DNA from: Oscillospiraceae bacterium
GTDB taxonomy: Bacteria > Bacillota > Clostridia > UMGS1840
Assembly: GCA_015068645.1 (NCBI GenBank)
Contig: SVKD01000013.1
Coordinates: forward strand, 1-64,000
Direction of reading: 5' to 3'
Length of the DNA stretch: 64,000 nt
In this document: positions 1 through 64,000 of the stretch, piece after piece
How positions within the stretch are numbered: position 1 is the first letter of the stretch
How the letters are laid out: each line of letters starts with the position of its first letter
Translations under genes and position numbers: made by a program
Notes under the pieces: generated by a model
Database searches by the model: none
The model's input: the letters and a program-made list of their open reading frames with translations, nothing else
Told to the model about the DNA's origin: nothing

Positions 1-3000
1 CGATTCCGTCTTTAGCGTCAGCTGCTTTCTTGTAGGTTACAGTAGCGGTATCACCGTTTAATGCAAAGCCGGTGAAACCGTCTAAGAGGATTGCTTCATA
101 CTGTGCAGTATAGGTAGCATCACCGGTAACGGTAGCGATTTCGGTATCCCAACCAGCGAAGGTGTAGGTGTACTGAGCATCAGCTGCTTTGTCGGTAGTG
201 CCTTTGAAGGAAGGAGTAGCACCGTAAGCATAGGTTTCGGTGGTGGTTACGCCATCAACGATCCAGGTAACGGTGTATTCATTTACAGTTTTGTCATACT
301 GTGCAGTATAGGTAGCATTACCGGTTACGGTAGCGATTGCGGTATCCCAACCAGCGAAGGTGTAGGTATACTGAGCATCAGCTGCTTTATCGGTAGTGCC
401 TTTGTAAGAAGGAGTAGCACCGTAAGCATAGGTTTCGGTGGTGGTTACGCCATCAACGATCCAGGTAACGGTGTATTCATTTACAGTTTTGTTATACTGT
501 GCAGTATAGGTAGCATTACCGGTTACTGCAGCGATTGCGGTATCCCAACCAGCGAAGGTGTAGGTGTACTGAGCATCAGCTGCTTTGTCGGTAGTGCCTT
601 TGAAGGAAGGAGTAGCACCGTAAGCATAGGTTTCGGTGGTGGTTTTGCCATCAACGATCCAGGTAACGGTGTATTCGTTTACAGTTTTGTTATACTGTGC
701 AGTATAGGTAACATCACCGGTTACTGCAGCGATTTCTTTATCCCAACCAGCGAAGGTGTAGGTGTACTGAGCATCAGCTGCTTTGTCGGTGGTGCCTTTG
801 TAAGAAGGAGTAGTGCCTTCTACATAGGTTTCGGTAGTGGTTACGCCGTCAACAATCCAGGTAACGGTGTATTCTGCCGGTTCGGGAAGTACTAAATCAC
901 AGTTTTCGTAGTTTAACTGAGCCAGATATTCAGGTTCGAAATCAGCATTGGTGGTATCTTCCGGAATCGGAGCAGTTTTGGATAAACGTAAGGAGTAAAC
1001 AACTGCAGTTTCGGTACCGTTGTTGGTTACGGTAAAGGTGTTGGTACCTTTTCTTGCATAGATGTATTCTACGTCGATAGAACCATCGTTAGCACCGTTG
1101 TTGTTCCAACCTAAGTTTGCCTGATAGATTTCACCGTAGTAACCTAAATCAGATTCAATGGTGAAGAGGTTTTTGTTCTGGTCATCAATCTGCATCTGTA
1201 AGTAACGGAAACCGTTTTCATCTACATCTGCAGTGATTACAACAGAGCTTCCTGCGGGCATGGATACATAGCTACCTGCTGCAGTTGCACCGCCTTCATA
1301 AGAAGTGATGAAGTTGTTGATGTTGGAAGAACCGTCATTTCTACCTAAGTAGATGTGGTTTGCCGGTAAGGGCAGAGCTGCAACTTCTGCTTCTGCAATG
1401 TAATCAACACCCTGTTTAGCCAGTTCGGTGAAGGTTAAGGTTGCAGTAGTATCGGTGGTTTCAATAATGTTTGCACCTTTAATTAAGTAGAAGTATTTTT
1501 CTGCACCTGCATCTAAGGTTGCAGTATGACCGGTTTCGTTGGTAATGGTAACAGCTTTGTCAGCAGTTACTTTGTAAGCACCGGTGTAGGGCGCAGTGTA
1601 GGTAATGGTAGTTACCGGAGTGGGAGTTGCGGTAGGAGTGGGAGTTGCGGTCGGTTCGGGATCCACAACGGTTTCGGTTTTAACTAAGGGTAAGTAGTCT
1701 AAGGATGCATTTGCACCGTTTACGTCTAATCTACCTAAGTCAATACCGGTGAATACACAGTTATTGGGACCTACTAACTCAATAGTAATTACGTTTTTAC
1801 CTGCTTTTAAGTAGATGGGCTGGTCAGCCATAGAACCACTGGTCCAACCGGTCTGAGTGAAGGTCTGTTCGGTGTAGTAACCGTCTTCGGTGGAAACTTT
1901 AAAGGTGGTTTTCTGATCGCCACTCATCCACAGGGTCTGCAACTGCATTGCATAAACGCCGGTGTAGGGAACGGTGATTTCATATTTACCCCAGTCACCG
2001 GAAATCATGGTGAACTGTCCACCGTTGAAGGGAGAACCGGAGGTTGCCTGATAGTCCACACCTTCAACAGATTCAGTACCGTTGGTTTTGGTGAAGGTGG
2101 TCATGGTGTAAATTTCGCCCACATAACCGTTCTTATGAGAAGCTAAGTCGCTGAATGCACCGGTCCAGGGAGATACGCCATCGGGAAGGGTAGGAGTATC
2201 GGTGGGAGCCGGAGTAGCAGGAGCGGTGGTGGGAGTGGGAGTTGCGGTAGGAGCGGTAGTAGGAGTAGGAGTTGCGGTCGGCTGAGGAGCATCTCCACCG
2301 GGGAGTCTGTCAGTCTGTTTTAACAGATAAGCAAAGTCCATGGAGTTGCCGCCGTCCATTCTACCGATATCGTAGTCTTTAATGTAGAAGGAAGTGGTAC
2401 CGATATTTTCAATGTAGAAGGTGTTGGTACCGGTGGTGAAGTAAATGGGCTGGTCCTGACCGGGGGTCATTCTGTTGGTCCAGGTATTTGCTTCGGTAAT
2501 AGCATAGTCGCCGTAGTAACCTTTATCGGTGGTTACTCTAACTTTTGCAGTGCCGCTGATGGTGGGCAGTCTCAGCTGGAATGCATACACACCGGTGTAA
2601 GGAATATCAGTTACAGTAACGGTGGTGTATTCGCCGGGATTTAAGGTGGTCATCGGTTCACCGTCAGAGGTGTAGCCGTTGAAGTAACCATCCTGATCCT
2701 GAGCAGCGCCTACCCAAGTAGCCATTTTTTTCGCATCGTTTTTAGTGGGGGTAATACCAGCATCCACTAAATCCTGAGTAGCACCGAACTGAATGTCGGA
2801 AATGGTAGTAGCAGCGCTACCGGTGTTCTGTACTTTTACGGTAGCTTTGCCAACGGGCAGATAAATGATTTCATAATCTCCGTCGGTACCTGCAGTGTAG
2901 TACTGATCAGCAGTACCAACAGCCAGATCGCCGTAGTATTCGTCATTTGCCAGAATGTTTAAGGTGGTGTTGCCGCCGGAAGCTTTGACTTTTAAGTAGT

Positions 3001-5083
3001 ATAAGCCATCGGTTGCAACGGGAACGTTGAAGGTTGCCCAACCGCCTGCAGCCATAGTGATTGCAGTGTTGTTCACGTTGGTTACGCCTTCGTAGGTAGA
3101 AACGTTACCCCAGAAAGTACCTGCAGTACCCATTTTGGTAATTGCAGTGGTGGTGATTAACGCGTTTTCTTCCGGTTCCAGACCGTCAACTCTCTTACAG
3201 AAGTCGAGGTAATCCATAGAATCGAAACCGGCAGCATCCAAACGACCGAAGTCAAATTCGGAAATGGTGATGTTTGCATTACCAACGTTTTCTACGTTAA
3301 TGGTGTTGGTACCTGCTTTAAAGTAAATCGCCTGGTCCTGATACATTGCAGGGTTGTTGGACCAACCGGTAGTGGTGAAGTAGTAGTCACCATAGTAGTC
3401 GCCAACAGTTGCACGTAAGGTAGTGGGAGTACCGATAGATTCACATTTAATCTGCATGCCGTATACGCCGGTATAAGGAGCATTCCAGGTGAAGCTTGCG
3501 GTAGCACCGGGAGCTAAGGTTAAGGAACCTGCAGCGTTTACTGCGAAGTCACCGTAGTAACCGTTGAAACCTTCCTGAGCTTTTACGTTACCGGTCCAGT
3601 TTAAGGGAACTAACGGATAGTCGCCGGTTGCCATATAGTCTAATAATCTCTGAGGAACATAGAATCTGTTGTTGTAGGGTTCCCAAACTGCGAGCTGACC
3701 ACCTAAGTCAACTTTATCGCCGTTGATGGTTGCAACAGACTGGTTTGCTTCAATAGAAACGTTTACACCGCTGAATTTGAAGGTAGCGCAGGTGCTCATA
3801 GAACCGTTCTGGTCAGCTTTGGGGGTGATGCTACCTTTGGAGGTAACGTTTACGAACAGCTCATCGGTAGCATCTGCTAAGTCTAAGCCTAAGCAGTCTG
3901 CAATCCAGGGAGCAATTTTCGTATTATCAATTACGTAATTGGTGAAGTTGTTTAAGTTACCCGGAGTAGATGCAGTGCCGGAAGGCATGGTGATGCCTGC
4001 GGGAGCATAAATACACAGGGGAACATTTCTTGCGGTATGGTCTTTGGAATCCCAGGTTAATGCGCTGGTGGGGTTCACACCGCTTCTGATCTGAGATACT
4101 GCGGTAGACTGATTTTTAATGTTCATACCACCGGTATCATGGTCAGCAGTCATAACAACGATGGTGTCGCCTTTTGCTTTTGCCCATTCGATGGCCCATT
4201 TACAGGTTTCGTCCCATTCAATGAAGTCACCTACATTTTCTAATGCATCGTTATCGTGTCCGCCGGTATCGATCATAGCTGCTTCAATCATTACTGCGAA
4301 ACCTTCGTTGCTGCCGTCTAATGCGGTAATTGCAGCTTTGGTCATATCCAGTAAGTTTGCATCGGAAGCAGATTTTTTGATATCAAAGGGATGGGTGTAA
4401 CCATTTAAGTTACTCCAGATTTTATCACCGTTTTTAACGTTTGCTAAATCGGTTTTGTTGTTCACAAATCTGTAGCCGCGCTGCTGAACCAGAGTCTTCA
4501 TATTGTTGAATTCAGCAATTTCAAGACCGGGACATAAGTTTACATCATAGTCTTGGTAAACTGCCTGTTCAGACATGGGGCGATATACGCCACGGTTATA
4601 GTAGTGAGCGGTAAATGCAGCAGGAGTTGCGTGAGAGAATTCGTATTTGGATACAACACCTACACGTTTACCAGCAAGTTCTGCAGCTTCCAAAAGGTTA
4701 GCTTTCGGATTCAGGTAAGCATCCACACCAATGGAGTACAGACCAGCTTTGTGACCGGTTGCTAAAGCGGTACCGGATGCCGCAGAGTCAGTTACAGATG
4801 CACCTGCGGGATAAGTGGTTACACCGCCGATCAAGTAATCCTTGATGTACAGCTTGTTGGTGGTTTGGGTGATGGCATTGGGGTATACATTTTTGATACC
4901 GCCTGCCTGTTTTACTGCATCGGCAAGTTTGAAGGGTTCAAAACCCGCACCGTCACCAATAATGTAGATGACGTTTTTCATCTTACCGGTGTTTGCTGCA
5001 GACACTGTGGTTGCGGTAATGGTGAACATAGACATTACCATCATCAGTGCCAGCATGAGGGAAAGAAGTTTTTTGAGTCTCAT
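1..5083 (-). CDS. Secreted modular alkaline phosphatase with repeat region (3' end outside window)
   Basis: Phosphomonoesterase predicted to act outside the cell. Residues 1-29 form a signal peptide (KK, hydrophobic core, VSA). An alkaline phosphatase domain fills about residues 35-470: metal-binding Asp44 in IIGDG, nucleophile Ser100 in TDSAASGT, and later HATPAA, IDTGGHDND and TADHDTGG metal motifs. Then come several jelly-roll-like modules, each ending in a GR(L/M)D...S(L/M)D(Y/F)-type motif, separated by Pro/Thr-rich linkers (about 2180-2290 and 1625-1665). From about residue 1404 there are four near-identical 66-residue units of the InlB B-repeat (Flg_new) type. At least 1694 codons are present and the frame is open at base 1, so the C-terminus (anchor or SLH?) is missing. 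The start is set by GGAGA five to nine bases before ATG. Function of the phosphatase domain is certain; substrate and anchoring are not visible. Confidence 0.93.
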   Translation of the reverse strand, partial: MRLKKLLSLMLALMMVMSMFTITATTVSAANTGKMKNVIYIIGDGAGFEPFKLADAVKQAGGIKNVYPNAITQTTNKLYIKDYLIGGVTTYPAGASVTDSAASGTALATGHKAGLYSIGVDAYLNPKANLLEAAELAGKRVGVVSKYEFSHATPAAFTAHYYNRGVYRPMSEQAVYQDYDVNLCPGLEIAEFNNMKTLVQQRGYRFVNNKTDLANVKNGDKIWSNLNGYTHPFDIKKSASDANLLDMTKAAITALDGSNEGFAVMIEAAMIDTGGHDNDALENVGDFIEWDETCKWAIEWAKAKGDTIVVMTADHDTGGMNIKNQSTAVSQIRSGVNPTSALTWDSKDHTARNVPLCIYAPAGITMPSGTASTPGNLNNFTNYVIDNTKIAPWIADCLGLDLADATDELFVNVTSKGSITPKADQNGSMSTCATFKFSGVNVSIEANQSVATINGDKVDLGGQLAVWEPYNNRFYVPQRLLDYMATGDYPLVPLNWTGNVKAQEGFNGYYGDFAVNAAGSLTLAPGATASFTWNAPYTGVYGMQIKCESIGTPTTLRATVGDYYGDYYFTTTGWSNNPAMYQDQAIYFKAGTNTINVENVGNANITISEFDFGRLDAAGFDSMDYLDFCKRVDGLEPEENALITTTAITKMGTAGTFWGNVSTYEGVTNVNNTAITMAAGGWATFNVPVATDGLYYLKVKASGGNTTLNILANDEYYGDLAVGTADQYYTAGTDGDYEIIYLPVGKATVKVQNTGSAATTISDIQFGATQDLVDAGITPTKNDAKKMATWVGAAQDQDGYFNGYTSDGEPMTTLNPGEYTTVTVTDIPYTGVYAFQLRLPTISGTAKVRVTTDKGYYGDYAITEANTWTNRMTPGQDQPIYFTTGTNTFYIENIGTTSFYIKDYDIGRMDGGNSMDFAYLLKQTDRLPGGDAPQPTATPTPTTAPTATPTPTTAPATPAPTDTPTLPDGVSPWTGAFSDLASHKNGYVGEIYTMTTFTKTNGTESVEGVDYQATSGSPFNGGQFTMISGDWGKYEITVPYTGVYAMQLQTLWMSGDQKTTFKVSTEDGYYTEQTFTQTGWTSGSMADQPIYLKAGKNVITIELVGPNNCVFTGIDLGRLDVNGANASLDYLPLVKTETVVDPEPTATPTPTATPTPVTTITYTAPYTGAYKVTADKAVTITNETGHTATLDAGAEKYFYLIKGANIIETTDTTATLTFTELAKQGVDYIAEAEVAALPLPANHIYLGRNDGSSNINNFITSYEGGATAAGSYVSMPAGSSVVITADVDENGFRYLQMQIDDQNKNLFTIESDLGYYGEIYQANLGWNNNGANDGSIDVEYIYARKGTNTFTVTNNGTETAVVYSLRLSKTAPIPEDTTNADFEPEYLAQLNYENCDLVLPEPAEYTVTWIVDGVTTTETYVEGTTPSYKGTTDKAADAQYTYTFAGWDKEIAAVTGDVTYTAQYNKTVNEYTVTWIVDGKTTTETYAYGATPSFKGTTDKAADAQYTYTFAGWDTAIAAVTGNATYTAQYNKTVNEYTVTWIVDGVTTTETYAYGATPSYKGTTDKAADAQYTYTFAGWDTAIATVTGNATYTAQYDKTVNEYTVTWIVDGVTTTETYAYGATPSFKGTTDKAADAQYTYTFAGWDTEIATVTGDATYTAQYEAILLDGFTGFALNGDTATVTYKKAADAKDGI
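85..880 (-). repeat. Four tandem 198-bp (66-codon) repeats inside the alkaline phosphatase gene
   Basis: An anchor sequence, CTGTGCAGTA, recurs at 101, 299, 497 and 695, exactly 198 bases apart. The copies differ at only a handful of bases. Each encodes one 66-residue beta-repeat (TVTWIVDG ... TYTFAGWD ... ATYTAQY). Near identity at DNA level points to recent tandem duplication or homogenisation. Confidence 0.95.
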
Positions 5084-5139
5084 ATGTTGGGTCTCCTTTC
5101 TTTTTTTATAATTTTTTTTTTATACTAATATATATACGT

Positions 5140-5154
5140 GCCTATAATATAGGC
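5140..5154. promoter_or_regulatory. Palindrome in the probable phosphatase promoter
   Basis: GCCTATAATATAGGC is a perfect palindrome around one central A. It lies 57-71 bases upstream of the phosphatase ATG, over an AT-rich -10-like stretch (TATTAT on the minus strand), with TTGTAA further upstream as a possible -35. It may be an operator or only part of the promoter. Confidence 0.35.
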
Positions 5155-5328
5155 TCTATTTATCTTACAACTTTTTTGTGAAAATAGCAAGGAAAAATTT
5201 GATTTTTATTACCCCTGAAAATATGCTTTTTGTCCTTACTGAGCGGACAAATGATTTCTATTCATTTACATTTGTTTCTAATCCCTTGAAAATCAAGTAT
5301 TTTATTCTGTTTGTAAGAGAATGGTGTT

Positions 5329-5406
5329 GTTACAAAAAAGTTACAAAAAAGTTACAAAAAATTTAACATTTTTTTGATTTTGATTCCAATTTACCAAAAA
5401 ATTACA
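5329..5406 (+). promoter_or_regulatory. Pho-box-like array of TTACA repeats with 11-bp spacing
   Basis: GTTACA occurs at 5329, 5340 and 5351, followed by TTTAACA at 5362. A second pair, TTTACC at 5390 and ATTACA at 5401, is again 11 bases apart. PhoP boxes of Firmicutes are tandem TT(A/T/C)ACA hexamers separated by about five bases, so the layout fits PhoP binding. The array lies between an alkaline phosphatase gene and a divergent gene of unknown role. The remaining sequence of the 441-base gap (5084-5524) is AT-rich with no credible gene. Confidence 0.45.
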
Positions 5407-5524
5407 GCAAAATTGAAGAACAGTCACCAAAGATGAAAATTTTCATACAATAAACTGAACGCAGAAAAAAAGGAACAAAGAGTTAATTTTGTCTGCGATT
5501 TCAAAATGATCAGGAGGATTTAGT

Positions 5525-6358
5525 ATGTCGAAAGATTTTGCAACCGGTAGTATTCGTGATGCAGTTTGTGTTCATACCGATAAAGTTTATGACGCATGTA
5601 AGGATAAGGACTGTATCGTTGATGCCAGAGTGTATGTAACTCCTTGCGGTCAGGAACTGATTGACCGTTCCATCAATATCAAAGTGAGAAAAGCGGAAAT
5701 CATCTGGGTATATACTGACGTGGAGGAAGTACCCTTCAACCGCGGTTTCTACACCGTGGATTTAAAATATTTCTTCAAGGTATACTTAGATGTGTTCACC
5801 GGAGTGGGCCGTCCGGTTACCGTGGAAGGATTAGCCACCTTTGATAAAAAAGTGATTCTGTTTGGTTCTGAAGGAAAATCCAAAAGTTTCACTTCCAAAT
5901 ACCGTCCCAATGAAAGGGACATTCAGATGTCTGTGAAGAACAATCTGCCTATGGCGATTGTTGACGTTGTAGAACCCATTGCACTATCTGCAAAAGTTGT
6001 GGAACGCAATCAGCATCACTGCTGCTGTGAAATGGATTGTTCCAGCTTACCCAGAGAAATTTGTTGCTGTTTTGATGATGATATTATCGGAGAAGAACGA
6101 GATAAAAATGTGTATGTTACCTTGGGCTTATTTTCCATCATTCGCCTGGAAAGAAATGTGCAACTGTTAGTACCCGTTTACGACTTCTGTGTGCCGGATA
6201 AGGAATGTGTGGGCGCTACTGAAGATAACCCCTGCGACTTATTTGATAACATCAATTTCCCCGTGGATGAATTTTTCCCGCCCAATGCCTGCAGCTTTGA
6301 CAACAATACCTTATCCACTCCCCGTGAAACCAATCAGAGAAACTGCGGATGCAAATAA
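5525..6358 (+). CDS. Conserved cysteine-rich protein of unknown function
   Basis: A 277-residue protein with no signal peptide or membrane segment. The N-terminus carries paired cysteines (CVHTDKVYDAC, KDCIVDARV). The middle is beta-rich (about residues 45-130), followed by a Cys/His cluster (HHCCCEMDC, EICCCF at about 165-183) and a C-terminal tail ending NCGCK. I recognise the overall pattern from uncharacterised Clostridia proteins that begin with a Cys-rich head and contain a PFNRGFY-type motif, but know of no assigned function. The Cys clusters suggest metal binding or disulfide cross-linking, for example in spore or envelope layers; that is inference. AGGAGG precedes the ATG by eight bases. 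It is a single-gene unit with its own terminator. Confidence 0.85.
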   Translation: MSKDFATGSIRDAVCVHTDKVYDACKDKDCIVDARVYVTPCGQELIDRSINIKVRKAEIIWVYTDVEEVPFNRGFYTVDLKYFFKVYLDVFTGVGRPVTVEGLATFDKKVILFGSEGKSKSFTSKYRPNERDIQMSVKNNLPMAIVDVVEPIALSAKVVERNQHHCCCEMDCSSLPREICCCFDDDIIGEERDKNVYVTLGLFSIIRLERNVQLLVPVYDFCVPDKECVGATEDNPCDLFDNINFPVDEFFPPNACSFDNNTLSTPRETNQRNCGCK

Positions 6359-6359
6359 A

Positions 6360-6386
6360 AAAAGAGGCTTCAAGCCTCTTTTTTTA
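6360..6386. terminator. Bidirectional intrinsic terminator
   Basis: AAAAAGAGGCTT / AAGCCTCTTTTT forms a perfect stem with a minimal loop, with U-tracts on both strands. It serves the convergent genes on either side. Confidence 0.85.
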
Positions 6387-6839
6387 TTGGATGTATCCCA
6401 AATGTTTTAACAGCCCTTCACATCCTGCCACCACATCTCGGTAGGTATCATCAAAATTTCCGGTGTACCAAGGGTCTGCGATGTCGCCACCACCTGCAAA
6501 ATCGAGTAATTTGCTTACTTTCCCGAGAGAATCGGAACCGATAATCCGATTGAGATTTTTTACATTCCAGCTATCCATCAAAAGGATGTAATCATAGGTA
6601 TTGTAATCTAGTTTAGTAAACTGAACGGCATATTTTCCTTCGGTAGAAATGCCATATTCTTTTAGCTTTTTTTTCGTGCCGTGGTGAACGGGATTTCCGA
6701 TTTCTTCCCGACTGGTTGCGGAAGAACGAATGTAAAATTCATCCTCTTTTCCAAGTTTTTGTACCATATCTTTTAACACAAATTCCGCCATAGGACTTCT
6801 GCAAATGTTGCCGTGGCATACAAACATAATTTTTATCAT
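6384..6839 (-). CDS. Low-molecular-weight protein tyrosine phosphatase
   Basis: A cytoplasmic phosphatase of 151 residues, the usual family length. The P-loop CHGNICRS (Cys8, Arg14, Ser15) sits at the N-terminus, exactly as in LMW-PTPs. The general-acid loop GDIADPWYTG lies at about residue 115. It probably dephosphorylates protein tyrosines or low-molecular-weight phosphates; its partner is not visible, as no tyrosine kinase is adjacent. A GGAGGTATC-type binding site lies before the ATG. It is transcribed alone and converges on the preceding gene. Confidence 0.93.
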   Translation of the reverse strand: MIKIMFVCHGNICRSPMAEFVLKDMVQKLGKEDEFYIRSSATSREEIGNPVHHGTKKKLKEYGISTEGKYAVQFTKLDYNTYDYILLMDSWNVKNLNRIIGSDSLGKVSKLLDFAGGGDIADPWYTGNFDDTYRDVVAGCEGLLKHLGYIQ

Positions 6840-6914
6840 TTTTTCGGATACCTCCTGTTTTTTATGAAATTTTCGTAAATTTACAACCCCGTCCGCCGAA
6901 ACCGATACCCGACA

Positions 6915-7112
6915 CCCCGACTATATAAGCGGACAGAACAGACACCGCCCGCACTTACTATATAGACGGACGGGCAAACCGGACCGCAAGGCAACACACA
7001 ACATCGCCCACGGACGGAACACCCGTACACCCTTACTATATAGACGGACGGCGAACGCCCAGACTATATAAACGAAGAGCGTTACACACTCTTTTAAAGC
7101 TATATAAGAGCA
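6915..7112. repeat. Intergenic array of CTATATA-anchored repeats, GC-biased
   Basis: Five copies of (A/G)CTATATA(A/G) occur near 6920, 6957, 7035, 7063 and 7099. Two share a longer ACTATATAGACGGACGG. The stretch between them is rich in CCG/ACGG, unlike the AT-rich flanks, and carries no convincing gene. It fills most of the 338-base gap (6840-7177) and may be upstream regulatory DNA of the next gene. Confidence 0.55.
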
Positions 7113-7177
7113 GGGAGGCCGAAATATCAAAAAAATAAAACATATAAAATTTCAAAACACAAAAGGAGAACAACACT

Positions 7178-7591
7178 ATGAAAAAAAATTACAACGAGCA
7201 ATTCCTGTTAACTATCGGACGCATCTACGCAAAGGTATTGGCAGAACGAAACAATCAGGATTATGTTGTCAATGGGGAACAAATGAGAAAATTTCAGGAA
7301 ATTTTAAAATTTTTCACCAAACTGGCAGCAGAGAGTGGCGGTTATATTGAATCGGTGAAACTGGAGCCGAAGGAAGAATCTGCGGGCCTCACAGCATATT
7401 TTCCGTTGGTAGACATTTACGGTAAGCACATTGGAAAATTTGCCGAACTGATTTCCTACACAACTGGCATTACGATGGACAACTCTTACGACGGCGTTTG
7501 TATTTCGCTCAGTGTACCCAACGTGTTTGTTCCAAAATCAGAATCAGAGCACTTTTGTGACTTTATTTCTGATTCTATCACAGAGTTTTAA
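7178..7591 (+). CDS. Hypothetical protein, 137 residues
   Basis: I do not recognise this protein. It is soluble, with a helical N-terminal half (about residues 1-55, charged, FTKLAAESGG) and a beta-rich C-terminal half (YFPLVDIYGKH, GVCISLSVPNVFVP). There is no signal peptide, membrane segment or Cys motif. AAGGAG lies nine bases upstream of the ATG. It follows the CTATATA repeat array and precedes an unrelated hydrolase gene after a 94-base gap. Codon use looks like that of its neighbours, so it is probably a real gene. Confidence 0.7.
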   Translation: MKKNYNEQFLLTIGRIYAKVLAERNNQDYVVNGEQMRKFQEILKFFTKLAAESGGYIESVKLEPKEESAGLTAYFPLVDIYGKHIGKFAELISYTTGITMDNSYDGVCISLSVPNVFVPKSESEHFCDFISDSITEF

Positions 7592-7685
7592 ATTTTACAA
7601 GAGTTATCGGAGAATGAATTGACAAAAAAGCGTGAATATGATATGATATTTTCCAACAAAACAAGCAAACACGGAGGGGCAAACC

Positions 7686-9338
7686 ATGAAAATTTTAGAC
7701 ATGCATATTCACGCCTGGGGCACCAAACCCAATCCGGACAACCTGATTTCCAATATGAAAAAAGCAGGGGTTTGGGGTGGTTGCGTAATGTCATACCAAC
7801 CCAAAGAATCTGATACGAAAAATGGTCTTTCTTTTGATGAGCGTGTGGAAGAAGCCTTAGCATGGTGCAAAGGATATGAAGAACGTTTATTTCCTGTTGT
7901 GTGGATTCATCCTCACGAAGAAAACTTATGCGAAAATGTAAAGAAAGCAGTGGAAAAAGGAATCTGCGGATTCAAAATGATTTGTCACGATTTTTATGTG
8001 TATGAAGAAGATTGTATGGAAGTTCTTCGCACTATCGCAGATTTGAATGTGCCTGTGTTTTTTCATTCCGGAATTTTATGGGACGGGACCGATTCCTCCA
8101 AGCATAACCGTCCGGTTCATTGGGAGGTTCTTTCGCAGATTCCCAAACTGCGGTTTTCTTTGGGACACTGTTCCTGGCCTTGGATTGATGAATCCTTTGC
8201 GGTGTACGGTCAGTTCTTAAATGCCAAAGGGCACGGAAATCCTGCAGAAATGTTTTTGGATACCACTCCCGGAACTCCTGTTATCTATAGAAGAGACTTG
8301 CTTTATAAGCTGTTCTGTGGTGGATATGATACCGGTCATAACATCTTGTTCGGTTCCGATTGCTTTGCTCACGATTATAAACCTCAGTGGGCAAAAAAAT
8401 GGTTGGATATTGATGGCGAGTTGATGAGAGAATTTGGTGTCCGCAAGGAGATTTTTGAGAATTACTATTATCACAATGTGCTCAGATTTTTAGGAAAAAC
8501 TCCCCAGGTAGAACACGATATTCCCGTGCCGGATGATGCAGGTGGCTGGCGTGCAACCAACCCTGAAGTGCCCCAAATTATCAGAAAATGGTATGATAAA
8601 CTGTCATTCCCGAAATATTTTGATGAAGAATTCTGTCATGCGTTGAAAGAGATTCCCATTTCCGATGCCATCACCGTGGGAAATTATAAAGCGGATTGTC
8701 AGGATGGCAAACGAAATTTATTATCTGCGCTGTTTTTAGCAGAAGATTTATCCAAAAAATATCAGGAAAAAGGGCTCTCCGAAGAAGTTTTATTGGATTC
8801 CTTACAAGATATTCTTACTTATACACACATTTTCAGTGATTTGAAAAATGAACTTTCTTTAGGCAGAATGGATTGGATTCTGCGCATTTTAGACGGTGAA
8901 ATTATCCGTCTGGGAAGACTTCAGTTTGCGTTGGAAGCATCGGAAACAGACATTCCCGAACGAGGTGTGCAGGCAGGAGATTCCATTTTGAAATGCTATA
9001 TCCCCCGAGGAGAAAAACTGACCAAAGAGGCAGTACTTTCATCCGTTGAACAAGCGAAAGCGTTTTTCGGGGATTACACTGTGGTGGTAACTTCTTGGTT
9101 GTTGGATGAAACTCTGACAGAATTATTGCCCGAAAACAGCAATATTTTAGAATTTCAATCCTTATTTGAAACAGTAAAAAAAGAAGAATCTGATGCGATT
9201 TTACGCTTTGTGTTCCGTTGGAATACTAACCGTTTCAGCGTGAAATATGTACCCACTTACAATGCCTTTTCCGAAGGAGTAAAACAGGCAGTTTTAGCGG
9301 GTAAAAAATTCTATGAAGTAACAGGGTATCTTCGTTAA
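7686..9338 (+). CDS. Metal-dependent hydrolase of the amidohydrolase family
   Basis: The first 270 residues form a TIM-barrel amidohydrolase of the Amidohydro_2/TatD-like kind: HIHAW at residues 7-11 (metal HxH), FKMICHDF around residue 98, FFHSG around residue 127, a GHCSWPW His, and FGSDCF near residue 228 (catalytic Asp). The C-terminal half (about residues 280-550) is a separate helical then mixed region I do not recognise. The substrate cannot be told. GGAGGGG precedes the ATG by about seven bases. It is followed at once by an intrinsic terminator. Confidence 0.85.
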   Translation: MKILDMHIHAWGTKPNPDNLISNMKKAGVWGGCVMSYQPKESDTKNGLSFDERVEEALAWCKGYEERLFPVVWIHPHEENLCENVKKAVEKGICGFKMICHDFYVYEEDCMEVLRTIADLNVPVFFHSGILWDGTDSSKHNRPVHWEVLSQIPKLRFSLGHCSWPWIDESFAVYGQFLNAKGHGNPAEMFLDTTPGTPVIYRRDLLYKLFCGGYDTGHNILFGSDCFAHDYKPQWAKKWLDIDGELMREFGVRKEIFENYYYHNVLRFLGKTPQVEHDIPVPDDAGGWRATNPEVPQIIRKWYDKLSFPKYFDEEFCHALKEIPISDAITVGNYKADCQDGKRNLLSALFLAEDLSKKYQEKGLSEEVLLDSLQDILTYTHIFSDLKNELSLGRMDWILRILDGEIIRLGRLQFALEASETDIPERGVQAGDSILKCYIPRGEKLTKEAVLSSVEQAKAFFGDYTVVVTSWLLDETLTELLPENSNILEFQSLFETVKKEESDAILRFVFRWNTNRFSVKYVPTYNAFSEGVKQAVLAGKKFYEVTGYLR

Positions 9339-9341
9339 ATT

Positions 9342-9380
9342 AAAAATGTCTTGGAGAGAAATTTCTTCAAGACATTTTTT
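9342..9380 (+). terminator. Intrinsic terminator after the hydrolase gene
   Basis: AAAATGTCTTG pairs with CAAGACATTTTTT around a 14-base loop, ending in a U-tract. An ATG at 9346 lies inside this hairpin, which argues against it being the start of the next gene. Confidence 0.85.
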
Positions 9381-9399
9381 AGAAAAAAAGGTGTTTTTT

Positions 9400-10317
9400 A
9401 TGAATGATTTTTATCCTTTTTATTATCAAGATTTTAAGTGCATCGGCGGTGTGTGTAAACACAACTGTTGCATCGGTTGGGAAATAGATATTGACCCGGT
9501 CACATATGAGAAATATCAAGGGATTTCAAGTGATTTGGGAAACCGTTTGAAAAAGAATATTTCCATCGAAGGCACACCCCATTTTATTTTGCAAAATGAA
9601 GAACGATGTCCTTTTTTGAACGATAATAATTTATGTGATATTATTTTGGAAAAAGGAGAAGATTTTCTTTGTCAGATTTGCTCCGACCACCCCCGTTTCC
9701 GGAACTTTTTTTCAGGGTGTACCGAGGTGGGATTGGGGCTTTGCTGTGAGGAAGCGGCACGGCTCGTTTTATCTCAAAAAGAACCCTTTTCGATGCCTGA
9801 AAAAGAGGGGAGGATTCTAAACGATGAGGAAATATCATTCTTTCGTTTCCGAAATGATATTTTTTGCAAAATCAGCGACAGAAAGATGTCTCTTCACAAA
9901 AGAATTTTGTCCTTGTGTCAAGGATATGGTATTTCGTTTCCCGAAAAATCATATCGGGAATGGGCAGATATTTTTCTTTCTTTGGAACAGCTGGATAAAA
10001 CTTGGGTTTTGATGCTAAAATCCTTGAAACAAGCGGAATTTTTGGAACCGCTCGGAGAAGAATGGGAAGTTCCCTTGGAGCAACTGTTTTCCTATTTTAT
10101 TTACCGTCATTTAGCAGGCGGGTTGGAAGACGGGCGCTATGGAGAACGGATTTTATTCGCCGTTTTGGGTGTGTATGTTATTTCTTCTTTGGCGTCTTTG
10201 CAAATTAAGAAAAAAGGAAATGTCTCCTTTGCTGATTTTATGGAGCTTACCCGTTTGTATTCTTCTGAAATTGAATACAGTGAAGAGAATACGGAAGCAT
10301 TGCTTTCTCTGCTTTGA
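9400..10317 (+). CDS. FliB/YkgJ-like Cys-cluster protein (flagellin lysine N-methylase family)
   Basis: The N-terminus holds FKCIGGVCKHNCCIGW with CxxxxC..CC, then RCPFL, LCDI and FLCQICSDHPRF. This is the cysteine layout of the FliB / YkgJ group, which likely binds an Fe-S or zinc centre. FliB methylates flagellin lysines, but no flagellar gene is nearby, so another substrate is possible. I start the gene at ATG 9400 (MNDFYPFYY, 305 residues) because the upstream in-frame ATG at 9346 lies within the terminator hairpin of the preceding gene. The C-terminal half is helical and unassigned. Confidence 0.85.
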   Translation: MNDFYPFYYQDFKCIGGVCKHNCCIGWEIDIDPVTYEKYQGISSDLGNRLKKNISIEGTPHFILQNEERCPFLNDNNLCDIILEKGEDFLCQICSDHPRFRNFFSGCTEVGLGLCCEEAARLVLSQKEPFSMPEKEGRILNDEEISFFRFRNDIFCKISDRKMSLHKRILSLCQGYGISFPEKSYREWADIFLSLEQLDKTWVLMLKSLKQAEFLEPLGEEWEVPLEQLFSYFIYRHLAGGLEDGRYGERILFAVLGVYVISSLASLQIKKKGNVSFADFMELTRLYSSEIEYSEENTEALLSLL

Positions 10318-10323
10318 GAATAA

Positions 10324-10354
10324 AAAAGAGTTGTCGTAAGACAGCTCTTTTTTT
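10324..10354. terminator. Bidirectional intrinsic terminator
   Basis: AAAAGAGTTGTC / GACAGCTCTTTT stem with a GTAA loop and a U-tract on each strand. It ends the FliB-like gene and the converging ABC-transporter operon. Confidence 0.85.
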
Positions 10355-10358
10355 GTGA

Positions 10359-11519
10359 TTAAATAATATGATTCTGTTTTTTCTGTTGGGAAATCAGATA
10401 GTTTCCTCCGATGGTTAAGAGGAACAAAATGCCTGCATAAAGCAATGCCCATAAATGATATTTGGTTTGATAGATACCGTTTAAATAATAGTAAATCGGC
10501 AACAGACGGTAGTAATTTTCCAGTGCCGCAAAATCAAAGAAAATCGGAGATAACACCAGGGATACAATTAAAATACCGGGAATCACAGCGCCAAATTTTC
10601 CGTAGGAAGAAAAGGGCAAAGAAACCAGTAAAGAGAAAGCGGTTACCGTAATAATCAGCAGCAGGGCTGACAACAGTTCAATCCATAAATTTCCCGCCAT
10701 TTTGGAAATCAATAATGAAATCAACATTACTGTGGCAGAAAGAATTGCTGCTGCAAAACAGGAGCCACAAAGGGGGACTAATCGCTTTTGGGGCGGTAAC
10801 CAATCAAAACGACCTTCTCCGCGGTCACGGATGGTATACATTGCAGCAGTTAAAGTACACAAGAGAACCATAATGGCAAGCAGACCCCGTATGGGAGCAT
10901 TTAAGTAATTGACCTCAATTGTGCTGACTGCACCGTCCATATTCAGTTTTTCCGTGGAAACCACATCATTTGTTTTAGGAAGTTTATTGTAGTATTCTAT
11001 GAGTACATCCTCAGAAACATTGTGCTGATCCACCACATTTTCTTCGGAGAAGTTACGATAAATGTCATAAGCAAAATCCGGATAAATCGCACTGAAAAGC
11101 ATTTCGTTTGCAATTCTGTTTGCCATATTGGATTCCCGTTCTATTACAGATACCACAGGATTATTGGAACGGTTGCCTGCATAATCGTCCAGCTTTTTGG
11201 AAAAATCATCGGGGAATATCCAGGCAAGGTCTGCCTTATGGTTAGCAATCATTTTTGTCGCCTCTTGGGCAGAGGTTGCTGTGCTGAACCGTGCCAGGGT
11301 ATCACGCTCCTGCAAAGATGAGATAATAGATTGTGCTTTTATATCATTTCCTTCGTGACACAACACAATGTGCACAAGTCCGCTGTCCTCTGATATTGCC
11401 ATATTCACGGTTGGCACCAGGATGGGAATCAGACATAATAAAAGCACAAAACTCCATTGCTTTAACAGACGTTTCCCCAGCATCCAAAACCATATAAAAG
11501 TCCGTTGTATTTTCGTCAT
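10359..11519 (-). CDS. ABC-2 type transporter permease
   Basis: A 386-residue integral membrane protein: one transmembrane helix near residues 17-38, a large extracytoplasmic domain (about 40-205), then five or six helices (about 210-375). This is the topology of ABC-2 / YhgE-like exporter permeases. It is the last gene of a three-gene operon and its ATG overlaps the stop of the upstream permease by four bases, indicating translational coupling. The pair of permeases with one ATPase suggests a heterodimeric exporter, possibly for a peptide, lipid or drug; the substrate is not visible. Confidence 0.88.
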   Translation of the reverse strand: MTKIQRTFIWFWMLGKRLLKQWSFVLLLCLIPILVPTVNMAISEDSGLVHIVLCHEGNDIKAQSIISSLQERDTLARFSTATSAQEATKMIANHKADLAWIFPDDFSKKLDDYAGNRSNNPVVSVIERESNMANRIANEMLFSAIYPDFAYDIYRNFSEENVVDQHNVSEDVLIEYYNKLPKTNDVVSTEKLNMDGAVSTIEVNYLNAPIRGLLAIMVLLCTLTAAMYTIRDRGEGRFDWLPPQKRLVPLCGSCFAAAILSATVMLISLLISKMAGNLWIELLSALLLIITVTAFSLLVSLPFSSYGKFGAVIPGILIVSLVLSPIFFDFAALENYYRLLPIYYYLNGIYQTKYHLWALLYAGILFLLTIGGNYLISQQKKQNHII

Positions 11520-12751
11520 TTGAAATCACCTGTAATCCGATATTTTCTCATATTGACAGCTATCACAAAAAATAGACATACATAGGAAAATACCCATGCA
11601 AGATCAGCCAATATCGGTTCTTTGGTCATAATTTTTCGTAAGAATGAGAAGCCCAATCCTACCGGCAAGGTTTCCATCAGGCTTCTTAAGGTATCGGGGA
11701 AGAAGAAGTTGGGATAAAAGCATCCCGATAAGTATCCCAACAACATAAAGGTCAAAAATTGGGTCAGCACTGCACCGATAAAGTTGGGAATCAATTCATA
11801 AAAAGCATATTGCATCATGGTAATCATTAAAATTACGGGCAGTATTTTTACAACAAAGAAAATACAATCTGTAATTTTCACGTTTGCCAGTTCAGGAATC
11901 GGTAGTTTTACAAATTGCAAAATAATCCCAAATACTACGGAAAAGATCAGCATCATAATTGTGCTTGCCACGGCATAGGATCCGTATTCTCCAAGCACTT
12001 GTGTAGCAGGGGAGACTCCTGAAATCTTTAATAATCTATTGTAATCGGGATTTCTGCCGGAGAAAATCCGATTGCAGGAAATTCCCCAAAGAAGCAGAAA
12101 TAGCATAATCAGACCGCAAAGATAATAGCTCCCCAGGGAGATTGAACCAACCACGCCCAAATCGGAGACTTGGTAACTCTGCGTTCGTGACAAAATGTGA
12201 TTCATATAAATCATCATCAGCTGGTTAGTATTGTCTTTGAAATCTTTCTGGTCATACTGATCGGTCAAATCCTGCATACTGTACATTCCGTTTTGGGATT
12301 GTACCACCAATTCGGACACGATTTTCACGATTTCTTCCGAAAACATGGAGCCTAAATTTTCCGGTCCGTCTAATGTGACATATCTAGCTGGTGTGTTGAC
12401 TCCGATATATAAATTCTGAATATAATTTTCCGGAATATCAATGTATCCGATGATTTCTCTGTTTTCCAAGGCACGGATGGCGTCCTCTTCAGAAAAGTTT
12501 TTCACTTCCACATAAAAACGGGAACTGTCCATATTCTGCAGAGCTTGAAGACCGATGTCTAAAAAGGAATCATCGGAATTTCCCACCATACCGATGGTGA
12601 ATTTTTTTTGGCTTTCATCATTCAAAGTGGAGTTTAAAATGGCGCCGCCTGCCAATCCGAGACAACCAAAGGTAATGACCGTAATCAAAAGCACAGCAGG
12701 AAAAATTTTGAAAATCCGCTTTAGCTGAAGCGTAAAATACTGCTTTTTCAT
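11516..12751 (-). CDS. ABC-2 type transporter permease
   Basis: A 411-residue paralogous partner of the following permease with the same plan: N-terminal helix (about residues 15-38), an extracytoplasmic domain up to about 200, then a block of membrane helices to the end. Only two bases separate it from the ATPase gene upstream, and its stop overlaps the next ATG. The charged C-terminus (MRKYRITGDFK) is cytoplasmic. Family assignment is firm; the cargo is not. Confidence 0.88.
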   Translation of the reverse strand: MKKQYFTLQLKRIFKIFPAVLLITVITFGCLGLAGGAILNSTLNDESQKKFTIGMVGNSDDSFLDIGLQALQNMDSSRFYVEVKNFSEEDAIRALENREIIGYIDIPENYIQNLYIGVNTPARYVTLDGPENLGSMFSEEIVKIVSELVVQSQNGMYSMQDLTDQYDQKDFKDNTNQLMMIYMNHILSRTQSYQVSDLGVVGSISLGSYYLCGLIMLFLLLWGISCNRIFSGRNPDYNRLLKISGVSPATQVLGEYGSYAVASTIMMLIFSVVFGIILQFVKLPIPELANVKITDCIFFVVKILPVILMITMMQYAFYELIPNFIGAVLTQFLTFMLLGYLSGCFYPNFFFPDTLRSLMETLPVGLGFSFLRKIMTKEPILADLAWVFSYVCLFFVIAVNMRKYRITGDFK

Positions 12752-12753
12752 AG

Positions 12754-13416
12754 TTATAAGTTACCTACCAATCTATGAACATTTCCATCATATGTGAAGG
12801 AATTTAAGACGCCGTTTTTTAAGATGTAAAGCTGGTCACAAAGAGGTAATTCCTGCAAATCGTGAGTTGCTAATATCACAATTCCGCCGTTTCTCTTAAA
12901 TTGCTCCAGATAATTGGAAATTCTGGTTTTGCAAACTAAATCCAATGCGGCGGAAGGTTCATCCAACAGTAAAATTTTCGGTTGATGTGCAACAGCGCAG
13001 CCGATTGCCAATCTTTTTTTCATACCGCCGGACATTTTATGTACCGGTGTATTTAAAAAGTCGGGAATACCCAGCATTCCCAGAACACCCTCGGAAAGCT
13101 CCTGCTCCAATTTTTTCTTGGAATACCACAGTAATAAATTATCCCGACCGGACAATTCTTCCAACAGAGGAGCACTTTGAGGAACGTAGCCCAGTAATTT
13201 GGAGCGCTTATCTGTTTGTTTAAACAGATTGATTCCATCAAAAGAGAAATTTCCGCCGGATGCTTTTAAAATTCCTGCCAGGATATTCAGTAACGTGGAT
13301 TTTCCACTACCGTTGCTCCCCAAAATTCCGATACATTGTCCTTCGTGTGCTGAAAAGGTAATATCTTTTAAAATCGTCTTTTTCGGGTAGCTTTTTTGAA
13401 TGTGTTCTATCTTCAT
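12754..13416 (-). CDS. ABC transporter ATP-binding protein
   Basis: A nucleotide-binding subunit of 220 residues. Walker A GSNGSGKST lies near residue 36, a Q-loop at GYVPQS, the signature MSGGMKKRLAIG at about 131, Walker B ILLLDEPSAALD at about 152, and the H-loop THD at about 183. It energises the two permeases downstream. I chose ATG 13416 (MKIEHIQKSY) because AAGGA lies seven to nine bases upstream and ABC proteins start in this way. A longer frame reaches 13452 but would run through a stem-loop. Confidence 0.93.
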   Translation of the reverse strand: MKIEHIQKSYPKKTILKDITFSAHEGQCIGILGSNGSGKSTLLNILAGILKASGGNFSFDGINLFKQTDKRSKLLGYVPQSAPLLEELSGRDNLLLWYSKKKLEQELSEGVLGMLGIPDFLNTPVHKMSGGMKKRLAIGCAVAHQPKILLLDEPSAALDLVCKTRISNYLEQFKRNGGIVILATHDLQELPLCDQLYILKNGVLNSFTYDGNVHRLVGNL

Positions 13417-13436
13417 AATAAATCCTTCTTTTGTGA

Positions 13437-13514
13437 AGAGAACTGAGAACACTGCTGCTCTCAGTTCTCTTGACTATTATATGGTGTTTTTTCTTTGATT
13501 TGTATGTAATCAAA
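13437..13514 (-). promoter_or_regulatory. ABC operon promoter, 5' stem-loop and palindrome
   Basis: On the minus strand TATAAT (13476-13481) lies just upstream of a 12-bp perfect stem, AGAGAACTGAGA / TCTCAGTTCTCT (13437-13470), so the transcript would begin with a hairpin. Behind the -10 sits TTTGATT-N7-AATCAAA (13494-13514), a palindrome covering the -35 area, which has no good hexamer. This suggests regulator-dependent transcription. Confidence 0.45.
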
Positions 13515-13531
13515 GATGGAAACGGGGAATG

Positions 13532-15448
13532 CTAAAACATCAAGGAAGATAAGGGGGAGGTGTATATCATATAGGCCTGTTCCAGCATATCTGTCCATTC
13601 GGAGGGAAGTTTTGCCTGACGCAGATTTTCAATCAATTTTGTAAAGTCTGTGCCTTTTGTCCAGTTCATTAGATCTTCTTCGTCGGGATTGTTTATATCC
13701 AAGGACAGCGTGTCAGTGGGGTAGGAAATTCCTCTGAATTCCTTTTCAATAGCATGATTGTTAACAGTTAATGCCAAGCCGTTGTCATAGTATACTTCAA
13801 TTTTAGCTGTGCCTTCTGTTTCAGAGAGGGTTTCCCAACTGATTTTTAAGGAAATATCTGCAATAGTGGACATTGACTCATCTATTGTAGCAATGGCTTT
13901 ATTGGCGCTGACAAAAACTGTTCCGCCGGTGCCGTCTGCCTTATAATTTTCTGTGCGGATGGTAATAATATCCATTCCCATTACTTTTACTGCGAAATTT
14001 CCATTGATTTTTCCGTCAGTAATCGTTCCGGTTCCGCTAAATTCTAAAGTAACAGTTCCCATTTGAGAGGAGATGGGAATCTGGAGTTCCACGCTGATCT
14101 GATCTCCGTTAGTTACAGCATAGTAGCTCATTTCTTCGCCGTCTACTTCTATTTTAAACCCTACAAATTCATCTTCCGCATCCGTATAAACGTAAATGGT
14201 TGCTGCGGTTTCTTCAGAGCCGTCATTCAAATATTCTTCGGTTTGGGTAATAGCTTTTACAAAGTCTTTTGCATCTGCACCGGTTACAGAAGAAATGTCA
14301 TTTATGTATTTTTTGAGGATTTCGTCATTTTTTGCTTCAGCAATGAGCGCTTTTGCAATATTGTTGCCGTCCTGTTCACTTAATTTAATTGTGGAAACTT
14401 TTACGTCCTGAGAAACACCGTTAACTGCTAAAGTAGTTTCGGTTTCTTCGATGGGGCCCATGGCAGATTCGATGCATTCAACGTAGCGGTCCAGAGTGTT
14501 TTTCAAAGTGTCTTCATCAGGAATTGCCGAAAAGACAGTTTCCATACCAGCATACGTTTCCTGCATCATCTGTAACTGTCTTTCGTCTGTGTTGGTAGAC
14601 AACTGAATGTACTGAGAGTTGTAGGAAGGAAATCCCACATACATAGACATATCGGTATAATCCACACTATAATCCAGATCCAGCAGGTCAGAACCGTTTA
14701 CCCGGAGTGTTTCTGCATATCTCATCTGGGGACCCTTCACGGAAACGTCGCCGGAGAGGGATAGGGTATCAATCCAATCGGTATAGGGAGAAATATCAGT
14801 TCCGGAAAGATCTTCAATCAGGGTATTGAACTTATCTCCCAAAGTGATTTCTGCCTCAGAGGAGGTCGCAACACCGTTCACAATTTTGTCCTTCATTTTT
14901 GTAATTGCTTTTGCAATATCGCGGGTATATCCTTCTTCACTTTGTGCAATGGGAGGAGTAAAAGTGTTATTCCACCATGTGGTGAGTTGAGGCCAAAATG
15001 CCCAAGCGGCAGCGCTGACACACAAAATTGCAGCAATTAAAATAGAGCAAACAGTTACTTTTGCTTTTTTGCTCATTGATTTTTTTGTCTTTTCGGGAGG
15101 AATTCCCACAGCAACTCCACGGTTCTGTGTGGTGTTCTGATTATTGGTGCCAAAATTCTGATTTGCGTGAATCAAAGCAGTTCCGCATACTCTACAGTAA
15201 CGCTGATCATAGGGGTTTGAAGTTCCGCAAGAGGGACAAGCGTTTCCCTGCGCATTTTTTTGATTTGCAGAATCTGCATATTCAGAAGAGTTGTTAGCAC
15301 CGCCTTGTGCAGGAGTGGCATCAATGGTGGGCTGGTCATTTTGAACAGCTTGATGGATTTCTTGTTTCCGGGCAGCTTCATATGCAGCACAAGCAGGGCA
15401 TAAAGATTCCCCGTCATTTATTTGTTTTCCGCATTTTTCGCAAAACAT
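13532..15448 (-). CDS. Zinc-ribbon membrane protein with large extracellular domain
   Basis: The N-terminus is a zinc ribbon (CEKCGKQ...CPAC, residues 3-20). A second ribbon follows (CPSCGTSNPYDQRYCRVCG, about 71-89). A single transmembrane helix lies at about 131-150, preceded by a lysine-rich stretch. The remaining 480 residues would be outside the cell, beta-rich and acidic, without a recognised domain. Two ribbons plus one helix and an outer domain is a common plan in Clostridia, role unknown. It is transcribed alone from a perfect consensus promoter. There is no clear terminator downstream before the ABC promoter. Confidence 0.85.
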   Translation of the reverse strand: MFCEKCGKQINDGESLCPACAAYEAARKQEIHQAVQNDQPTIDATPAQGGANNSSEYADSANQKNAQGNACPSCGTSNPYDQRYCRVCGTALIHANQNFGTNNQNTTQNRGVAVGIPPEKTKKSMSKKAKVTVCSILIAAILCVSAAAWAFWPQLTTWWNNTFTPPIAQSEEGYTRDIAKAITKMKDKIVNGVATSSEAEITLGDKFNTLIEDLSGTDISPYTDWIDTLSLSGDVSVKGPQMRYAETLRVNGSDLLDLDYSVDYTDMSMYVGFPSYNSQYIQLSTNTDERQLQMMQETYAGMETVFSAIPDEDTLKNTLDRYVECIESAMGPIEETETTLAVNGVSQDVKVSTIKLSEQDGNNIAKALIAEAKNDEILKKYINDISSVTGADAKDFVKAITQTEEYLNDGSEETAATIYVYTDAEDEFVGFKIEVDGEEMSYYAVTNGDQISVELQIPISSQMGTVTLEFSGTGTITDGKINGNFAVKVMGMDIITIRTENYKADGTGGTVFVSANKAIATIDESMSTIADISLKISWETLSETEGTAKIEVYYDNGLALTVNNHAIEKEFRGISYPTDTLSLDINNPDEEDLMNWTKGTDFTKLIENLRQAKLPSEWTDMLEQAYMIYTSPLSSLMF

Positions 15449-15501
15449 ATGGATAACTCCTTTCTAAAATAACAATTGCTTTTTATTGTTTTACTGACTC
15501 C

Positions 15502-15530
15502 ATTATATTACACTTTATGGATAATGTCAA
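15502..15530 (-). promoter_or_regulatory. Consensus sigma-A promoter of the zinc-ribbon gene
   Basis: TTGACA and TATAAT separated by 17 bases on the minus strand, both hexamers perfect, 54 bases upstream of the ATG. Expression should be strong. Confidence 0.85.
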
Positions 15531-15591
15531 CAAAAAATCAATGTGAGAAACTGATTTTTGTGAGAAGCTGTTCCGATAGTTCGCTCAGGTC

Positions 15592-15620
15592 TTGATTTAT
15601 GAAAATAACTGTGGTATACT
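15592..15620 (+). promoter_or_regulatory. Promoter of the CobO-like gene
   Basis: TTGATT-N17-TATACT. The leader that follows (about 120 bases) contains CGGCAA / TTGCCG with ATTTTT behind it (15684-15713), a terminator-like hairpin that could act as an attenuator. I do not recognise a riboswitch class there. Confidence 0.6.
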
Positions 15621-15742
15621 AATATGGTAGTCAGTTTTTGATTTGATCAATGTATGGCTGTTTTGCAAAGCTATTCAGCCTGCGGCAAATTCTTTTTGGG
15701 GAGTTGCCGATTTTTACGGAAAACAAAAGAGGAGAATTTAAT

Positions 15743-16255
15743 ATGATTCAGTGTTATTTCGGCAACGGGAAAGGAAAGACGACCGCTTCCGTGGGAGCAT
15801 CCATCCGTTATCTGGGCTGTCAAAAACGAGTGCTGTTTGTTTCTTTTTTAAAAGATGGAACCTCTTCTGAACTTGCAATTTTAAAAACAATTCCTGGTGT
15901 AAAAGTGAAAATACCCGCTGTTTCTTATCATCTTTTTGATAATCAGAATCCCAAGAAAAGCATGGACTTTTCTCAGGCGTACACTCGGTTTTTCTGCGAA
16001 GAAATAGATATGTTTTCTTCACAGTTTGATATGATTGTGTTAGATGAAATTTTAGATGTTGTTGATTTCGGTTACATTGCAGAGAATACTTTTTTGGAAA
16101 AAATACAGCAATGGAGCAACACTACAGAACTTGTTTTAACAGGTCATCGTCTCTTGCCGAAAATTGCAGAATGTTGTGATTACATTTCTGAGATTTGTTC
16201 CCGGAAACATCCTTATGAAATCGGAGCCCTGCCCAGAAAAGGGATTGAATATTAA
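15743..16255 (+). CDS. CobO/BtuR-like corrinoid adenosyltransferase family protein
   Basis: A P-loop protein of 170 residues, the typical CobO length. The N-terminus has the family P-loop GNGKGKTT (residues 6-13), followed by RVLFVSFLKDG, and a Walker-B-like MIVLDEILD at about 95. A GHR motif at about 131 stands where CobO proteins have TGR. CobO adds the adenosyl group to cob(I)alamin. The window also carries a cobalamin riboswitch and ECF transporter, which fits a corrinoid salvage role. ATG 15743 is preceded by GAGGAG; an upstream frame from 15650 lacks a ribosome site. The GHR for TGR change makes the exact substrate less certain. Confidence 0.78.
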   Translation: MIQCYFGNGKGKTTASVGASIRYLGCQKRVLFVSFLKDGTSSELAILKTIPGVKVKIPAVSYHLFDNQNPKKSMDFSQAYTRFFCEEIDMFSSQFDMIVLDEILDVVDFGYIAENTFLEKIQQWSNTTELVLTGHRLLPKIAECCDYISEICSRKHPYEIGALPRKGIEY

Positions 16256-16305
16256 AAATGGTGCAGAGAATGCCATCAAGACTCTGAATGTGTCCTGAAT
16301 GAATG

Positions 16306-16335
16306 TTGACATTTGGTTATGAAATGTGATAAAAT
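16306..16335 (+). promoter_or_regulatory. Promoter of the YgjV-like gene
   Basis: TTGACA-N18-TAAAAT, about 60 bases upstream of the start codon. Confidence 0.7.
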
Positions 16336-16394
16336 TACTCGGTTAGTTTATCATAGAAGAATTTTTATGGAAATATTTATAGGGGGAACCAAAC

Positions 16395-16961
16395 ATGAAT
16401 TGGTCTCAGATTAACTGGGTTTATGTGATTGCGCAGGCATTCGGATTGTTGCAGAGTACTTGTTGCATTATCGGACCGTATTTTAAATACAGATGGCAGA
16501 TGCTTGTAAATTCTATGGTATCTGTTTCGTTTTTAGTAATTAACCTGATTCTGCTTAGTATCGCAGTTCCGGATAGTCCCGTGAACCTTTCGGGTATTAT
16601 CATCAACAGCGTTGCTTTGATTGTGTTGAGTTTTTCACTTTGGCATGTGCGAAAAGGAACTCAGGCACCTATTGTTGAAAAAGTGATTTTCTTTGTGGTT
16701 TTTGTGGCACTCGGATTTGTAGGTTTTCAAGATTGGATTGATATTTTTCCAATTTTAGGTGCAGTATTTTTTATGCTGGCATCATTCCAACATGATGAAC
16801 AGAAGACCCGTGTGCTGTATCTGTTCAACACGCTTTCCTGGTTTACTTATCATTGCATCTGCAAAAATTCTGCTGCAATCGGTCAGGCAGTTGCATTTAC
16901 TATGTATGCCATTGCATTGTATAGCTACGGCAAAAAAACGGCACAAACAACGAAACAATAA
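16395..16961 (+). CDS. YgjV-like inner membrane protein
   Basis: An integral membrane protein of 188 residues with five or six helices. Its sequence pattern (FGLLQSTCCIIGPYFKYRWQML, then an internal second half ending in a helix with YSYGKK) fits the YgjV family, whose function is unknown. It shows no transporter motif. AGGGGG precedes the ATG. It is single-gene, with its own promoter and a terminator just behind the stop. Confidence 0.75.
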   Translation: MNWSQINWVYVIAQAFGLLQSTCCIIGPYFKYRWQMLVNSMVSVSFLVINLILLSIAVPDSPVNLSGIIINSVALIVLSFSLWHVRKGTQAPIVEKVIFFVVFVALGFVGFQDWIDIFPILGAVFFMLASFQHDEQKTRVLYLFNTLSWFTYHCICKNSAAIGQAVAFTMYAIALYSYGKKTAQTTKQ

Positions 16962-16970
16962 GTATTTCAC

Positions 16971-17007
16971 AAAAAACTCCTGCGGATTTTCCGTGAGAGT
17001 TTTTTTC
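16971..17007 (+). terminator. Intrinsic terminator after the YgjV-like gene
   Basis: AAAACTC-ctg-CGG / CCG-tga-GAGTTTTTTT: an interrupted stem followed by a seven-base U-tract. Confidence 0.65.
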
Positions 17008-17049
17008 ATTTTGCCGTAAAATATGTATTTTTTGATATTTTTTGGGATC

Positions 17050-17130
17050 CCCACACCAAATCCCACACTTTTTTTTAAGAAAATCTGGTTTCCCACACTA
17101 AATTTTTCAGAAAGTGTGGGGATTTTTTTA
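17050..17130 (+). terminator. Terminator or attenuator with three alternative 5' arms
   Basis: CCCACAC occurs at 17050, 17062 and 17092, while a single complementary GTGTGGG lies at 17114-17120 followed by GATTTTTTT. The nearest arm (17092) gives a good terminator hairpin upstream of the SLH gene. The extra arms could form competing structures. Confidence 0.6.
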
Positions 17131-17247
17131 GATTGATTCGATATAATGAACTTGTCAAAGAAAGTTTGGTGAAGATGATGGCGAGATCTTACATCGGAAT
17201 TTTCCAAACAGTTTGCTGACAAAAATGAATCAAAGGAGAAGATGATT

Positions 17248-18507
17248 ATGAAAAGAATCCTTGCAAGCGTTTTATGTATTGTGATGTTATTGTCACTATC
17301 CTGTGCTGTTTTTGCAGGCAGTGTAAAAGTTGATACCGACATTCCGATGTTGGATGCCACAGAGTTGAAGGCAGAATGGAAAAAAGACCAGATTTTTACT
17401 TTAGCGAATCCTGCTCCCTGGAATCTGGAAGAATTAAAACAGGTTGTGGATGTGCAGGATCCCAGAAGCGTGGCAGCTTATTACGTATGGGCCGTTGCAC
17501 GTATGGTGGATGATTATGATGACGGTATGGAAATGATGAAGTACCTCTTTGCAGATATTGAGCCCTACGGTAGCGGATTTACTGAAGGTGGACGGTCTGC
17601 AGGTTGGGATACCTATTTCAATGACAGGTTAAAGAGCAATGATTATAAATGGCTTCCGTTCGCATATTTTGAAGGAGCAAGTGCAGATAACGGTTTTACT
17701 CCCGCAAGACCGTTAACCTTAGAGCTTTATTATAACAATACCAATACTGAAACCATCAATGCTCAGACTTTAGACCAATACGGCAGACTGAATATTGTGT
17801 ACTGGGTAAAGAGCCATGGAGCAGGCAATCAGGTGAATATCACCGTCAGCAAATTTGAAGACAGTAACCGTTTTTATGTAACCAGTGGTGCAACCCCGTC
17901 TGCAATCTTTTATGATCAAAGAGCGGGACTTACCAGTGCTGCCAAAAAGATTATTGCCGCAAGAACCGACGACGGTACCACTCAGGCAGAACATAACGCT
18001 TTTTATAAAACTGCAGTAGAATTGCCGTTTACCGATCTTCCCGACGAAGAACATATCAAAGAAGCAATTGCATGGGCGTACACCAATGGCGTTACCTCCG
18101 GTACCAGCACCACCACGTTCGGACCGAAGGATAACTGTACCAGAGGTCAGGTGGTAACTTTCTTATGGAGAGCCGCAGGACAGCCTGCGCCTACCAATAC
18201 CAACAATCCGTTCAGCGATGTTAATCCCGGCGATTATTTCTATGATCCCGTTTTGTGGGCGGTAGAAAAAGGTATTACCACAGGAACCAGCGAAACCGAA
18301 TTTTCTCCTAATGCAACCTGTTCCAGTGCACATATTATCACGTTCTTATACAGAGCAATGGGAATCGGTGCAAACGGTTGGTATGAAGAAGCGAAAACCT
18401 GGGCAACCGGTGCAGGCCTCCTGGAAGGAACCGGAATCATTGTTTCTCCTGAGGAACAGTGCCCCAGAAGTGCCGTTGTAACCTTCCTTTACAGAATTTA
18501 CAACTAA
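17248..18507 (+). CDS. Secreted protein with three SLH domains
   Basis: A signal peptide (MKRILASVLCIVMLLSLS...VFA) is followed by an unassigned region (about residues 30-250, Tyr/Asn rich) and three S-layer homology repeats at the C-terminus: FTDLPDEEHIKEAIAWAY, FSDVNPGDYFYDPVLWAV and a shorter third (GWYEEAKTWATGAGL). SLH domains bind secondary wall polymers, anchoring the protein to the cell wall. ATG 17248 is preferred over ATG 17242, since GGAG lies nine bases before it and only three before the other. A terminator follows. Confidence 0.9.
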   Translation: MKRILASVLCIVMLLSLSCAVFAGSVKVDTDIPMLDATELKAEWKKDQIFTLANPAPWNLEELKQVVDVQDPRSVAAYYVWAVARMVDDYDDGMEMMKYLFADIEPYGSGFTEGGRSAGWDTYFNDRLKSNDYKWLPFAYFEGASADNGFTPARPLTLELYYNNTNTETINAQTLDQYGRLNIVYWVKSHGAGNQVNITVSKFEDSNRFYVTSGATPSAIFYDQRAGLTSAAKKIIAARTDDGTTQAEHNAFYKTAVELPFTDLPDEEHIKEAIAWAYTNGVTSGTSTTTFGPKDNCTRGQVVTFLWRAAGQPAPTNTNNPFSDVNPGDYFYDPVLWAVEKGITTGTSETEFSPNATCSSAHIITFLYRAMGIGANGWYEEAKTWATGAGLLEGTGIIVSPEEQCPRSAVVTFLYRIYN

Positions 18508-18530
18508 ATTAGATATTGTAATACGAATCG

Positions 18531-18564
18531 AAAAACTGCGTAGCATTTGCCTACGCAGTTTTTT
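18531..18564 (+). terminator. Intrinsic terminator after the SLH gene
   Basis: AAAACTGCGTAG / CTACGCAGTTTTTT perfect stem with a seven-base loop and U-tract. Confidence 0.9.
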
Positions 18565-18681
18565 CTGTATTCGGTTATCATTTGACGAAATCAACATATT
18601 ATCTGCATAAAATAACTTATATTTTTTAGAAATGACGCGATGAAATGGTAACATAAAACTAAATTTTTTTACAAATAGGAG

Positions 18682-19008
18682 GTGCACCATAAAAGCGTTC
18701 TGAAAAAATACTTACTTTCTACAAAAATGCCAAGGATGATAACGCCTATCAATTTTATTTTATGTTGCACCAAAATTTTCAATCAGTGCGGATATTTTAA
18801 TTCTGTTCTTGACAAAAACGTGATGTTGTCTTATAATAGTAAAGCTATGCCTTACTTAGGCATCAGGATGAATAACGGAAAAATCAAGGAAATGTATAAC
18901 GTGGCAACAGAATCCTGCAGCGTACCTTATGATTCTCCGGTCAATGCCAGGAATCTTATCAAAGCAGGGGAAACCTATCGTGTTAAAGTTTCCTACGATG
19001 TGAAATAG
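18682..19008 (+). pseudogene. Remnant of an aldose-epimerase-like gene
   Basis: The last 55 codons (KNVMLSYNSKAMPYLGIRMN...NVATESC...LIKAGETYRVKVSYD) resemble the C-terminal end of galactose-mutarotase-like epimerases, where a PYLGIW...YNVALEPCTG...L.PGETY pattern is usual. The catalytic body is absent. The first 50 codons read poorly in this frame; another frame there reads FYKNAKDDNAYQFYFML, suggesting at least one frameshift. AGGAGG directly precedes a GTG at 18682, so a short product might still be made. It ends 12 bases before the AEC transporter gene. Confidence 0.45.
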
Positions 19009-19020
19009 CAGGAGGGCAAG

Positions 19021-19956
19021 ATGAACGGTTTTTTATCGAATTTTCTCACAGTAGGGGCCCAGGTATTGGTTCTTTTCTTACTGATTTTAGTCGGTTATTT
19101 GTGTAACAAAGCGAAGCTTTTAACCAAAGAAGCCAACAAACGAATTTCAGATTTGGTAGTTATTGTGGTGGCACCTTGTGTGATTGTTAAATCCTTTCTA
19201 AGAGAATTTAATCCTCGAATGTTAACAATGTTACTGTTGGCATTGCTGATTGCGGCAGTATCCCATATCGTGATGATACTCTTGTGCGCTCTTTTGATTC
19301 GGGATAGAGACGAGCAACGAAGAAGAGTGCTGCAGTTCGGTGCAATGTTTTCCAATGCAGGCTTTATGGCAATCCCTTTGCAGGAAGCTCTTTTGGGAGT
19401 TGATGGCGTGTTTTTCGGAGCAGCATATTTAGTAATGTTTTATATTTTTTCGTGGAGTTGGGGCGTTTTCCTGATGACAGGAGATCGCTCGAAAATCACC
19501 GTGAAGAAAATCCTGGTCACCCCCGGTGTTATTGGTGTTGTGATAGGGATGATTTTGTTTGTTTCCTCTGTAAAATTGCCTAACGTGATTACAACCACCT
19601 TGGGACATATTTCCAACCTGAACACGCCCCTTCCCATGATTGTAGTGGGGTATTATCTGGCAGAAAGTAATTTGTTGGTTGCCCTAAAAGACAAAGGAAA
19701 TTACCTTTGTATGGGCATTCGCTTGATTTTCTTCCCGCTTCTGACATTGGGGATTTTGTACTTATGCGGTGTGAGAGGGGCAATCATGACGTCTATGGTA
19801 ATTGCCATCAGTGCTCCTGTAGCTGCAATGACAACCATGTTCTCCGAAAAATTCGAAGCAGATACCATTTTATCCGTTCAGCTGGTGTCCTTATCCACGC
19901 TGTTCTCTATGATAACAATGCCTGTGATTGTGGCACTTGCCCAGATGGTTGCATAA
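19021..19956 (+). CDS. AEC family transporter (auxin efflux carrier-like)
   Basis: A membrane protein of 311 residues, full length for the AEC family, with about ten hydrophobic helices in two repeats. The N-terminus VLFLLILVGYLCNKAKLLT and the half-site sequences FSNAGFMAIPL and ISAPVAAMTTMFSEKF are characteristic. Members export or import small organic acids; the substrate is not predictable. AGGAGG lies six bases before the ATG. It follows the epimerase remnant closely, so they may once have formed one transcription unit. Confidence 0.9.
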   Translation: MNGFLSNFLTVGAQVLVLFLLILVGYLCNKAKLLTKEANKRISDLVVIVVAPCVIVKSFLREFNPRMLTMLLLALLIAAVSHIVMILLCALLIRDRDEQRRRVLQFGAMFSNAGFMAIPLQEALLGVDGVFFGAAYLVMFYIFSWSWGVFLMTGDRSKITVKKILVTPGVIGVVIGMILFVSSVKLPNVITTTLGHISNLNTPLPMIVVGYYLAESNLLVALKDKGNYLCMGIRLIFFPLLTLGILYLCGVRGAIMTSMVIAISAPVAAMTTMFSEKFEADTILSVQLVSLSTLFSMITMPVIVALAQMVA

Positions 19957-20115
19957 CGAATAAAAGCTTCCGGTGGCGTTGATGACAGAGTACCTGTATG
20001 TTCTATGTTACCTGTAGGTGCAAGCCGTTTTTGTCTCAGTAAAGTTCCTCAGATTGTGAAAGATGATACCTTTATCGTATCTGCATCTAAAAGAAACCAG
20101 CCTCCCCAATTCTAA
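19957..20115 (+). pseudogene. Open, protein-like frame directly after the AEC stop codon
   Basis: The 52 codons following the AEC stop are open in the same frame and end in TAA at 20113-20115. They read SGGVDDRVPVCSMLP...SRFCLSKVPQIVKDDTFIVSASK, a composition more like protein than random AT-rich DNA. There is no start codon near the beginning and no ribosome site. It is most likely a decayed gene end that I cannot identify. Confidence 0.3.
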
Positions 20116-20123
20116 GAGAAGAT

Positions 20124-20195
20124 AATAAGAACCCGACCCGATGACGCAATCAAAGATTGCGGTCGGGTGCCCCGGAACCTTGTTGTATTCACAAT
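20124..20195. repeat. 72-bp dispersed hairpin element, copy 1
   Basis: This 72-base segment is, as reverse complement, identical to 43738-43809. It folds into ACCCGAC-[CCGATGA]-CGCAATC / GATTGCG-GTCGGGT with an AAA loop and a seven-base bulge, followed by a CCCCGGAACCTTG tail. It lies in non-coding DNA between the AEC gene and the dehydrogenase gene. It looks like a REP- or MITE-type repeat. Confidence 0.9.
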
Positions 20196-20230
20196 AAAAA
20201 TCCCTCACAGATTCCTGTGAGGGATTTTTT
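20196..20230. terminator. Terminator at the end of the sugar operon
   Basis: AAAATCCCTCACAG / CTGTGAGGGATTTTTT stem with a short loop; U-tracts on both strands serve the converging units. Confidence 0.85.
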
Positions 20231-20253
20231 GTGTTTTTGATGTTTTCAGCCGA

Positions 20254-21282
20254 TTAGTCGTTCACATCGATAACCACTTTGAAAGTTTTTTCTTTGCGCT
20301 TATCAATCATATCCAGCACCATCGGGATATCTTCCAGTTTGAAACGGTGAGAAATCATACCCTTGGTGGTTACTTTGCCTTTGCTCATTAAATCAATCAT
20401 TTCCAGATAGTCGGTAGGAACATACATGGTAGTTCCAAACAGGGAAAGTTCATGCTGAACAAAGTCGGGTAAAAGCGGAACAATGTATTCGTTCTGCAGA
20501 ACCCCGATAATAACGATTCTGGAACCTCTGTGTGCGATTTTTAAGATATTGTTCATAACGATACCTTTTTCGCCTACACAGTCGTAATAAACGGTGATTT
20601 TTTCCGCGCCTAAACGAGCTAAACCTTCCTCCAAGCTTTCTTTGGAGCAGTCAATCACGCCGGTTGCACCCAGAGAGGTTGCGATTTCCAAACGTTCTGC
20701 ATCCATATCTGCAATATATACTTTTTTTGCACCTAATGCAAAGCAGCTCTGCATACAGAATACGCCGATGGGACCTGCACCTACGATTAAAACAACATCG
20801 TCGGAGGTGGGATTTGCACGTTTTGCACCGTGGTATGCCACGCAAGCAGGTTCTACCAGGGCAGCATCATCCATATTCATCTCATCGGGAATTGCGATTG
20901 CCATTTCGGAAGGAATGCAGAAATAGTCACACATTGCGCCGTCTGCTTCTGCACCGGTGCAACGAAGAGATTCACAGAAGTTGTAAATCTTCTTTTCGCA
21001 CATATCGCATTCTTTACATACCAAGTGAGGAATTACGGTAACACGTTCGCCGATACGGCTTTCGGATACGCCTTCCCCAACACTGTCAACCACACCGGAA
21101 ATTTCGTGACCGGGAACCAGCGGATAAGAAACATAAGGATGTAAACCTCTGTAAATAGTGGGGTCAGAACCGCAAATACCGATTCTTTTTACTTTCAGGC
21201 ACACTTCCCCCGGAGCAGGAGTGGGCTTTTCGGCTTCCACCAAGCTCATTTTGTAAGGTGCTTCTAAAACAATCTTTCTCAT
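20254..21282 (-). CDS. Zinc-dependent MDR-family sugar/alcohol dehydrogenase
   Basis: A medium-chain dehydrogenase of 342 residues. Catalytic zinc ligands appear as GICGSD (Cys near residue 37) and PGHEISG (His/Glu at about 58-59). The structural zinc loop CKECDMCEKKIYNFC lies at about 93-107, and the NAD-binding GAGPIG at about 168. It resembles sorbitol / threonine / L-idonate dehydrogenases, so it probably interconverts a polyol or sugar acid and a ketose. It is the last gene of the five-gene sugar operon, 24 bases behind the isomerase gene. Confidence 0.9.
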   Translation of the reverse strand: MRKIVLEAPYKMSLVEAEKPTPAPGEVCLKVKRIGICGSDPTIYRGLHPYVSYPLVPGHEISGVVDSVGEGVSESRIGERVTVIPHLVCKECDMCEKKIYNFCESLRCTGAEADGAMCDYFCIPSEMAIAIPDEMNMDDAALVEPACVAYHGAKRANPTSDDVVLIVGAGPIGVFCMQSCFALGAKKVYIADMDAERLEIATSLGATGVIDCSKESLEEGLARLGAEKITVYYDCVGEKGIVMNNILKIAHRGSRIVIIGVLQNEYIVPLLPDFVQHELSLFGTTMYVPTDYLEMIDLMSKGKVTTKGMISHRFKLEDIPMVLDMIDKRKEKTFKVVIDVND

Positions 21283-21306
21283 TTTTTACGCTCCTCTTTT
21301 TACCAA

Positions 21307-22728
21307 TTACGCGCCTCTTACAGCTTCAATGCCCAGGAATTTACAGAACATTGCCAAAGCATCAGCAACTTTGGGATCGTGAATCAATACACCATGATGG
21401 ATTACACCAACGTCGATCATTTTCTGTTCCCAGTCTGCTACGTCATTTACTTTGATCCAAGCATATGCACCACGAGTCATAGGACCGATGTCCACTGCTT
21501 CGCCGGTGCCGTAGAAGATGGAGAATTTACCGCCGTATTCAACCATACGAGCACAGGTAACAGGACCATCTTTCATTCTAAATTCCATAGAACCGTGACA
21601 AGTGGGGCTCCACAGACCTAGTCTTTCGTTCATCATCAGATGTTTCTGGCTATTTGCTGCACACAGTTCACAAGCAGCGTTACCGCAATGCCAAGCCAAC
21701 CATACGTTGGGTTCGGTGGGATGTAAGTCGGTCCAGTCAATAAAGTCTGCAGGAGTCTGACCTAATGCACAGCCGTTTAAGATGTGCATGGTGATTGCAC
21801 CCATAGTATCTACTTCACAACCAACAGAGTAACCCTGAGAGTTTAATCTGGAGAAAGTGGAGCAAGCTGCGATGTTGTATTTATGCTGCAGGGTTTCCCA
21901 ACAGCTGGAAGCGATTACTTTACACTGATTTTCTTCTGCTAAGTGAATCAGGGTTAATTCAAATCTTGCCTGATTGATAATTGCATTGGGAATTTCGTCG
22001 GAGAGAATGTCTGCACCGTCACGGATTTCTTTTGCCACTCTTAACACTTCGGGATCATCCATTGCTAAGGAATCCATATATTCGTATGCGGTTGCTAAAT
22101 CAACGGGGCATACGGTCTGAGCAAATTTGTTCATTAAATCTTCTTCGCTGTAGAACTGGGATTCAAATTTGGTGGGTCTTACGCCAACCTGCAGGATTCT
22201 TGCACCAACAAAGTTCTGGATAGCATTACAAGCTCTGGTAAAGCTTTCCACTTTTTCAGAGAAGATTGCATCTTCAGGATTGCAGGTGATGATATGTTCA
22301 AAAGTGAAACCGCGACGTTTTAATGCGGAGCAGGTCATAAACTGACCGCACCAGGTATCGGTTGCACGGTTACCAAATTCGGAGTAAGGACCGCTCTTGG
22401 TTGCAAAATGAAGAACGGGCATATCTCTTCTCATTTTGGACATTAACGCACTCACTGCGATTTCCAAACCGAAGTTCATATTGCCGATGATAATACCCTG
22501 CACGTTTTCTTTTAAGAATAATTCTGCAGTTTTTAAACCTTCTTCCACAGTGCCAACGCAGCCGTCTTCGGTTAATTCTTCGGAAGGTACTACGATTTCA
22601 AGTCCGGGAATGTTTTTGAATACGTCCAGACAACGAGCACGCATTTTGCCTGCTAATTTGCCGGTGTACTGGTTACCGTCCCAGGATTCCCAGGTAGACG
22701 GTACAAAGCCGATTTTTACAGTTTGCAT
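21307..22728 (-). CDS. L-fucose/L-arabinose isomerase-like protein
   Basis: A 473-residue protein with the FucI/AraA fold. The N-terminal Rossmann-like part contains VGTVEEGLKTAELF and GIIIGNMNFG; the middle has YSEFGNRATDTWCGQF; the C-terminal part has GCEVDTMGAITMHILNG and NAACELCA. Members isomerise aldoses and ketoses using Mn2+. The length and motifs indicate a member outside classical FucI (about 590 residues). Its place between transketolase and a dehydrogenase suggests it acts on a pathway-specific sugar. Confidence 0.85.
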   Translation of the reverse strand: MQTVKIGFVPSTWESWDGNQYTGKLAGKMRARCLDVFKNIPGLEIVVPSEELTEDGCVGTVEEGLKTAELFLKENVQGIIIGNMNFGLEIAVSALMSKMRRDMPVLHFATKSGPYSEFGNRATDTWCGQFMTCSALKRRGFTFEHIITCNPEDAIFSEKVESFTRACNAIQNFVGARILQVGVRPTKFESQFYSEEDLMNKFAQTVCPVDLATAYEYMDSLAMDDPEVLRVAKEIRDGADILSDEIPNAIINQARFELTLIHLAEENQCKVIASSCWETLQHKYNIAACSTFSRLNSQGYSVGCEVDTMGAITMHILNGCALGQTPADFIDWTDLHPTEPNVWLAWHCGNAACELCAANSQKHLMMNERLGLWSPTCHGSMEFRMKDGPVTCARMVEYGGKFSIFYGTGEAVDIGPMTRGAYAWIKVNDVADWEQKMIDVGVIHHGVLIHDPKVADALAMFCKFLGIEAVRGA

Positions 22729-22744
22729 AGTTTTAATCTCCTTT

Positions 22745-24526
22745 TTATTTCAAATTTGTTTTTACAGTGTTTTTTAAGCTTTCCACATCAAGTCCCTGCT
22801 CTTTGTAGAGATTATCAGGGGCGGTGGAAGAACCGTATTTGTGAACGCCCAAAGTTTTTAAGTTGCAACAAGTGCCGCAAAGGATTCTTGCCACTTCTCC
22901 GCTGATACCGGTTTTCACATTGTGGTCTTCGTAGGTAATCACAAGTCCTGTTTTTGCTGCTTCTAAAATAGCATTCGTATCTAAATCGCAAGGAGTGGAA
23001 CAGTTTAACACACTCACTTCTATTCCTTCTGCTTTTAGTTCATCAGCTGCCTGAATGGCTCTATGCACCATGTTACCGTAAGTAATCACGGTAGCCTGTC
23101 CACCTTTACGGAGCCACTGACCTTTGCCATAAGTAAATGTCAGGTTGTTTCCGTTAGCATCTGTTAAAACAGGTAATTTGGAACGTCCGCCAATGACCGC
23201 TACGGGATAGGGCACGCTCATGGCATACCGCACTGCACCGTCTGCTTCATTGGCATCTGCAGGAACGATTACCTGAAAATAATGCAGATTGCCCAGTAAA
23301 CTGATATAATCAATCGCCTGATGGGTTTTTCCGTCTTCCCCAACATCCAACCCTGCGTGAGTGGAAAACAGCTTGTAGGGTGCTTTATTGATGTCCGCCA
23401 TACGGTTCTGACTGTAGGTTTCTGCAATGTTAAACATGGCAAAATCCGCGTGAACGGAAATCATACCCGATTTTGCAACTGCTGCAGAAGCGGTTGCCGC
23501 ATTATGTTCTGCAATTCCGCATTCAATAAATGCCTCGGGACGAAGCTTTTTAAAATCGGTTAATTTGACGGAACCTTCTAAATCACAGTCAAATGCCGCC
23601 ATGGGAACATCGGGATTTTCTTTGGCAATATCAGCCAATGCATTCCCTAAAGCCGAACGGATATCGGAAGTGCCTTCGTAAGTTCTGCCGCCCGATACGG
23701 GAATCACAGGAATCTCATATTGTTTGGTACTTGGTTTTTTAATCTCTTTTAATTTGATTAATTCTTCTTCGGTAACCGAGAATCTTGCTATGGCAGTTTC
23801 GGCAAGATCTTTGCTGATAACGGTGCCGTGATAATGCCAGTCATCTTCAATTTCAGGAATGCCTTTTCCCATCACCGTTTTTGCTAAAATGCAAAGCGGT
23901 TTTTGGGTATCGGTCTGAAGTGCTTTTGCCAATTCGTCAAAATTATGACCGTCAACCGTTACCGCATCCCAGCCGGACATTTTGTATTTGTCTGACAGTT
24001 TCTGGTCGGTGGTGGCATCAACGGTTCCGCAAGCCTGTTGGTTGTTATCGTCAACAATAGCAACCAGATTGGTAAGACCTTGTTTTAAGGCAAATTCTCT
24101 TGCTTCCTGAAGCTGACCTTTTTGCTGTTCACCATCACCCATTACAACAAATACTCTGCCTGTTTCCTTCTGAAGTTTCTTTGCAAGGGCAAATCCGGCA
24201 CCAACCGAAAGTCCCTGTCCCAAACTTCCGCTACACCATTCCACACCGTTTACGGCAAGGGACGGATGCCCTTCGTAAGGTGCTTTTCTTCGGAAATTTG
24301 CAGTGGCTTCGTTGATATCAAAGTAACCGAAGTTACCAAGTGCAGCATAGAGTGCCGCTGAAGTGTGACCGTGGCTCACAACCAGACGGTCATTATCTGT
24401 CATTTCGTTTAATACCGCTAAGTAGATATCAATAGAAGACATGGCGCCGCCAATATGACCGCTGCCTGCTCCCATAATCATTTCTAAAATTTCTTTACGA
24501 CATTTTCTGGAAAGTATTTCAAGCAT
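22745..24526 (-). CDS. Transketolase
   Basis: A single-chain transketolase of 593 residues, shorter than the usual 650-670. The thiamine-diphosphate domain has GAGSGHIGGAMSS at the N-terminus, the ThDP motif GDGEQQKGQ...DDNNQQ at about 131-165, and the pyrimidine domain FIECGIAEHNAATASA at about 340. It transfers two-carbon units between sugar phosphates. As the only transketolase here, inside a sugar operon with its own AraC regulator, it is probably dedicated to that pathway. It starts only one base after the epimerase stop. Confidence 0.93.
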   Translation of the reverse strand: MLEILSRKCRKEILEMIMGAGSGHIGGAMSSIDIYLAVLNEMTDNDRLVVSHGHTSAALYAALGNFGYFDINEATANFRRKAPYEGHPSLAVNGVEWCSGSLGQGLSVGAGFALAKKLQKETGRVFVVMGDGEQQKGQLQEAREFALKQGLTNLVAIVDDNNQQACGTVDATTDQKLSDKYKMSGWDAVTVDGHNFDELAKALQTDTQKPLCILAKTVMGKGIPEIEDDWHYHGTVISKDLAETAIARFSVTEEELIKLKEIKKPSTKQYEIPVIPVSGGRTYEGTSDIRSALGNALADIAKENPDVPMAAFDCDLEGSVKLTDFKKLRPEAFIECGIAEHNAATASAAVAKSGMISVHADFAMFNIAETYSQNRMADINKAPYKLFSTHAGLDVGEDGKTHQAIDYISLLGNLHYFQVIVPADANEADGAVRYAMSVPYPVAVIGGRSKLPVLTDANGNNLTFTYGKGQWLRKGGQATVITYGNMVHRAIQAADELKAEGIEVSVLNCSTPCDLDTNAILEAAKTGLVITYEDHNVKTGISGEVARILCGTCCNLKTLGVHKYGSSTAPDNLYKEQGLDVESLKNTVKTNLK

Positions 24527-24527
24527 C

Positions 24528-25568
24528 TTAGTTCTCTCCTTGATCTAAAATCTGATAGGTGATTTCAAACACACGGCTTTCACCGGGTGCAAGAGTAATG
24601 ATGCTTCCGGTTTCTTTTGCTTTCTGGGTGCCCTGGGGTAATGCGGTGCAGGGTTCCAACCCAACTACATACTCTTTGGTGTTTAACATTTTCCATTCGT
24701 TTAGGAAAGGAAGTTGTTCTTTTTTGTAAGAAAGCATAACGCCAAGACCTAACTTATCGTTAACTAATTTTACGTTGACTTTTCCGTCTTTATCGGGATT
24801 TAAGTCCACAGAATAACAACGTTCTGCAATATCCTGGATAGGATTGGTCATGTTGAATGCATCGGAAAGTTCGTTGATTGCTTCTTCGCTCTGACCAATA
24901 ATTTCTTTGGCATCACATTCCACTCTGGCACCTTCATCCAGCAAAGGATAGCCTAAGTTGATGTGATATAAAAGCATCATATCCTGCTCTTTGGCACCAC
25001 GGTTGGTCACAGTGTCACGAATGGTGAATTCGCTTTTGCCGAATGCAGTTTCAATTTCACGGCGAAGGGTTAAGGATTCTCCGTGAAGAATTCCTTCTTT
25101 CACCACGCCGGACACTTTCATTTTGTATTCTCCGTTTTCATAATCTTCAAACAGAGAAACCTGTTCTGCCGCAGCATTGGAAATTCTGCCGTGTAACCCG
25201 TAGGAGCGTTTGCCGATGACTGGATGATCCACTTCTTCGGGGCCTCCCACGTTTAACAGACCGCAAGTGGTTAATCCACCTGCAAAAAAGTTATGTAACC
25301 AGTTCATCCCGTTGCTTTCATAGTAAGCTGGAGAAACAACTCCTGTTTTGGACATATAGCTTACGGGAATGCCGCGGTAGGAAATCCATGCAATATCCAT
25401 TCCGCGACCGGGTAAAACGGTCAGTTCCAACCCGGAGCCGGTATGAATTTCCACGGCTTCCACGCCTTTTGCTTTGCCTTCTTTGAATTCATAACGACGA
25501 AGACCTGCCACCTGAGACATATCTCCGATTTTATTTAAATCTAAATTTTTGTAATTCCAGTATTTCAT
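24528..25568 (-). CDS. DUF4432 family aldose epimerase-like protein
   Basis: A 346-residue galactose-mutarotase-like beta-sandwich. Key stretches are LTVLPGRGMDIAW (about residues 50-62), NFFAGGLTTCGL (about 94), YGLHGRISN (about 123) and YHINLGYPLL (about 204); His and Asp/Glu residues in these make up the epimerase active site. It likely interconverts anomers or epimers of the operon's sugar. Its ATG overlaps the stop of the upstream oxidoreductase gene by four bases, so translation is coupled. Confidence 0.88.
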   Translation of the reverse strand: MKYWNYKNLDLNKIGDMSQVAGLRRYEFKEGKAKGVEAVEIHTGSGLELTVLPGRGMDIAWISYRGIPVSYMSKTGVVSPAYYESNGMNWLHNFFAGGLTTCGLLNVGGPEEVDHPVIGKRSYGLHGRISNAAAEQVSLFEDYENGEYKMKVSGVVKEGILHGESLTLRREIETAFGKSEFTIRDTVTNRGAKEQDMMLLYHINLGYPLLDEGARVECDAKEIIGQSEEAINELSDAFNMTNPIQDIAERCYSVDLNPDKDGKVNVKLVNDKLGLGVMLSYKKEQLPFLNEWKMLNTKEYVVGLEPCTALPQGTQKAKETGSIITLAPGESRVFEITYQILDQGEN

Positions 25569-26707
25569 AATGTTACAACCTTTTTCTCTTTGTGAGATTC
25601 TAATGCTGCAGTGAGCAGTTTATGAGAAAGTCTGGTTTCTTCAGGAGTGAAGCAACCGAATTCCACTTTTTCTCCGGAAACTTCCTTCATAAAGGAGCAC
25701 CACATTTGCAGGATAGAATCGGTGAAACCAAATTCAAAAATACTACCGGTGATGGTGGGGAACTGAGGTTTGTAACCTACGTTCAGACGGCACCAAGCCT
25801 GTTCTTTGCCAACTGCGTTGGTATAGCAGAAAGCGTTGGGGTCATTGCTGTTAAATTTACCGGAAGCTTCCAGACCGTACACTTCGATAAACCATTCATC
25901 GGTAGATCCGGGAGACATACGTTTGGTTTCTAAGAACATGGGGAAAACGTCTCCGTTTTTATCTTCTGCTTCACAAACCAAAGTTGCATTATCCCAGGTT
26001 TTACAGGGAGCCATGCCGCCTTTTCCGTCGGGACGTTCGGTGCAGATGTTAGAAAGCACCGCATACACGCTTTTGGGTATCCAGCCCATGCGGAAGGGAA
26101 CGTGCTGGGTGTGAATACCCAAGTCCCCCATACATCCGTATTCACCATTGATTTCAATGGTACGTTTCCAGTTGATGGGTTTGGTTAAATCCATATCACT
26201 GCTGTGGTTAAAGCCTGCGTGTACTTCAATGATTTTACCGAATTTGCCTTCCTTTACCCAACGGATTAATTCCTGACAAGCGGGGAAGAAGGGGAATTCG
26301 CTGGCACATCTTACAATAACACCGGGATTTTCTTCTAAAGCTTTTAAAATTTCTTCGTTGGCAGCTTTATCAATGCCGAAGGGTTTTTCACCTAAAAAGT
26401 GCTTTCCTGCTCTGATGATGTCAGAGTATACCTGTCCGTGCAGGTTATGAGGCAGGGCACAGTAAATGGCATCAATATCTTCTTTGTTTAAAAGTTCTTT
26501 ATAGTCGGAGGTCACATATTTGATAGAATCAAAATTGTCGGTAAACCATTTGATTGCCGCATCGCTGAAGTCGCATACGCCCACAATTTCAGGTGCAGGC
26601 ACATCTTCTGTCAAGTGGCACCATCTTGCTGCTGCAGAGGCAAACTCTTTGCCCATCAATCCGCAACCGATAATGCCGAATCTGATTTTTTTACTTGTTT
26701 TGCTCAT
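25565..26707 (-). CDS. Gfo/Idh/MocA family oxidoreductase
   Basis: An NAD(P)-dependent sugar oxidoreductase of 380 residues. The dinucleotide site GIIGCGLMGKEFA lies at residues 12-24, the EKPFG motif at about 127, and the active-site region GDLGIHTQHVPF at about 197 (catalytic His). Such enzymes oxidise hydroxyls on cyclic sugars, inositols or glycosides. It is the first gene of the operon, transcribed from the promoter next to the divergent AraC gene. It probably catalyses the entry oxidation, although the order of steps is inference. Confidence 0.9.
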   Translation of the reverse strand: MSKTSKKIRFGIIGCGLMGKEFASAAARWCHLTEDVPAPEIVGVCDFSDAAIKWFTDNFDSIKYVTSDYKELLNKEDIDAIYCALPHNLHGQVYSDIIRAGKHFLGEKPFGIDKAANEEILKALEENPGVIVRCASEFPFFPACQELIRWVKEGKFGKIIEVHAGFNHSSDMDLTKPINWKRTIEINGEYGCMGDLGIHTQHVPFRMGWIPKSVYAVLSNICTERPDGKGGMAPCKTWDNATLVCEAEDKNGDVFPMFLETKRMSPGSTDEWFIEVYGLEASGKFNSNDPNAFCYTNAVGKEQAWCRLNVGYKPQFPTITGSIFEFGFTDSILQMWCSFMKEVSGEKVEFGCFTPEETRLSHKLLTAALESHKEKKVVTL

Positions 26708-26750
26708 AATGTTAGATCCTTTCTATCAGTAAATATATTATTACACATAT

Positions 26751-26779
26751 ATTGTATCATAGATAGCAAATTTTTTCAA
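26751..26779 (-). promoter_or_regulatory. Promoter of the five-gene sugar operon
   Basis: TTGAAA-N17-TACAAT on the minus strand, about 45 bases before the oxidoreductase ATG. ATATCATATT (26801-26810), a candidate AraC half-site, lies about 22 bases upstream of the -35. Confidence 0.7.
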
Positions 26780-26800
26780 CAACATCTTCCACATAATATC

Positions 26801-26856
26801 ATATCATATTTTTTTTAATGTTTTGCTTGACTATTAGGCAAAAAATATGATATAAT
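26801..26856 (+). promoter_or_regulatory. AraC gene promoter with inverted operator half-sites
   Basis: TTGACT-N18-TATAAT (26827-26856) drives the regulator gene. ATATCATATT (26801-26810) and its exact inverse AATATGATAT (26844-26853) flank it; the second overlaps the -10. This suggests that the regulator represses itself and acts on the divergent operon. Confidence 0.55.
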
Positions 26857-26891
26857 CGTCAAAAAGAAAGAAAATGAAGGGAGATGACGGT

Positions 26892-27737
26892 ATGAACAAC
26901 AATTTTATGATGAAATCTTTAAATCCTTTTTTTGTAAATGTTTCCAAAATGAACGTGACAGCATCCAATGCAGACCGTAAAACTGCTCCCCATATTCACG
27001 AATACTGCGAAATTTATGTCAATCTTACCGGGAATGTTTCCTTCGTGATAGAAAAGAATATTTACTCCGTAAAATCAGGAGATATCATCATTACCAAGCC
27101 CTATGAATATCATCATTGTGTGTATCACGATGACAGTGACCATCTTCATTTCTGGCTGATGTTTTCTGTCAATGAAAACCCTGAACTTTTTAAATTCTTA
27201 ACTGAGAAAAAGTCAGGTCACCGCAATCATATCCGTCTATCGGAAGAAAAGAAAGAAAAATTTATAACCCATTGTGAAAATTTGACCCAAAATAGTCCTG
27301 AAAACAGTATTTCTCAGATGGCTGTTTTCTTTAAAATCCTCTCCTACATTGAAGAAGGAATGGAAAAATACAAAGTTTCCAATACCAATGTTTCTCTTCC
27401 GAAGAGCTTGAAAAACATTTTGGATTACATTAATAAAAATTTTGCATCTATCCATAGTGTCAACGAAATTTCGGAAAAATTTTTCATCAGTATCTCTACT
27501 TTGGAACGACATTTTAAGCAATATTTATCCATGACGCCAAAACGCTATCTGGAAGATAAAAAACTGCAGAATGCTTGTTTGTTACTCAGGCAGAATGCAT
27601 CTGTAACAGAAGCTTGTTTTGAAAGCGGTTTTGACGATTATTCGCATTTTATTACTATTTTTAAAAAGAAATTTGATGTGACCCCGTTAAAATATAAAAA
27701 ATCCATGATGGCAGAAAAGGACCATCTGAAAAGTTGA
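26892..27737 (+). CDS. AraC family transcriptional regulator
   Basis: A sugar-responsive regulator of 281 residues. The N-terminal cupin (about residues 30-140) contains APHIHEYCEIYVNLTG and DIIITKPYEYHH. The C-terminal AraC-type DNA-binding domain has two helix-turn-helices, FFISISTLERHFKQYL and FESGFDDYSHFITIFKKKF. ATG 26892 is favoured over an in-frame ATG at 26874 because GGGAG lies about nine bases before it. It is transcribed divergently from the transketolase operon, which it most likely controls in response to the sugar. Confidence 0.92.
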   Translation: MNNNFMMKSLNPFFVNVSKMNVTASNADRKTAPHIHEYCEIYVNLTGNVSFVIEKNIYSVKSGDIIITKPYEYHHCVYHDDSDHLHFWLMFSVNENPELFKFLTEKKSGHRNHIRLSEEKKEKFITHCENLTQNSPENSISQMAVFFKILSYIEEGMEKYKVSNTNVSLPKSLKNILDYINKNFASIHSVNEISEKFFISISTLERHFKQYLSMTPKRYLEDKKLQNACLLLRQNASVTEACFESGFDDYSHFITIFKKKFDVTPLKYKKSMMAEKDHLKS

Positions 27738-27741
27738 TCAT

Positions 27742-27776
27742 AAAAAAGCGGCTGACAAGCTTGTCAGCCGCTTTTT
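27742..27776. terminator. Bidirectional terminator after the AraC gene
   Basis: AAAGCGGCTGACA / TGTCAGCCGCTTTTT stem with an AGCT centre, serving both convergent genes. Confidence 0.9.
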
Positions 27777-27797
27777 GTTTTGAATGATATTGTTTTC

Positions 27798-29204
27798 TTA
27801 TATCAGTTTATCACATTTTAGTAACATCAGCATTGCCATTTCGGTGGCTTCTAAGAAGCCTTCAATGGATAAGAGTTCGTCAGGCTGATGCAGATTTCCG
27901 TGACCTTTCGGCAAATCGAAGGGGATTTCTTTTCGCACCATGGTGCCGATTTCCACTGCACAGGGCAGGTGACGTCCGTAGGTTCCGCCTGCATTCACCA
28001 AAGATTTTGCTTCACTGTCGCCTGTGTAGGATTTATAAACATCCAGACACGCCTGAACGGTGGGTAAATCTTCGGGTAATACGTGGGTAGCCATTACGTG
28101 AGAGAAAGTCACATCCCATTCTTTTTCGCCGAATTTTTCGGTTAATTTCTTCTGCAGAGCATCAGGGTCGGTGGTAGCACCATAGCGAATATCAAACACC
28201 AGGGAAATACAACCATTTTCCAGACGGACAATACCATTTGTGCAGGTTAATTTTCCAAAATCGGGGTCGGTATTTTCAATCTTCAACCCTTCACCATAGG
28301 AGCATCCTAACAGTTCTTTCACAAAGGAAAGCTGTTTTTGGTCATTTTCACTTAATAGGGTGCAATCGGATAAGAAATCAGTGATTAAAAATCCTGCATT
28401 TACAGAGCCTTCGGGGAATGCGCCGTGAGTGGATAAGCCTTCTGCATAGAGTTTGATTTCACCGTCTTCCAAAGATACTTTCACCGAATCGGTTTCTTTT
28501 GCTTTTAAGATGTCGTATAAACCGTCTTTATTTTTAAGTTTCAGGGTTGCTTTTCCCAAAATAATATTAAAGGAAACACCGCCGTGAAAACAGGTCACGT
28601 CATCCATAGGAATTCTGGAGGTTGCAGTTGCCTGAAACATTCCTTTGTTGCCACGGTATAAGGGAAATTCTGAATCGCAAATTAACGAAAAATCGGGTGC
28701 TTTATGCGTTTTTGCATAGTTTTCAATATCCTGCATTCCGGTTTCTTCCGAAATCCCAGTGAAAGACACGATTTTACTTTTGATGGGCAGGTTCAAATCC
28801 CGTATCATTTTCATAATATAGAGAGATGATACCACGGCACATTTATCGTCAGACACGCCACGTCCGATTAAAAATCCGTCTTTTTCGGTGGCAGAAAATG
28901 GGGAACCAAGCACCCAGTCGTCACCTGCAGCCACCACGTCGGCGTGGGCAAACAGACCAAGACTTTTTTCTCCCTCGCCTAAATAGGAAAGCAGATAACC
29001 GTCTTTGTGGTAGGTTTCGGTTTGAAAACCGTTTTGTTCATATAATTCTTTTACATAATCCAACACTTCGGCACATTCTTTGCCAAAGGGATACTCTTTG
29101 CTCACATTCTGTTGTACCGAGGGGAATGCCACCAGTTTTGACAACTGGGCAATCATTTCGTCTCTGTGAGACCAAATATAATCGTGAATTTGTTTTTGCA
29201 GCAT
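27798..29204 (-). CDS. pepV: M20 family dipeptidase (PepV/Sapep-like)
   Basis: A metallo-dipeptidase of 468 residues, the PepV length. The zinc-binding motifs are in order: LFAHADVV (about 83-90), GRGVSDDK (about 113-120), SEETG (catalytic Glu/Glu at about 153) and CDSEFPLY (about 176). The lid domain is inserted at about 190-380. It cleaves dipeptides in the cytoplasm. The start has a GGAG-type site. It follows a PHP phosphatase gene by 23 bases, so the two are likely co-transcribed. Confidence 0.92.
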   Translation of the reverse strand: MLQKQIHDYIWSHRDEMIAQLSKLVAFPSVQQNVSKEYPFGKECAEVLDYVKELYEQNGFQTETYHKDGYLLSYLGEGEKSLGLFAHADVVAAGDDWVLGSPFSATEKDGFLIGRGVSDDKCAVVSSLYIMKMIRDLNLPIKSKIVSFTGISEETGMQDIENYAKTHKAPDFSLICDSEFPLYRGNKGMFQATATSRIPMDDVTCFHGGVSFNIILGKATLKLKNKDGLYDILKAKETDSVKVSLEDGEIKLYAEGLSTHGAFPEGSVNAGFLITDFLSDCTLLSENDQKQLSFVKELLGCSYGEGLKIENTDPDFGKLTCTNGIVRLENGCISLVFDIRYGATTDPDALQKKLTEKFGEKEWDVTFSHVMATHVLPEDLPTVQACLDVYKSYTGDSEAKSLVNAGGTYGRHLPCAVEIGTMVRKEIPFDLPKGHGNLHQPDELLSIEGFLEATEMAMLMLLKCDKLI

Positions 29205-29227
29205 TCAAATTACTCCTTTTTTATATG

Positions 29228-30046
29228 CTATGCAAGAGAAAACTTTTTCATGATTTCATCTTTTTGCTCCTGCAACAACACAAGTTTTGGTTTTCCGATA
29301 TAATTTAAGTTATGGCGTTTGACCATTTCTTTTGCCATCATCAGATTTTTTTCGTCATAGGCATCCATTGCGGTATGCGCGTCCATACCAAAGGTAACAG
29401 GGCATCCAACTTCTCCCGCTATGGCAAAAAAACGGTCTCCGGGATACACACACAAATCTCTTGCACCGTTAAAATTGATTTCTAAGGGGATGTTATATTC
29501 TTTGGATGCAACACAGATTTTTCTCATTTCCTGTTCGTAGAGCGCGTCATTATCACCAATGTAGTCCAACAGGTCAGGATGCGCCACATAGCTGAAAATT
29601 CCCGTTTCCATTCCTTTTAACACACAATCCACATATTCAAGAATATCGTCATCGTTGGTGGTTTTGGCACCGGAGGGATAACCATTGGGATATTCGTTTT
29701 GCAGATAGTGTTGCCCTAAAATTAAATATTCGGCATTGTTATCCAATGCAGATTTCAGCATTTCTTTGAAATATAGGGGATAGTATTCCATTTCGTAGCC
29801 GATTTTAATATCAATCTGATTTTGATATACTTCCCTCAGACGGTTTGCTTCCTTAAGATAGGTGGGCACATCTGCCAAATAAATGCGGTAAAAACTTGCT
29901 TCTTTTCCATCGGGAAAACGGAAAGGGAGATGCTCCGAAAATCCAAGATGGCGAATGCCGTTTTCGATGGAGCGTTTCACATATTCTTCCATTTCACCGG
30001 TTGCGTGATGACAGTATTTAGTATGTGTATGATAATTATAGTCCAT
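29228..30046 (-). CDS. hisK: PHP-domain histidinol-phosphatase-like protein
   Basis: A PHP-family phosphoesterase of 272 residues. The four PHP motifs are visible: NYHTHTKYCHH (metal His), GFSEHLPF, GYEMEYYP, and C-terminal YVAHPDLLDYI and FGMDAH. In Firmicutes this family includes the histidinol-phosphatase HisK/HisJ, the penultimate step of histidine synthesis. No other his gene is nearby, so an orphan biosynthetic gene or another phosphoester substrate are both possible. It is the first gene of a unit with pepV. Confidence 0.8.
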   Translation of the reverse strand: MDYNYHTHTKYCHHATGEMEEYVKRSIENGIRHLGFSEHLPFRFPDGKEASFYRIYLADVPTYLKEANRLREVYQNQIDIKIGYEMEYYPLYFKEMLKSALDNNAEYLILGQHYLQNEYPNGYPSGAKTTNDDDILEYVDCVLKGMETGIFSYVAHPDLLDYIGDNDALYEQEMRKICVASKEYNIPLEINFNGARDLCVYPGDRFFAIAGEVGCPVTFGMDAHTAMDAYDEKNLMMAKEMVKRHNLNYIGKPKLVLLQEQKDEIMKKFSLA

Positions 30047-30079
30047 AACGAAAGCTCACTTTCAAAAAAATCTTTTTTT

Positions 30080-30108
30080 ATTATAACATATTTTTAAAAA
30101 ACTGTCAA
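30080..30108 (-). promoter_or_regulatory. Promoter of the PHP-phosphatase/dipeptidase unit
   Basis: TTGACA-N17-TATAAT, perfect hexamers, immediately downstream of the ATP synthase terminator. Confidence 0.8.
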
Positions 30109-30113
30109 CGAAA

Positions 30114-30145
30114 AAAAGAACCTTTCCGAGAGGAAAGGTTCTTTT
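30114..30145. terminator. ATP synthase operon terminator
   Basis: AAAGAACCTTTCC / GGAAAGGTTCTTT stem with a GAGA tetraloop, and a U-run on the minus strand behind atpC. Confidence 0.88.
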
Positions 30146-30158
30146 AAAATGAAAAATA

Positions 30159-30418
30159 CTATTCAAATTGGAAAGAGCCTGAAATCAAGGTGACAAGATC
30201 CTTTCCAACCGTTAAAAGTCCACCTTTTGCGGTTGCCTTTTTTTTGGTGTCATCTTCTAAATAAATCACAACAGGCGCTTCCACCAAAGAGGTCACAAAG
30301 GGGACGTGTCCTGCCATAATGGCAAGCTCTCCCTCGGTACCTCGAACGCTTAATCTTAGCACATCTCCCTCAAATAAATTGCCGTCGGGAGAGGAAACAA
30401 TCAGATGAAAGGTATTCA

Positions 30419-30419
<1 letters not shown>
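30159..30419 (-). CDS. atpC: ATP synthase epsilon subunit, short form
   Basis: Only 86 residues, where the family is usually 130-140. The complete N-terminal beta-sandwich is present (FHLIVSSPDGNLFEG, GELAIMAGHVPFVTSL, GGLLTVGKDLVTLIS), but the protein ends right after it. The two C-terminal helices that inhibit ATP hydrolysis in many bacteria are missing, and the operon terminator follows within 14 bases, so no frameshifted remainder is present. Its ATG overlaps the atpD stop by one base. Confidence 0.93.
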
Positions 30420-31867
<1,448 letters not shown>

Positions 31868-31875
31868 TCACCTCT

Positions 31876-32679
31876 TTATTCATTGCCGCTTCCGGCAACA
31901 ATTTCCGTGATTTCCTGGGTGATGGCACCCTGTCTTGCACGGTTGTATTCCAGTTTTAAATCTTCAATCATTTGTTTTGCGTTCTTGCCTGCACTGTCCA
32001 TCGCCATTCGTCGTGCTGCCACTTCCGAGGCAAAGCTTTCCCGTAAGGCAGAAATTAAAAGTCCTGCCACATATTCTTTTGCCACCTGGTTTAGCACCGT
32101 TAACGAGTCGGGCTCAAAAATCATGGAGCTGTCCACGGCTTCACCTTTTTTGAAGGGGAGAATCCACTTGATTTTTGCTTCGTTTGCCATTACCGAAATA
32201 TATTCGGTGTATAAAATGCCCAAACGGTCAAACTTTCCGTCCGAAAAATCACGGCATAAGCTTTCTGCCAAGGGATAAGCATCGGCAAAATAATATTTTT
32301 CCGAGGATTTTACTTCTTTGCCGTAGCGTTCACAAGCCCGTTTCCCCAGGGGGATGATTTCGGCATCGGGATATTGAGATGCCAGTTTAAACACATTGGC
32401 ATTATAACCACCTGCCAATCCTCTGTCACCCGCAATCACAATAAGACGGGTTCTTTCACCGCCATCGTTTCGCATAAAGGGACTCTTTAAGCATTCGGTG
32501 GAAGCGGTTAAAGAAGCGATGGCTTTTTCCAAAGAGGCGGTGTATTCTCTTGCTTTTAACATTCCTTCGTTGGCACGTCGGATTTTGGAGGAAGCCACCA
32601 ACCCCATAGCTTTGGTCAACTGCAGGGTAGAGGTAACGCTTTTGATTCGGATTCGTAACTCTTTTGTGTTATCTGCCAT
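31876..32679 (-). CDS. atpG: ATP synthase gamma subunit
   Basis: The central rotor stalk of F1, 267 residues. The N-terminal helix has ELRIRIKSVTSTLQLTKAMGLVASSKIRRA, and the C-terminal helix carries MDSAGKNAKQMIEDLKLEYNRARQGAITQEITEIVAG, both typical. The middle domain (about 75-200) is slightly short. It lies between atpA (3-base gap) and atpD (14-base gap). Confidence 0.96.
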   Translation of the reverse strand: MADNTKELRIRIKSVTSTLQLTKAMGLVASSKIRRANEGMLKAREYTASLEKAIASLTASTECLKSPFMRNDGGERTRLIVIAGDRGLAGGYNANVFKLASQYPDAEIIPLGKRACERYGKEVKSSEKYYFADAYPLAESLCRDFSDGKFDRLGILYTEYISVMANEAKIKWILPFKKGEAVDSSMIFEPDSLTVLNQVAKEYVAGLLISALRESFASEVAARRMAMDSAGKNAKQMIEDLKLEYNRARQGAITQEITEIVAGSGNE

Positions 32680-32682
32680 AGA

Positions 32683-34173
32683 TTACACCTGCACTTTCGC
32701 AAGAATTTGTTGCAATTCGTGTTCTAAGGTTTCGTCGTACTCTCCGTTTTCGATTTTAGCTAACCAGCTTTGGTATTCGTTTTCTAATTTCGCAAACAGA
32801 TTCTGTTCATATTTTTTTACATCAGAAACTGCAACGGCATCCAAAAATCCTTTGATTACCGCATACACAATGGCAACCTGACAGCCAACACGAACAGGAG
32901 CATTTCTGCCTTGTTTTAACACTTCTACAATTCTCTCACCCAATGCCAAACGCGCTTTGGTATCGGCATCTAAGTCACTTCCGAATTGTGCGAAGGACTG
33001 GAGTTCTCTATACTGTGAGTAGAGCAGTTTTAATTCCCCGGACACTTTTTTCATCCCCTTAAGCTGAGCGGAACCGCCCACACGGCTTACGGAAATACCG
33101 GGGTTGATTGCAGGCATAATGCCCGAATGGAACAACTCGGTTTCTAAGAAAATCTGTCCGTCGGTAATGGAAATCACGTTGGTGGGAATGTAGGCGGACA
33201 CGTCGCCTGCCTGAGTTTCAATAATGGGCAGGGCAGTGATGGAACCGCCACCGTATTCTTTTGCCACACACGCCGCACGTTCCAACAGTCTGGAATGCAG
33301 ATAGAATACATCCCCCGGATATGCTTCACGTCCGGGAGGACGGCGGATGAGCAAAGAAAGAGCACGGTATGCCACCGCGTGTTTGCTTAAATCATCATAA
33401 ATAATTAAAACATCTTTGCCTTGTTCTCTGAAATGTTCTGCCATTGCACAACCGCTGTAGGGGGCAATATACTGAAGGGGTGCGCTTTCTGCAGCAGTTG
33501 CAGAAACAATAATGGTGTATTCCATAGCACCGTTTCGTTGCAGTTCACTTGCTAATTTTGCCACAGAGGTACTCTTCTGACCAATGGCAACATAGATACA
33601 CAGAACCCCTGTGTTTTTCTGATTGATAATGGTATCAATGGCAATTTCGGTTTTCCCGGTCTGACGGTCGCCGATGATTAACTCACGCTGACCGCGACCA
33701 ATGGGAATCATACTGTCAATTGCCTTAATTCCTGTTTGTAACGGCACATTTACGCTTTCACGTTCAATAATGCCGGGTGCTTCCGATTCAATGGGACGGG
33801 TATCATCATATTGGATGGGGCCTTTTCCGTCAATGGGTTCTCCCAAGGCATTTACCACACGACCCAATAAGTTTTTACCAACCGGCACGGATAAAACTTT
33901 TCCGGTACGGGACACATTGGCACCCTCACGGATATTGTTTTTGTTGGATAAAATGGCAACGGACACAGTTTCTTCTTCCAAGTTTTGTGCCATACCGAAG
34001 CTTCCGTCTTCAAATTCCAACAGCTCATTTGCCATACAGTTTTTTAATCCGTAAACCTGAGCAATTCCGTCACCCACTAAAATAACTTTCCCCGTTTCTT
34101 CCATTTGCACACGGGATTTATAGTTTTCAATTTGTGTTTTGATAATCTGACTGATATCTTTCGGATTCGTCAT
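32683..34173 (-). CDS. atpA: ATP synthase alpha subunit
   Basis: The non-catalytic F1 nucleotide-binding subunit, 496 residues, normal length. P-loop GDRQTGKT is at about 169-176, then VYVAIGQK-type [13 protein letters not shown] at about 195, [15 protein letters not shown] at about 265, and the [17 protein letters not shown] stretch at about 375. Its ATG overlaps the atpH stop by four bases. Confidence 0.97.
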
Positions 34174-34700
34174 AATTTCATCACTTCCTTCATCCTTTGC
34201 AGGCGTTTTTGCACACTGCCGTCAATCATCTGATCCTCTGCGGTGATGGTGAATCCGCCAATGAGAGTTTCGTCAATCTGATAGATGGGGCAGATGTGCT
34301 TTCGGTACTTATCTTCCAGTTTTTTGATGAGTTTTTCTTTTTGCTCCTCTGCTAAGGGGATTTTGGATGTTATGGTTACGGTAATGGTGTTGGAAACTGC
34401 CATTTCCAGCTTGAAAAACTCTTTGATGATTTCTGAAAGTTTTGTGATATAATTATTTTCACATAACAGCTTTAACAAGGATACCACATCCTCCGACAAT
34501 TCCTTACCAAAGGCTTCATCAATAGCCAGAAGTCGTTCGGACAAGGGCAGGGCAGGAGTGGTAAGATACATAGGATACTGAGGAGTTTCCTTTAGCACCT
34601 CTTCGATTGTTTCCAACTGTTGGGCGTACTCTTGTACCTTGTTTTTTTCCATGGCGATGGCAAACAAGGCTTCCGCGTAAGCTTTACTTGTGTCCTTCAT
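34170..34700 (-). CDS. atpH: ATP synthase delta subunit
   Basis: The peripheral-stalk delta (OSCP) subunit, about 176 residues. The N-terminal helical bundle begins [11 protein letters not shown]; the C-terminal domain ends [11 protein letters not shown]-like [29 protein letters not shown], diagnostic of the family. I start at ATG 34700, with AGGTGG six bases upstream; an in-frame GTG at 34709 is possible but lies too close to that site. The gene overlaps the 3' end of atpF by 17 bases. Confidence 0.95.
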
Positions 34701-35199
34701 GTTCGCCACCTATTTCATCAATCAAGGAATCAATCAGCTTTTTGTGGTCTTCTGCGTTCATTTCACGTTCCAGCACTTTGCCTGCAAGCATTGTACCCAC
34801 GCTGACAATTTCTTCCTTGACGGTTTGTTCTGCTTTTCTAAGTTCCAGTTTTGCATCTGCTTCTGCCTGACGGCGGATGTCGTCAGCTTTTTCTTTGGCT
34901 TCCGCCAAAATCTGCTGTTCTCTCGTTTGGGCAGTTTGCACGGCAGACTGAATCAAGCTATCCGCCTGAGATTGGGCTTCTGATAGCTTTTCTTCGTATG
35001 TTTGCTTGTCGGAAAGTGCTTTTTTCTTGGCATCTTCAGCTTCCTTGTACTCATCGTCAATAGTTTGCTGACGTTGAGCCAACATTTTCTTTACCGGTTT
35101 ATACAGAAATTTTTTCACTAATAGATAAAGAATCAGAAGATTTAAAAGAGCAAACAGCATTTCCCAAAGATTAATCGAGATAATTGGTAATGATTGCAT
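34684..35199 (-). CDS. atpF: ATP synthase b subunit
   Basis: The membrane-anchored peripheral stalk, 171 residues. One transmembrane helix (about residues 8-28, EMLFALLNLLILYLLVKKFL, then the YKPVKKML hinge) is followed by a long charged coiled coil rich in Ala, Gln, Glu and Lys. The single b gene implies a homodimeric stalk. Confidence 0.95.
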   Translation of the reverse strand: MQSLPIISINLWEMLFALLNLLILYLLVKKFLYKPVKKMLAQRQQTIDDEYKEAEDAKKKALSDKQTYEEKLSEAQSQADSLIQSAVQTAQTREQQILAEAKEKADDIRRQAEADAKLELRKAEQTVKEEIVSVGTMLAGKVLEREMNAEDHKKLIDSLIDEIGGEHEGHK

Positions 35200-35229
35200 C
35201 TTACATGCTCCCTATCTGTTTTTTTAGGT

Positions 35230-36490
<1,261 letters not shown>

Positions 36491-36504
36491 AGAATATCAC
36501 CTCT

Positions 36505-36894
36505 TTAGTCTTTGATTTCTCTGATAATGAGAGGACGCAGTGACACCGCAATTCTCGGGAACAAGAAGGGAATCACTACTGCAATTAAACGAAACAGGGG
36601 TACGAAATGTCCCACCAGGGCAAATGCCAACAGGAAAAACATTCTTGCCGTCTGCGAAAATTTCACTAAGGTTTTGGCGTCTTTTTCTTCTTTGGTAAGA
36701 GCATTCTGAACGGTGATTCCCATTAAAAGGAAATTGCAGACTGCACCGAGTGCTCCCCAGATATTGCCAAGTAACACGGAAATATCCCATTTTCCAAGAA
36801 TCAGAAACACGGATTCCATTAAAACACTCAAAACAAAGGTTACCACGGCAATATAGCGGGTTTCACGAAGGACGGTTGCATCTATTTTTTTCAT
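36505..36894 (-). CDS. atpI: AtpI-like ATP synthase accessory membrane protein
   Basis: A protein of about 129 residues with four hydrophobic helices, in the position of atpI at the head of the operon. AtpI proteins are poorly conserved and are thought to help assemble the c ring or handle Mg2+; the assignment rests mostly on position and topology. AGAGGTG is best spaced for ATG 36894; a GTG directly before it is less likely. Confidence 0.8.
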   Translation of the reverse strand: MKKIDATVLRETRYIAVVTFVLSVLMESVFLILGKWDISVLLGNIWGALGAVCNFLLMGITVQNALTKEEKDAKTLVKFSQTARMFFLLAFALVGHFVPLFRLIAVVIPFLFPRIAVSLRPLIIREIKD

Positions 36895-36946
36895 CACGAC
36901 ACCTCTTAGGTTCTCCGGAACAATCGGAGAAAAAGTCTATAAATTC

Positions 36947-36975
36947 ATTTTATCCTATTTTTAGGAAAAATGCAA
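36947..36975 (-). promoter_or_regulatory. ATP synthase operon promoter
   Basis: TTGCAT-N17-TAAAAT on the minus strand. The short leader contains the hairpin TTCTCCG / CGGAGAA (about 36910-36932) just before the ribosome site of atpI. Confidence 0.7.
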
Positions 36976-37023
36976 GAAAAAACACAAAAAATACTTAAAT
37001 TTTTGTCAATTTTGTCTTAGTTG

Positions 37024-37052
37024 TTGAAAAGTCGGAAAAAATATGATAAAAT
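37024..37052 (+). promoter_or_regulatory. Promoter of the Y-family polymerase gene
   Basis: TTGAAA-N17-TAAAAT, 25 bases before the ATG. I saw no clear LexA box (GAAC-N4-GTTC) around it. Confidence 0.6.
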
Positions 37053-37077
37053 AAATCGGAAGAAAGGGGGTATCAAG

Positions 37078-38571
37078 ATGGAAAATATGCAAGGAAAAAC
37101 ATATCTTTGTATTGATTTAAAATCCTTCTATGCCTCCGTGGAATGTATCGAACGGGGATTGGATCCCATGAAAACCAACCTGGTGGTTGCAGACAGTTCC
37201 CGTACCGAAAAAACCATTTGTCTTGCGGTGACACCCTCGTTGAAACAGTATGGTCTTTCAGGGCGTTCCCGTCTGTTTGAAGTGGTGAAACGGGTTTCCG
37301 AGGTAAATGCAGAACGTTTGCGTCGGGCACCCAATCGCACCTTTTCGGGAGAATCCCATCAGTCTGATTTTCTGGAAAAGGATTCCTCTCTCAAGCTGAC
37401 TTATTTAGTGGCACCGCCCCGTATGGCACATTACATGGAATACAGTACCCGTATTTACGATGTGTATTTAAAATATGTTTCCCCCGATGATATCTTAGTG
37501 TATTCCATTGATGAAGTTTTTATTGATTTAACTGCATATTTATCTTATTACAAAAAAACGGCAAGAGAACTTGCCCTGACCATTATCCGTGATGTTTTGG
37601 TAACCACGGGCATTACTGCTACGGCAGGAATCGGCACCAATTTATATCTTGCTAAAATTGCCATGGACATAAAAGCCAAAAAAATGCCTGCCGACAAAGA
37701 CGGTGTGCGAATTGCATTTTTGGATGAACAAATCTACCGCAAAGAACTGTGGAATCATCAGCCGTTAACCGATTTCTGGAGAGTGGGGGAAGGTTCTGCC
37801 AAACGACTGGCAGGAAAACAGATGTACACTATGGGTGACATTGCAAAAGCCTCTGTATCACCCTACGGTAGACAGATTTTAAAGAAACTCTTCGGTATCA
37901 ACGCCAAACTGTTAATTGATCACGCCTGGGGATATGAACCTTGCACTATCGCAGAAGCCAAGGCGTATATTCCCGAAAACAGAAGCTTAAGTTCAGGGCA
38001 GGTATTGTCTGTTCCATATGATTATGAGAAAACGAAACTGATTGTGCGGGAAATGACCGAACTGATGGCATTAGACTTAGTGGAAAAACGGTTGCTCACC
38101 GACCAGATGACTTTAACCCTTGGTTACGATACCGAAAACGTCACCAAAAATTATCGTGGCAATGTGGAAACTGACCGTTACGGCAGAAAAACACCAAAAT
38201 CTGCTCACGGAACGGTGAATTTATCGGAAATGACTTCGTCCACTACGCTGATGCTGGAAGGGATTTTAAGCTTATTTGAGCGGATTGGAGATCCGAACTT
38301 AACTGTCCGCCGTGTCACAATTACGGTAAATCACTTGGTGTTGGAACAAGAATACAAAAAAGAACCAACCTATGAGCAACTGAATTTGTTTACCGATTTT
38401 TCCGAAAAGCAGAAGCGAGAAGCACAATTAAAAAAGGAGCGAAGCCTTCAGGAAACCACTGTGAAACTTCGCAACCGCTTCGGCAAAAACGCCGTATTAA
38501 AAGGCACCAACCTGCAGGAAGGTGCCACAACCATGGACAGAAACCGTCAGATTGGCGGCCACAAAGCGTAG
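37078..38571 (+). CDS. Y-family DNA polymerase (UmuC/DinB-like)
   Basis: A translesion polymerase of 497 residues. The catalytic motifs are CIDLKSFYASVECIERG (first Asp, steric gate Phe/Tyr) at residues 10-26 and VYSIDEVFIDLT (Asp-Glu pair) at about 140. TAGIGTNLYLAKIAMD follows, then the HhH thumb and a little-finger domain with RRVTITVNHL. The UmuC type found in Clostridia is longer than DinB, as here. The start is ATG 37078 behind AAAGGGGG. The YolD-like gene follows without a gap, a common pairing for such polymerases. Confidence 0.92.
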   Translation: MENMQGKTYLCIDLKSFYASVECIERGLDPMKTNLVVADSSRTEKTICLAVTPSLKQYGLSGRSRLFEVVKRVSEVNAERLRRAPNRTFSGESHQSDFLEKDSSLKLTYLVAPPRMAHYMEYSTRIYDVYLKYVSPDDILVYSIDEVFIDLTAYLSYYKKTARELALTIIRDVLVTTGITATAGIGTNLYLAKIAMDIKAKKMPADKDGVRIAFLDEQIYRKELWNHQPLTDFWRVGEGSAKRLAGKQMYTMGDIAKASVSPYGRQILKKLFGINAKLLIDHAWGYEPCTIAEAKAYIPENRSLSSGQVLSVPYDYEKTKLIVREMTELMALDLVEKRLLTDQMTLTLGYDTENVTKNYRGNVETDRYGRKTPKSAHGTVNLSEMTSSTTLMLEGILSLFERIGDPNLTVRRVTITVNHLVLEQEYKKEPTYEQLNLFTDFSEKQKREAQLKKERSLQETTVKLRNRFGKNAVLKGTNLQEGATTMDRNRQIGGHKA

Positions 38572-38991
38572 GTGATTTTTTTGGAATTTTTGTATCGAGA
38601 ACTTTTAAATACTCCTTATCCGAATCCCGAAATTGAAAAAGATTTTCCCGATGCAGTGCTTCGGGGAGCTCAGTTTGCCCCCTTTGCCGCATTAACAGGG
38701 CACGATGAGGCAATTGCAGAAACCGCTCGTTTGACTGACGGAAAAGTTCAATTAAGTGAATTTGAACAAGAAGAACTGAACCGTACGCTTCAGTATTTAT
38801 TGGAACATCTTGATGAGTGTCCTAAAGTTTCGGTGACCCATTTTGTGCCTGATACCAAAAAACAGGGTGGGGCATATATTACCACGCAAGGTACTCTGGT
38901 AAAAATTCGCATCACCGAGCAAAAATTGTTACTGTCTGACGGCACCGAAGTTTTCATTCCTGATATTTTATCGTTGGAAATTTCAGATTAA
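38572..38991 (+). CDS. YolD-like protein
   Basis: A 139-residue protein with AQFAPFAALTGHDEAI (about residues 33-48), the hallmark of YolD-like proteins next to UmuC polymerases. It has a charged helix (FEQEELNRTLQYLLEHL) and a beta C-terminus. The family is thought to modulate Y-family polymerases. GTG 38572 follows the polymerase stop directly; TTG 38581, better spaced from AGGTGA, is an alternative start. Translation is coupled either way. Confidence 0.85.
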   Translation: MIFLEFLYRELLNTPYPNPEIEKDFPDAVLRGAQFAPFAALTGHDEAIAETARLTDGKVQLSEFEQEELNRTLQYLLEHLDECPKVSVTHFVPDTKKQGGAYITTQGTLVKIRITEQKLLLSDGTEVFIPDILSLEISD

Positions 38992-39028
38992 AAAGCGTTG
39001 ATTTTCACAAAAAAGTCAACGCTTTTTT
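38990..39028 (+). terminator. Terminator after the YolD-like gene
   Basis: AAAAAGCGTTGA / TCAACGCTTTTTT stem with a 14-base loop and U-tract. Confidence 0.85.
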
Positions 39029-39062
39029 GTTGCATATTTTTTGAAAAATCAACACAAGGGAA

Positions 39063-39091
39063 TTGACTGTTTAAAAATTATATTGTATAAT
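39063..39091 (+). promoter_or_regulatory. Promoter of the hydrogenase cluster
   Basis: TTGACT-N17-TATAAT, 45 bases upstream of the first gene. Confidence 0.75.
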
Positions 39092-39135
39092 ATAAAGAAT
39101 AAAACAACGATGAAAATCGGAAAGGATATTTTGCC

Positions 39136-39375
39136 ATGAAAATTACAGTGTGTATCGGAAGCTCCTGTCATATTAAAGGGTCCCGCCTTGTGGTGGAGGC
39201 TTTGCAGGAATGTATCAGTGCCAATCAGTTGGAAGATAAAATTGAATTAGGTGGCACCTTTTGTATGGGAAAATGTCAGGAAGGTGTTTGCGTCACCGTG
39301 GATGATGAATTTTATTCCGTTACTCCCGAAACTGTTTCGGAATTTATCAAAACGCAGGTGCTAAAAAAGCTATAA
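39136..39375 (+). CDS. Thioredoxin-like [2Fe-2S] ferredoxin
   Basis: A 79-residue protein of the NuoE/HndA-type thioredoxin-like ferredoxin fold. Cys6 and Cys11 (CIGSSC) and a second pair in FCMGKC would ligate one [2Fe-2S] cluster; a further Cys follows in EGVC. It opens the hydrogenase gene cluster and likely passes electrons within it. A comparable small gene begins the hfs cluster of Thermoanaerobacterium. Confidence 0.85.
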   Translation: MKITVCIGSSCHIKGSRLVVEALQECISANQLEDKIELGGTFCMGKCQEGVCVTVDDEFYSVTPETVSEFIKTQVLKKL

Positions 39376-39409
39376 GGATTTTTACAATCAGTGAAAGGGT
39401 GTGTTCAAA

Positions 39410-41089
39410 ATGCCAAACTGTTTAACCTTAAAAAAATCAAACTGTAAAAACTGCTATAAATGTATTCGTCATTGTCCCGTAAAGGCGATTCGTTTCTCGG
39501 GAAATCAGGCACATATTATCGGAAACGAGTGTATCCTGTGCGGGCAGTGTTTTGTGGTGTGTCCTCAAAATGCCAAACAGATTGTGGACGAAACCGAAAA
39601 GGTAAAAGTGCTGCTGCGAAGTCAGGACCCTGTGCTTGTGAGTCTGGCTCCGTCTTTTGTTGCCAACTATGACGGTGTTGGCATTGAAGCGATGCGGGAA
39701 GCATTGAAACAGCTTGGTTTTTTTGATGTGGAAGAAACTGCTATCGGTGCCACCATCGTGAAAAAAGAATACGAAAGAATGCTAAGGGAAGAAAACCGTG
39801 ATATTATCATTTCTTCCTGTTGTCACTCTGTAAATTTATTGATTCAAAAATATTTTCCCAAAGAATTGCAATATTTGGCAGACGTGGTTTCTCCTATGCA
39901 GGCACACTGTTTGGATATCAAAAAACGATATCCGGGTGCCAAAACCGTGTTTATCGGTCCCTGTGTTGCAAAAAAAGATGAGGCAGAACATTATGAGGGC
40001 ATTGTGGATGCGGTGCTTACTTTTGAAGAGTTGACCAATTTGTTAAAGAGCCAAGGCATTGAACTACAACAACAAAGAGATTCCAACCGGGAAAGTCGTG
40101 CAAGATTTTTCCCCACAACCGGCGGCATCTTAAAAACAATGGAACCCTCTATTTTGGGCTATACATATCTGGCATTAGACGGTGTAGAAAACTGCATAGA
40201 TGCTCTTCGGGATATCGAAAGCGGAAAAATTCATAAATGTTTTATCGAAATGTCTGCCTGCAGCGGAAGCTGTATCGGCGGTCCCGTTATGGAAAAATAT
40301 CACCGCAGTGCTCCCATTAAGGATTATATCACTGTTTCCGATTATGCAGGAGAACAGGATTTCAATGTGGAGCAACCCGAGTATCTTTCTTTGAAAAAAC
40401 AGTTTACTTATATTGAACATAACCTGCAACCTCCCACGGAAGATGAAATTATGAACACTCTTCGTCAGATGGGAAAACATAAGCCCTCCGATGAGTTGAA
40501 CTGCGGTTCCTGCGGATACAATACCTGCCGTGAAAAGGCAATTGCTGTTTGTCAGGGAAAAGCGGAAATATCCATGTGTCTGCCGTTTTTAAAGGAGAAA
40601 GCAGAAAGTTTTTCCGACACCATTGTTAAAAATACTCCCAACGGACTGATTGTGTTAAACGAAGAACTGGAAGTTCAGCAAATCAACGAATCTGCAAGAA
40701 AGATGATGAACATCCGTTTCAGCACCGATGTGTTGGGAGAACACGTGGTAAGAATTATGGACCCGTCTGATTTTATGCAGGTGCAGGAAACGGGGAAAAA
40801 TATCAAAAATAAAAAAGTATATTTAGCAGAATATGACCGTTATGTGGAAGAATCAGTAGTTTATGACCGTGATTCCCGCATGCTCATCGGCATTATGAGA
40901 GATATCACCGACGAACAAAAGGAACGGGAAAAGAAGGAAAATATCAGCAAACAAACGGTGGAAGTGGCAGACAAAGTGGTGGATAAGCAGATGAGAATCG
41001 TGCAGGAAATTGCATCCTTACTGGGTGAAACTGCCGCAGAAACCAAAATTGCTTTGGCAAAGCTAAAGGAGTCGATTCAGGATGAATAA
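39410..41089 (+). CDS. H-cluster protein with ferredoxin and PAS domains (putative sensory [FeFe]-hydrogenase)
   Basis: About 559 residues. Two [4Fe-4S] motifs (CKNCYKCIRHCP, CILCGQCFVVCP) are followed by a hydrogenase large-subunit domain with degenerate H-cluster motifs: SSCCHSV, FIGPCVAKKDEAE and MSACSGSCIGGP. A further four-Cys motif (CGSCGYNTC...C) and a PAS domain (about 410-520) follow, ending in a coiled coil. This is the plan of sensory group C enzymes (HydS/HfsB type), which sense H2 or redox state and pass a signal on. ATG 39410 fits AAAGGGTG better than GTG 39401. The next gene, a phosphatase, overlaps by eight bases. Confidence 0.88.
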   Translation: MPNCLTLKKSNCKNCYKCIRHCPVKAIRFSGNQAHIIGNECILCGQCFVVCPQNAKQIVDETEKVKVLLRSQDPVLVSLAPSFVANYDGVGIEAMREALKQLGFFDVEETAIGATIVKKEYERMLREENRDIIISSCCHSVNLLIQKYFPKELQYLADVVSPMQAHCLDIKKRYPGAKTVFIGPCVAKKDEAEHYEGIVDAVLTFEELTNLLKSQGIELQQQRDSNRESRARFFPTTGGILKTMEPSILGYTYLALDGVENCIDALRDIESGKIHKCFIEMSACSGSCIGGPVMEKYHRSAPIKDYITVSDYAGEQDFNVEQPEYLSLKKQFTYIEHNLQPPTEDEIMNTLRQMGKHKPSDELNCGSCGYNTCREKAIAVCQGKAEISMCLPFLKEKAESFSDTIVKNTPNGLIVLNEELEVQQINESARKMMNIRFSTDVLGEHVVRIMDPSDFMQVQETGKNIKNKKVYLAEYDRYVEESVVYDRDSRMLIGIMRDITDEQKEREKKENISKQTVEVADKVVDKQMRIVQEIASLLGETAAETKIALAKLKESIQDE

Positions 41090-42254
41090 TTTATGTGCGG
41101 ATATCGGCTACAAAAGCATCAAACACGTGGGAGAACAGCTTTGCGGTGACCATGTGGAAGTGGTGGAGCAGGGAGAACATTCCACGGTGATTGTGCTGGC
41201 AGACGGTTTGGGAAGCGGTGTGAAAGCAAGTATTTTATCCACCCTGACTTCCAAAATTATTTCCACCATGATGGCAGCAGGACTCCCTGTGGAAGAATGT
41301 GTGTCTACCATTGCGGCAACTCTGCCGGTTTGTTCGGTGAGGGGAGTGGCTTACTCCACCTTCACCATTATTCATATTATCAATCACGAAACTGCTGAAA
41401 TCATCCAGTATGACAATCCCCAGGTGATTGTGCTGCGAGACAACAAAAATTTCGATTATCCCAAAACTGAAATGAATATTGACGGTAAGAAAATCTACAA
41501 ATCCACTATCCGTTTGCAGGAGGGCGATATTTTCATTGCAATGAGTGACGGATGCCCCCACGCAGGAATTGGCACCGCATACAATTTCGGTTGGAAACGT
41601 GAAGACATCATTGATTTTATGGAAACTATGTCAGTTACAGGGTTAACCGCTAAAAATTTATCCACGCTTCTGGTGGATGAATGCGACAGACTCTACGGGC
41701 AGAAACCCGGTGACGATGCCACTGCCTGTGTGGTGAAAATCAGAAAAAGAGAACCGATGAATCTTTTGTTCGGACCTCCCTCGAACCGTGATGATTGTGA
41801 CCGTATGATGTCGTTGTTTTTCTCCAAAGAAGGAAAACATATCGTTTGTGGGGGCACCACCTCCTCCATCGCGGCAAACTACCTGGGCAAACCCGTGGTT
41901 CCCACTTTAAGCTATGAGAAAACAGATATTCCGCCCATTGCCTCTATTGAGGGCGTTGACCTGGTCACCGAAGGGGTGATTACCGTTAATAGAGTGTTGG
42001 AGTATGCAAAAGACTATCTGGGCGATAACGAACAGTATAGTCATTGGAATTTCAGAAGAGACGGAGCGTCTTTGATTTGTCAGCTTTTGTTTGAAGAAGC
42101 AACCGACATCAATTTTTATGTGGGACGCGCTATCAATCCTGCTCATCAGAACCCCGATTTACCTATCAATTTCAGTATCAAAATGAATTTGGTGGAAGAA
42201 TTGTCCAACTGTCTCAAACAGATGGGGAAACGGATTAAAGTAAGCTATTTTTAA
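41082..42254 (+). CDS. SpoIIE-type PP2C serine/threonine phosphatase
   Basis: A 390-residue phosphatase. PP2C motifs are VLADGLGSGVKAS (metal Asp, about residues 38-50), AMSDGCPHAGIG (about 150) and PGDDATACVVK (about 208). The C-terminal 170 residues form an extra domain of unknown role that includes GGTTSSIAANYLG. It overlaps the PAS-hydrogenase gene by eight bases, so the two products are probably made in equal amount. The likely role is signal output from the sensory hydrogenase, by dephosphorylating a target not encoded here. Confidence 0.88.
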   Translation: MNNLCADIGYKSIKHVGEQLCGDHVEVVEQGEHSTVIVLADGLGSGVKASILSTLTSKIISTMMAAGLPVEECVSTIAATLPVCSVRGVAYSTFTIIHIINHETAEIIQYDNPQVIVLRDNKNFDYPKTEMNIDGKKIYKSTIRLQEGDIFIAMSDGCPHAGIGTAYNFGWKREDIIDFMETMSVTGLTAKNLSTLLVDECDRLYGQKPGDDATACVVKIRKREPMNLLFGPPSNRDDCDRMMSLFFSKEGKHIVCGGTTSSIAANYLGKPVVPTLSYEKTDIPPIASIEGVDLVTEGVITVNRVLEYAKDYLGDNEQYSHWNFRRDGASLICQLLFEEATDINFYVGRAINPAHQNPDLPINFSIKMNLVEELSNCLKQMGKRIKVSYF

Positions 42255-42266
42255 GGAGAGGGCATT

Positions 42267-43688
42267 TTGAGAAAATTTGATACCAAGATTCAGTATTTGA
42301 ATTATAAAGTGCTTCGCGAAGTGGCAAAATCTGCCTGGAATGATACCCTTTTGGAAGATATTACCCAAATCCCCAAGAATATTGTTCCCGGGAAAGTTCC
42401 CACCATGCGTTGCTGTGTGTATAAAGAAAGGGCAGACGTTTCGGAGCGTGTGAGAATTGCCATTGGCGGTGACGGGAAAAATCCCAACGTGATTGAAGTC
42501 ATTGAACTTGCGTGCGATGAGTGCCCTGAAGGCGGTTATGTGGTAACCGAGTCCTGCAGAGGGTGTCTTGCCCACCGTTGTGAAGATGTTTGTAAAAAGA
42601 ATGCAATCACCTTTGACCAAAATCACGTGGCGCATATTGATAAAACAAAATGTGTGGAATGCGGTCAGTGTGCAAAGGTTTGCCCGTATTCCGCTATTAT
42701 GAACCGCAAACGGCCCTGCCAGAAAGCTTGTAAAATCAAGGCAATTTCTACCAACGATAACAATGCAGCGACTATCAAAGAAGACAAATGTATTGCTTGC
42801 GGTGCTTGTGTGTATCAGTGTCCCTTTGGTGCTGTTTTGGATAAATCTTATATTCTGGATGTGATTGATACCATCAAAAAAAGTGATGATAATAAAAATT
42901 ATAAAGTGTACGCGATGGTGGCGCCCTCCATTTCCAGCCAGTTTACCTATGCCAAATTAGGGCAGGTGATTGCAGGTTTAAAAGAGCTTGGTTTCTTTAC
43001 TGTGGTGGAAGCGGCATTGGGGGCAGATATGGTTGCTCAGTCGGAATCGAAAGAACTTGCCGAAAAAGGATTCTTAATCAGTTCCTGCTGTCCTGCTTTT
43101 GTAAAATATGTAAAAACAGCATTCCCCGATCTGGTGCAATATCTTTCCCACAATTTGTCTCCGATGGCAACTTTGGGAAAATATATTAAAGAAACCGATC
43201 CTAATGCCAAAGTGATATTTATTGGTCCTTGTACTGCTAAAAAAGAAGAAGCACAGCTGGATACTGTAAAACCCTATATTGATGCTGTGCTGACCTTTGA
43301 AGAACTGCAGGCACTCTACGACAGTAAAGATATCGATATCACTTCGCTTTCCGAAGATGTATTGGATAATGCATCCTATTTTGGCAGAATCTTTGCCCGT
43401 TCAGGAGGGTTGTCTGATGCGATTGCCCAGGGACTGAAAGAGCAGAATCTTGATTTTGATTTGAAAGCAGTTGCCTGTGACGGAATCGAGGCGTGCAAAG
43501 TGGCGCTTTTAAAGAAAAGCAAGAACGTATTGGATGCCAACTTTATTGAAGGAATGGCGTGCGTGGGAGGTTGCATCGGCGGTGCCGGTTGCTTAACTCA
43601 CGGCGAAAAAAATAAGGCAGAAGTGGATAGGTATGGCAGAGAAGCTTATGAAAAAACAATTTCAGATGCAATTTCTGTATTAAAATAA
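42267..43688 (+). CDS. Monomeric [FeFe]-hydrogenase
   Basis: A 473-residue hydrogenase catalysing reversible H2 formation. The N-terminal part has its own Cys motifs; two [4Fe-4S] motifs follow (CVECGQCAKVCP, CIACGACVYQCP), plus a Cys-rich CRGCLAHRCEDVC. The H-cluster motifs are SSCCPAF, FIGPCTAKKEE and EGMACVGGCIGGAG. The second reads GPC, not MPC, as in group B/sensory-related enzymes. The start is TTG 42267 behind AAGGAGAGGG. It is the last gene of the four-gene cluster, followed by a terminator. Confidence 0.92.
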   Translation: MRKFDTKIQYLNYKVLREVAKSAWNDTLLEDITQIPKNIVPGKVPTMRCCVYKERADVSERVRIAIGGDGKNPNVIEVIELACDECPEGGYVVTESCRGCLAHRCEDVCKKNAITFDQNHVAHIDKTKCVECGQCAKVCPYSAIMNRKRPCQKACKIKAISTNDNNAATIKEDKCIACGACVYQCPFGAVLDKSYILDVIDTIKKSDDNKNYKVYAMVAPSISSQFTYAKLGQVIAGLKELGFFTVVEAALGADMVAQSESKELAEKGFLISSCCPAFVKYVKTAFPDLVQYLSHNLSPMATLGKYIKETDPNAKVIFIGPCTAKKEEAQLDTVKPYIDAVLTFEELQALYDSKDIDITSLSEDVLDNASYFGRIFARSGGLSDAIAQGLKEQNLDFDLKAVACDGIEACKVALLKKSKNVLDANFIEGMACVGGCIGGAGCLTHGEKNKAEVDRYGREAYEKTISDAISVLK

Positions 43689-43700
43689 TTTTTTATGCTA

Positions 43701-43736
43701 AAAAGGCTGTAACTGATATGGGTGCAGTCTTTTTTT
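43701..43736 (+). terminator. Hydrogenase operon terminator
   Basis: AAAAGGCTG / CAGTCTTTTTT with one G-U pair and a U-tract; the 72-bp repeat copy starts two bases later. Confidence 0.7.
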
Positions 43737-43737
43737 G

Positions 43738-43809
43738 ATTGTGAATACAACAAGGTTCCGGGGCACCCGACCGCAATCTTTGATTGCGTCATCGGGTCGG
43801 GTTCTTATT
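43738..43809. repeat. 72-bp dispersed hairpin element, copy 2
   Basis: The exact reverse complement of 20124-20195 over 72 bases. It lies between the hydrogenase terminator and the promoter of the cobalamin riboswitch. It has the same bulged hairpin with an AAA loop. Confidence 0.9.
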
Positions 43810-43828
43810 TATTTGAATCGTGTTTTTC

Positions 43829-43857
43829 TTGACTTTTTGAAATTTGTATGGTAAAAT
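43829..43857 (+). promoter_or_regulatory. Promoter of the riboswitch-ECF transcript
   Basis: TTGACT-N17-TAAAAT, about 25 bases upstream of the riboswitch. Confidence 0.75.
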
Positions 43858-43883
43858 GATAAAGCTAATTGAATATCTTCACA

Positions 43884-44097
43884 CGAAGTGTTGATGATGC
43901 TGTAAAGGCTTTTTGCCAGGCGTTATCAGTGAAAAAGGGAATGGGGTGCGAATCCTCTACGGTTAAACTGTCGGTGTGTGCATCGAAGTTTTTGTATCCG
44001 TTGGCGAAAGCCGGTCATTGGGCAACCGAGAAGGCAGGATATAAAAATGAAGATTTTTTGAATCTATATGATGCGAGTCACAAGACCTGCTTTGATG
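43884..44097 (+). promoter_or_regulatory. Cobalamin riboswitch
   Basis: The aptamer landmarks come in order: a GGC...GCC stem, AAAAAGGGAAT-GGGGTGCGAATCC, the ACTGT after the CGG helix, GCCGGTCATTGGG, GAGAAGGC, and GATGCGAGTCACAAGACCTGC. These fit the conserved core of cobalamin (adenosyl-type) riboswitches. A terminator follows at 44174-44213. When cobalamin is plentiful, transcription into the ECF transporter genes should stop. Confidence 0.9.
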
Positions 44098-44173
44098 TTA
44101 TCTTTCTAGTATGAAAAGATAATATTTTCGGCTGTTTTCAGTCGGATTGTGAGTTTGCACAGAGAAACACAGG

Positions 44174-44213
44174 CTGTGGTAATTTTTGAAAATGGAAATT
44201 ACCACAGTTTTTT
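44174..44213 (+). terminator. Riboswitch expression-platform terminator
   Basis: CTGTGGTAATTT / AAATTACCACAG perfect 12-bp stem with TTTTTT behind it, between the aptamer and ecfT. Confidence 0.88.
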
Positions 44214-44251
44214 GTTACTTGTTCGAATATTTAAGGAAGTGAGGTGGATAT

Positions 44252-45139
44252 ATGAATGAATTTAAAACCTATCATCCGATTGTTAATTTTACTTATTTTG
44301 TGTTTGTGATCGGGCTTTCCTGTTTTCTGATGCATCCTGTCTGCCTCGGCATTTCTTTGGTATCGGGATTTACATATTCAGTGATGCTAAAAGGGAAAAA
44401 GGCAATTCGAAGCAATTTGTTATATATGCTGCCCATGATTGTCATTACCGCTCTTGTTAATCCCATGTTCAACCACGAGGGGGTTACCGTGTTGGAATAT
44501 TTACCCGATAATAATCCGCTGACGTTGGAATCTATCTTATACGGTATCAGTGCATCAGTGATGCTAGTCAGTGTGATTTGTCATTTTTCCTGTTATAATG
44601 AAGTGATGACCAGTGATAAATTTATTTATTTGTTTGGCAAAATCATTCCCTCATTATCGTTGATTATTTCCATGGCTCTTCGGTTTGTCCCCCGATTGAA
44701 AGCGCAAACGAAAGTGGTGGCAAACGCGCAGCGTACGATGGGACGGGATGTATCAAACGGAAGCATCATAAAACGTGCCAAACACGGGCTTAATATTATA
44801 TCTATTATGACAACCTGGTCATTGGAAAATGCCATCGAAACGGCAGACAGTATGAAATCCCGAGGATACGGAATTCCCGGAAGAACAGCATTTTCTATTT
44901 TTACTTTTGATAAGCGTGATAAAAAAGCATTCTTTACGATTTTGATTTTGGGTATTTACACTGTTTGCGGTAGCTTGGCAGGCGGAATGTATTTCAGGTA
45001 TTTTCCGTCTGTTAAGGGGGTAGTGCCGACTCTATTTAGTATCAGTGTATTTTTGGCATATCTGTTTCTCTGCATTAGTCCGATTCTGATTGAAATTTGG
45101 GAGGTGAGAAGATGGAAAGCTTCAAGGTCGAACATTTAA
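44252..45139 (+). CDS. ecfT: ECF transporter transmembrane subunit EcfT
   Basis: The 295-residue energy-coupling membrane subunit. Five to six helices are visible. The coupling-helix signatures appear as RFVPRLKAQ and, after it, ETADSMKSRGYG, the Ala-Arg-Gly type motifs that contact the ATPases. It lies directly behind the cobalamin riboswitch and overlaps the next gene by 28 bases. Together they would form a complete cobalamin-type uptake system. The start has GGAAGTGAGG upstream. Confidence 0.92.
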   Translation: MNEFKTYHPIVNFTYFVFVIGLSCFLMHPVCLGISLVSGFTYSVMLKGKKAIRSNLLYMLPMIVITALVNPMFNHEGVTVLEYLPDNNPLTLESILYGISASVMLVSVICHFSCYNEVMTSDKFIYLFGKIIPSLSLIISMALRFVPRLKAQTKVVANAQRTMGRDVSNGSIIKRAKHGLNIISIMTTWSLENAIETADSMKSRGYGIPGRTAFSIFTFDKRDKKAFFTILILGIYTVCGSLAGGMYFRYFPSVKGVVPTLFSISVFLAYLFLCISPILIEIWEVRRWKASRSNI

Positions 45140-47790
45140 GTTTTGCATATCCGAACAGAACAGATGAAGCATTAAAAGATGTTAGCTTTACCGTGCAACA
45201 GGGGGAATTTGTCTTGGTTTGTGGAAAATCGGGATGCGGAAAAACCTCTTTGCTTCGTTTGTTAAAATCCTCTTTATCACCTTTTGGCGAATTCAGCGGA
45301 ACTATATTGTTTAACGGAAAACCGTTAGCGGAGTATGATACCAAAGAACAGGCAGCGGGCATCGGTTTTGTGATGCAGAATCCGGACAATCAGATTGTGA
45401 CCGATAAGGTGTGGCATGAATTGGCATTTGGCTTGGAAAGCCTTGGGTACAAGCAGAATGAGATTCGCACAAGAGTGTCCGAAATGGCATCTTTTTTCGG
45501 AATTCAGACTTGGTTTTACAAGAATGTAACCGAACTGTCCGGCGGGCAGAAACAGCTTTTAAATCTTGCTTCCGTGATGGCGATGCAACCTTCTGTGTTG
45601 ATATTGGATGAACCTACCAGTCAGCTGGATCCCATTGCCGCCGGCGAATTCTTAAAAACTCTGGAAAAAATTAACCGTGAACTGGGAACCACCGTGATTC
45701 TTACCGAACACCGTTTGGAAGATGCCTTCCCGTTGGCAGACAGAGTGCTTGTGGTAGATGGCGGAAAAATCATTGCAGATGCCCCTCCTAAGGAAGTAGG
45801 ATTCCTCTTAAAAGAAAAAAACCATGCAATGTACGCTGCGCTTCCCACCCCGATGAGAGTACACGGAAGCATAAATAACAGCTTAGCTTGTCCGTTAACG
45901 GTAAGAGAGGGCAGAAGCTGGCTGGAATCTTTTTCCAAAGAAAACAGTCTGCATGCAGAGGTGATCCCAAAGGATGTGCCGACAGAAGACGGTGAAACAG
46001 TTCTGGAAATAGCAGATGCCTGGTTCCGCTATGAAAAAAATTTACCTGATGTGGTAAAAGGCTTGAATATAAGGGTTCAAAAAGGTGAATTGTTTTGCCT
46101 GGTCGGCGGGAACGGAACAGGGAAGACCACTGCACTTTCCTTATTGTCGGGACTTCATTCTCCCTATCGAGGAGATGTGCTGATTCAAGGTCAGAAAATT
46201 TCCAAAATTAAAAGCTTATATAGCGGTTTACTTGGTGTTCTTCCTCAGAATCCCCAAAGTGTATTCGTTAAGAAAACAGTATATCTTGATTTAATGGAAA
46301 TTCTTTCCGAACAAAAGCTTTCCAAAGAAGAAAAGCAAAAGAAGGTGCAAAATATTGCAACACTTTGCAGAATTGAAAATCTTTTGGAAGCTCATCCCTA
46401 TGATTTATCGGGTGGAGAACAACAGAGAGCGGCACTTGCCAAAATTCTTTTAATGGAACCCGAAATTTTACTGTTGGACGAACCTACCAAAGGAATGGAT
46501 GCTTATTTCAAAGAAGAATTTGCAGATATTCTTTTGGATTTGAAACAAAACGGCATTACTGTATTTATGGTATCCCACGATATTGAATTTTGTGCAGAAT
46601 ATGCTGATAGGTGTGCTTTGATGTTTGATGGTGCTATCACTTCCGTTGATACTCCCAGAGCATTTTTCAAAGGTAAGAATTTTTATACCACTTCTGCCAA
46701 CCGTATGGCAAGAACTTGTTTACCCGATGCGGTATTGGCGGAGGATATTGTGAAAGCCTGCGGCGGAACTGTCAAACCGAGAGAACGCCGACTAAGATCT
46801 GTTATGTTTCGTCAATCAGAGGTAAAAAAACAACCTGAAAGAACCATTAAAAATAAAAAACTGACTCCCTTAAGAATCATTTTTGGCTGTGTTTTTGCAT
46901 TACTTTTTGTTATAACAACATTATTTTATTATATGCAAATTGATTTGCTGGGATTTTCGCAAATCGAATTTTTAGAAATGGATACTTGGCAAATTCTTGC
47001 AATTGTAGAAATTGTGGTTGTCTGCTTCTGTTTTTTTCCTCAGCGAGACATTGGTATTGAGGTGATACAAACACCCAAAACGGACCGCAAACTAACCAAG
47101 AGAACGCTTGTAGCGGCATTTTTAATTTTGCTTCTGATACCTTTGACCATTTATATCGGAGTTTTCTTTTTGGGAGACAAAAAGTATTATTTTATCAGTT
47201 TGCTGATTATTTTAGAAACAATCATACCTTTTTGCATGATATTTGAAGCAAGAAAACCTCAGGCAAGGGAACTGATTATCATCAGTGTGTTGTGTGCGGT
47301 TGGGGTTGCCGGAAGAGCAGCATTTGCTATGCTTCCTCAGTTTAAACCTGTGGTTGCGTTGGTCATCCTTGCGGGAGTATGTTTTGGTGGAGAGACCGGT
47401 TTTTTGGTTGGTGCCGTAACAGGATTTGTTTCTAACTTTTTCTTCGGGCAAGGCCCCCTGACTCCCTGGCAGATGTTCGGATTTGGAATCATTGGATTTT
47501 TAGCGGGAATTTGCTTTAAAAAAGGGTTTCTCCGCAAAACAAAGGCATCGCTTTGCATCTTTGGTTTTGTAGCAACTCTGGTGATATACGGCGGGATTAT
47601 GAATCCTGCTTCCCTGATTGTGAGCCAAAGTAAACTAAATCGGGAAATGATAGCATCTTCCTATGTTGTGGGTTTTCCGTTTGATTTGGTGCATGCACTT
47701 TCTACCGCTTTTTTCCTTTGGTTTATTTCAGAAGCTATGATTGATAAATTGGAACGAATTAAGCTAAAATACGGTTTGGTAGAAAGATAA
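45112..47790 (+). CDS. Fused ECF transporter ATPases plus substrate-binding S component
   Basis: A single chain of 892 residues. The first ATPase (about residues 1-240) has GKSGCGKTS and ELSGGQKQLL; the second (about 300-520) has GGNGTGKTT, DLSGGEQQRAAL and ILLLDEPTKGMD. From about 590 on it is a membrane protein: two or three helices, then an S-component-like block (ARELIIISVLCAVGVAGRAAF ... GFLVGAVTGFVSNFFFGQGP). The riboswitch implies cobalamin or a precursor as substrate. ATG 45112 with GGAGGTGA decides the start. ECF modules are normally three or four chains. Confidence 0.9.
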   Translation: MESFKVEHLSFAYPNRTDEALKDVSFTVQQGEFVLVCGKSGCGKTSLLRLLKSSLSPFGEFSGTILFNGKPLAEYDTKEQAAGIGFVMQNPDNQIVTDKVWHELAFGLESLGYKQNEIRTRVSEMASFFGIQTWFYKNVTELSGGQKQLLNLASVMAMQPSVLILDEPTSQLDPIAAGEFLKTLEKINRELGTTVILTEHRLEDAFPLADRVLVVDGGKIIADAPPKEVGFLLKEKNHAMYAALPTPMRVHGSINNSLACPLTVREGRSWLESFSKENSLHAEVIPKDVPTEDGETVLEIADAWFRYEKNLPDVVKGLNIRVQKGELFCLVGGNGTGKTTALSLLSGLHSPYRGDVLIQGQKISKIKSLYSGLLGVLPQNPQSVFVKKTVYLDLMEILSEQKLSKEEKQKKVQNIATLCRIENLLEAHPYDLSGGEQQRAALAKILLMEPEILLLDEPTKGMDAYFKEEFADILLDLKQNGITVFMVSHDIEFCAEYADRCALMFDGAITSVDTPRAFFKGKNFYTTSANRMARTCLPDAVLAEDIVKACGGTVKPRERRLRSVMFRQSEVKKQPERTIKNKKLTPLRIIFGCVFALLFVITTLFYYMQIDLLGFSQIEFLEMDTWQILAIVEIVVVCFCFFPQRDIGIEVIQTPKTDRKLTKRTLVAAFLILLLIPLTIYIGVFFLGDKKYYFISLLIILETIIPFCMIFEARKPQARELIIISVLCAVGVAGRAAFAMLPQFKPVVALVILAGVCFGGETGFLVGAVTGFVSNFFFGQGPLTPWQMFGFGIIGFLAGICFKKGFLRKTKASLCIFGFVATLVIYGGIMNPASLIVSQSKLNREMIASSYVVGFPFDLVHALSTAFFLWFISEAMIDKLERIKLKYGLVER

Positions 47791-47796
47791 TTCAAC

Positions 47797-47831
47797 AAAA
47801 AATCCCGCTTTTTCAATAAAGCGGGATTTTT
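47797..47831. terminator. Terminator between the ECF operon and the lipoprotein gene
   Basis: AAAATCCCGCTTT / AAAGCGGGATTTT, perfect stem, U-tracts on both sides. Confidence 0.9.
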
Positions 47832-47875
47832 CTGCGTTTTCAAATCGAAAAATTTTTATTTAAGATTTTTGGAAA

Positions 47876-48754
47876 TTAGGGGCAATAAAAGAATGTTTCT
47901 CCGTTTTCCGTAGCTTTTCTGGTTGCCAGAATTTCCTTGGCGCCACCATCTACGGGAATACGAAACAGAATTTCTGTATCATCGGATTCAGGAGAAATTC
48001 CTTGAAAATATAGGTAGCCGTCGGCATATCCTCGTTCCGATGCATTATCAGTTACTAACATATCCGGTCCGTCCATTTCCCGATAAATGCCATCGTCATA
48101 GTAAATAAGTATATCGTTATAAACAACTGCGGGATATTCATAGGGATTCGGAGCGTTTTTTCGTTCTTCTGCATAGGGACGAACCAGATAGTCAGAAACT
48201 TTTTCCAAGTTGGATAGATTGATTCCATAAACTTCAACAGCATCAATCATAGACCCAGAATAAAACAACGTTCCGTTATCAATTACAAAACTGCATGAAG
48301 GGAAATAGGGACTCCAAGGTTCATTTATTGACTGATAGGGAATTTCATCAACTAATTCCACTTCGGTCCAATCCGGTTTGCAGCGGTAAATTGCAACATC
48401 AAAATTGGGGTATTTATCTTCGCATTCACTAAAATATACATATCCGTCATAGTAGCAAAAGCTGGGAATGATTTTTCCCTCGTGAGGCGCAATGGGGAAC
48501 GGTTTGCAGCCTGTAATTTCGGTTGACTGACCTTCTCCGTTTGCAGGAATCAAGGGAACATGATAAACCACACCGTTTACTTCTCCGATTTCGGCAGAAA
48601 AAGTTGTGGTGGGAACGACCTCTTCTTCAAAAAATGTTGTAGAATCTTCTTGTGAGGGCTGCAAGGGAGTATCTGAGGACATCGGGTTATGGGGTGAGCA
48701 TGCAGTTGTCAGCAATAAAATAAACAGCATTGCTATTCCAATTATTTTTTTCAT
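47876..48754 (-). CDS. Lipoprotein with beta-propeller-like repeats
   Basis: A 292-residue surface lipoprotein. The N-terminus MKKIIGIAMLFILLLTTACS has a lipobox (LTTAC, Cys19). The rest consists of Tyr/Asp-rich beta strands such as YYDGYVYFSEC, NGTLFYSGS, YNDILIYYDDGIYR and YADGYLYFQG. Such DUF5050-like strands build beta-propellers. No ligand can be named. AGGAGG precedes the ATG. It is a single gene with its own promoter. Confidence 0.85.
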   Translation of the reverse strand: MKKIIGIAMLFILLLTTACSPHNPMSSDTPLQPSQEDSTTFFEEEVVPTTTFSAEIGEVNGVVYHVPLIPANGEGQSTEITGCKPFPIAPHEGKIIPSFCYYDGYVYFSECEDKYPNFDVAIYRCKPDWTEVELVDEIPYQSINEPWSPYFPSCSFVIDNGTLFYSGSMIDAVEVYGINLSNLEKVSDYLVRPYAEERKNAPNPYEYPAVVYNDILIYYDDGIYREMDGPDMLVTDNASERGYADGYLYFQGISPESDDTEILFRIPVDGGAKEILATRKATENGETFFYCP

Positions 48755-48778
48755 GGAAAATTCCTCCTTATCAGCGTT

Positions 48779-48807
48779 ATTGTATCACAAATGAATTCGT
48801 TTGTCTA
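48779..48807 (-). promoter_or_regulatory. Lipoprotein gene promoter
   Basis: TAGACA-N17-TACAAT on the minus strand, 25 bases upstream of the ATG. Confidence 0.65.
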
Positions 48808-48994
48808 CATTTTTTGTGATTATTTCGTTGTTTTTACCAATCTTTATAAATCAAACATAGAATAACAAAGATTTCACAAGACATATCTCCTAGGAGATTA
48901 CCGTTTCGAATTTATTGGGATTCTGCGAATAATGAATTACATATGCCTATGGTATTTGATATAGCTTCTGCAATTTTTGTATCGGTGTATTTTT

Positions 48995-49366
48995 TTATAT
49001 AACATAATCGGGGTTGCAGAGATGGCACTGATAATGCTCATCGTAATGTAATTCATATTTAGTTCCTTGATAATGTTCTAACACATCATTCAGATTTTTT
49101 TCCATACACTTGTCATAATAAATGAGATAAGTATCATCTGTTTTGCGATAAACAATCCGCCCCCGTGGATAATAATCAAAGTCCACTTGGTATTTGTTTT
49201 CGTAATACTTTCCCCAGATATCGTAGTGGCTGTGAGGATAGTTTAAAAACGTTCCGTAGGGCTCCGATTCCTCGATAGAACAATGATGAAGCAACAGCTC
49301 GCCGTGTACAAAGAAAAACAATCCCGGGCCCGTTTTCAAACGAAATTCATTTACTGTATGATTCAG
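48995..49366 (-). CDS. Small conserved Tyr/His-rich protein, probable CTG start
   Basis: About 123 residues, not assigned to a known function. Distinctive parts are TGPGLFFFVHGELLLHHCS, YPHSHYDIW, DFDYYPRGRIVYR and C-terminal HYQCHLCNP with two cysteines. No ATG or GTG fits: AAGGAGG at the end of the upstream gene is ideally placed (eight bases) for a CTG at 49364-49366, whereas the TTG at 49339 has no ribosome site. The ATG just behind AAGGAGGT opens a frame of only eight codons. It is the last gene of a four-gene operon. Confidence 0.7.
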   Translation of the reverse strand: MNHTVNEFRLKTGPGLFFFVHGELLLHHCSIEESEPYGTFLNYPHSHYDIWGKYYENKYQVDFDYYPRGRIVYRKTDDTYLIYYDKCMEKNLNDVLEHYQGTKYELHYDEHYQCHLCNPDYVI

Positions 49367-49369
49367 CGT

Positions 49370-50569
49370 TCATACCTCCTTAGAAATTATCGATTTAAAT
49401 TCAGCAGGATAGAATGTTTTGTACCAAATCAGCTTGCAAACATTCAGAATCCATTCTGTTGTATGTGCCTTGGGAAACAAATATAACACATTTTTCATAG
49501 ATTCTATGTAACTTTGCGGTACGCCGTGGGAAGACGTCAGTTGAAGCAGTTCTTCGGAGAATTTTACAGCTTTTCCTTTACGAACGATTTCGGCAAAGCG
49601 AAAAGCCTCCGGTTTGGAGAGTCCAAGACGACGTAAATCCGTCATAACATCATCACGAAATGCGATCATGTCCCGATAAGATGTTCCTTCGTTCAACAGT
49701 TCTTTGATATCATTAACCCAGGTTCCTTGTTTTAAACCGGAGAGTGTTACCATATCAGAGAAATTTTTTGGTAACATTTTTTGATAATAGTCTTTTTCCA
49801 GAGGAATTCCCTCAAAATCTCCGTTTACGAAAAAGGAAGCGATATCAATTTGTGTTGGGTCGATATTTTCTGCAGGGATACCTGTTGCAGTTTCCAATTT
49901 TTTTAACAACGGAATAATATCTGATGATATTAGTATGAGTTCCGTTTTGATATTTGTTTTTGCTAATTCTTCCTCGGAAGTAAGAAACGTCTTTAAATAA
50001 TCTACCAGTTCCTGTTGGTCTTTGAAATCAATATCGAATTCAATGATAGGCAGTTTGCTGCCGTCAGAACCAAGCAGAAATTCGTAATCCAGATGGTTTC
50101 CGTCACTTGTCAGTTTGGCACCGCATTTGGGACATTTTGCATCAATATCAGGATGAAGCAAATCAAAACCGGATTTGCAGTCTGCGTCTATTACAAATTC
50201 CACAAATTTACACACGGGACAGTAGTAGTGTGGTGGCAGAGGATTTACTGGTGTCACTCCTCCCAGATACATTACCAAAGAATTCCCCGCGCAACCTCTG
50301 GTTAGCAATATGGAATTTAGTTCTTTGCATTTTTCGGAAAGTTTTATGGGAAGTAAGTACATGTGTTCCAAACAGTACTTCCCGATTTGATGTAGTTCTT
50401 CCTGTAAACGGCTTTCGATTTGTTTGGGTAACGGCTTTCCGTATTTTTCATAAGCTCCATCATAACATACGGACTCTAGTTCTTCTTTTGCATTAGGGAT
50501 ATAAAAACGGTAGGGGAGACGAATTATTCCGGTTTCTTTAATGATTTCTTCCGGTTCGATTGTATTCAT
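49370..50569 (-). CDS. Stand-alone PolC-derived protein (truncated DNA polymerase III alpha homologue)
   Basis: The 399 residues align, by my reading, with two separate parts of PolC-type DNA polymerase III. Residues 30-195 match the palm region: AYEKYGKPLPKQIESRLQEEL, RGCAGNSLV, NPLPPHYYCPVC, SGFDL, CPKCG, DYEFLLG and a DID pair (Asp179/Asp181). Residues 215-390 match the far C-terminal part: SGLKQGTWV, FRDDVMTDLRRLGL, RKGKAV, GVPQSYIESMKNVLYLFPKAH. The exonuclease, PHP and roughly the fingers region between the two parts are absent. Polymerase activity is unlikely; a DNA-binding or regulatory role is inferred. It sits in an operon with a uracil-DNA-glycosylase-fold gene. Confidence 0.75.
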   Translation of the reverse strand: MNTIEPEEIIKETGIIRLPYRFYIPNAKEELESVCYDGAYEKYGKPLPKQIESRLQEELHQIGKYCLEHMYLLPIKLSEKCKELNSILLTRGCAGNSLVMYLGGVTPVNPLPPHYYCPVCKFVEFVIDADCKSGFDLLHPDIDAKCPKCGAKLTSDGNHLDYEFLLGSDGSKLPIIEFDIDFKDQQELVDYLKTFLTSEEELAKTNIKTELILISSDIIPLLKKLETATGIPAENIDPTQIDIASFFVNGDFEGIPLEKDYYQKMLPKNFSDMVTLSGLKQGTWVNDIKELLNEGTSYRDMIAFRDDVMTDLRRLGLSKPEAFRFAEIVRKGKAVKFSEELLQLTSSHGVPQSYIESMKNVLYLFPKAHTTEWILNVCKLIWYKTFYPAEFKSIISKEV

Positions 50570-50587
50570 TTTATCCTCCTGATGAGA

Positions 50588-51268
50588 TTATTTTAAATTT
50601 GAGTATACTTCTTTGAAATATGCAAAGAGAACAGGATAACCAGTATAACTTCCGGGATGATACATTTCTACAAATTTGGTTTTATCATTTGTAAAATACT
50701 TTGCCCCTGATGGAAGAGTGATTTCATCACAATTCTCATATTGGTCACGGATATGGTAATATGTTCCACAGCAAACAACAATATCAGGTTCAATGATATC
50801 AAGTTCCTTTTGTGTATAATCATAATATTGTTTAACTGCTTTTGCCAGTTTATTATTTAATTCATCTTGGTTATTAACACCCTTTCCATGTTCTTTCGCA
50901 AGATTTACAACAGCAATTTTTTTCAAATATTTGCACATAGACATGTCAATCTCAAACTTTTCATCACAACAATCTTTAAAAGATATGTTCGGATCTTCTG
51001 TAATTCGTTTCCACATGCACAACACTTTCCACATTTTTCCGAAGTTACTTTCTTCGTTTGCGGTATTTAAAAGATTGTTACGCACATTAGATTCTTCTGG
51101 CTTTTCAGCATTTGCATCTTTCAAGAGGAAAGCAACTTTCAAATTTTGATTTTCGAATTCTATTTCATCAACAATTCCATCCTCGCAAAAAATCTCGAAT
51201 TTTTTACCATCAAATTCCTTTTGTTTCCACTCATCAAATAATTCGTTTAATTGTTCGGTTTTGTTCAT
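50588..51268 (-). CDS. Uracil-DNA glycosylase-fold protein
   Basis: A 226-residue protein of a UDG-superfamily branch without defined function. The motifs are KVAFLLKDANAEKPEES (motif-1-like, about residues 44-60), KIAVVNLAKEHGKG (about 115), IIEPDIVVCCGTYYHI (about 158) and the C-terminal VEMYHPGSYTGYP, which stands where glycosylases have HPS. The catalytic Asp/His of true UDG is not obvious. It lies three bases behind the phosphatase gene and 18 bases before the PolC-like gene, so a nucleic-acid role is plausible. Confidence 0.65.
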   Translation of the reverse strand: MNKTEQLNELFDEWKQKEFDGKKFEIFCEDGIVDEIEFENQNLKVAFLLKDANAEKPEESNVRNNLLNTANEESNFGKMWKVLCMWKRITEDPNISFKDCCDEKFEIDMSMCKYLKKIAVVNLAKEHGKGVNNQDELNNKLAKAVKQYYDYTQKELDIIEPDIVVCCGTYYHIRDQYENCDEITLPSGAKYFTNDKTKFVEMYHPGSYTGYPVLFAYFKEVYSNLK

Positions 51269-51271
51269 AAT

Positions 51272-51727
51272 TTAATTTCCTCCTTGTTCTTTCAGTGCGT
51301 TCAGCACTTTATTAAAAACTAATTGATTGGGATAATATCTGTAATCAGCAAAAACAGAGATTCCCGAGTGATCAAAGTATTCCTTGATAGCGGCAGCACA
51401 AGCAGCACTTCTGCTTTGACCATATTCACATTGACAGATGATGTCCAGTCCGTCTTGTTTGGCAGATAAGATATACTGTGCCAATTCGTTCGCTTCGGGA
51501 AGGTAAGTATCGTAGGTAAGTCCGTAATCTTCCAAAATGTCAATGTCGATATCACGAACAGCAACACGGAACAGTCGTTCGCACTTGCCTTGGTAATCCA
51601 CAGGGCCATAGTCGTCCTTAAGTCGTTTGGAAGGCGGATCGTAGAAACTGATCACGGCAGTATTTTTAGGAAATTGGTTTGCGATTAATTCTTTTGCGAC
51701 TTTTCTGGAAATGATAGAAACGTGCAT
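51272..51727 (-). CDS. Dual-specificity/tyrosine phosphatase-like CX5R protein
   Basis: A 151-residue protein. CEYGQSRSAACAAAI (about residues 99-113) is a CX5RS phosphatase P-loop followed by the usual helix. The N-terminal half has SFYDPP and YQGKCERLFRVAVRDIDID, which resemble Tyr-phosphatase-like proteins of phages and mobile islands. It opens the operon of four minus-strand genes. Its substrate could be a protein, an RNA 5' end or a nucleotide; the sequence does not decide. Confidence 0.75.
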   Translation of the reverse strand: MHVSIISRKVAKELIANQFPKNTAVISFYDPPSKRLKDDYGPVDYQGKCERLFRVAVRDIDIDILEDYGLTYDTYLPEANELAQYILSAKQDGLDIICQCEYGQSRSAACAAAIKEYFDHSGISVFADYRYYPNQLVFNKVLNALKEQGGN

Positions 51728-52086
51728 TGAATCCCTCCATTTTTTGTTTGTTTTTCTCTTATTTGAGATTTATTTAGTTTTTGCTAAGGTGTTGCGAATG
51801 ATATTTTTCTTATCTGATTTTTTCATAAATTACTTCCTGATTGGATTTGAATATTTATTCATATGTTTTCGGACTGTGATTTTGGTGACTCGAAAAATAA
51901 ATCCCCCTACTATATATAATTCGTAAAAAAATTGCATTTCCCTCTTTTTTCCGGAAAATAATTAAAAAATGTCAAAAAAAACGCCATTTTATTACAAAAA
52001 ATTCCAAATATAGAAAAAATGCAATGAACTTCATTGAATCAACCAACTGCATATAAATTCATATATTTTAAAATTTTAGAATAAAT

Positions 52087-52293
52087 ATGCTTTTGTTTGC
52101 GGAAAAATCATTCGGGTTTTGGAAGGTGGAAGAGAGGGACAATTTTAACGGCGACGGAAAAGAGGATATGGCGGAACATTATACCTTTTCAAAATTCGTT
52201 TATGACAAGGGAATCAGACAAAAAGGTAGAACAGCGCACAAAAAAAGCCCGTACCCCTTGCAGTTACAGGCTTTTCGGTGGCAGGTGCAGTAG
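52087..52293 (+). pseudogene. Decayed copy of the EF-hand-like small gene
   Basis: The frame contains FGFW ... NFNGDGKEDMAEH, paralleling GGFW ... DFNGDGKEDLAEQ in the intact gene at 53708. It has no ribosome site, and the sequence after the motif does not match. The last codons run into the tRNA-like fragment. It looks like an abandoned paralogue. Confidence 0.4.
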
Positions 52294-52315
52294 GATTTGA
52301 AGAGGATTTGCACCT
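52278..52315 (-). other. tRNA 3'-end-like fragment, possible attachment site
   Basis: On the minus strand TTCAAATCCTACTGCACCTGCCA looks like a T-loop, T-arm and acceptor 3' strand of a tRNA. AGGTGCA and TGCACCT (52283-52289, 52309-52315) pair as an acceptor stem with no tRNA body between. Such fragments are typical scars of tyrosine-integrase insertion, but no integrase gene is near. Confidence 0.4.
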
Positions 52316-52316
52316 T

Positions 52317-52358
52317 TTTATCTCGCTTTATCTTGTGTTATTTCGTGTTATCTTGTTC
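52317..52358. repeat. Four imperfect direct repeats of about ten bases
   Basis: TTATCTCGCT, TTATCTTGTG, TTATTTCGTG and TTATCTTGTT follow one another at helical spacing next to the tRNA-like fragment. They could be arm-type sites of a lost integrase. Confidence 0.5.
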
Positions 52359-52451
52359 CTCGAAAAACGTTGGTATCACTGGATTTTCAAAACCTCTTGC
52401 CTCAAAATTCCTAATTCTCGGATTTTTTAGAAAAATCGAAATTTTTGACAA

Positions 52452-52486
52452 AAAGTTAGAACAAAGTTAGAACAAAAGTTAGAACA
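52452..52486. repeat. GTTAGAACA direct repeats
   Basis: GTTAGAACA at 52455, 52466 and 52478 (periods 11 and 12), with a fourth GTTAGAAC at 52661. They look iteron-like or like regulator sites; no replication gene is adjacent. Confidence 0.6.
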
Positions 52487-52523
52487 AACACCCCCTTCAT
52501 ACACGCAACAAATGTTATAAAAA

Positions 52524-52570
52524 AAGAAAGTCCCTGTAACGTCGAAAAACGATGCGACAGGGACTTTTTT
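52524..52570. terminator. Terminator-like hairpin in the gene-poor stretch
   Basis: AAGTCCCTGT / ACAGGGACTT with a 19-base loop, A-run before and TTTTTT after. It has no gene directly upstream. Confidence 0.7.
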
Positions 52571-52742
52571 GCCACTTGAAGCAAGTTGTCATACATTGTG
52601 ATTTTAAACAACATGTGACGTCAAAAAATGCAGAATTTTAACCCTCGTTTTTTACCAAAAGTTAGAACTGTCCTACAGAATGTCGGAAAACCGTTTTTTA
52701 TGACGATTTTCCGATAAAATTATATTGCGAAAGATAAATATT

Positions 52743-52771
52743 CCAGCAACATTGGGTAACTTTGTTGCTGG
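52743..52771. terminator. Hairpin downstream of the DUF2188 gene pair
   Basis: CCAGCAAC / GTTGCTGG with a 13-base loop. It lies behind the converging end of the minus-strand small genes and may terminate them; the U-tract is poor. Confidence 0.4.
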
Positions 52772-52847
52772 GGCGTTTTGCTGTTGTTAGTTATCATATA
52801 GGGTGGATTACCACCAATAAGATTAACTTACATATTTTCAGATGACT

Positions 52848-53072
52848 TTATCCTTTTGGGGGGAATGGGTCTCTTCCATAGGAGTTTTTTTCTCTGATTC
52901 GTCCGTTTGTTCCGTGAATAACTAGTTCTGAATTTTGATTTCGAGCAATCTCTCGACCAATCGCAATTGCACTGTTCTGAGTGGTTGTCCTCACGGTAGC
53001 TCTGGAATTTCCAGCGCCTTTGACTTGCCATCCACCATTCGGATGAGGCGTAATGTGCTGATTTTTATTCAT
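52848..53072 (-). CDS. DUF2188 domain protein
   Basis: A 74-residue protein made almost entirely of DUF2188: NQHITPHPNGGWQVKGAGNSRAT, then AIAIGREIARNQNSELVIHG-type sequence and REKNSYGRDPFPPKG at the end. The family is small, widespread and often found near phage or defence genes; its function is unknown. GGAGGGTAC lies before the ATG. It is 11 bases behind another small gene. Confidence 0.88.
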   Translation of the reverse strand: MNKNQHITPHPNGGWQVKGAGNSRATVRTTTQNSAIAIGREIARNQNSELVIHGTNGRIREKNSYGRDPFPPKG

Positions 53073-53083
53073 AAGTACCCTCC

Positions 53084-53296
53084 TTAACCATGATGAATGT
53101 TATTGCAACAGTAGTAACAGCCATCTGCATTTGGAAATCCATTACATCTGGCATATTGAAGTGCTTCGTACTCTGATGTAAACCAGCCCAACGTTATTCT
53201 ATTGTGTGATGCTGGTAGATGCTCACACACAAAAAAATTGTGAATCTCGTTTCTACCGTTTTCATCGGCATTTTGATTAATAATAAAATAATACAT
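53084..53296 (-). CDS. Small Cys-rich protein
   Basis: A 70-residue protein without known function. The central ITLGWFTSEYEALQYARCNGFPNADGCYYCC is reminiscent of small Firmicutes proteins ending in a GCYYCC motif; three clustered cysteines and two C-terminal histidines could bind metal. AAGGATG lies before the ATG. It probably forms one transcript with the DUF2188 gene. Confidence 0.65.
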   Translation of the reverse strand: MYYFIINQNADENGRNEIHNFFVCEHLPASHNRITLGWFTSEYEALQYARCNGFPNADGCYYCCNNIHHG

Positions 53297-53410
53297 ATTT
53301 TATCATCCTTTCTGTTTTAAAATTAAATTTGGATAATCTATAGACTACCACACAAAAAAACTTGCTTGTCAAAAAACAACTCCTTTCCAGCAAAAAATAC
53401 CTCGAAAGTA

Positions 53411-53525
53411 TTGACAACCAAGTTTAAAGATGATAAAATATATAAAACCTTTGTTCAATCATTTATTTGGTTGGACTTTCAAGACTCCGACGATATTGCC
53501 GTATCATCGGGGTTTTGTCTTTTTG
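53411..53525 (+). ncRNA. Candidate small RNA with its own promoter and terminator
   Basis: TTGACA-N17-TAAAAT (53411-53439) predicts transcription from about 53446. The RNA of about 80 bases contains no ribosome site or frame and ends in a hairpin, CCGACGATA / TATCATCGG with one mismatch, followed by GGTTTTGTCTTTTT (to about 53525). This promoter-hairpin-U-tract unit fills the 411-base gap between the small minus-strand gene and the EF-hand-like gene (53297-53707). Confidence 0.5.
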
Positions 53526-53707
53526 TGTAAGCAGATGATTTCACATATTATTCTCCAATTATATCAGATTTTGTGTGTAAAGTCAAGAGGATTAGCGTAA
53601 TATTTTAAAATTTTATATAAACAAAAGTACAAGATGTTGTGTTTTAATGCTTGAATCAATCACAAGATATTGTGATTTTTGTTTATCTTGGTTTGGAGGA
53701 CTTCGAT

Positions 53708-53902
53708 ATGTCAAAGGGTGGATTTTGGGGCAATCACTTTGGCGGATTGCTCGATTTTAACGGTGACGGAAAAGAAGACTTAGCAGAACAGTTCCTCGGA
53801 TATAAAATGTTTGAGGAATGTACATCCAATAATGATTCTTACGACGAGTTCGACGATGAGGACGATTTTGATTTAGACGAAGACGATCTGGACGAACTCT
53901 AG
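53708..53902 (+). CDS. Small acidic protein with EF-hand-like motif
   Basis: A 64-residue protein. DFNGDGKEDLAEQ is a calcium-binding-type loop (EF-hand/dockerin-like), followed by an acidic tail with many Asp and Glu (DEFDDEDDFDLDEDDLDEL). I start at ATG 53708 because GGAGG lies eight bases before it; an in-frame ATG at 53651 has none. Proteins of this kind with a single DFNGDGK motif are common in Firmicutes and have no known function. Confidence 0.75.
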   Translation: MSKGGFWGNHFGGLLDFNGDGKEDLAEQFLGYKMFEECTSNNDSYDEFDDEDDFDLDEDDLDEL

Positions 53903-53919
53903 GAATCAGAATAACAAAT

Positions 53920-53960
53920 AAAAAATGGAAACAGCACAAAGAATGCTGTTTCCATTTTTT
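53920..53960 (+). terminator. Terminator after the EF-hand-like gene
   Basis: AAAATGGAAACAGCA / TGCTGTTTCCATTTTTT stem with a short loop and U-tract. Confidence 0.9.
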
Positions 53961-53968
53961 AATATAAT

Positions 53969-53997
53969 TTGACATTCCGACAATAGTTTGCTACAAT
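53969..53997 (+). promoter_or_regulatory. Promoter of the macro-domain gene
   Basis: TTGACA-N17-TACAAT, 37 bases upstream of the ATG. Confidence 0.8.
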
Positions 53998-54034
53998 GGT
54001 AATATACTAAACGAATAGATTTTGAGGTGATTTT

Positions 54035-55075
54035 ATGCCACTGCAAATTATCAGACAAGATATTACCAAAATGAAGGTTGACGCCATTGTAAACACCACC
54101 AACACGGAAATGATTGGATACAGTGGCGTTGATTATGCTGTCCATCAAGGAGCAGGGAAGGAACTGGACATCGAATGTGCCAGAATTGCTCCTCTCGGCC
54201 TTGGAATGGCGAAAATCACCAAGGGATACAACTTAGATGCCAAATATATTATCCACACGTCTGGGCCCATCTGGGAAGGTGGATTGCTTGGGGAAAGTAT
54301 CATCTTAAAATCCTGTTATCTGGAATCCTTGAAACTGGCGGTTCAGAATGGATGCACTTCCGTTGCATTTCCGTTGATTTCGTCAGGTGTTTACGGTTAT
54401 CCCAAAGATCAGGTTTTAAAATTTGCAGTACAAGTTATCACCGAATTTTTGTTTGAACACGAGTTGATGGTGTACCTGTGTGTGTATGACAAAACTTCCT
54501 ACGAATTCAGCCGACAACTCTTCACGGAAATCCGTGATTTTATTGATGACGATTACGCAGAAGACCACCACGGCGATTGTCTGGAAGAACTTGATACGTT
54601 TGAAGACTTCAGAGGAGCTTTCCGTCCCAAGAAAACTATAGAATATGCTTGTATGGAAGCAACACCGATGATGTCTGCACCTCCGATGACTAGTGCCACA
54701 GATAAGTCGTTGGATGAGTATATGAAGGAAATGGATAAATCCTTCGCCTTCAAACTCTTTGACTTGATTGACGAGCGTGGTATGACCGATGTGGAGTGTT
54801 ACAAGAAAGCCAATGTGGATAAGAAAACATTTTCCAAAATCAAATGTCATCCCGATACATACCGTCCGTCCAAACAGACCGCCGTTGCCTTTGCAATCGC
54901 ACTAAAATTGAATCTGGACGAAACCCAGGATTTGCTGTCTTCTGCAGGACTTACCTTATCCCGAAGCTTCACATTTGATAAAATTATTCGCTATTTTATC
55001 CAAAAAGAAATTTACGATATTTTCGAAATCAACGAAGCACTGTTTGAGTTTGATCAAGTGCTTTTGGGGGTATAG
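54035..55075 (+). CDS. Macro domain protein with C-terminal helical domain
   Basis: The first 165 residues are a macro domain, which binds ADP-ribose and often removes it from proteins or hydrolyses O-acetyl-ADP-ribose. Motifs: DAIVNTTNTEMIGYSGVDYAVHQGAG (about 16-41) and PLISSGVYGYPKDQ (about 114-127). After an acidic linker (about 170-230) the C-terminus (about 235-346) is helical and HTH-like (DVECYKKANVDKKTFSKIKCH, TAVAFAIALKLNLDETQDLL), suggesting DNA binding. AGGTGA precedes the ATG. The GIY-YIG gene follows after one base. Confidence 0.88.
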   Translation: MPLQIIRQDITKMKVDAIVNTTNTEMIGYSGVDYAVHQGAGKELDIECARIAPLGLGMAKITKGYNLDAKYIIHTSGPIWEGGLLGESIILKSCYLESLKLAVQNGCTSVAFPLISSGVYGYPKDQVLKFAVQVITEFLFEHELMVYLCVYDKTSYEFSRQLFTEIRDFIDDDYAEDHHGDCLEELDTFEDFRGAFRPKKTIEYACMEATPMMSAPPMTSATDKSLDEYMKEMDKSFAFKLFDLIDERGMTDVECYKKANVDKKTFSKIKCHPDTYRPSKQTAVAFAIALKLNLDETQDLLSSAGLTLSRSFTFDKIIRYFIQKEIYDIFEINEALFEFDQVLLGV

Positions 55076-55076
55076 A

Positions 55077-55484
55077 ATGAATAGAATTAATGAGATACCA
55101 AAAATTTATGAATTGATGGTAAAGTCCAAAAAACATTATTTTAATGAATTGAAACCATCACATCTTGAAGAGAATTTATCCGTAGTATATGCGATAACAA
55201 ATTTTAAAACAAATCAAGTTTTATATGTAGGGAAAACAACAAGATTACGCCGGCGTTTATACACCAATCATTTGATGGGACCTCTTGTAAATGCACGATT
55301 GAAGAAATATTTAATAGATGATCCGGAAATTGAGCATGTAGTTGATTTAGTCACGGCAAAACAATTTTTGAAAGATAACTGTTATTTTCAATATGTGGTT
55401 GAAACCGACATGAGAAAACGCGGACAGCTTGAAGGATTGTTTAGTTTTTTGTTAGATGTTAGATATGTAGACAAAGAACATTAA
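55077..55484 (+). CDS. GIY-YIG nuclease-like protein
   Basis: A 135-residue protein. VVYAITNFKTNQVLYVGKTTRLRRRL (about 43-68) is the GIY-YIG core (here Y-A-I and L-Y-V-G), with the conserved Arg in RRRL and a Glu in QLEGLFSFLL near residue 122. Such domains cut or nick DNA. The start is ATG 55077, with GGGGG six bases upstream and one base after the macro gene stop. The two genes therefore seem coupled. Confidence 0.75.
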   Translation: MNRINEIPKIYELMVKSKKHYFNELKPSHLEENLSVVYAITNFKTNQVLYVGKTTRLRRRLYTNHLMGPLVNARLKKYLIDDPEIEHVVDLVTAKQFLKDNCYFQYVVETDMRKRGQLEGLFSFLLDVRYVDKEH

Positions 55485-55524
55485 AAGTCTCTCACCAAGC
55501 GACCAATTGAACAGTAAAACAATG

Positions 55525-55573
55525 TATAATGTGATTGTAAGGTAACAAAACCCGACAATCACATTATTTTTTT
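55525..55573 (+). terminator. Terminator hairpin with an embedded -10 box upstream of the VWA gene
   Basis: ATAATGTGATTG (55526-55537) pairs perfectly with CAATCACATTAT (55556-55567), and TTTTTTT runs straight into the GGAGG of the VWA gene. TATAAT (55525-55530) overlaps the first arm. Read-through from the upstream genes would terminate, while a transcript starting in the loop would escape. Confidence 0.65.
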
Positions 55574-55586
55574 GGAGGTATTTACA

Positions 55587-56249
55587 ATGGAAAAAATGAA
55601 AAACGGTATTACTGAATTGGTATTTATTTTAGACAGAAGCGGTTCTATGGCAGGGTTAGAGAGTGACACCATCGGCGGATTCAATGCCATGATTGAAAAA
55701 CAGAAAAAAGAGAACGGCGAATGTTATGTATCTACCGTACTGTTTGATAATGTATCTGAAGTGTTGCACGACCGCGTGAAGCTTGACCACATCAAACCGA
55801 TGACCGATCGAGAATACACCGTCCGTGGATGCACAGCACTTATTGATGCTTTAGGCGGTGCTATCCGTCATATCGGTAACATCCATAAGTATGCTAGACC
55901 CGAAGACATTCCTGAACACACCATGTTTATTATCACAACCGACGGGATGGAAAACGCCAGCCACCGTTATAACAGTGACCAGGTGAAAGCGATGATTGAA
56001 CGCCAGAAAGAGCAGTATGGCTGGGAATTTCTGTTTATTGGCGCCAACATTGATGCGGTGGAAACTGCAAGACGCTACGGCATTGACGAAGACAGAGCAG
56101 TAAATTACCACGCTGATCCCAAAGGAACTGCTTGTCTGTACGAAAGTGTATCCAATGTGGTGTGCAGTGTCAGAATGGGTTGTGATATCGAGGATAACTG
56201 GAGTGATAAACTGAAAAAAGACTACCAAAGCAGAGGCAAGAAAAGATAA
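55587..56249 (+). CDS. VWA domain protein (TerY-like)
   Basis: A 220-residue von Willebrand factor A domain. The MIDAS motif DRSGSM (about residues 14-19), the Thr in GCTALIDALG (about 84) and the TTDGMENAS loop (about 113) are complete, so it should bind a divalent metal and a partner protein. It resembles TerY of stress and defence clusters. ATG 55587 is preferred to TTG 55572, because GGAGG is eight bases upstream of the ATG and would lie inside the longer frame. Partners could be the macro protein or the operon downstream. Confidence 0.85.
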   Translation: MEKMKNGITELVFILDRSGSMAGLESDTIGGFNAMIEKQKKENGECYVSTVLFDNVSEVLHDRVKLDHIKPMTDREYTVRGCTALIDALGGAIRHIGNIHKYARPEDIPEHTMFIITTDGMENASHRYNSDQVKAMIERQKEQYGWEFLFIGANIDAVETARRYGIDEDRAVNYHADPKGTACLYESVSNVVCSVRMGCDIEDNWSDKLKKDYQSRGKKR

Positions 56250-56461
56250 TAGGAGGATAAATATCTTGACAAGACAATGGTTTATTGCTTGACGATAACT
56301 TTATCTACAGTTACAAGAGTTGTAAGAGGTGAAACCTGCACTCAACCAACCGATTATGAATTGGGAGATTGTATGAACTGAAGATGTAGCCAACGAACAT
56401 CAAATAATTTATAAATAATTTTATTAAAATTAAAATAATTAAAATAATTTTCATATAGTTA

Positions 56462-56490
56462 TTGACAACTCGAGTGGACTATTATATAAT
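56462..56490 (+). promoter_or_regulatory. Perfect consensus promoter of the GHKL-ATPase operon
   Basis: TTGACA-N17-TATAAT with both hexamers perfect, 31 bases upstream of the first ATG. No operator palindrome is evident beside it, so expression may be constitutive. Confidence 0.88.
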
Positions 56491-56521
56491 ATAGTAGAAA
56501 TTTAATCATGGAGGTATAACT

Positions 56522-56746
56522 ATGTCGGAAACCAAGAGAGAAAAGTTTATTAGGATAGCGGAAGCTCGTACTAATAAAATAATTGATATGGTGAAATTAC
56601 TTGGTAACTGTTCAAATAAGGCAGTATACGACTACACGAAAGAAGATGTGAAAATAATTTTTGCAGCAATTGAAGACGAATTGAAGATTTCAAAAGCAAA
56701 ATTTGATACGACAGACTCTGAAAATAAAAAATTTAAATTAAGGTAG
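56522..56746 (+). CDS. Small helical protein, first gene of the ATPase operon
   Basis: A 74-residue, highly charged helical protein without a known function: REKFIRIAEARTNKIIDMVKLLGNCSNKAVYDYTKEDVKIIFAAIE. Similar short proteins occur in accessory regions of Firmicutes, in my recollection. GGAGG lies seven bases before the ATG. The ATPase gene starts ten bases after its stop. It may be a regulator or an adaptor of the system. Confidence 0.75.
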   Translation: MSETKREKFIRIAEARTNKIIDMVKLLGNCSNKAVYDYTKEDVKIIFAAIEDELKISKAKFDTTDSENKKFKLR

Positions 56747-56756
56747 GTGTGAAGAA

Positions 56757-58631
56757 GTGGCAGATTGGTATTTCCCTTCAAATGACCATGGTGAAAACAA
56801 AGGAATTAATGATTCAGGCGTTGCCACTTTTAGAGGTACGCCTTTGAAGTCGTTGGCACGCGAAATTTGTCAAAACTCCCTCGATGCAGCAACTGGGAAA
56901 ACTGTTCGTGTTGATTTCTCAAATTATGAAATTCCTACAAGTAATGTACCTGGCGCAGATGTATTGAAAGAAACATTCGAAAAGTGCCTAGCTTATTGGA
57001 ATGGACAAAGAGCCAAAACAACTAAGGATTTCTTCAAAAATGCGTTTGAAAAAATAAGTGCTGAAAAAATAAGTGTATTAAGAATTAGTGATTTTAAAAC
57101 AAAGGGTCTTACAGGCTCTAAAAGAACAACAGACATAAATACTGACTGGATGAGATTGACTAAATCTTCTGGATCATCTGATAAAAAAGGCCCGGCTGGT
57201 GGTTCGTTTGGTATAGGTAAATTTGCACCGTTTGCCTGTTCGGATTTTTCGACAGTGTTTTATAATACATATGATATAGAAGATGAGTGCGCATATCAGG
57301 GTGTATCCAGGTTGGTTACGTTTGAACGTGACGACGGCGAAACCACACAGGGTATTGGTTATTACGGTAATGAACGAAATACACCAGTGTTTGAATCTTT
57401 GAATTTAGATCCTGATTTTATAAGAGATCCTGGTGACTATGGAACAGATGTGTATGTTTTGGGTTACCGCTTTTCTCAAGAAGATTGGGAAACAGCGATT
57501 GTTGTTTCGATTTTAGATAGTTTTCTCGGAGCAATTTGGAATGAAAAACTTACTGTCAACGTGGGTGATGTAAAAATTGACAAATCTACGTTATCAGAAC
57601 TTATGGAAGAATATGCCGAAGAACTGACTAACACATATGTTATGGAATATTATCAGGTATTAACCAGCCCTGAAACAAAATGGTTTGAGAACAATCATTT
57701 AGGATTAGGAATCGTAAAACTTGGCTATTTACTTAACGGTAATGATTTTCATCGAAAAGTGGCGATGATTCGCCAAACCGGTATGAAAATCAAAGACGGA
57801 GATCGTATCAATGGGTTCATTTCATTTGCAGGGGTTTTGTTTATCGAAGGAGATACGATAAATGAGAAACTTCGTGCTCTTGAAAACCCCGAACACACAG
57901 AATGGCAGCCCGACCGCGCGGCAAATCCTTTTGAAGCAAAACAACTGATTAAATCAATTAACGATTACATGAAGAAATGTTTAGAGGAACTTGTGGAACA
58001 AGGATCCCAGAACGCAATAGATGCTGTTGGCGTTGGCAACTTTATACCTGATACTCCTGATGATGAAAAAAATCAAAATCGTGAGGAGGCCATTTCTGAT
58101 ACGGTATTGGAAATAGAGAAGCGTGTTATTGAACGAAAATATGTTCCTGATGTTGTTTCTGTGGAAAACGGTGATGATGAATCCGAGAAGAAAGTAGATC
58201 CTGTAGATGGAGAATCGGACGAGGATTGGGTACACGAAAAAGATGGCGACCATGTGGATCCACCCAGACCTCCACAACCGGTAGATTATGTTGATGGTAC
58301 TGAAAAAACTATCAGCCCTCCTAAAGAAATTAAACCATCTAGATTTATGTATATCTGCAATAATCCAGATGAGGGTAGATATATGATAGATTTTATCCCT
58401 TCCGATGATTCGGATAAGGGAAAATTAAGTTTTTTCCTTTCTGGCGAAACCGAGGCATATAAAGCGGAGCTGGTTAGTGCTTCACAAATCGGAGGTTCAG
58501 AATTAAAAATACAAGATAATTCCTTGATCAACTTACATTTTGAAAAGGGGCAGCACATCAGAATAAATCTACAATTGGCTCATAAAGATTATTGTTCAAT
58601 GGAGGTGAAGGCATATGTTAATAAGAAATAA
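56757..58631 (+). CDS. GHKL (Hsp90/MutL-type) ATPase of an uncharacterised system
   Basis: A 624-residue protein. The Bergerat fold is at the N-terminus: N-box EICQNSLDA (Glu36, Asn40, Asp43), a G1-like RISDFKTKGLTG (about 109-120), and a G2 loop KKGPAGGSFGIGKFAPF (about 143-159). A transducer-like region follows (about 170-420), then a Pro/Asp-rich linker (about 470-520) and a C-terminal beta region (about 530-624). GTG 56757 starts it. GHKL ATPases of the MutL/MORC branch have been linked to restriction-modification islands. Its stop overlaps the next gene by 17 bases. Confidence 0.8.
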   Translation: MADWYFPSNDHGENKGINDSGVATFRGTPLKSLAREICQNSLDAATGKTVRVDFSNYEIPTSNVPGADVLKETFEKCLAYWNGQRAKTTKDFFKNAFEKISAEKISVLRISDFKTKGLTGSKRTTDINTDWMRLTKSSGSSDKKGPAGGSFGIGKFAPFACSDFSTVFYNTYDIEDECAYQGVSRLVTFERDDGETTQGIGYYGNERNTPVFESLNLDPDFIRDPGDYGTDVYVLGYRFSQEDWETAIVVSILDSFLGAIWNEKLTVNVGDVKIDKSTLSELMEEYAEELTNTYVMEYYQVLTSPETKWFENNHLGLGIVKLGYLLNGNDFHRKVAMIRQTGMKIKDGDRINGFISFAGVLFIEGDTINEKLRALENPEHTEWQPDRAANPFEAKQLIKSINDYMKKCLEELVEQGSQNAIDAVGVGNFIPDTPDDEKNQNREEAISDTVLEIEKRVIERKYVPDVVSVENGDDESEKKVDPVDGESDEDWVHEKDGDHVDPPRPPQPVDYVDGTEKTISPPKEIKPSRFMYICNNPDEGRYMIDFIPSDDSDKGKLSFFLSGETEAYKAELVSASQIGGSELKIQDNSLINLHFEKGQHIRINLQLAHKDYCSMEVKAYVNKK

Positions 58632-59487
58632 ATATTTTCCATATCCTGTGATAGCTAAAGGAAATGATTCTTATGCTACTGCTACTTTTACCAGTGATGT
58701 TGACTTTGAGAAAAATGGTTATCATATAAAATTTATACTTAAAGCCTCTTCTAATAATGACGGTATCAATGAGTTAATTGCCTCCAAAAAAGTATCTTTT
58801 GTGCATCATATCGAATGCGTTAAAACTTGTTATAGACACGCGGTAGTTACTCAAGAGGAGGAAGAAGTATTTCAAATTCATCAAAGCAAACTTAATGGTG
58901 CTGTACAAATAAGTACTGTTATTGTTGCAAAGGAAGATTTGAAAGGCTATAAAAATTCAGATTTCTCTGCTGATTATAGAGGCTTTGCGTTCAACATTAA
59001 AAAAGGTTGCCTTCTCGCAATAGGTGAGTGTATTGAAATTGAACTTAATAAACAGAAGGATGATTTAGAAAACACTTCATCAATCTTCTCGATTGTTCCA
59101 AACCTTGATCCTAACGAAACAATTATAAATGTGGATATTAGTAGTACTAAACCAAAGATTGTTATTCGTATCCCTGTTAAAGGTTGTAACATCTATAAAA
59201 ATCTGAGTACGAATCTTGAATTGCAAAGTATTATGCATTCAATGATTATTGTCCCTGCGTTAGTACAGGTTTTTGATGAATTAAAGGCATCGCGTTATGA
59301 ACTGTATAACTATAGTGATTGCAGATGGTTTAAAGCACTTATAAAAGCTTGTAAAAACTTGAAAATAGATCTCACAGAGCAAAGTTTAGAAAACTTTGAT
59401 TCTTACAAGACAGCGCAGTTACTGATGGATTCACCCACAATGAGAGCTCTGACGTATTTGGCAGGAGGTTCTGAAGATGAGGATTAA
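58615..59487 (+). CDS. Unknown beta-rich protein of the ATPase operon
   Basis: I do not recognise this 290-residue protein. The first two thirds are strands and turns (for example KNGYHIKFILKASSN, AVQISTVIVAKED, PKIVIRIPVKGC); the last third is helical (LQSIMHSMIIVPALVQVFDEL and following). There is no signal peptide or membrane segment. It overlaps the ATPase gene by 17 bases and the next gene by 11, which implies coupled synthesis and probably a stoichiometric complex. GGAGGTG lies before the ATG. Confidence 0.75.
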   Translation: MLIRNKYFPYPVIAKGNDSYATATFTSDVDFEKNGYHIKFILKASSNNDGINELIASKKVSFVHHIECVKTCYRHAVVTQEEEEVFQIHQSKLNGAVQISTVIVAKEDLKGYKNSDFSADYRGFAFNIKKGCLLAIGECIEIELNKQKDDLENTSSIFSIVPNLDPNETIINVDISSTKPKIVIRIPVKGCNIYKNLSTNLELQSIMHSMIIVPALVQVFDELKASRYELYNYSDCRWFKALIKACKNLKIDLTEQSLENFDSYKTAQLLMDSPTMRALTYLAGGSEDED

Positions 59488-60202
59488 ATTTATTACCGAA
59501 GAAGGTTTGTTGGCTGCAAAAAGTAACTATCCTACAATTTTCAAAGAAGTAATTAAAAAGAATGCTACGGATCTTCCTACTCTTATGAATGACAACAGTA
59601 TTATACGGGATAGCTTTATAGAAATTGAGGATTTTTCTTTTGATATGTCACAAGACAGGCCAACTGCGACAGATGTCGAAAATATTAGGCGTGTTTACAA
59701 TCACATGAAAGGTCTTAGCGAATCTCAAGCATCTGATGAAAGAATATGGGTGGCGTTCACACTTTATCAAGGGCTAGATTACATGAGATATCGTTGGATG
59801 CCTGATGATGAAGGAGATAAATTTGACCGTTTTTTCTTTAAGAATTCGAAGCACGGTTATAGCAAAAGACCTTTGTTTAGAAACGGAGTTGCTCGATTGT
59901 GGTGGATAGGTTATCATACCTATGATGCGAAAAGAACAAATCCTTATGAATTGACAGAATTTGTTTGTAGGGATCAGGATTATATAAATAATCTTTTAGA
60001 TATTGGTTTTGCGAGTAACGCTACAATTTCAAAGGCAGTCCTAGGTGCCTTGTTGGATGCAGAAAAGAATGGTGTGACAATCAATCGTGAGTTAGTTCGT
60101 TCTATCTCCCAGTATGTAAACTTACTTGGCGGAATTTATATTCTTGATTGCTTGTCTTATGAAGAGATTTATAGTAAAATTAAGGAAAGGATTGGCTTCT
60201 AA
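59477..60202 (+). CDS. DUF6339-like protein of the ATPase operon
   Basis: A 241-residue protein that resembles, from memory, proteins annotated as DUF6339; function unknown. Characteristic stretches are RIWVAFTLYQGLDYMRYRW (about 92-110), SKRPLFRNGVARLWWIGYHTYD (about 135-156) and a helical C-terminus. It is soluble, without a nuclease motif that I can see. AGGAGG precedes the ATG inside the end of the upstream gene. Being fixed between the beta-rich protein and the sigma-like protein suggests a core role in the system. Confidence 0.7.
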   Translation: MRIKFITEEGLLAAKSNYPTIFKEVIKKNATDLPTLMNDNSIIRDSFIEIEDFSFDMSQDRPTATDVENIRRVYNHMKGLSESQASDERIWVAFTLYQGLDYMRYRWMPDDEGDKFDRFFFKNSKHGYSKRPLFRNGVARLWWIGYHTYDAKRTNPYELTEFVCRDQDYINNLLDIGFASNATISKAVLGALLDAEKNGVTINRELVRSISQYVNLLGGIYILDCLSYEEIYSKIKERIGF

Positions 60203-60224
60203 TAAATTTTCGGAGGGTTAATGA

Positions 60225-63200
60225 ATGAAATGTTTTAATTGTGGATCTGATATAGTTGATACCGAGCTTAGTGTGTGCACTAACTGCTCGGCGCTGATTA
60301 ATGCAAAAAAAGCAAAATTTATTTCATATATTGGCCCTTCTGATAGTTTGGCTGGCTATCAGAAATCATATAAATTATTGCTTTTAAAGTATGTTATTGA
60401 AGCAATATTGGATGAAAATGAAGCTACAGTTGCTAGAGTAATCCCAGCCATTAAAGAATACTATATTGATAGAAAAAACAGGGGATTACAACCGGATTAT
60501 GATGTTGATACACGTATTTCTGAAATTGAGAATTCATCTGATTATGATGTTTTTGCGGTTATCAAAAGTCAGCCATTTAAGGTTATAAATGAAAAAGGCT
60601 ATTTGTTTTTAAATCACAATTCAAACGATAAGCTTGTATTTGTATTTAATGAGGATATTTCTGATGCTATGTCACACGACGAATGGCACAAACTTCTGAA
60701 TATTATAAATGTAAAGATTGACCTTTACTATAGTCGTTATGATAATCTCAACAATGTTTCTACAGCAACTGAGGAACCTTCTCGAGAACAAGTCAAAGAA
60801 TTCTCCAAAGAGGAAAACAATGATAATTTGAATCTTTCATTGTCGGTGTTAGAAATAACCAATCTTAGTGTAAGGGCAAAAAATATTTTGATGCGCAATA
60901 AGCTTTACACTATTGGCGCTGTTATGAATTTTGTTCAAGACAATGACTTGCGTTCTTTAAAAAATATGGGACAAAAGACATTTGAAGAAATTATGGAACT
61001 GTTGGAATCTTCCAATTATCAGGTTTCTACAAGTGTGCCAACCGATAGCATTGCTTCACTTTTTTCAGGCAATACATATCATATGTTCGTCGAGTTTTGT
61101 GAACAAAATTGCCTGTCTACATTATCTGATCTTGAAGATTTTGATTTTTCCTTGTTGCTTAACGAGCCGCGTTTTGGTGTAGGAAAGCTGAATTTGATAA
61201 AAGAAAAGTACTACAGTTTATTACAAGAAATAAGCTTTTCTACTCAAAACACAGAACACAGAGAGTTAGCGGTAGAACCATCTCCGGCAATAACCATTGA
61301 CCCAAGTAATCTTGATTTGGGCATTCCGTATTTGCGATTTGCTGGCATATCCGCAAGAAACAATGCAAAATTCTATGAAAATGGGTATTCAAAAATTGGC
61401 GACATACAAGACATCACTTTGGAAAAGTTAATGCAGATGTTCGGTAGAGCCAAAGGGATTGGAATTCTGGATAAAATAAAGATTTTTGAAAAGCCTTTAC
61501 TGACAATTGCTACCGAGAGATTAAATGAACATAAAGGTAATCGCGAATTTGATATATATGTCGATAGAGCAAACAAAAAAACATTGCAAGAGATAGCGGA
61601 TAATTACGGTTTGACAAGGGAACGAATTAGGCAAATTGAAGCGAAATTTTTCAGAGAATTTTCCCCGTTGTTTGGTTCGCTTGTTGAGCAACATATGACG
61701 CAGAATAATCTTTCTTACATTACAACTCAAGAGGTTTTAGAGTTTTTTGATGACGATGATTTTGACACAGTTATTATGTATACGCTAAAAGAGTCATTTT
61801 CGTTAGAATATTTATCGTTTGCTGATATGTTTATTAAGAAACAAAGCGAGATGCAAAATACAGATGTAAAGCTACGAAAATTAACAAATGAATTCATAGG
61901 GGATGAAGGAATCAATTTTTTTGAGAGTTTATCACAAATAGAAGAAATGCTTAACAACGCAGAATTAGGTTTTATATCAGCTGATGCTTTTTTGAATTAC
62001 TTAATCGAGAGCGGTGCGTATTTTTATGGCGATTTTGTATTTCTAAGAAAGCAGACATATGCAAAATTATGCTTGATATTGATCTCAAAATACTTTAAAG
62101 ATGGTATCACGTTATATTCGGATGATGATATTAACAAACTGCGTAGATTGTTCCACGAAGAATATGGTGAATACGATTTGCCAGAGCAGAATCGTGCTAT
62201 CAGCGCAAGGATATCTGAGTTCTTAATTGTGTGCGATCGTGGAAAAGCAAAACTTATTGAGCATATTAAATTCGAACAATCTGTTATTGATGATATAAAA
62301 AAATATATCGATACAAGTTCTTTAAAAACCTTATATTTTGCTGAGATTTTTAACGAATTCGAAGGTGTTTTGGCATTTACTTCGGATATTACAAATTATC
62401 ATGGTTTGCATGGGTTATTGGCATATTTATATCGGGATGAATACGAGTTCACAAGGGATTGTATCACGAAGATAAATGGAGAGGGCAAATCACTTAGCCT
62501 TTCGGAACGTATTGTTTTATTTATTTTAGAAAAAGGTTGTGCCGTTACACGAAATGAAATAAAACAAAAAATAGGTGGATTATCTGACATTATGCTATTT
62601 AATGCTATTAGCAGTTCGAAGGAATTGCTACAGTGGGATTATAATAGTTTTAATGCTCGGGGTAATTTGAAAATTTTTGACGAAGATATTAGTGTGATTT
62701 CAGAAGTTCTTGAAGAAATATTTTCTCAATTTAAAGGATATTGTAGCGATAAATTGATATTTGAAAAATTAAAATTACAGCTTCCAGAATTGCTATCTCG
62801 AAATGCAATAGAAAACCCAACAAATCTATTTTATGTGTTGCAAAATCTTCTTAGCGATAAATATCAGTTTAGTCGTCCTCATATTTGCCAAAAAGGCACT
62901 GTTGATTCTCTAACGACAAAAAGCATTGCTCTTTATTTGCTTGGAACAACGCAACAAATAAGTAGAAGTGAGTTTATGCAAATAGCCAAAGATGTATGTT
63001 GGTCGGAAACAACGGCAGATTTAATTTTCTACGAGCTGGAAAAAGATTATACTAGAATTTCAGAGGACATCTATATTTTGTCTGGTGATTTTAATATTGA
63101 GGAAGATACATTAAATCAAGTTTCTGATTGGTTTCAGAAAAGCATTTCAAACCAAGGATTCTTATCGATGATAGGTTTTGATAATTTTGAAAATTTACCA

Positions 63201-63515
63201 GAAATACAGTATGAATGGAATTCCTTCTTACTTATTTCTATAATTAAAAAACATAATTTGGGCTTAAGATTAGTTTCGCCAGCAATCAGAGATAGGAGAT
63301 ATAACAAAGAAGTCATTGTTTCTAAGGATTCACCTTATTACCATTTGGATGATATTGTTTATGATATGCTTGTAAAGAACGGTATTAATTTTATAGATGA
63401 ATCGAATCTTCTTTCGTTCTTGGTTATTAATCATCTTGTTTCTAAAGTTATTCCCAAAGAATTATTTGATTCTAAAATTTTAAATTATGCGGATGGATAC
63501 TTTAAAATAGCATAA
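60225..63515 (+). CDS. Large protein with zinc ribbon, alpha-CTD-like and sigma region-4-like domains
   Basis: The 1096-residue chain begins with a zinc ribbon (CFNCGSD...CTNCSA, residues 3-21). At about 205-262, LEITNLSVRAKNILMRNKLYTIGAVM ... LRSLKNMGQKTFEEIMELL matches the helix-hairpin-helix of the RNA polymerase alpha C-terminal domain. Two weaker HhH-like blocks follow (about 285-335, 365-420). At about 447-475, TLQEIADNYGLTRERIRQIEAK is the sigma-70 region 4 helix-turn-helix. The rest contains winged-helix-like segments (such as LSERIVLFILEKGCAVTRNEIK, about 760). Known alpha-CTD and sigma 4 contact promoter DNA. ATG 60225 follows GGAGGG; the ATG at 60221 is out of frame. Confidence 0.8.
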   Translation: MKCFNCGSDIVDTELSVCTNCSALINAKKAKFISYIGPSDSLAGYQKSYKLLLLKYVIEAILDENEATVARVIPAIKEYYIDRKNRGLQPDYDVDTRISEIENSSDYDVFAVIKSQPFKVINEKGYLFLNHNSNDKLVFVFNEDISDAMSHDEWHKLLNIINVKIDLYYSRYDNLNNVSTATEEPSREQVKEFSKEENNDNLNLSLSVLEITNLSVRAKNILMRNKLYTIGAVMNFVQDNDLRSLKNMGQKTFEEIMELLESSNYQVSTSVPTDSIASLFSGNTYHMFVEFCEQNCLSTLSDLEDFDFSLLLNEPRFGVGKLNLIKEKYYSLLQEISFSTQNTEHRELAVEPSPAITIDPSNLDLGIPYLRFAGISARNNAKFYENGYSKIGDIQDITLEKLMQMFGRAKGIGILDKIKIFEKPLLTIATERLNEHKGNREFDIYVDRANKKTLQEIADNYGLTRERIRQIEAKFFREFSPLFGSLVEQHMTQNNLSYITTQEVLEFFDDDDFDTVIMYTLKESFSLEYLSFADMFIKKQSEMQNTDVKLRKLTNEFIGDEGINFFESLSQIEEMLNNAELGFISADAFLNYLIESGAYFYGDFVFLRKQTYAKLCLILISKYFKDGITLYSDDDINKLRRLFHEEYGEYDLPEQNRAISARISEFLIVCDRGKAKLIEHIKFEQSVIDDIKKYIDTSSLKTLYFAEIFNEFEGVLAFTSDITNYHGLHGLLAYLYRDEYEFTRDCITKINGEGKSLSLSERIVLFILEKGCAVTRNEIKQKIGGLSDIMLFNAISSSKELLQWDYNSFNARGNLKIFDEDISVISEVLEEIFSQFKGYCSDKLIFEKLKLQLPELLSRNAIENPTNLFYVLQNLLSDKYQFSRPHICQKGTVDSLTTKSIALYLLGTTQQISRSEFMQIAKDVCWSETTADLIFYELEKDYTRISEDIYILSGDFNIEEDTLNQVSDWFQKSISNQGFLSMIGFDNFENLPEIQYEWNSFLLISIIKKHNLGLRLVSPAIRDRRYNKEVIVSKDSPYYHLDDIVYDMLVKNGINFIDESNLLSFLVINHLVSKVIPKELFDSKILNYADGYFKIA

Positions 63516-63550
63516 CAAAAGGAGTGGTCGAGCGGCCACTCCTTTTGTTA
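63513..63550. terminator. Bidirectional terminator at the end of the ATPase operon
   Basis: TAACAAAAGGAGTGG / CCACTCCTTTTGTTA, a perfect 15-bp stem that includes the stop codon of the large gene. It serves both converging genes. Confidence 0.85.
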
Positions 63551-63553
63551 TTG

Positions 63554-64000
63554 TTATTCCATTTCTGAACGAACAACAGAGAAATCCATTAAAAAGTGTT
63601 CGTCATCAAGTTTTGTAAAGGTTACATCTGAACGACCATATTCTTTAAAGTGTTCCTTAGTTACCTTTACACCTTCGTGAATCCCAAGACGATTTCTAAA
63701 ATATCTTCCTATTTCAGCGTTGTCGCTAGGTGTAGTGATAGCTTTGTTTCCGGCTTGTTCTACTCTCATGATGAAGCACTCGCCATCATCTGCAACGACA
63801 GTAAAATAACGTTTGTTTAAAGGAAAAAATCCTGTTTTTGAAATCTTAGAAGGTAACGGTATATATGCCTGATTTGGGTCGCGGTGTTCTCTTTGACCCC
63901 AGTTTAAACTTGAAGTTGTTGGAACCTCTCCAGTGTTAGATAGAAATGATAGAGTTTGTTTCTCTTCAGAATTGAAATCCACCATAGTTGCTTCATAACT
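63554..64000 (-). CDS. Restriction endonuclease C-terminal (B3-like) part, 5' end outside window
   Basis: The frame is open to the right edge (149 codons), so the ATG at 63985 is probably internal. The sequence SSLNWGQREHRDPNQAYIPLP, FFPLNKRYFTVVADDGE, NAEIGRYFRNRLGI and DVTFTKLDDEHFLMDFS fits, from memory, the DNA-recognition domain of NgoFVII/BfiI-type endonucleases with a PLD catalytic domain, which would lie beyond the edge. It converges on the ATPase operon, sharing the terminator. A restriction role supports calling this a defence island. Confidence 0.65.
   Translation of the reverse strand, partial: SYEATMVDFNSEEKQTLSFLSNTGEVPTTSSLNWGQREHRDPNQAYIPLPSKISKTGFFPLNKRYFTVVADDGECFIMRVEQAGNKAITTPSDNAEIGRYFRNRLGIHEGVKVTKEHFKEYGRSDVTFTKLDDEHFLMDFSVVRSEME

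What the first reader, a model, noticed from the sequence alone, without database searches (positions are those of the whole stretch)
56462..63550. Uncharacterised five-gene operon: GHKL ATPase, two unknown proteins and a sigma/alpha-CTD-like giant
Seen: a perfect consensus promoter, five genes with overlaps or short gaps, and one strong terminator. The genes encode a 74-residue helical protein, a 624-residue Bergerat-fold ATPase with clear N-box and G2 loop, a 290-residue beta-rich protein, a DUF6339-like protein, and a 1096-residue protein with DNA-binding modules of transcription proteins. Known: MutL/MORC-like GHKL ATPases occur in restriction-linked islands. Inferred: this is one multi-protein machine, probably defence, in which the ATPase clamps DNA or RNA polymerase complexes. 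I know no named system with this set.
Basis: partly seen in the sequence, partly recalled or inferred. Interest (0 to 1): 0.87.

Follow-up and report, generated by a model that had tools for sequence, protein, structure and literature searches.

The report
R-M-linked GHKL ATPase operon, PDC-M33 variant
The five genes are a real operon: a variant of a catalogued but untested bacterial defence candidate (PDC-M33) that travels with DNA-methylating restriction systems, extended by a large protein carrying promoter-recognition modules whose relatives also sit in BREX and Pbe defence operons.

Summary
Five intact ORFs lie between a 12/12 consensus promoter and an 18-bp-stem terminator. The claim that no named system fits is only partly right. 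Genes 2-4 are PDC-M33A, B and C of PADLOC (716, 304 and 261 bits), and gene 4 is DUF6339. The ATPase carries every GHKL motif plus the ExxxH signature of paraMORC2, described by Iyer et al. in 2008.

Four findings are added here. (1) A-B-C is contiguous in 32 loci, including Bacillota, Deinococcota and Actinomycetota. (2) It lies beside a C5-cytosine methyltransferase in 9 of 18 genomes (0.16 expected), with endonucleases of unrelated families. That points to an accessory of m5C restriction-modification, not the nuclease. Here the partner is a one-chain methyltransferase-NgoFVII fusion, mostly outside the window. (3) The giant is not a sigma factor. It is an accessory of one M33 clade, plus one split copy elsewhere. 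Relatives precede BrxP-BrxC-PglZ and PbeA-PbeC. (4) The 74-aa protein precedes GHKL ATPases of at least four unrelated families.

The mechanism is inferred: an ATP-gated DNA clamp, with the giant as a promoter-type DNA-binding subunit. Defence activity has not been tested. I class it as a new variant of a known kind.

The parts
56462..56490 (+). Consensus sigma-A promoter, TTGACA-17 bp-TATAAT
   Evidence: 12/12; similar 11-12/12 promoters precede the orthologous small gene in relatives
56522..56746 (+). 74-aa helical protein: leader gene of GHKL-ATPase operons
   Evidence: upstream of A in 23 of about 33 M33 loci and upstream of other GHKL families
56757..58631 (+). GHKL ATPase, PDC-M33A / paraMORC2-type (E36, N40, D112, G149-x-x-G152-x-G154, E376xxxH380)
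   Evidence: 716 bits to PDC-M33A; invariant columns; paraMORC2 definition
58615..59487 (+). PDC-M33B: N-terminal beta-sandwich, C-terminal helical part
   Evidence: 304 bits; AlphaFold (pLDDT 78, pTM 0.51); Foldseek
59477..60202 (+). PDC-M33C / DUF6339: mostly helical, no fold match in PDB
   Evidence: AlphaFold (pLDDT 82); Foldseek (best E 0.53)
60225..63515 (+). 1096-aa giant: zinc ribbon (C3, C6, C18, C21), N-module shared with PDC-M26A-type AAA proteins (23-180), alpha-CTD-like HhH (197-261), sigma-70 region-4-like HTH (446-480, TRERIRQIEAK at 464-474), long C-terminal region shared with BREX- and Pbe-linked relatives
63512..63551 (+). Bidirectional intrinsic terminator between the operon and the convergent R-M gene
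63554..64000 (-). 3' end of a 680-aa C5-methyltransferase (4-332) fused to an NgoFVII-type PLD endonuclease (364-521) with a B3 domain (543-663). The gene continues outside the window to contig base 65596; an XRE gene overlaps its 5' end at 65586-65963
   Evidence: conserved beside the operon in L009, L010, L011

Best explanation
The operon is the accessory ATPase module of an m5C type II restriction-modification system: PDC-M33 core genes A-B-C, led by a small GHKL-partner protein and extended in this clade by a sigma4/alpha-CTD-type DNA-binding giant. Shown here: conserved synteny, linkage to C5-methyltransferases with unrelated endonuclease families, intact ATPase motifs, an intact -35-type recognition helix in the giant, and no nuclease fold found in B or C. 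Inferred: the paraMORC2 dimer closes on DNA when it binds ATP, as MutL and MORC do. B and C are its adaptors, and the 74-aa protein controls or loads the ATPase. The giant holds the complex on promoter-like DNA (-35 helix plus UP-element-type HhH). On unmethylated incoming DNA the clamp loops or traps the DNA, so that the methyltransferase-NgoFVII enzyme cuts more efficiently or transcription of the invader is blocked. Of these steps, accessory to R-M is the best supported (about 0.75), ATP-gated DNA clamp is plausible (about 0.5), and promoter targeting by the giant is weakest (about 0.3).
For: A-B-C contiguous in 32 loci, including Bacillota, Deinococcota and Actinomycetota. C5-methyltransferase within about 10 kb in 9 of 18 M33 genomes against 0.16 expected (Poisson P about 2e-13), and usually the genome's only one. 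The partner endonucleases belong to unrelated families: NgoFVII PLD, EcoRII-C, HpaII, MutH/Sau3AI and AlwI (record annotation). So A-B-C cannot be matched to one recognition site and is unlikely to be the endonuclease. Invariant GHKL residues and ExxxH. TRERxRQ recognition helix kept in 9 of 10 giant-family members. Giant relatives directly upstream of BrxP-BrxC-PglZ and of PbeA-PbeC, both modification-linked systems. Giant fused or split, and at three different positions, in M33 operons.
Against: Half of the M33 genomes have no C5-methyltransferase within 10 kb, and six have none at all. The two giant-bearing loci L091 and L093 have none nearby. The giant is missing from most M33 loci, so it is not required for the core function. 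No defence phenotype is on record. The fold searches of B and C gave no confident match, so a novel nuclease in B or C is not excluded. The alpha-CTD-like domain and zinc ribbon are not conserved across the giant family.
Confidence: 0.5

Rival explanations
1. The giant is only the operon's transcription regulator: it binds the consensus -35/-10 promoter (sigma4-like helix plus alpha-CTD-like HhH) and keeps a strong defence operon silent until infection. A-B-C does the defending.
For: The recognition helix matches the sigma region 4.2 pattern and the operon has a perfect -35 hexamer. Regulators commonly sit in immune operons (CapK/CapS).
Against: Equally strong promoters (11-12/12) precede the small gene in loci without a giant (L099, L100, L090). 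At 1096 aa it is far larger than known immune-operon regulators, and its long C-terminal part is conserved across BREX- and Pbe-linked relatives. It lies last in the operon here.
Confidence: 0.2
2. A-B-C(-giant) is a back-up abortive effector: it guards the R-M system or senses its products (DNA ends) and stops growth when a phage defeats restriction.
For: Works with R-M systems of any specificity. Some M33 operons carry AIPR, which PMC9523054 calls an abortive infection protein (L020 by annotation; L036). The same logic is proposed for R-M/CapKS/CBASS loci.
Against: No toxin or nuclease domain was found in A, B, C or the giant.
Confidence: 0.2
3. A variant of the validated MZA system (MutL-like ATPase, Z1, AIPR, sigma-like MzaA), with the giant in the role of MzaA.
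For: The giant hits MzaA over the sigma4 segment. Some M33-like loci carry Z1 (L028, L036, L096) and MzaE (L036, E 4e-79). PMC9523054 describes Z1/C5-methyltransferase/MORC systems resembling MZA.
Against: The window has no MzaC, MzaD or MzaE. M33A has no hit to MzaB at E up to 1, and the MzaA match is only 31 residues.
Confidence: 0.15
4. A DNA-repair or self-protection module for m5C R-M (like MutL with Vsr), which limits damage from host self-restriction or m5C deamination rather than fighting phages.
For: Vsr genes occur beside several M33 loci (L016, L017, L034, L094, L098, L103, L105). MutL-type ATPases act with Vsr and MutH.
Against: Vsr is absent here. Several M33 genomes have no C5-methyltransferase at all. 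PADLOC lists M33 as a defence candidate.
Confidence: 0.1

Closest known systems
PDC-M33 (PADLOC phage defence candidate, models PDLC04582-04587)
   Same: A, B and C match over their whole length, in the same order
   Different: The PADLOC candidate has three genes. This locus adds the 74-aa leader, the giant and the R-M fusion. No functional test of PDC-M33 was found (0 papers).
paraMORC2 family of restriction-linked GHKL ATPases (Iyer et al. 2008, PMC2292703)
   Same: All GHKL motifs, S5-type ExxxH motif, Gram-positive host, R-M neighbourhood
   Different: Direct alignment to their sequences could not be made. B, C, the giant and the small protein are not named in the text read.
MZA system (Gao et al. 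2020; NCBIfam/PADLOC MzaA-E)
   Same: GHKL ATPase plus a sigma4-bearing protein; intermediate loci carry Z1 and AIPR
   Different: MzaC, D and E are absent here; MzaA is similar only in the HTH
Z1 / PD-(D/E)XK / C5-methyltransferase putative system (Miller et al. 2022, PMC9523054)
   Same: C5-methyltransferase, MORC-type protein, occasional MzaA-like sigma protein
   Different: Z1 and the PD-(D/E)XK protein form its core and are absent from the window
PglW of BREX type 2
   Same: alpha-CTD-like domain in a large multidomain defence protein (PMC12839542)
   Different: No kinase domain was found in the giant; sigma4 HTH and C-terminal part differ

Membership tests
PDC-M33 | Whole-length matches to models A, B and C | tested here: met
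   716.4, 303.7 and 261.1 bits
PDC-M33 | A-B-C contiguous in one operon | tested here: met
PDC-M33 | Anti-phage activity | not testable with these tools
   no published test found
paraMORC2 | GHKL N-box, DxxT/G1 and G2 motifs | tested here: met
   E36, D112, G117, G149, G152, G154 invariant; N40 at least 90%
paraMORC2 | ExxxH motif C-terminal to the ATPase core | tested here: met
   E376 and H380 invariant in 19 sequences; definition
paraMORC2 | Genomic context of restriction-modification | tested here: met
paraMORC2 | Groups with the published members in a tree | not tested
   published sequences not at hand
MZA | MzaC (Z1), MzaD (PD-D/ExK) and MzaE (AIPR) present | tested here: not met
   none in the window operon or its flanks examined
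MZA | ATPase homologous to MzaB | tested here: not met
   no MzaB hit for M33A at E up to 1; the search covers sequence only
Sigma-70 factor (for the giant) | Regions 2 and 4 both present | tested here: not met
   region 4 only
Type II R-M system (flanking gene) | Cognate C5-methyltransferase and endonuclease | tested here: met
   DNA_methylase, RE_NgoFVII and RE_NgoFVII_C in one chain

The most novel reading that the evidence does not exclude
The giant founds a family of promoter-addressing subunits shared by three modification-based defence systems (m5C-linked M33, phosphorothioate BREX, phosphorothioate-linked Pbe). It uses a sigma region-4 helix, and in this clade also an alpha-CTD-type domain, to bring a GHKL clamp or other defence machinery to promoters on incoming DNA. 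That would be transcription-start-directed immunity.
Probability: 0.18. Interest if true: 0.85.

Novelty: new variant of a known kind. Interest (0 to 1): 0.58.

Why it matters
It gives an untested defence candidate (PDC-M33) a context: it is an accessory of m5C restriction-modification that works with endonucleases of unrelated families. That makes the long-standing proposal that prokaryotic MORC-like ATPases assist restriction directly testable. It also links M33, BREX and Pbe through a shared protein with RNA-polymerase-type promoter-recognition modules, and identifies a 74-aa protein that precedes several unrelated GHKL ATPases. Both would be general components rather than system-specific ones.

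Tried and rejected
(1) A wholly unknown system: rejected, A-B-C is PDC-M33. (2) The giant as a sigma factor: rejected, only region 4 is present. (3) A-B-C as the endonuclease: not supported, since unrelated endonucleases accompany it and B and C have no nuclease fold match; a novel fold is not excluded. (4) The palindrome ACTCGAGT in the promoter spacer as an operator: not conserved in relatives. (5) Solved-structure searches for A, B, C and the small protein: nothing useful; the giant only matches sigma region 4. (6) Giant homologues on plasmids: none. (7) Literature on PDC-M33 or DUF6339: none held. (8) Self-comparison of the giant profile found an internal similarity (276-1044 against 186-899, E about 2e-14) that I did not resolve into domains. 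(9) The small protein as M33-specific: rejected.
Full report
OBSERVATION. The promoter is an exact TTGACA-17-TATAAT at 56462-56490 and the terminator is an 18-pair stem at 63512-63551. In relatives the same small gene is preceded by promoters of 11 or 12 of 12 with a 17-bp spacer (L009, L010, L011, L035, L090, L099, L100), and the aligned hexamers are nearly invariant. The promoter is therefore not a chance match.

IDENTITY OF THE CORE. Pfam sees only DUF6339 (gene 4) and alpha-CTD/sigma-region-4 pieces (gene 5). PADLOC recognises genes 2-4 as PDC-M33A, B and C at 716, 304 and 261 bits. In 19 diverse relatives of the ATPase the invariant residues are E36, D112, T115, G117, G149, G152, G154, R339, M343, E376 and H380 (among others), with N40 at 90% or more. 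E376xxxH380 fits the ExxxH motif that Iyer et al. 2008 (PMC2292703) give as the mark of paraMORC2, a family of GHKL ATPases of restriction operons found mainly in cyanobacteria and Gram-positives. The ATPase is therefore best called paraMORC2-type. Direct alignment with their sequences was not possible.

CO-OCCURRENCE. M33A was found in 9 of 398 genomes of the phylum and 11 of 391 of the class, on plasmids (26 records) and in viral-contig collections. A, B and C are recognised as contiguous and in the same order in 32 loci; a halophilic archaeal plasmid has A and C recognised, with an unmatched ORF at the B position (L019). The 74-aa gene stands ahead of A in 23 of these loci. The whole five-gene set in the same order, followed by the convergent methyltransferase-NgoFVII gene, recurs in three other Clostridia MAGs. 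The same five genes, followed by a C5-methyltransferase, recur in G583 (L089).

RESTRICTION LINK. The gene cut by the window's edge is a 680-aa fusion of a C5-methyltransferase and an NgoFVII-type PLD endonuclease with a B3 DNA-binding domain, with an XRE gene overlapping its 5' end. In 18 M33 genomes a C5-methyltransferase lies within about 10 kb of A in 9, and in most of these it is the only one in the genome. The expectation from genome sizes and methyltransferase counts is 0.16 (Poisson P about 2e-13). Two of the nine (G034, G699) have divergent ATPases. The accompanying endonucleases differ: NgoFVII (L003, L009-L011, L030, L089), EcoRII-C (L018, L034), HpaII (L094) and MutH/Sau3AI (L012) by profile, AlwI (L013, L017) by record annotation. 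Vsr genes also occur. A module that stays the same while the endonuclease changes is more likely an accessory than the nuclease.

STRUCTURES. AlphaFold of B (10 sequences; pLDDT 78, pTM 0.51) gives a beta-sandwich N-terminal half and a helical C-terminal half. Its best Foldseek matches are Ig/FN3-type sandwich domains of large enzymes and receptors, at E 0.0025 or worse: fold level only. AlphaFold of C (pLDDT 82) is mostly helical with no PDB match (best E 0.53). No nuclease was recognised in A, B or C. The alignments were shallow and a new fold is possible.

THE GIANT. It carries a zinc ribbon (C3, C6, C18, C21), an N-module (23-180) shared with the N-termini of MrcB/AAA proteins of PDC-M26 type, an alpha-CTD-like domain (197-261), a sigma region-4-like HTH and a long C-terminal region. 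It has no sigma region 2, so it is not a sigma factor. The recognition helix TRERxRQ is kept in 9 of 10 family members; zinc ribbon and alpha-CTD are not. From general knowledge of sigma-70, R584, E585 and Q589 of this helix read the -35 hexamer; that the giant does so is inference. In M33 loci the giant is last (window, L009-L011, L089), between the small gene and A (L093), before the small gene (L091), or split into a 181-aa alpha-CTD protein and a 546-aa sigma4 protein between the small gene and A (L035). On the ATPase tree these loci form one clade with one probable loss, plus L035 separately (three changes, no shuffle of 500 as low; quick method with some long branches). Outside M33, relatives sit directly upstream of BrxP-BrxC-PglZ (L067; L068 with one gene between) and of PbeA-PbeC (L069, L070, the latter by position and sequence resemblance), and one truncated copy has no defence context (L071). 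The 2026 BREX survey's section on type 4 (PMC12839542) does not mention such a protein; its figures and supplements were not seen.

THE SMALL PROTEIN. It is not M33-specific. On plasmids and in genomes it directly precedes GHKL ATPases of other families: a 621-aa one that lies ahead of GajA-GajB (L144, and by annotation L145, with a homologue in L146), an 800-aa one (L143), and a family of 804-840 aa (L090, L110, L155). Their N-box and G-loop motifs were read directly. A paralogue lies just outside the window at contig 66144-66377, before an HNH gene. Homologues also occur in phage genomes without a GHKL neighbour.

RELATION TO MZA. Some M33-like loci carry a Z1 helicase (L028, L036, L096), and L036 also MzaE. 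M33 and MZA therefore grade into each other, as Miller et al. 2022 (PMC9523054) saw for a related Z1/C5-methyltransferase system. The window operon itself lacks MzaC, D and E, and its ATPase has no MzaB hit.

MECHANISM. Shown: conserved operon, intact ATPase motifs, statistical linkage to m5C R-M with interchangeable endonucleases, and a conserved promoter-type recognition helix in the giant. Inferred: an ATP-closed DNA clamp (as for MutL/MORC) that assists restriction or silences incoming DNA, regulated by the small protein, with the giant as DNA-binding adaptor. A GHKL ATPase with a nuclease domain, VcSduA (paraMORC3-type), is validated against phages and dies with an ATPase-site mutation (PMC12137116). 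That makes a defence role credible but does not prove it here.

Noticed in passing
contig C13:66144-66377 (L003:10144-10377), just outside the window: Second copy of the 74-aa gene (77 aa, 62% identical) with its own 12/12 consensus promoter, directly before an HNH endonuclease gene (L003:10405-11193)
   Followed up: partly
L143, L144, L145, L146, L090, L110, L155: The small ~75-aa protein leads operons whose next gene is a GHKL ATPase of at least four unrelated families, once ahead of Gabija GajA-GajB (profile-confirmed in L144)
   Followed up: yes
L111-L139 (IMG/VR), Synechococcus phages (L158, L159): Phage genomes carry homologues of the small protein without a GHKL neighbour; they might act as decoys against such systems (speculation)
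   Followed up: no
window 63554-64000 and on to contig 65596: One-chain C5-methyltransferase-NgoFVII PLD endonuclease-B3 fusion; in L030 the same two enzymes are separate genes
   Followed up: partly
L067, L068, L069, L070: Relatives of the giant stand directly upstream of BrxP-BrxC-PglZ and of PbeA-PbeC; I found no description of such a subunit in the text I read
   Followed up: partly
L072, L073, L074: The giant's N-module (residues 23-180) is also the N-terminus of MrcB/AAA proteins of PDC-M26A type, in L072 next to Olokun OloA-OloB
   Followed up: no
L035:9173-11079: The M33A ATPase reads as two adjacent ORFs (258 + 372 aa): a natural split or a frameshift
   Followed up: no
window 54035-56249: Upstream genes on the same strand: macro-domain protein with extra C-terminal part, GIY-YIG protein, VWA-like protein
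   Followed up: no
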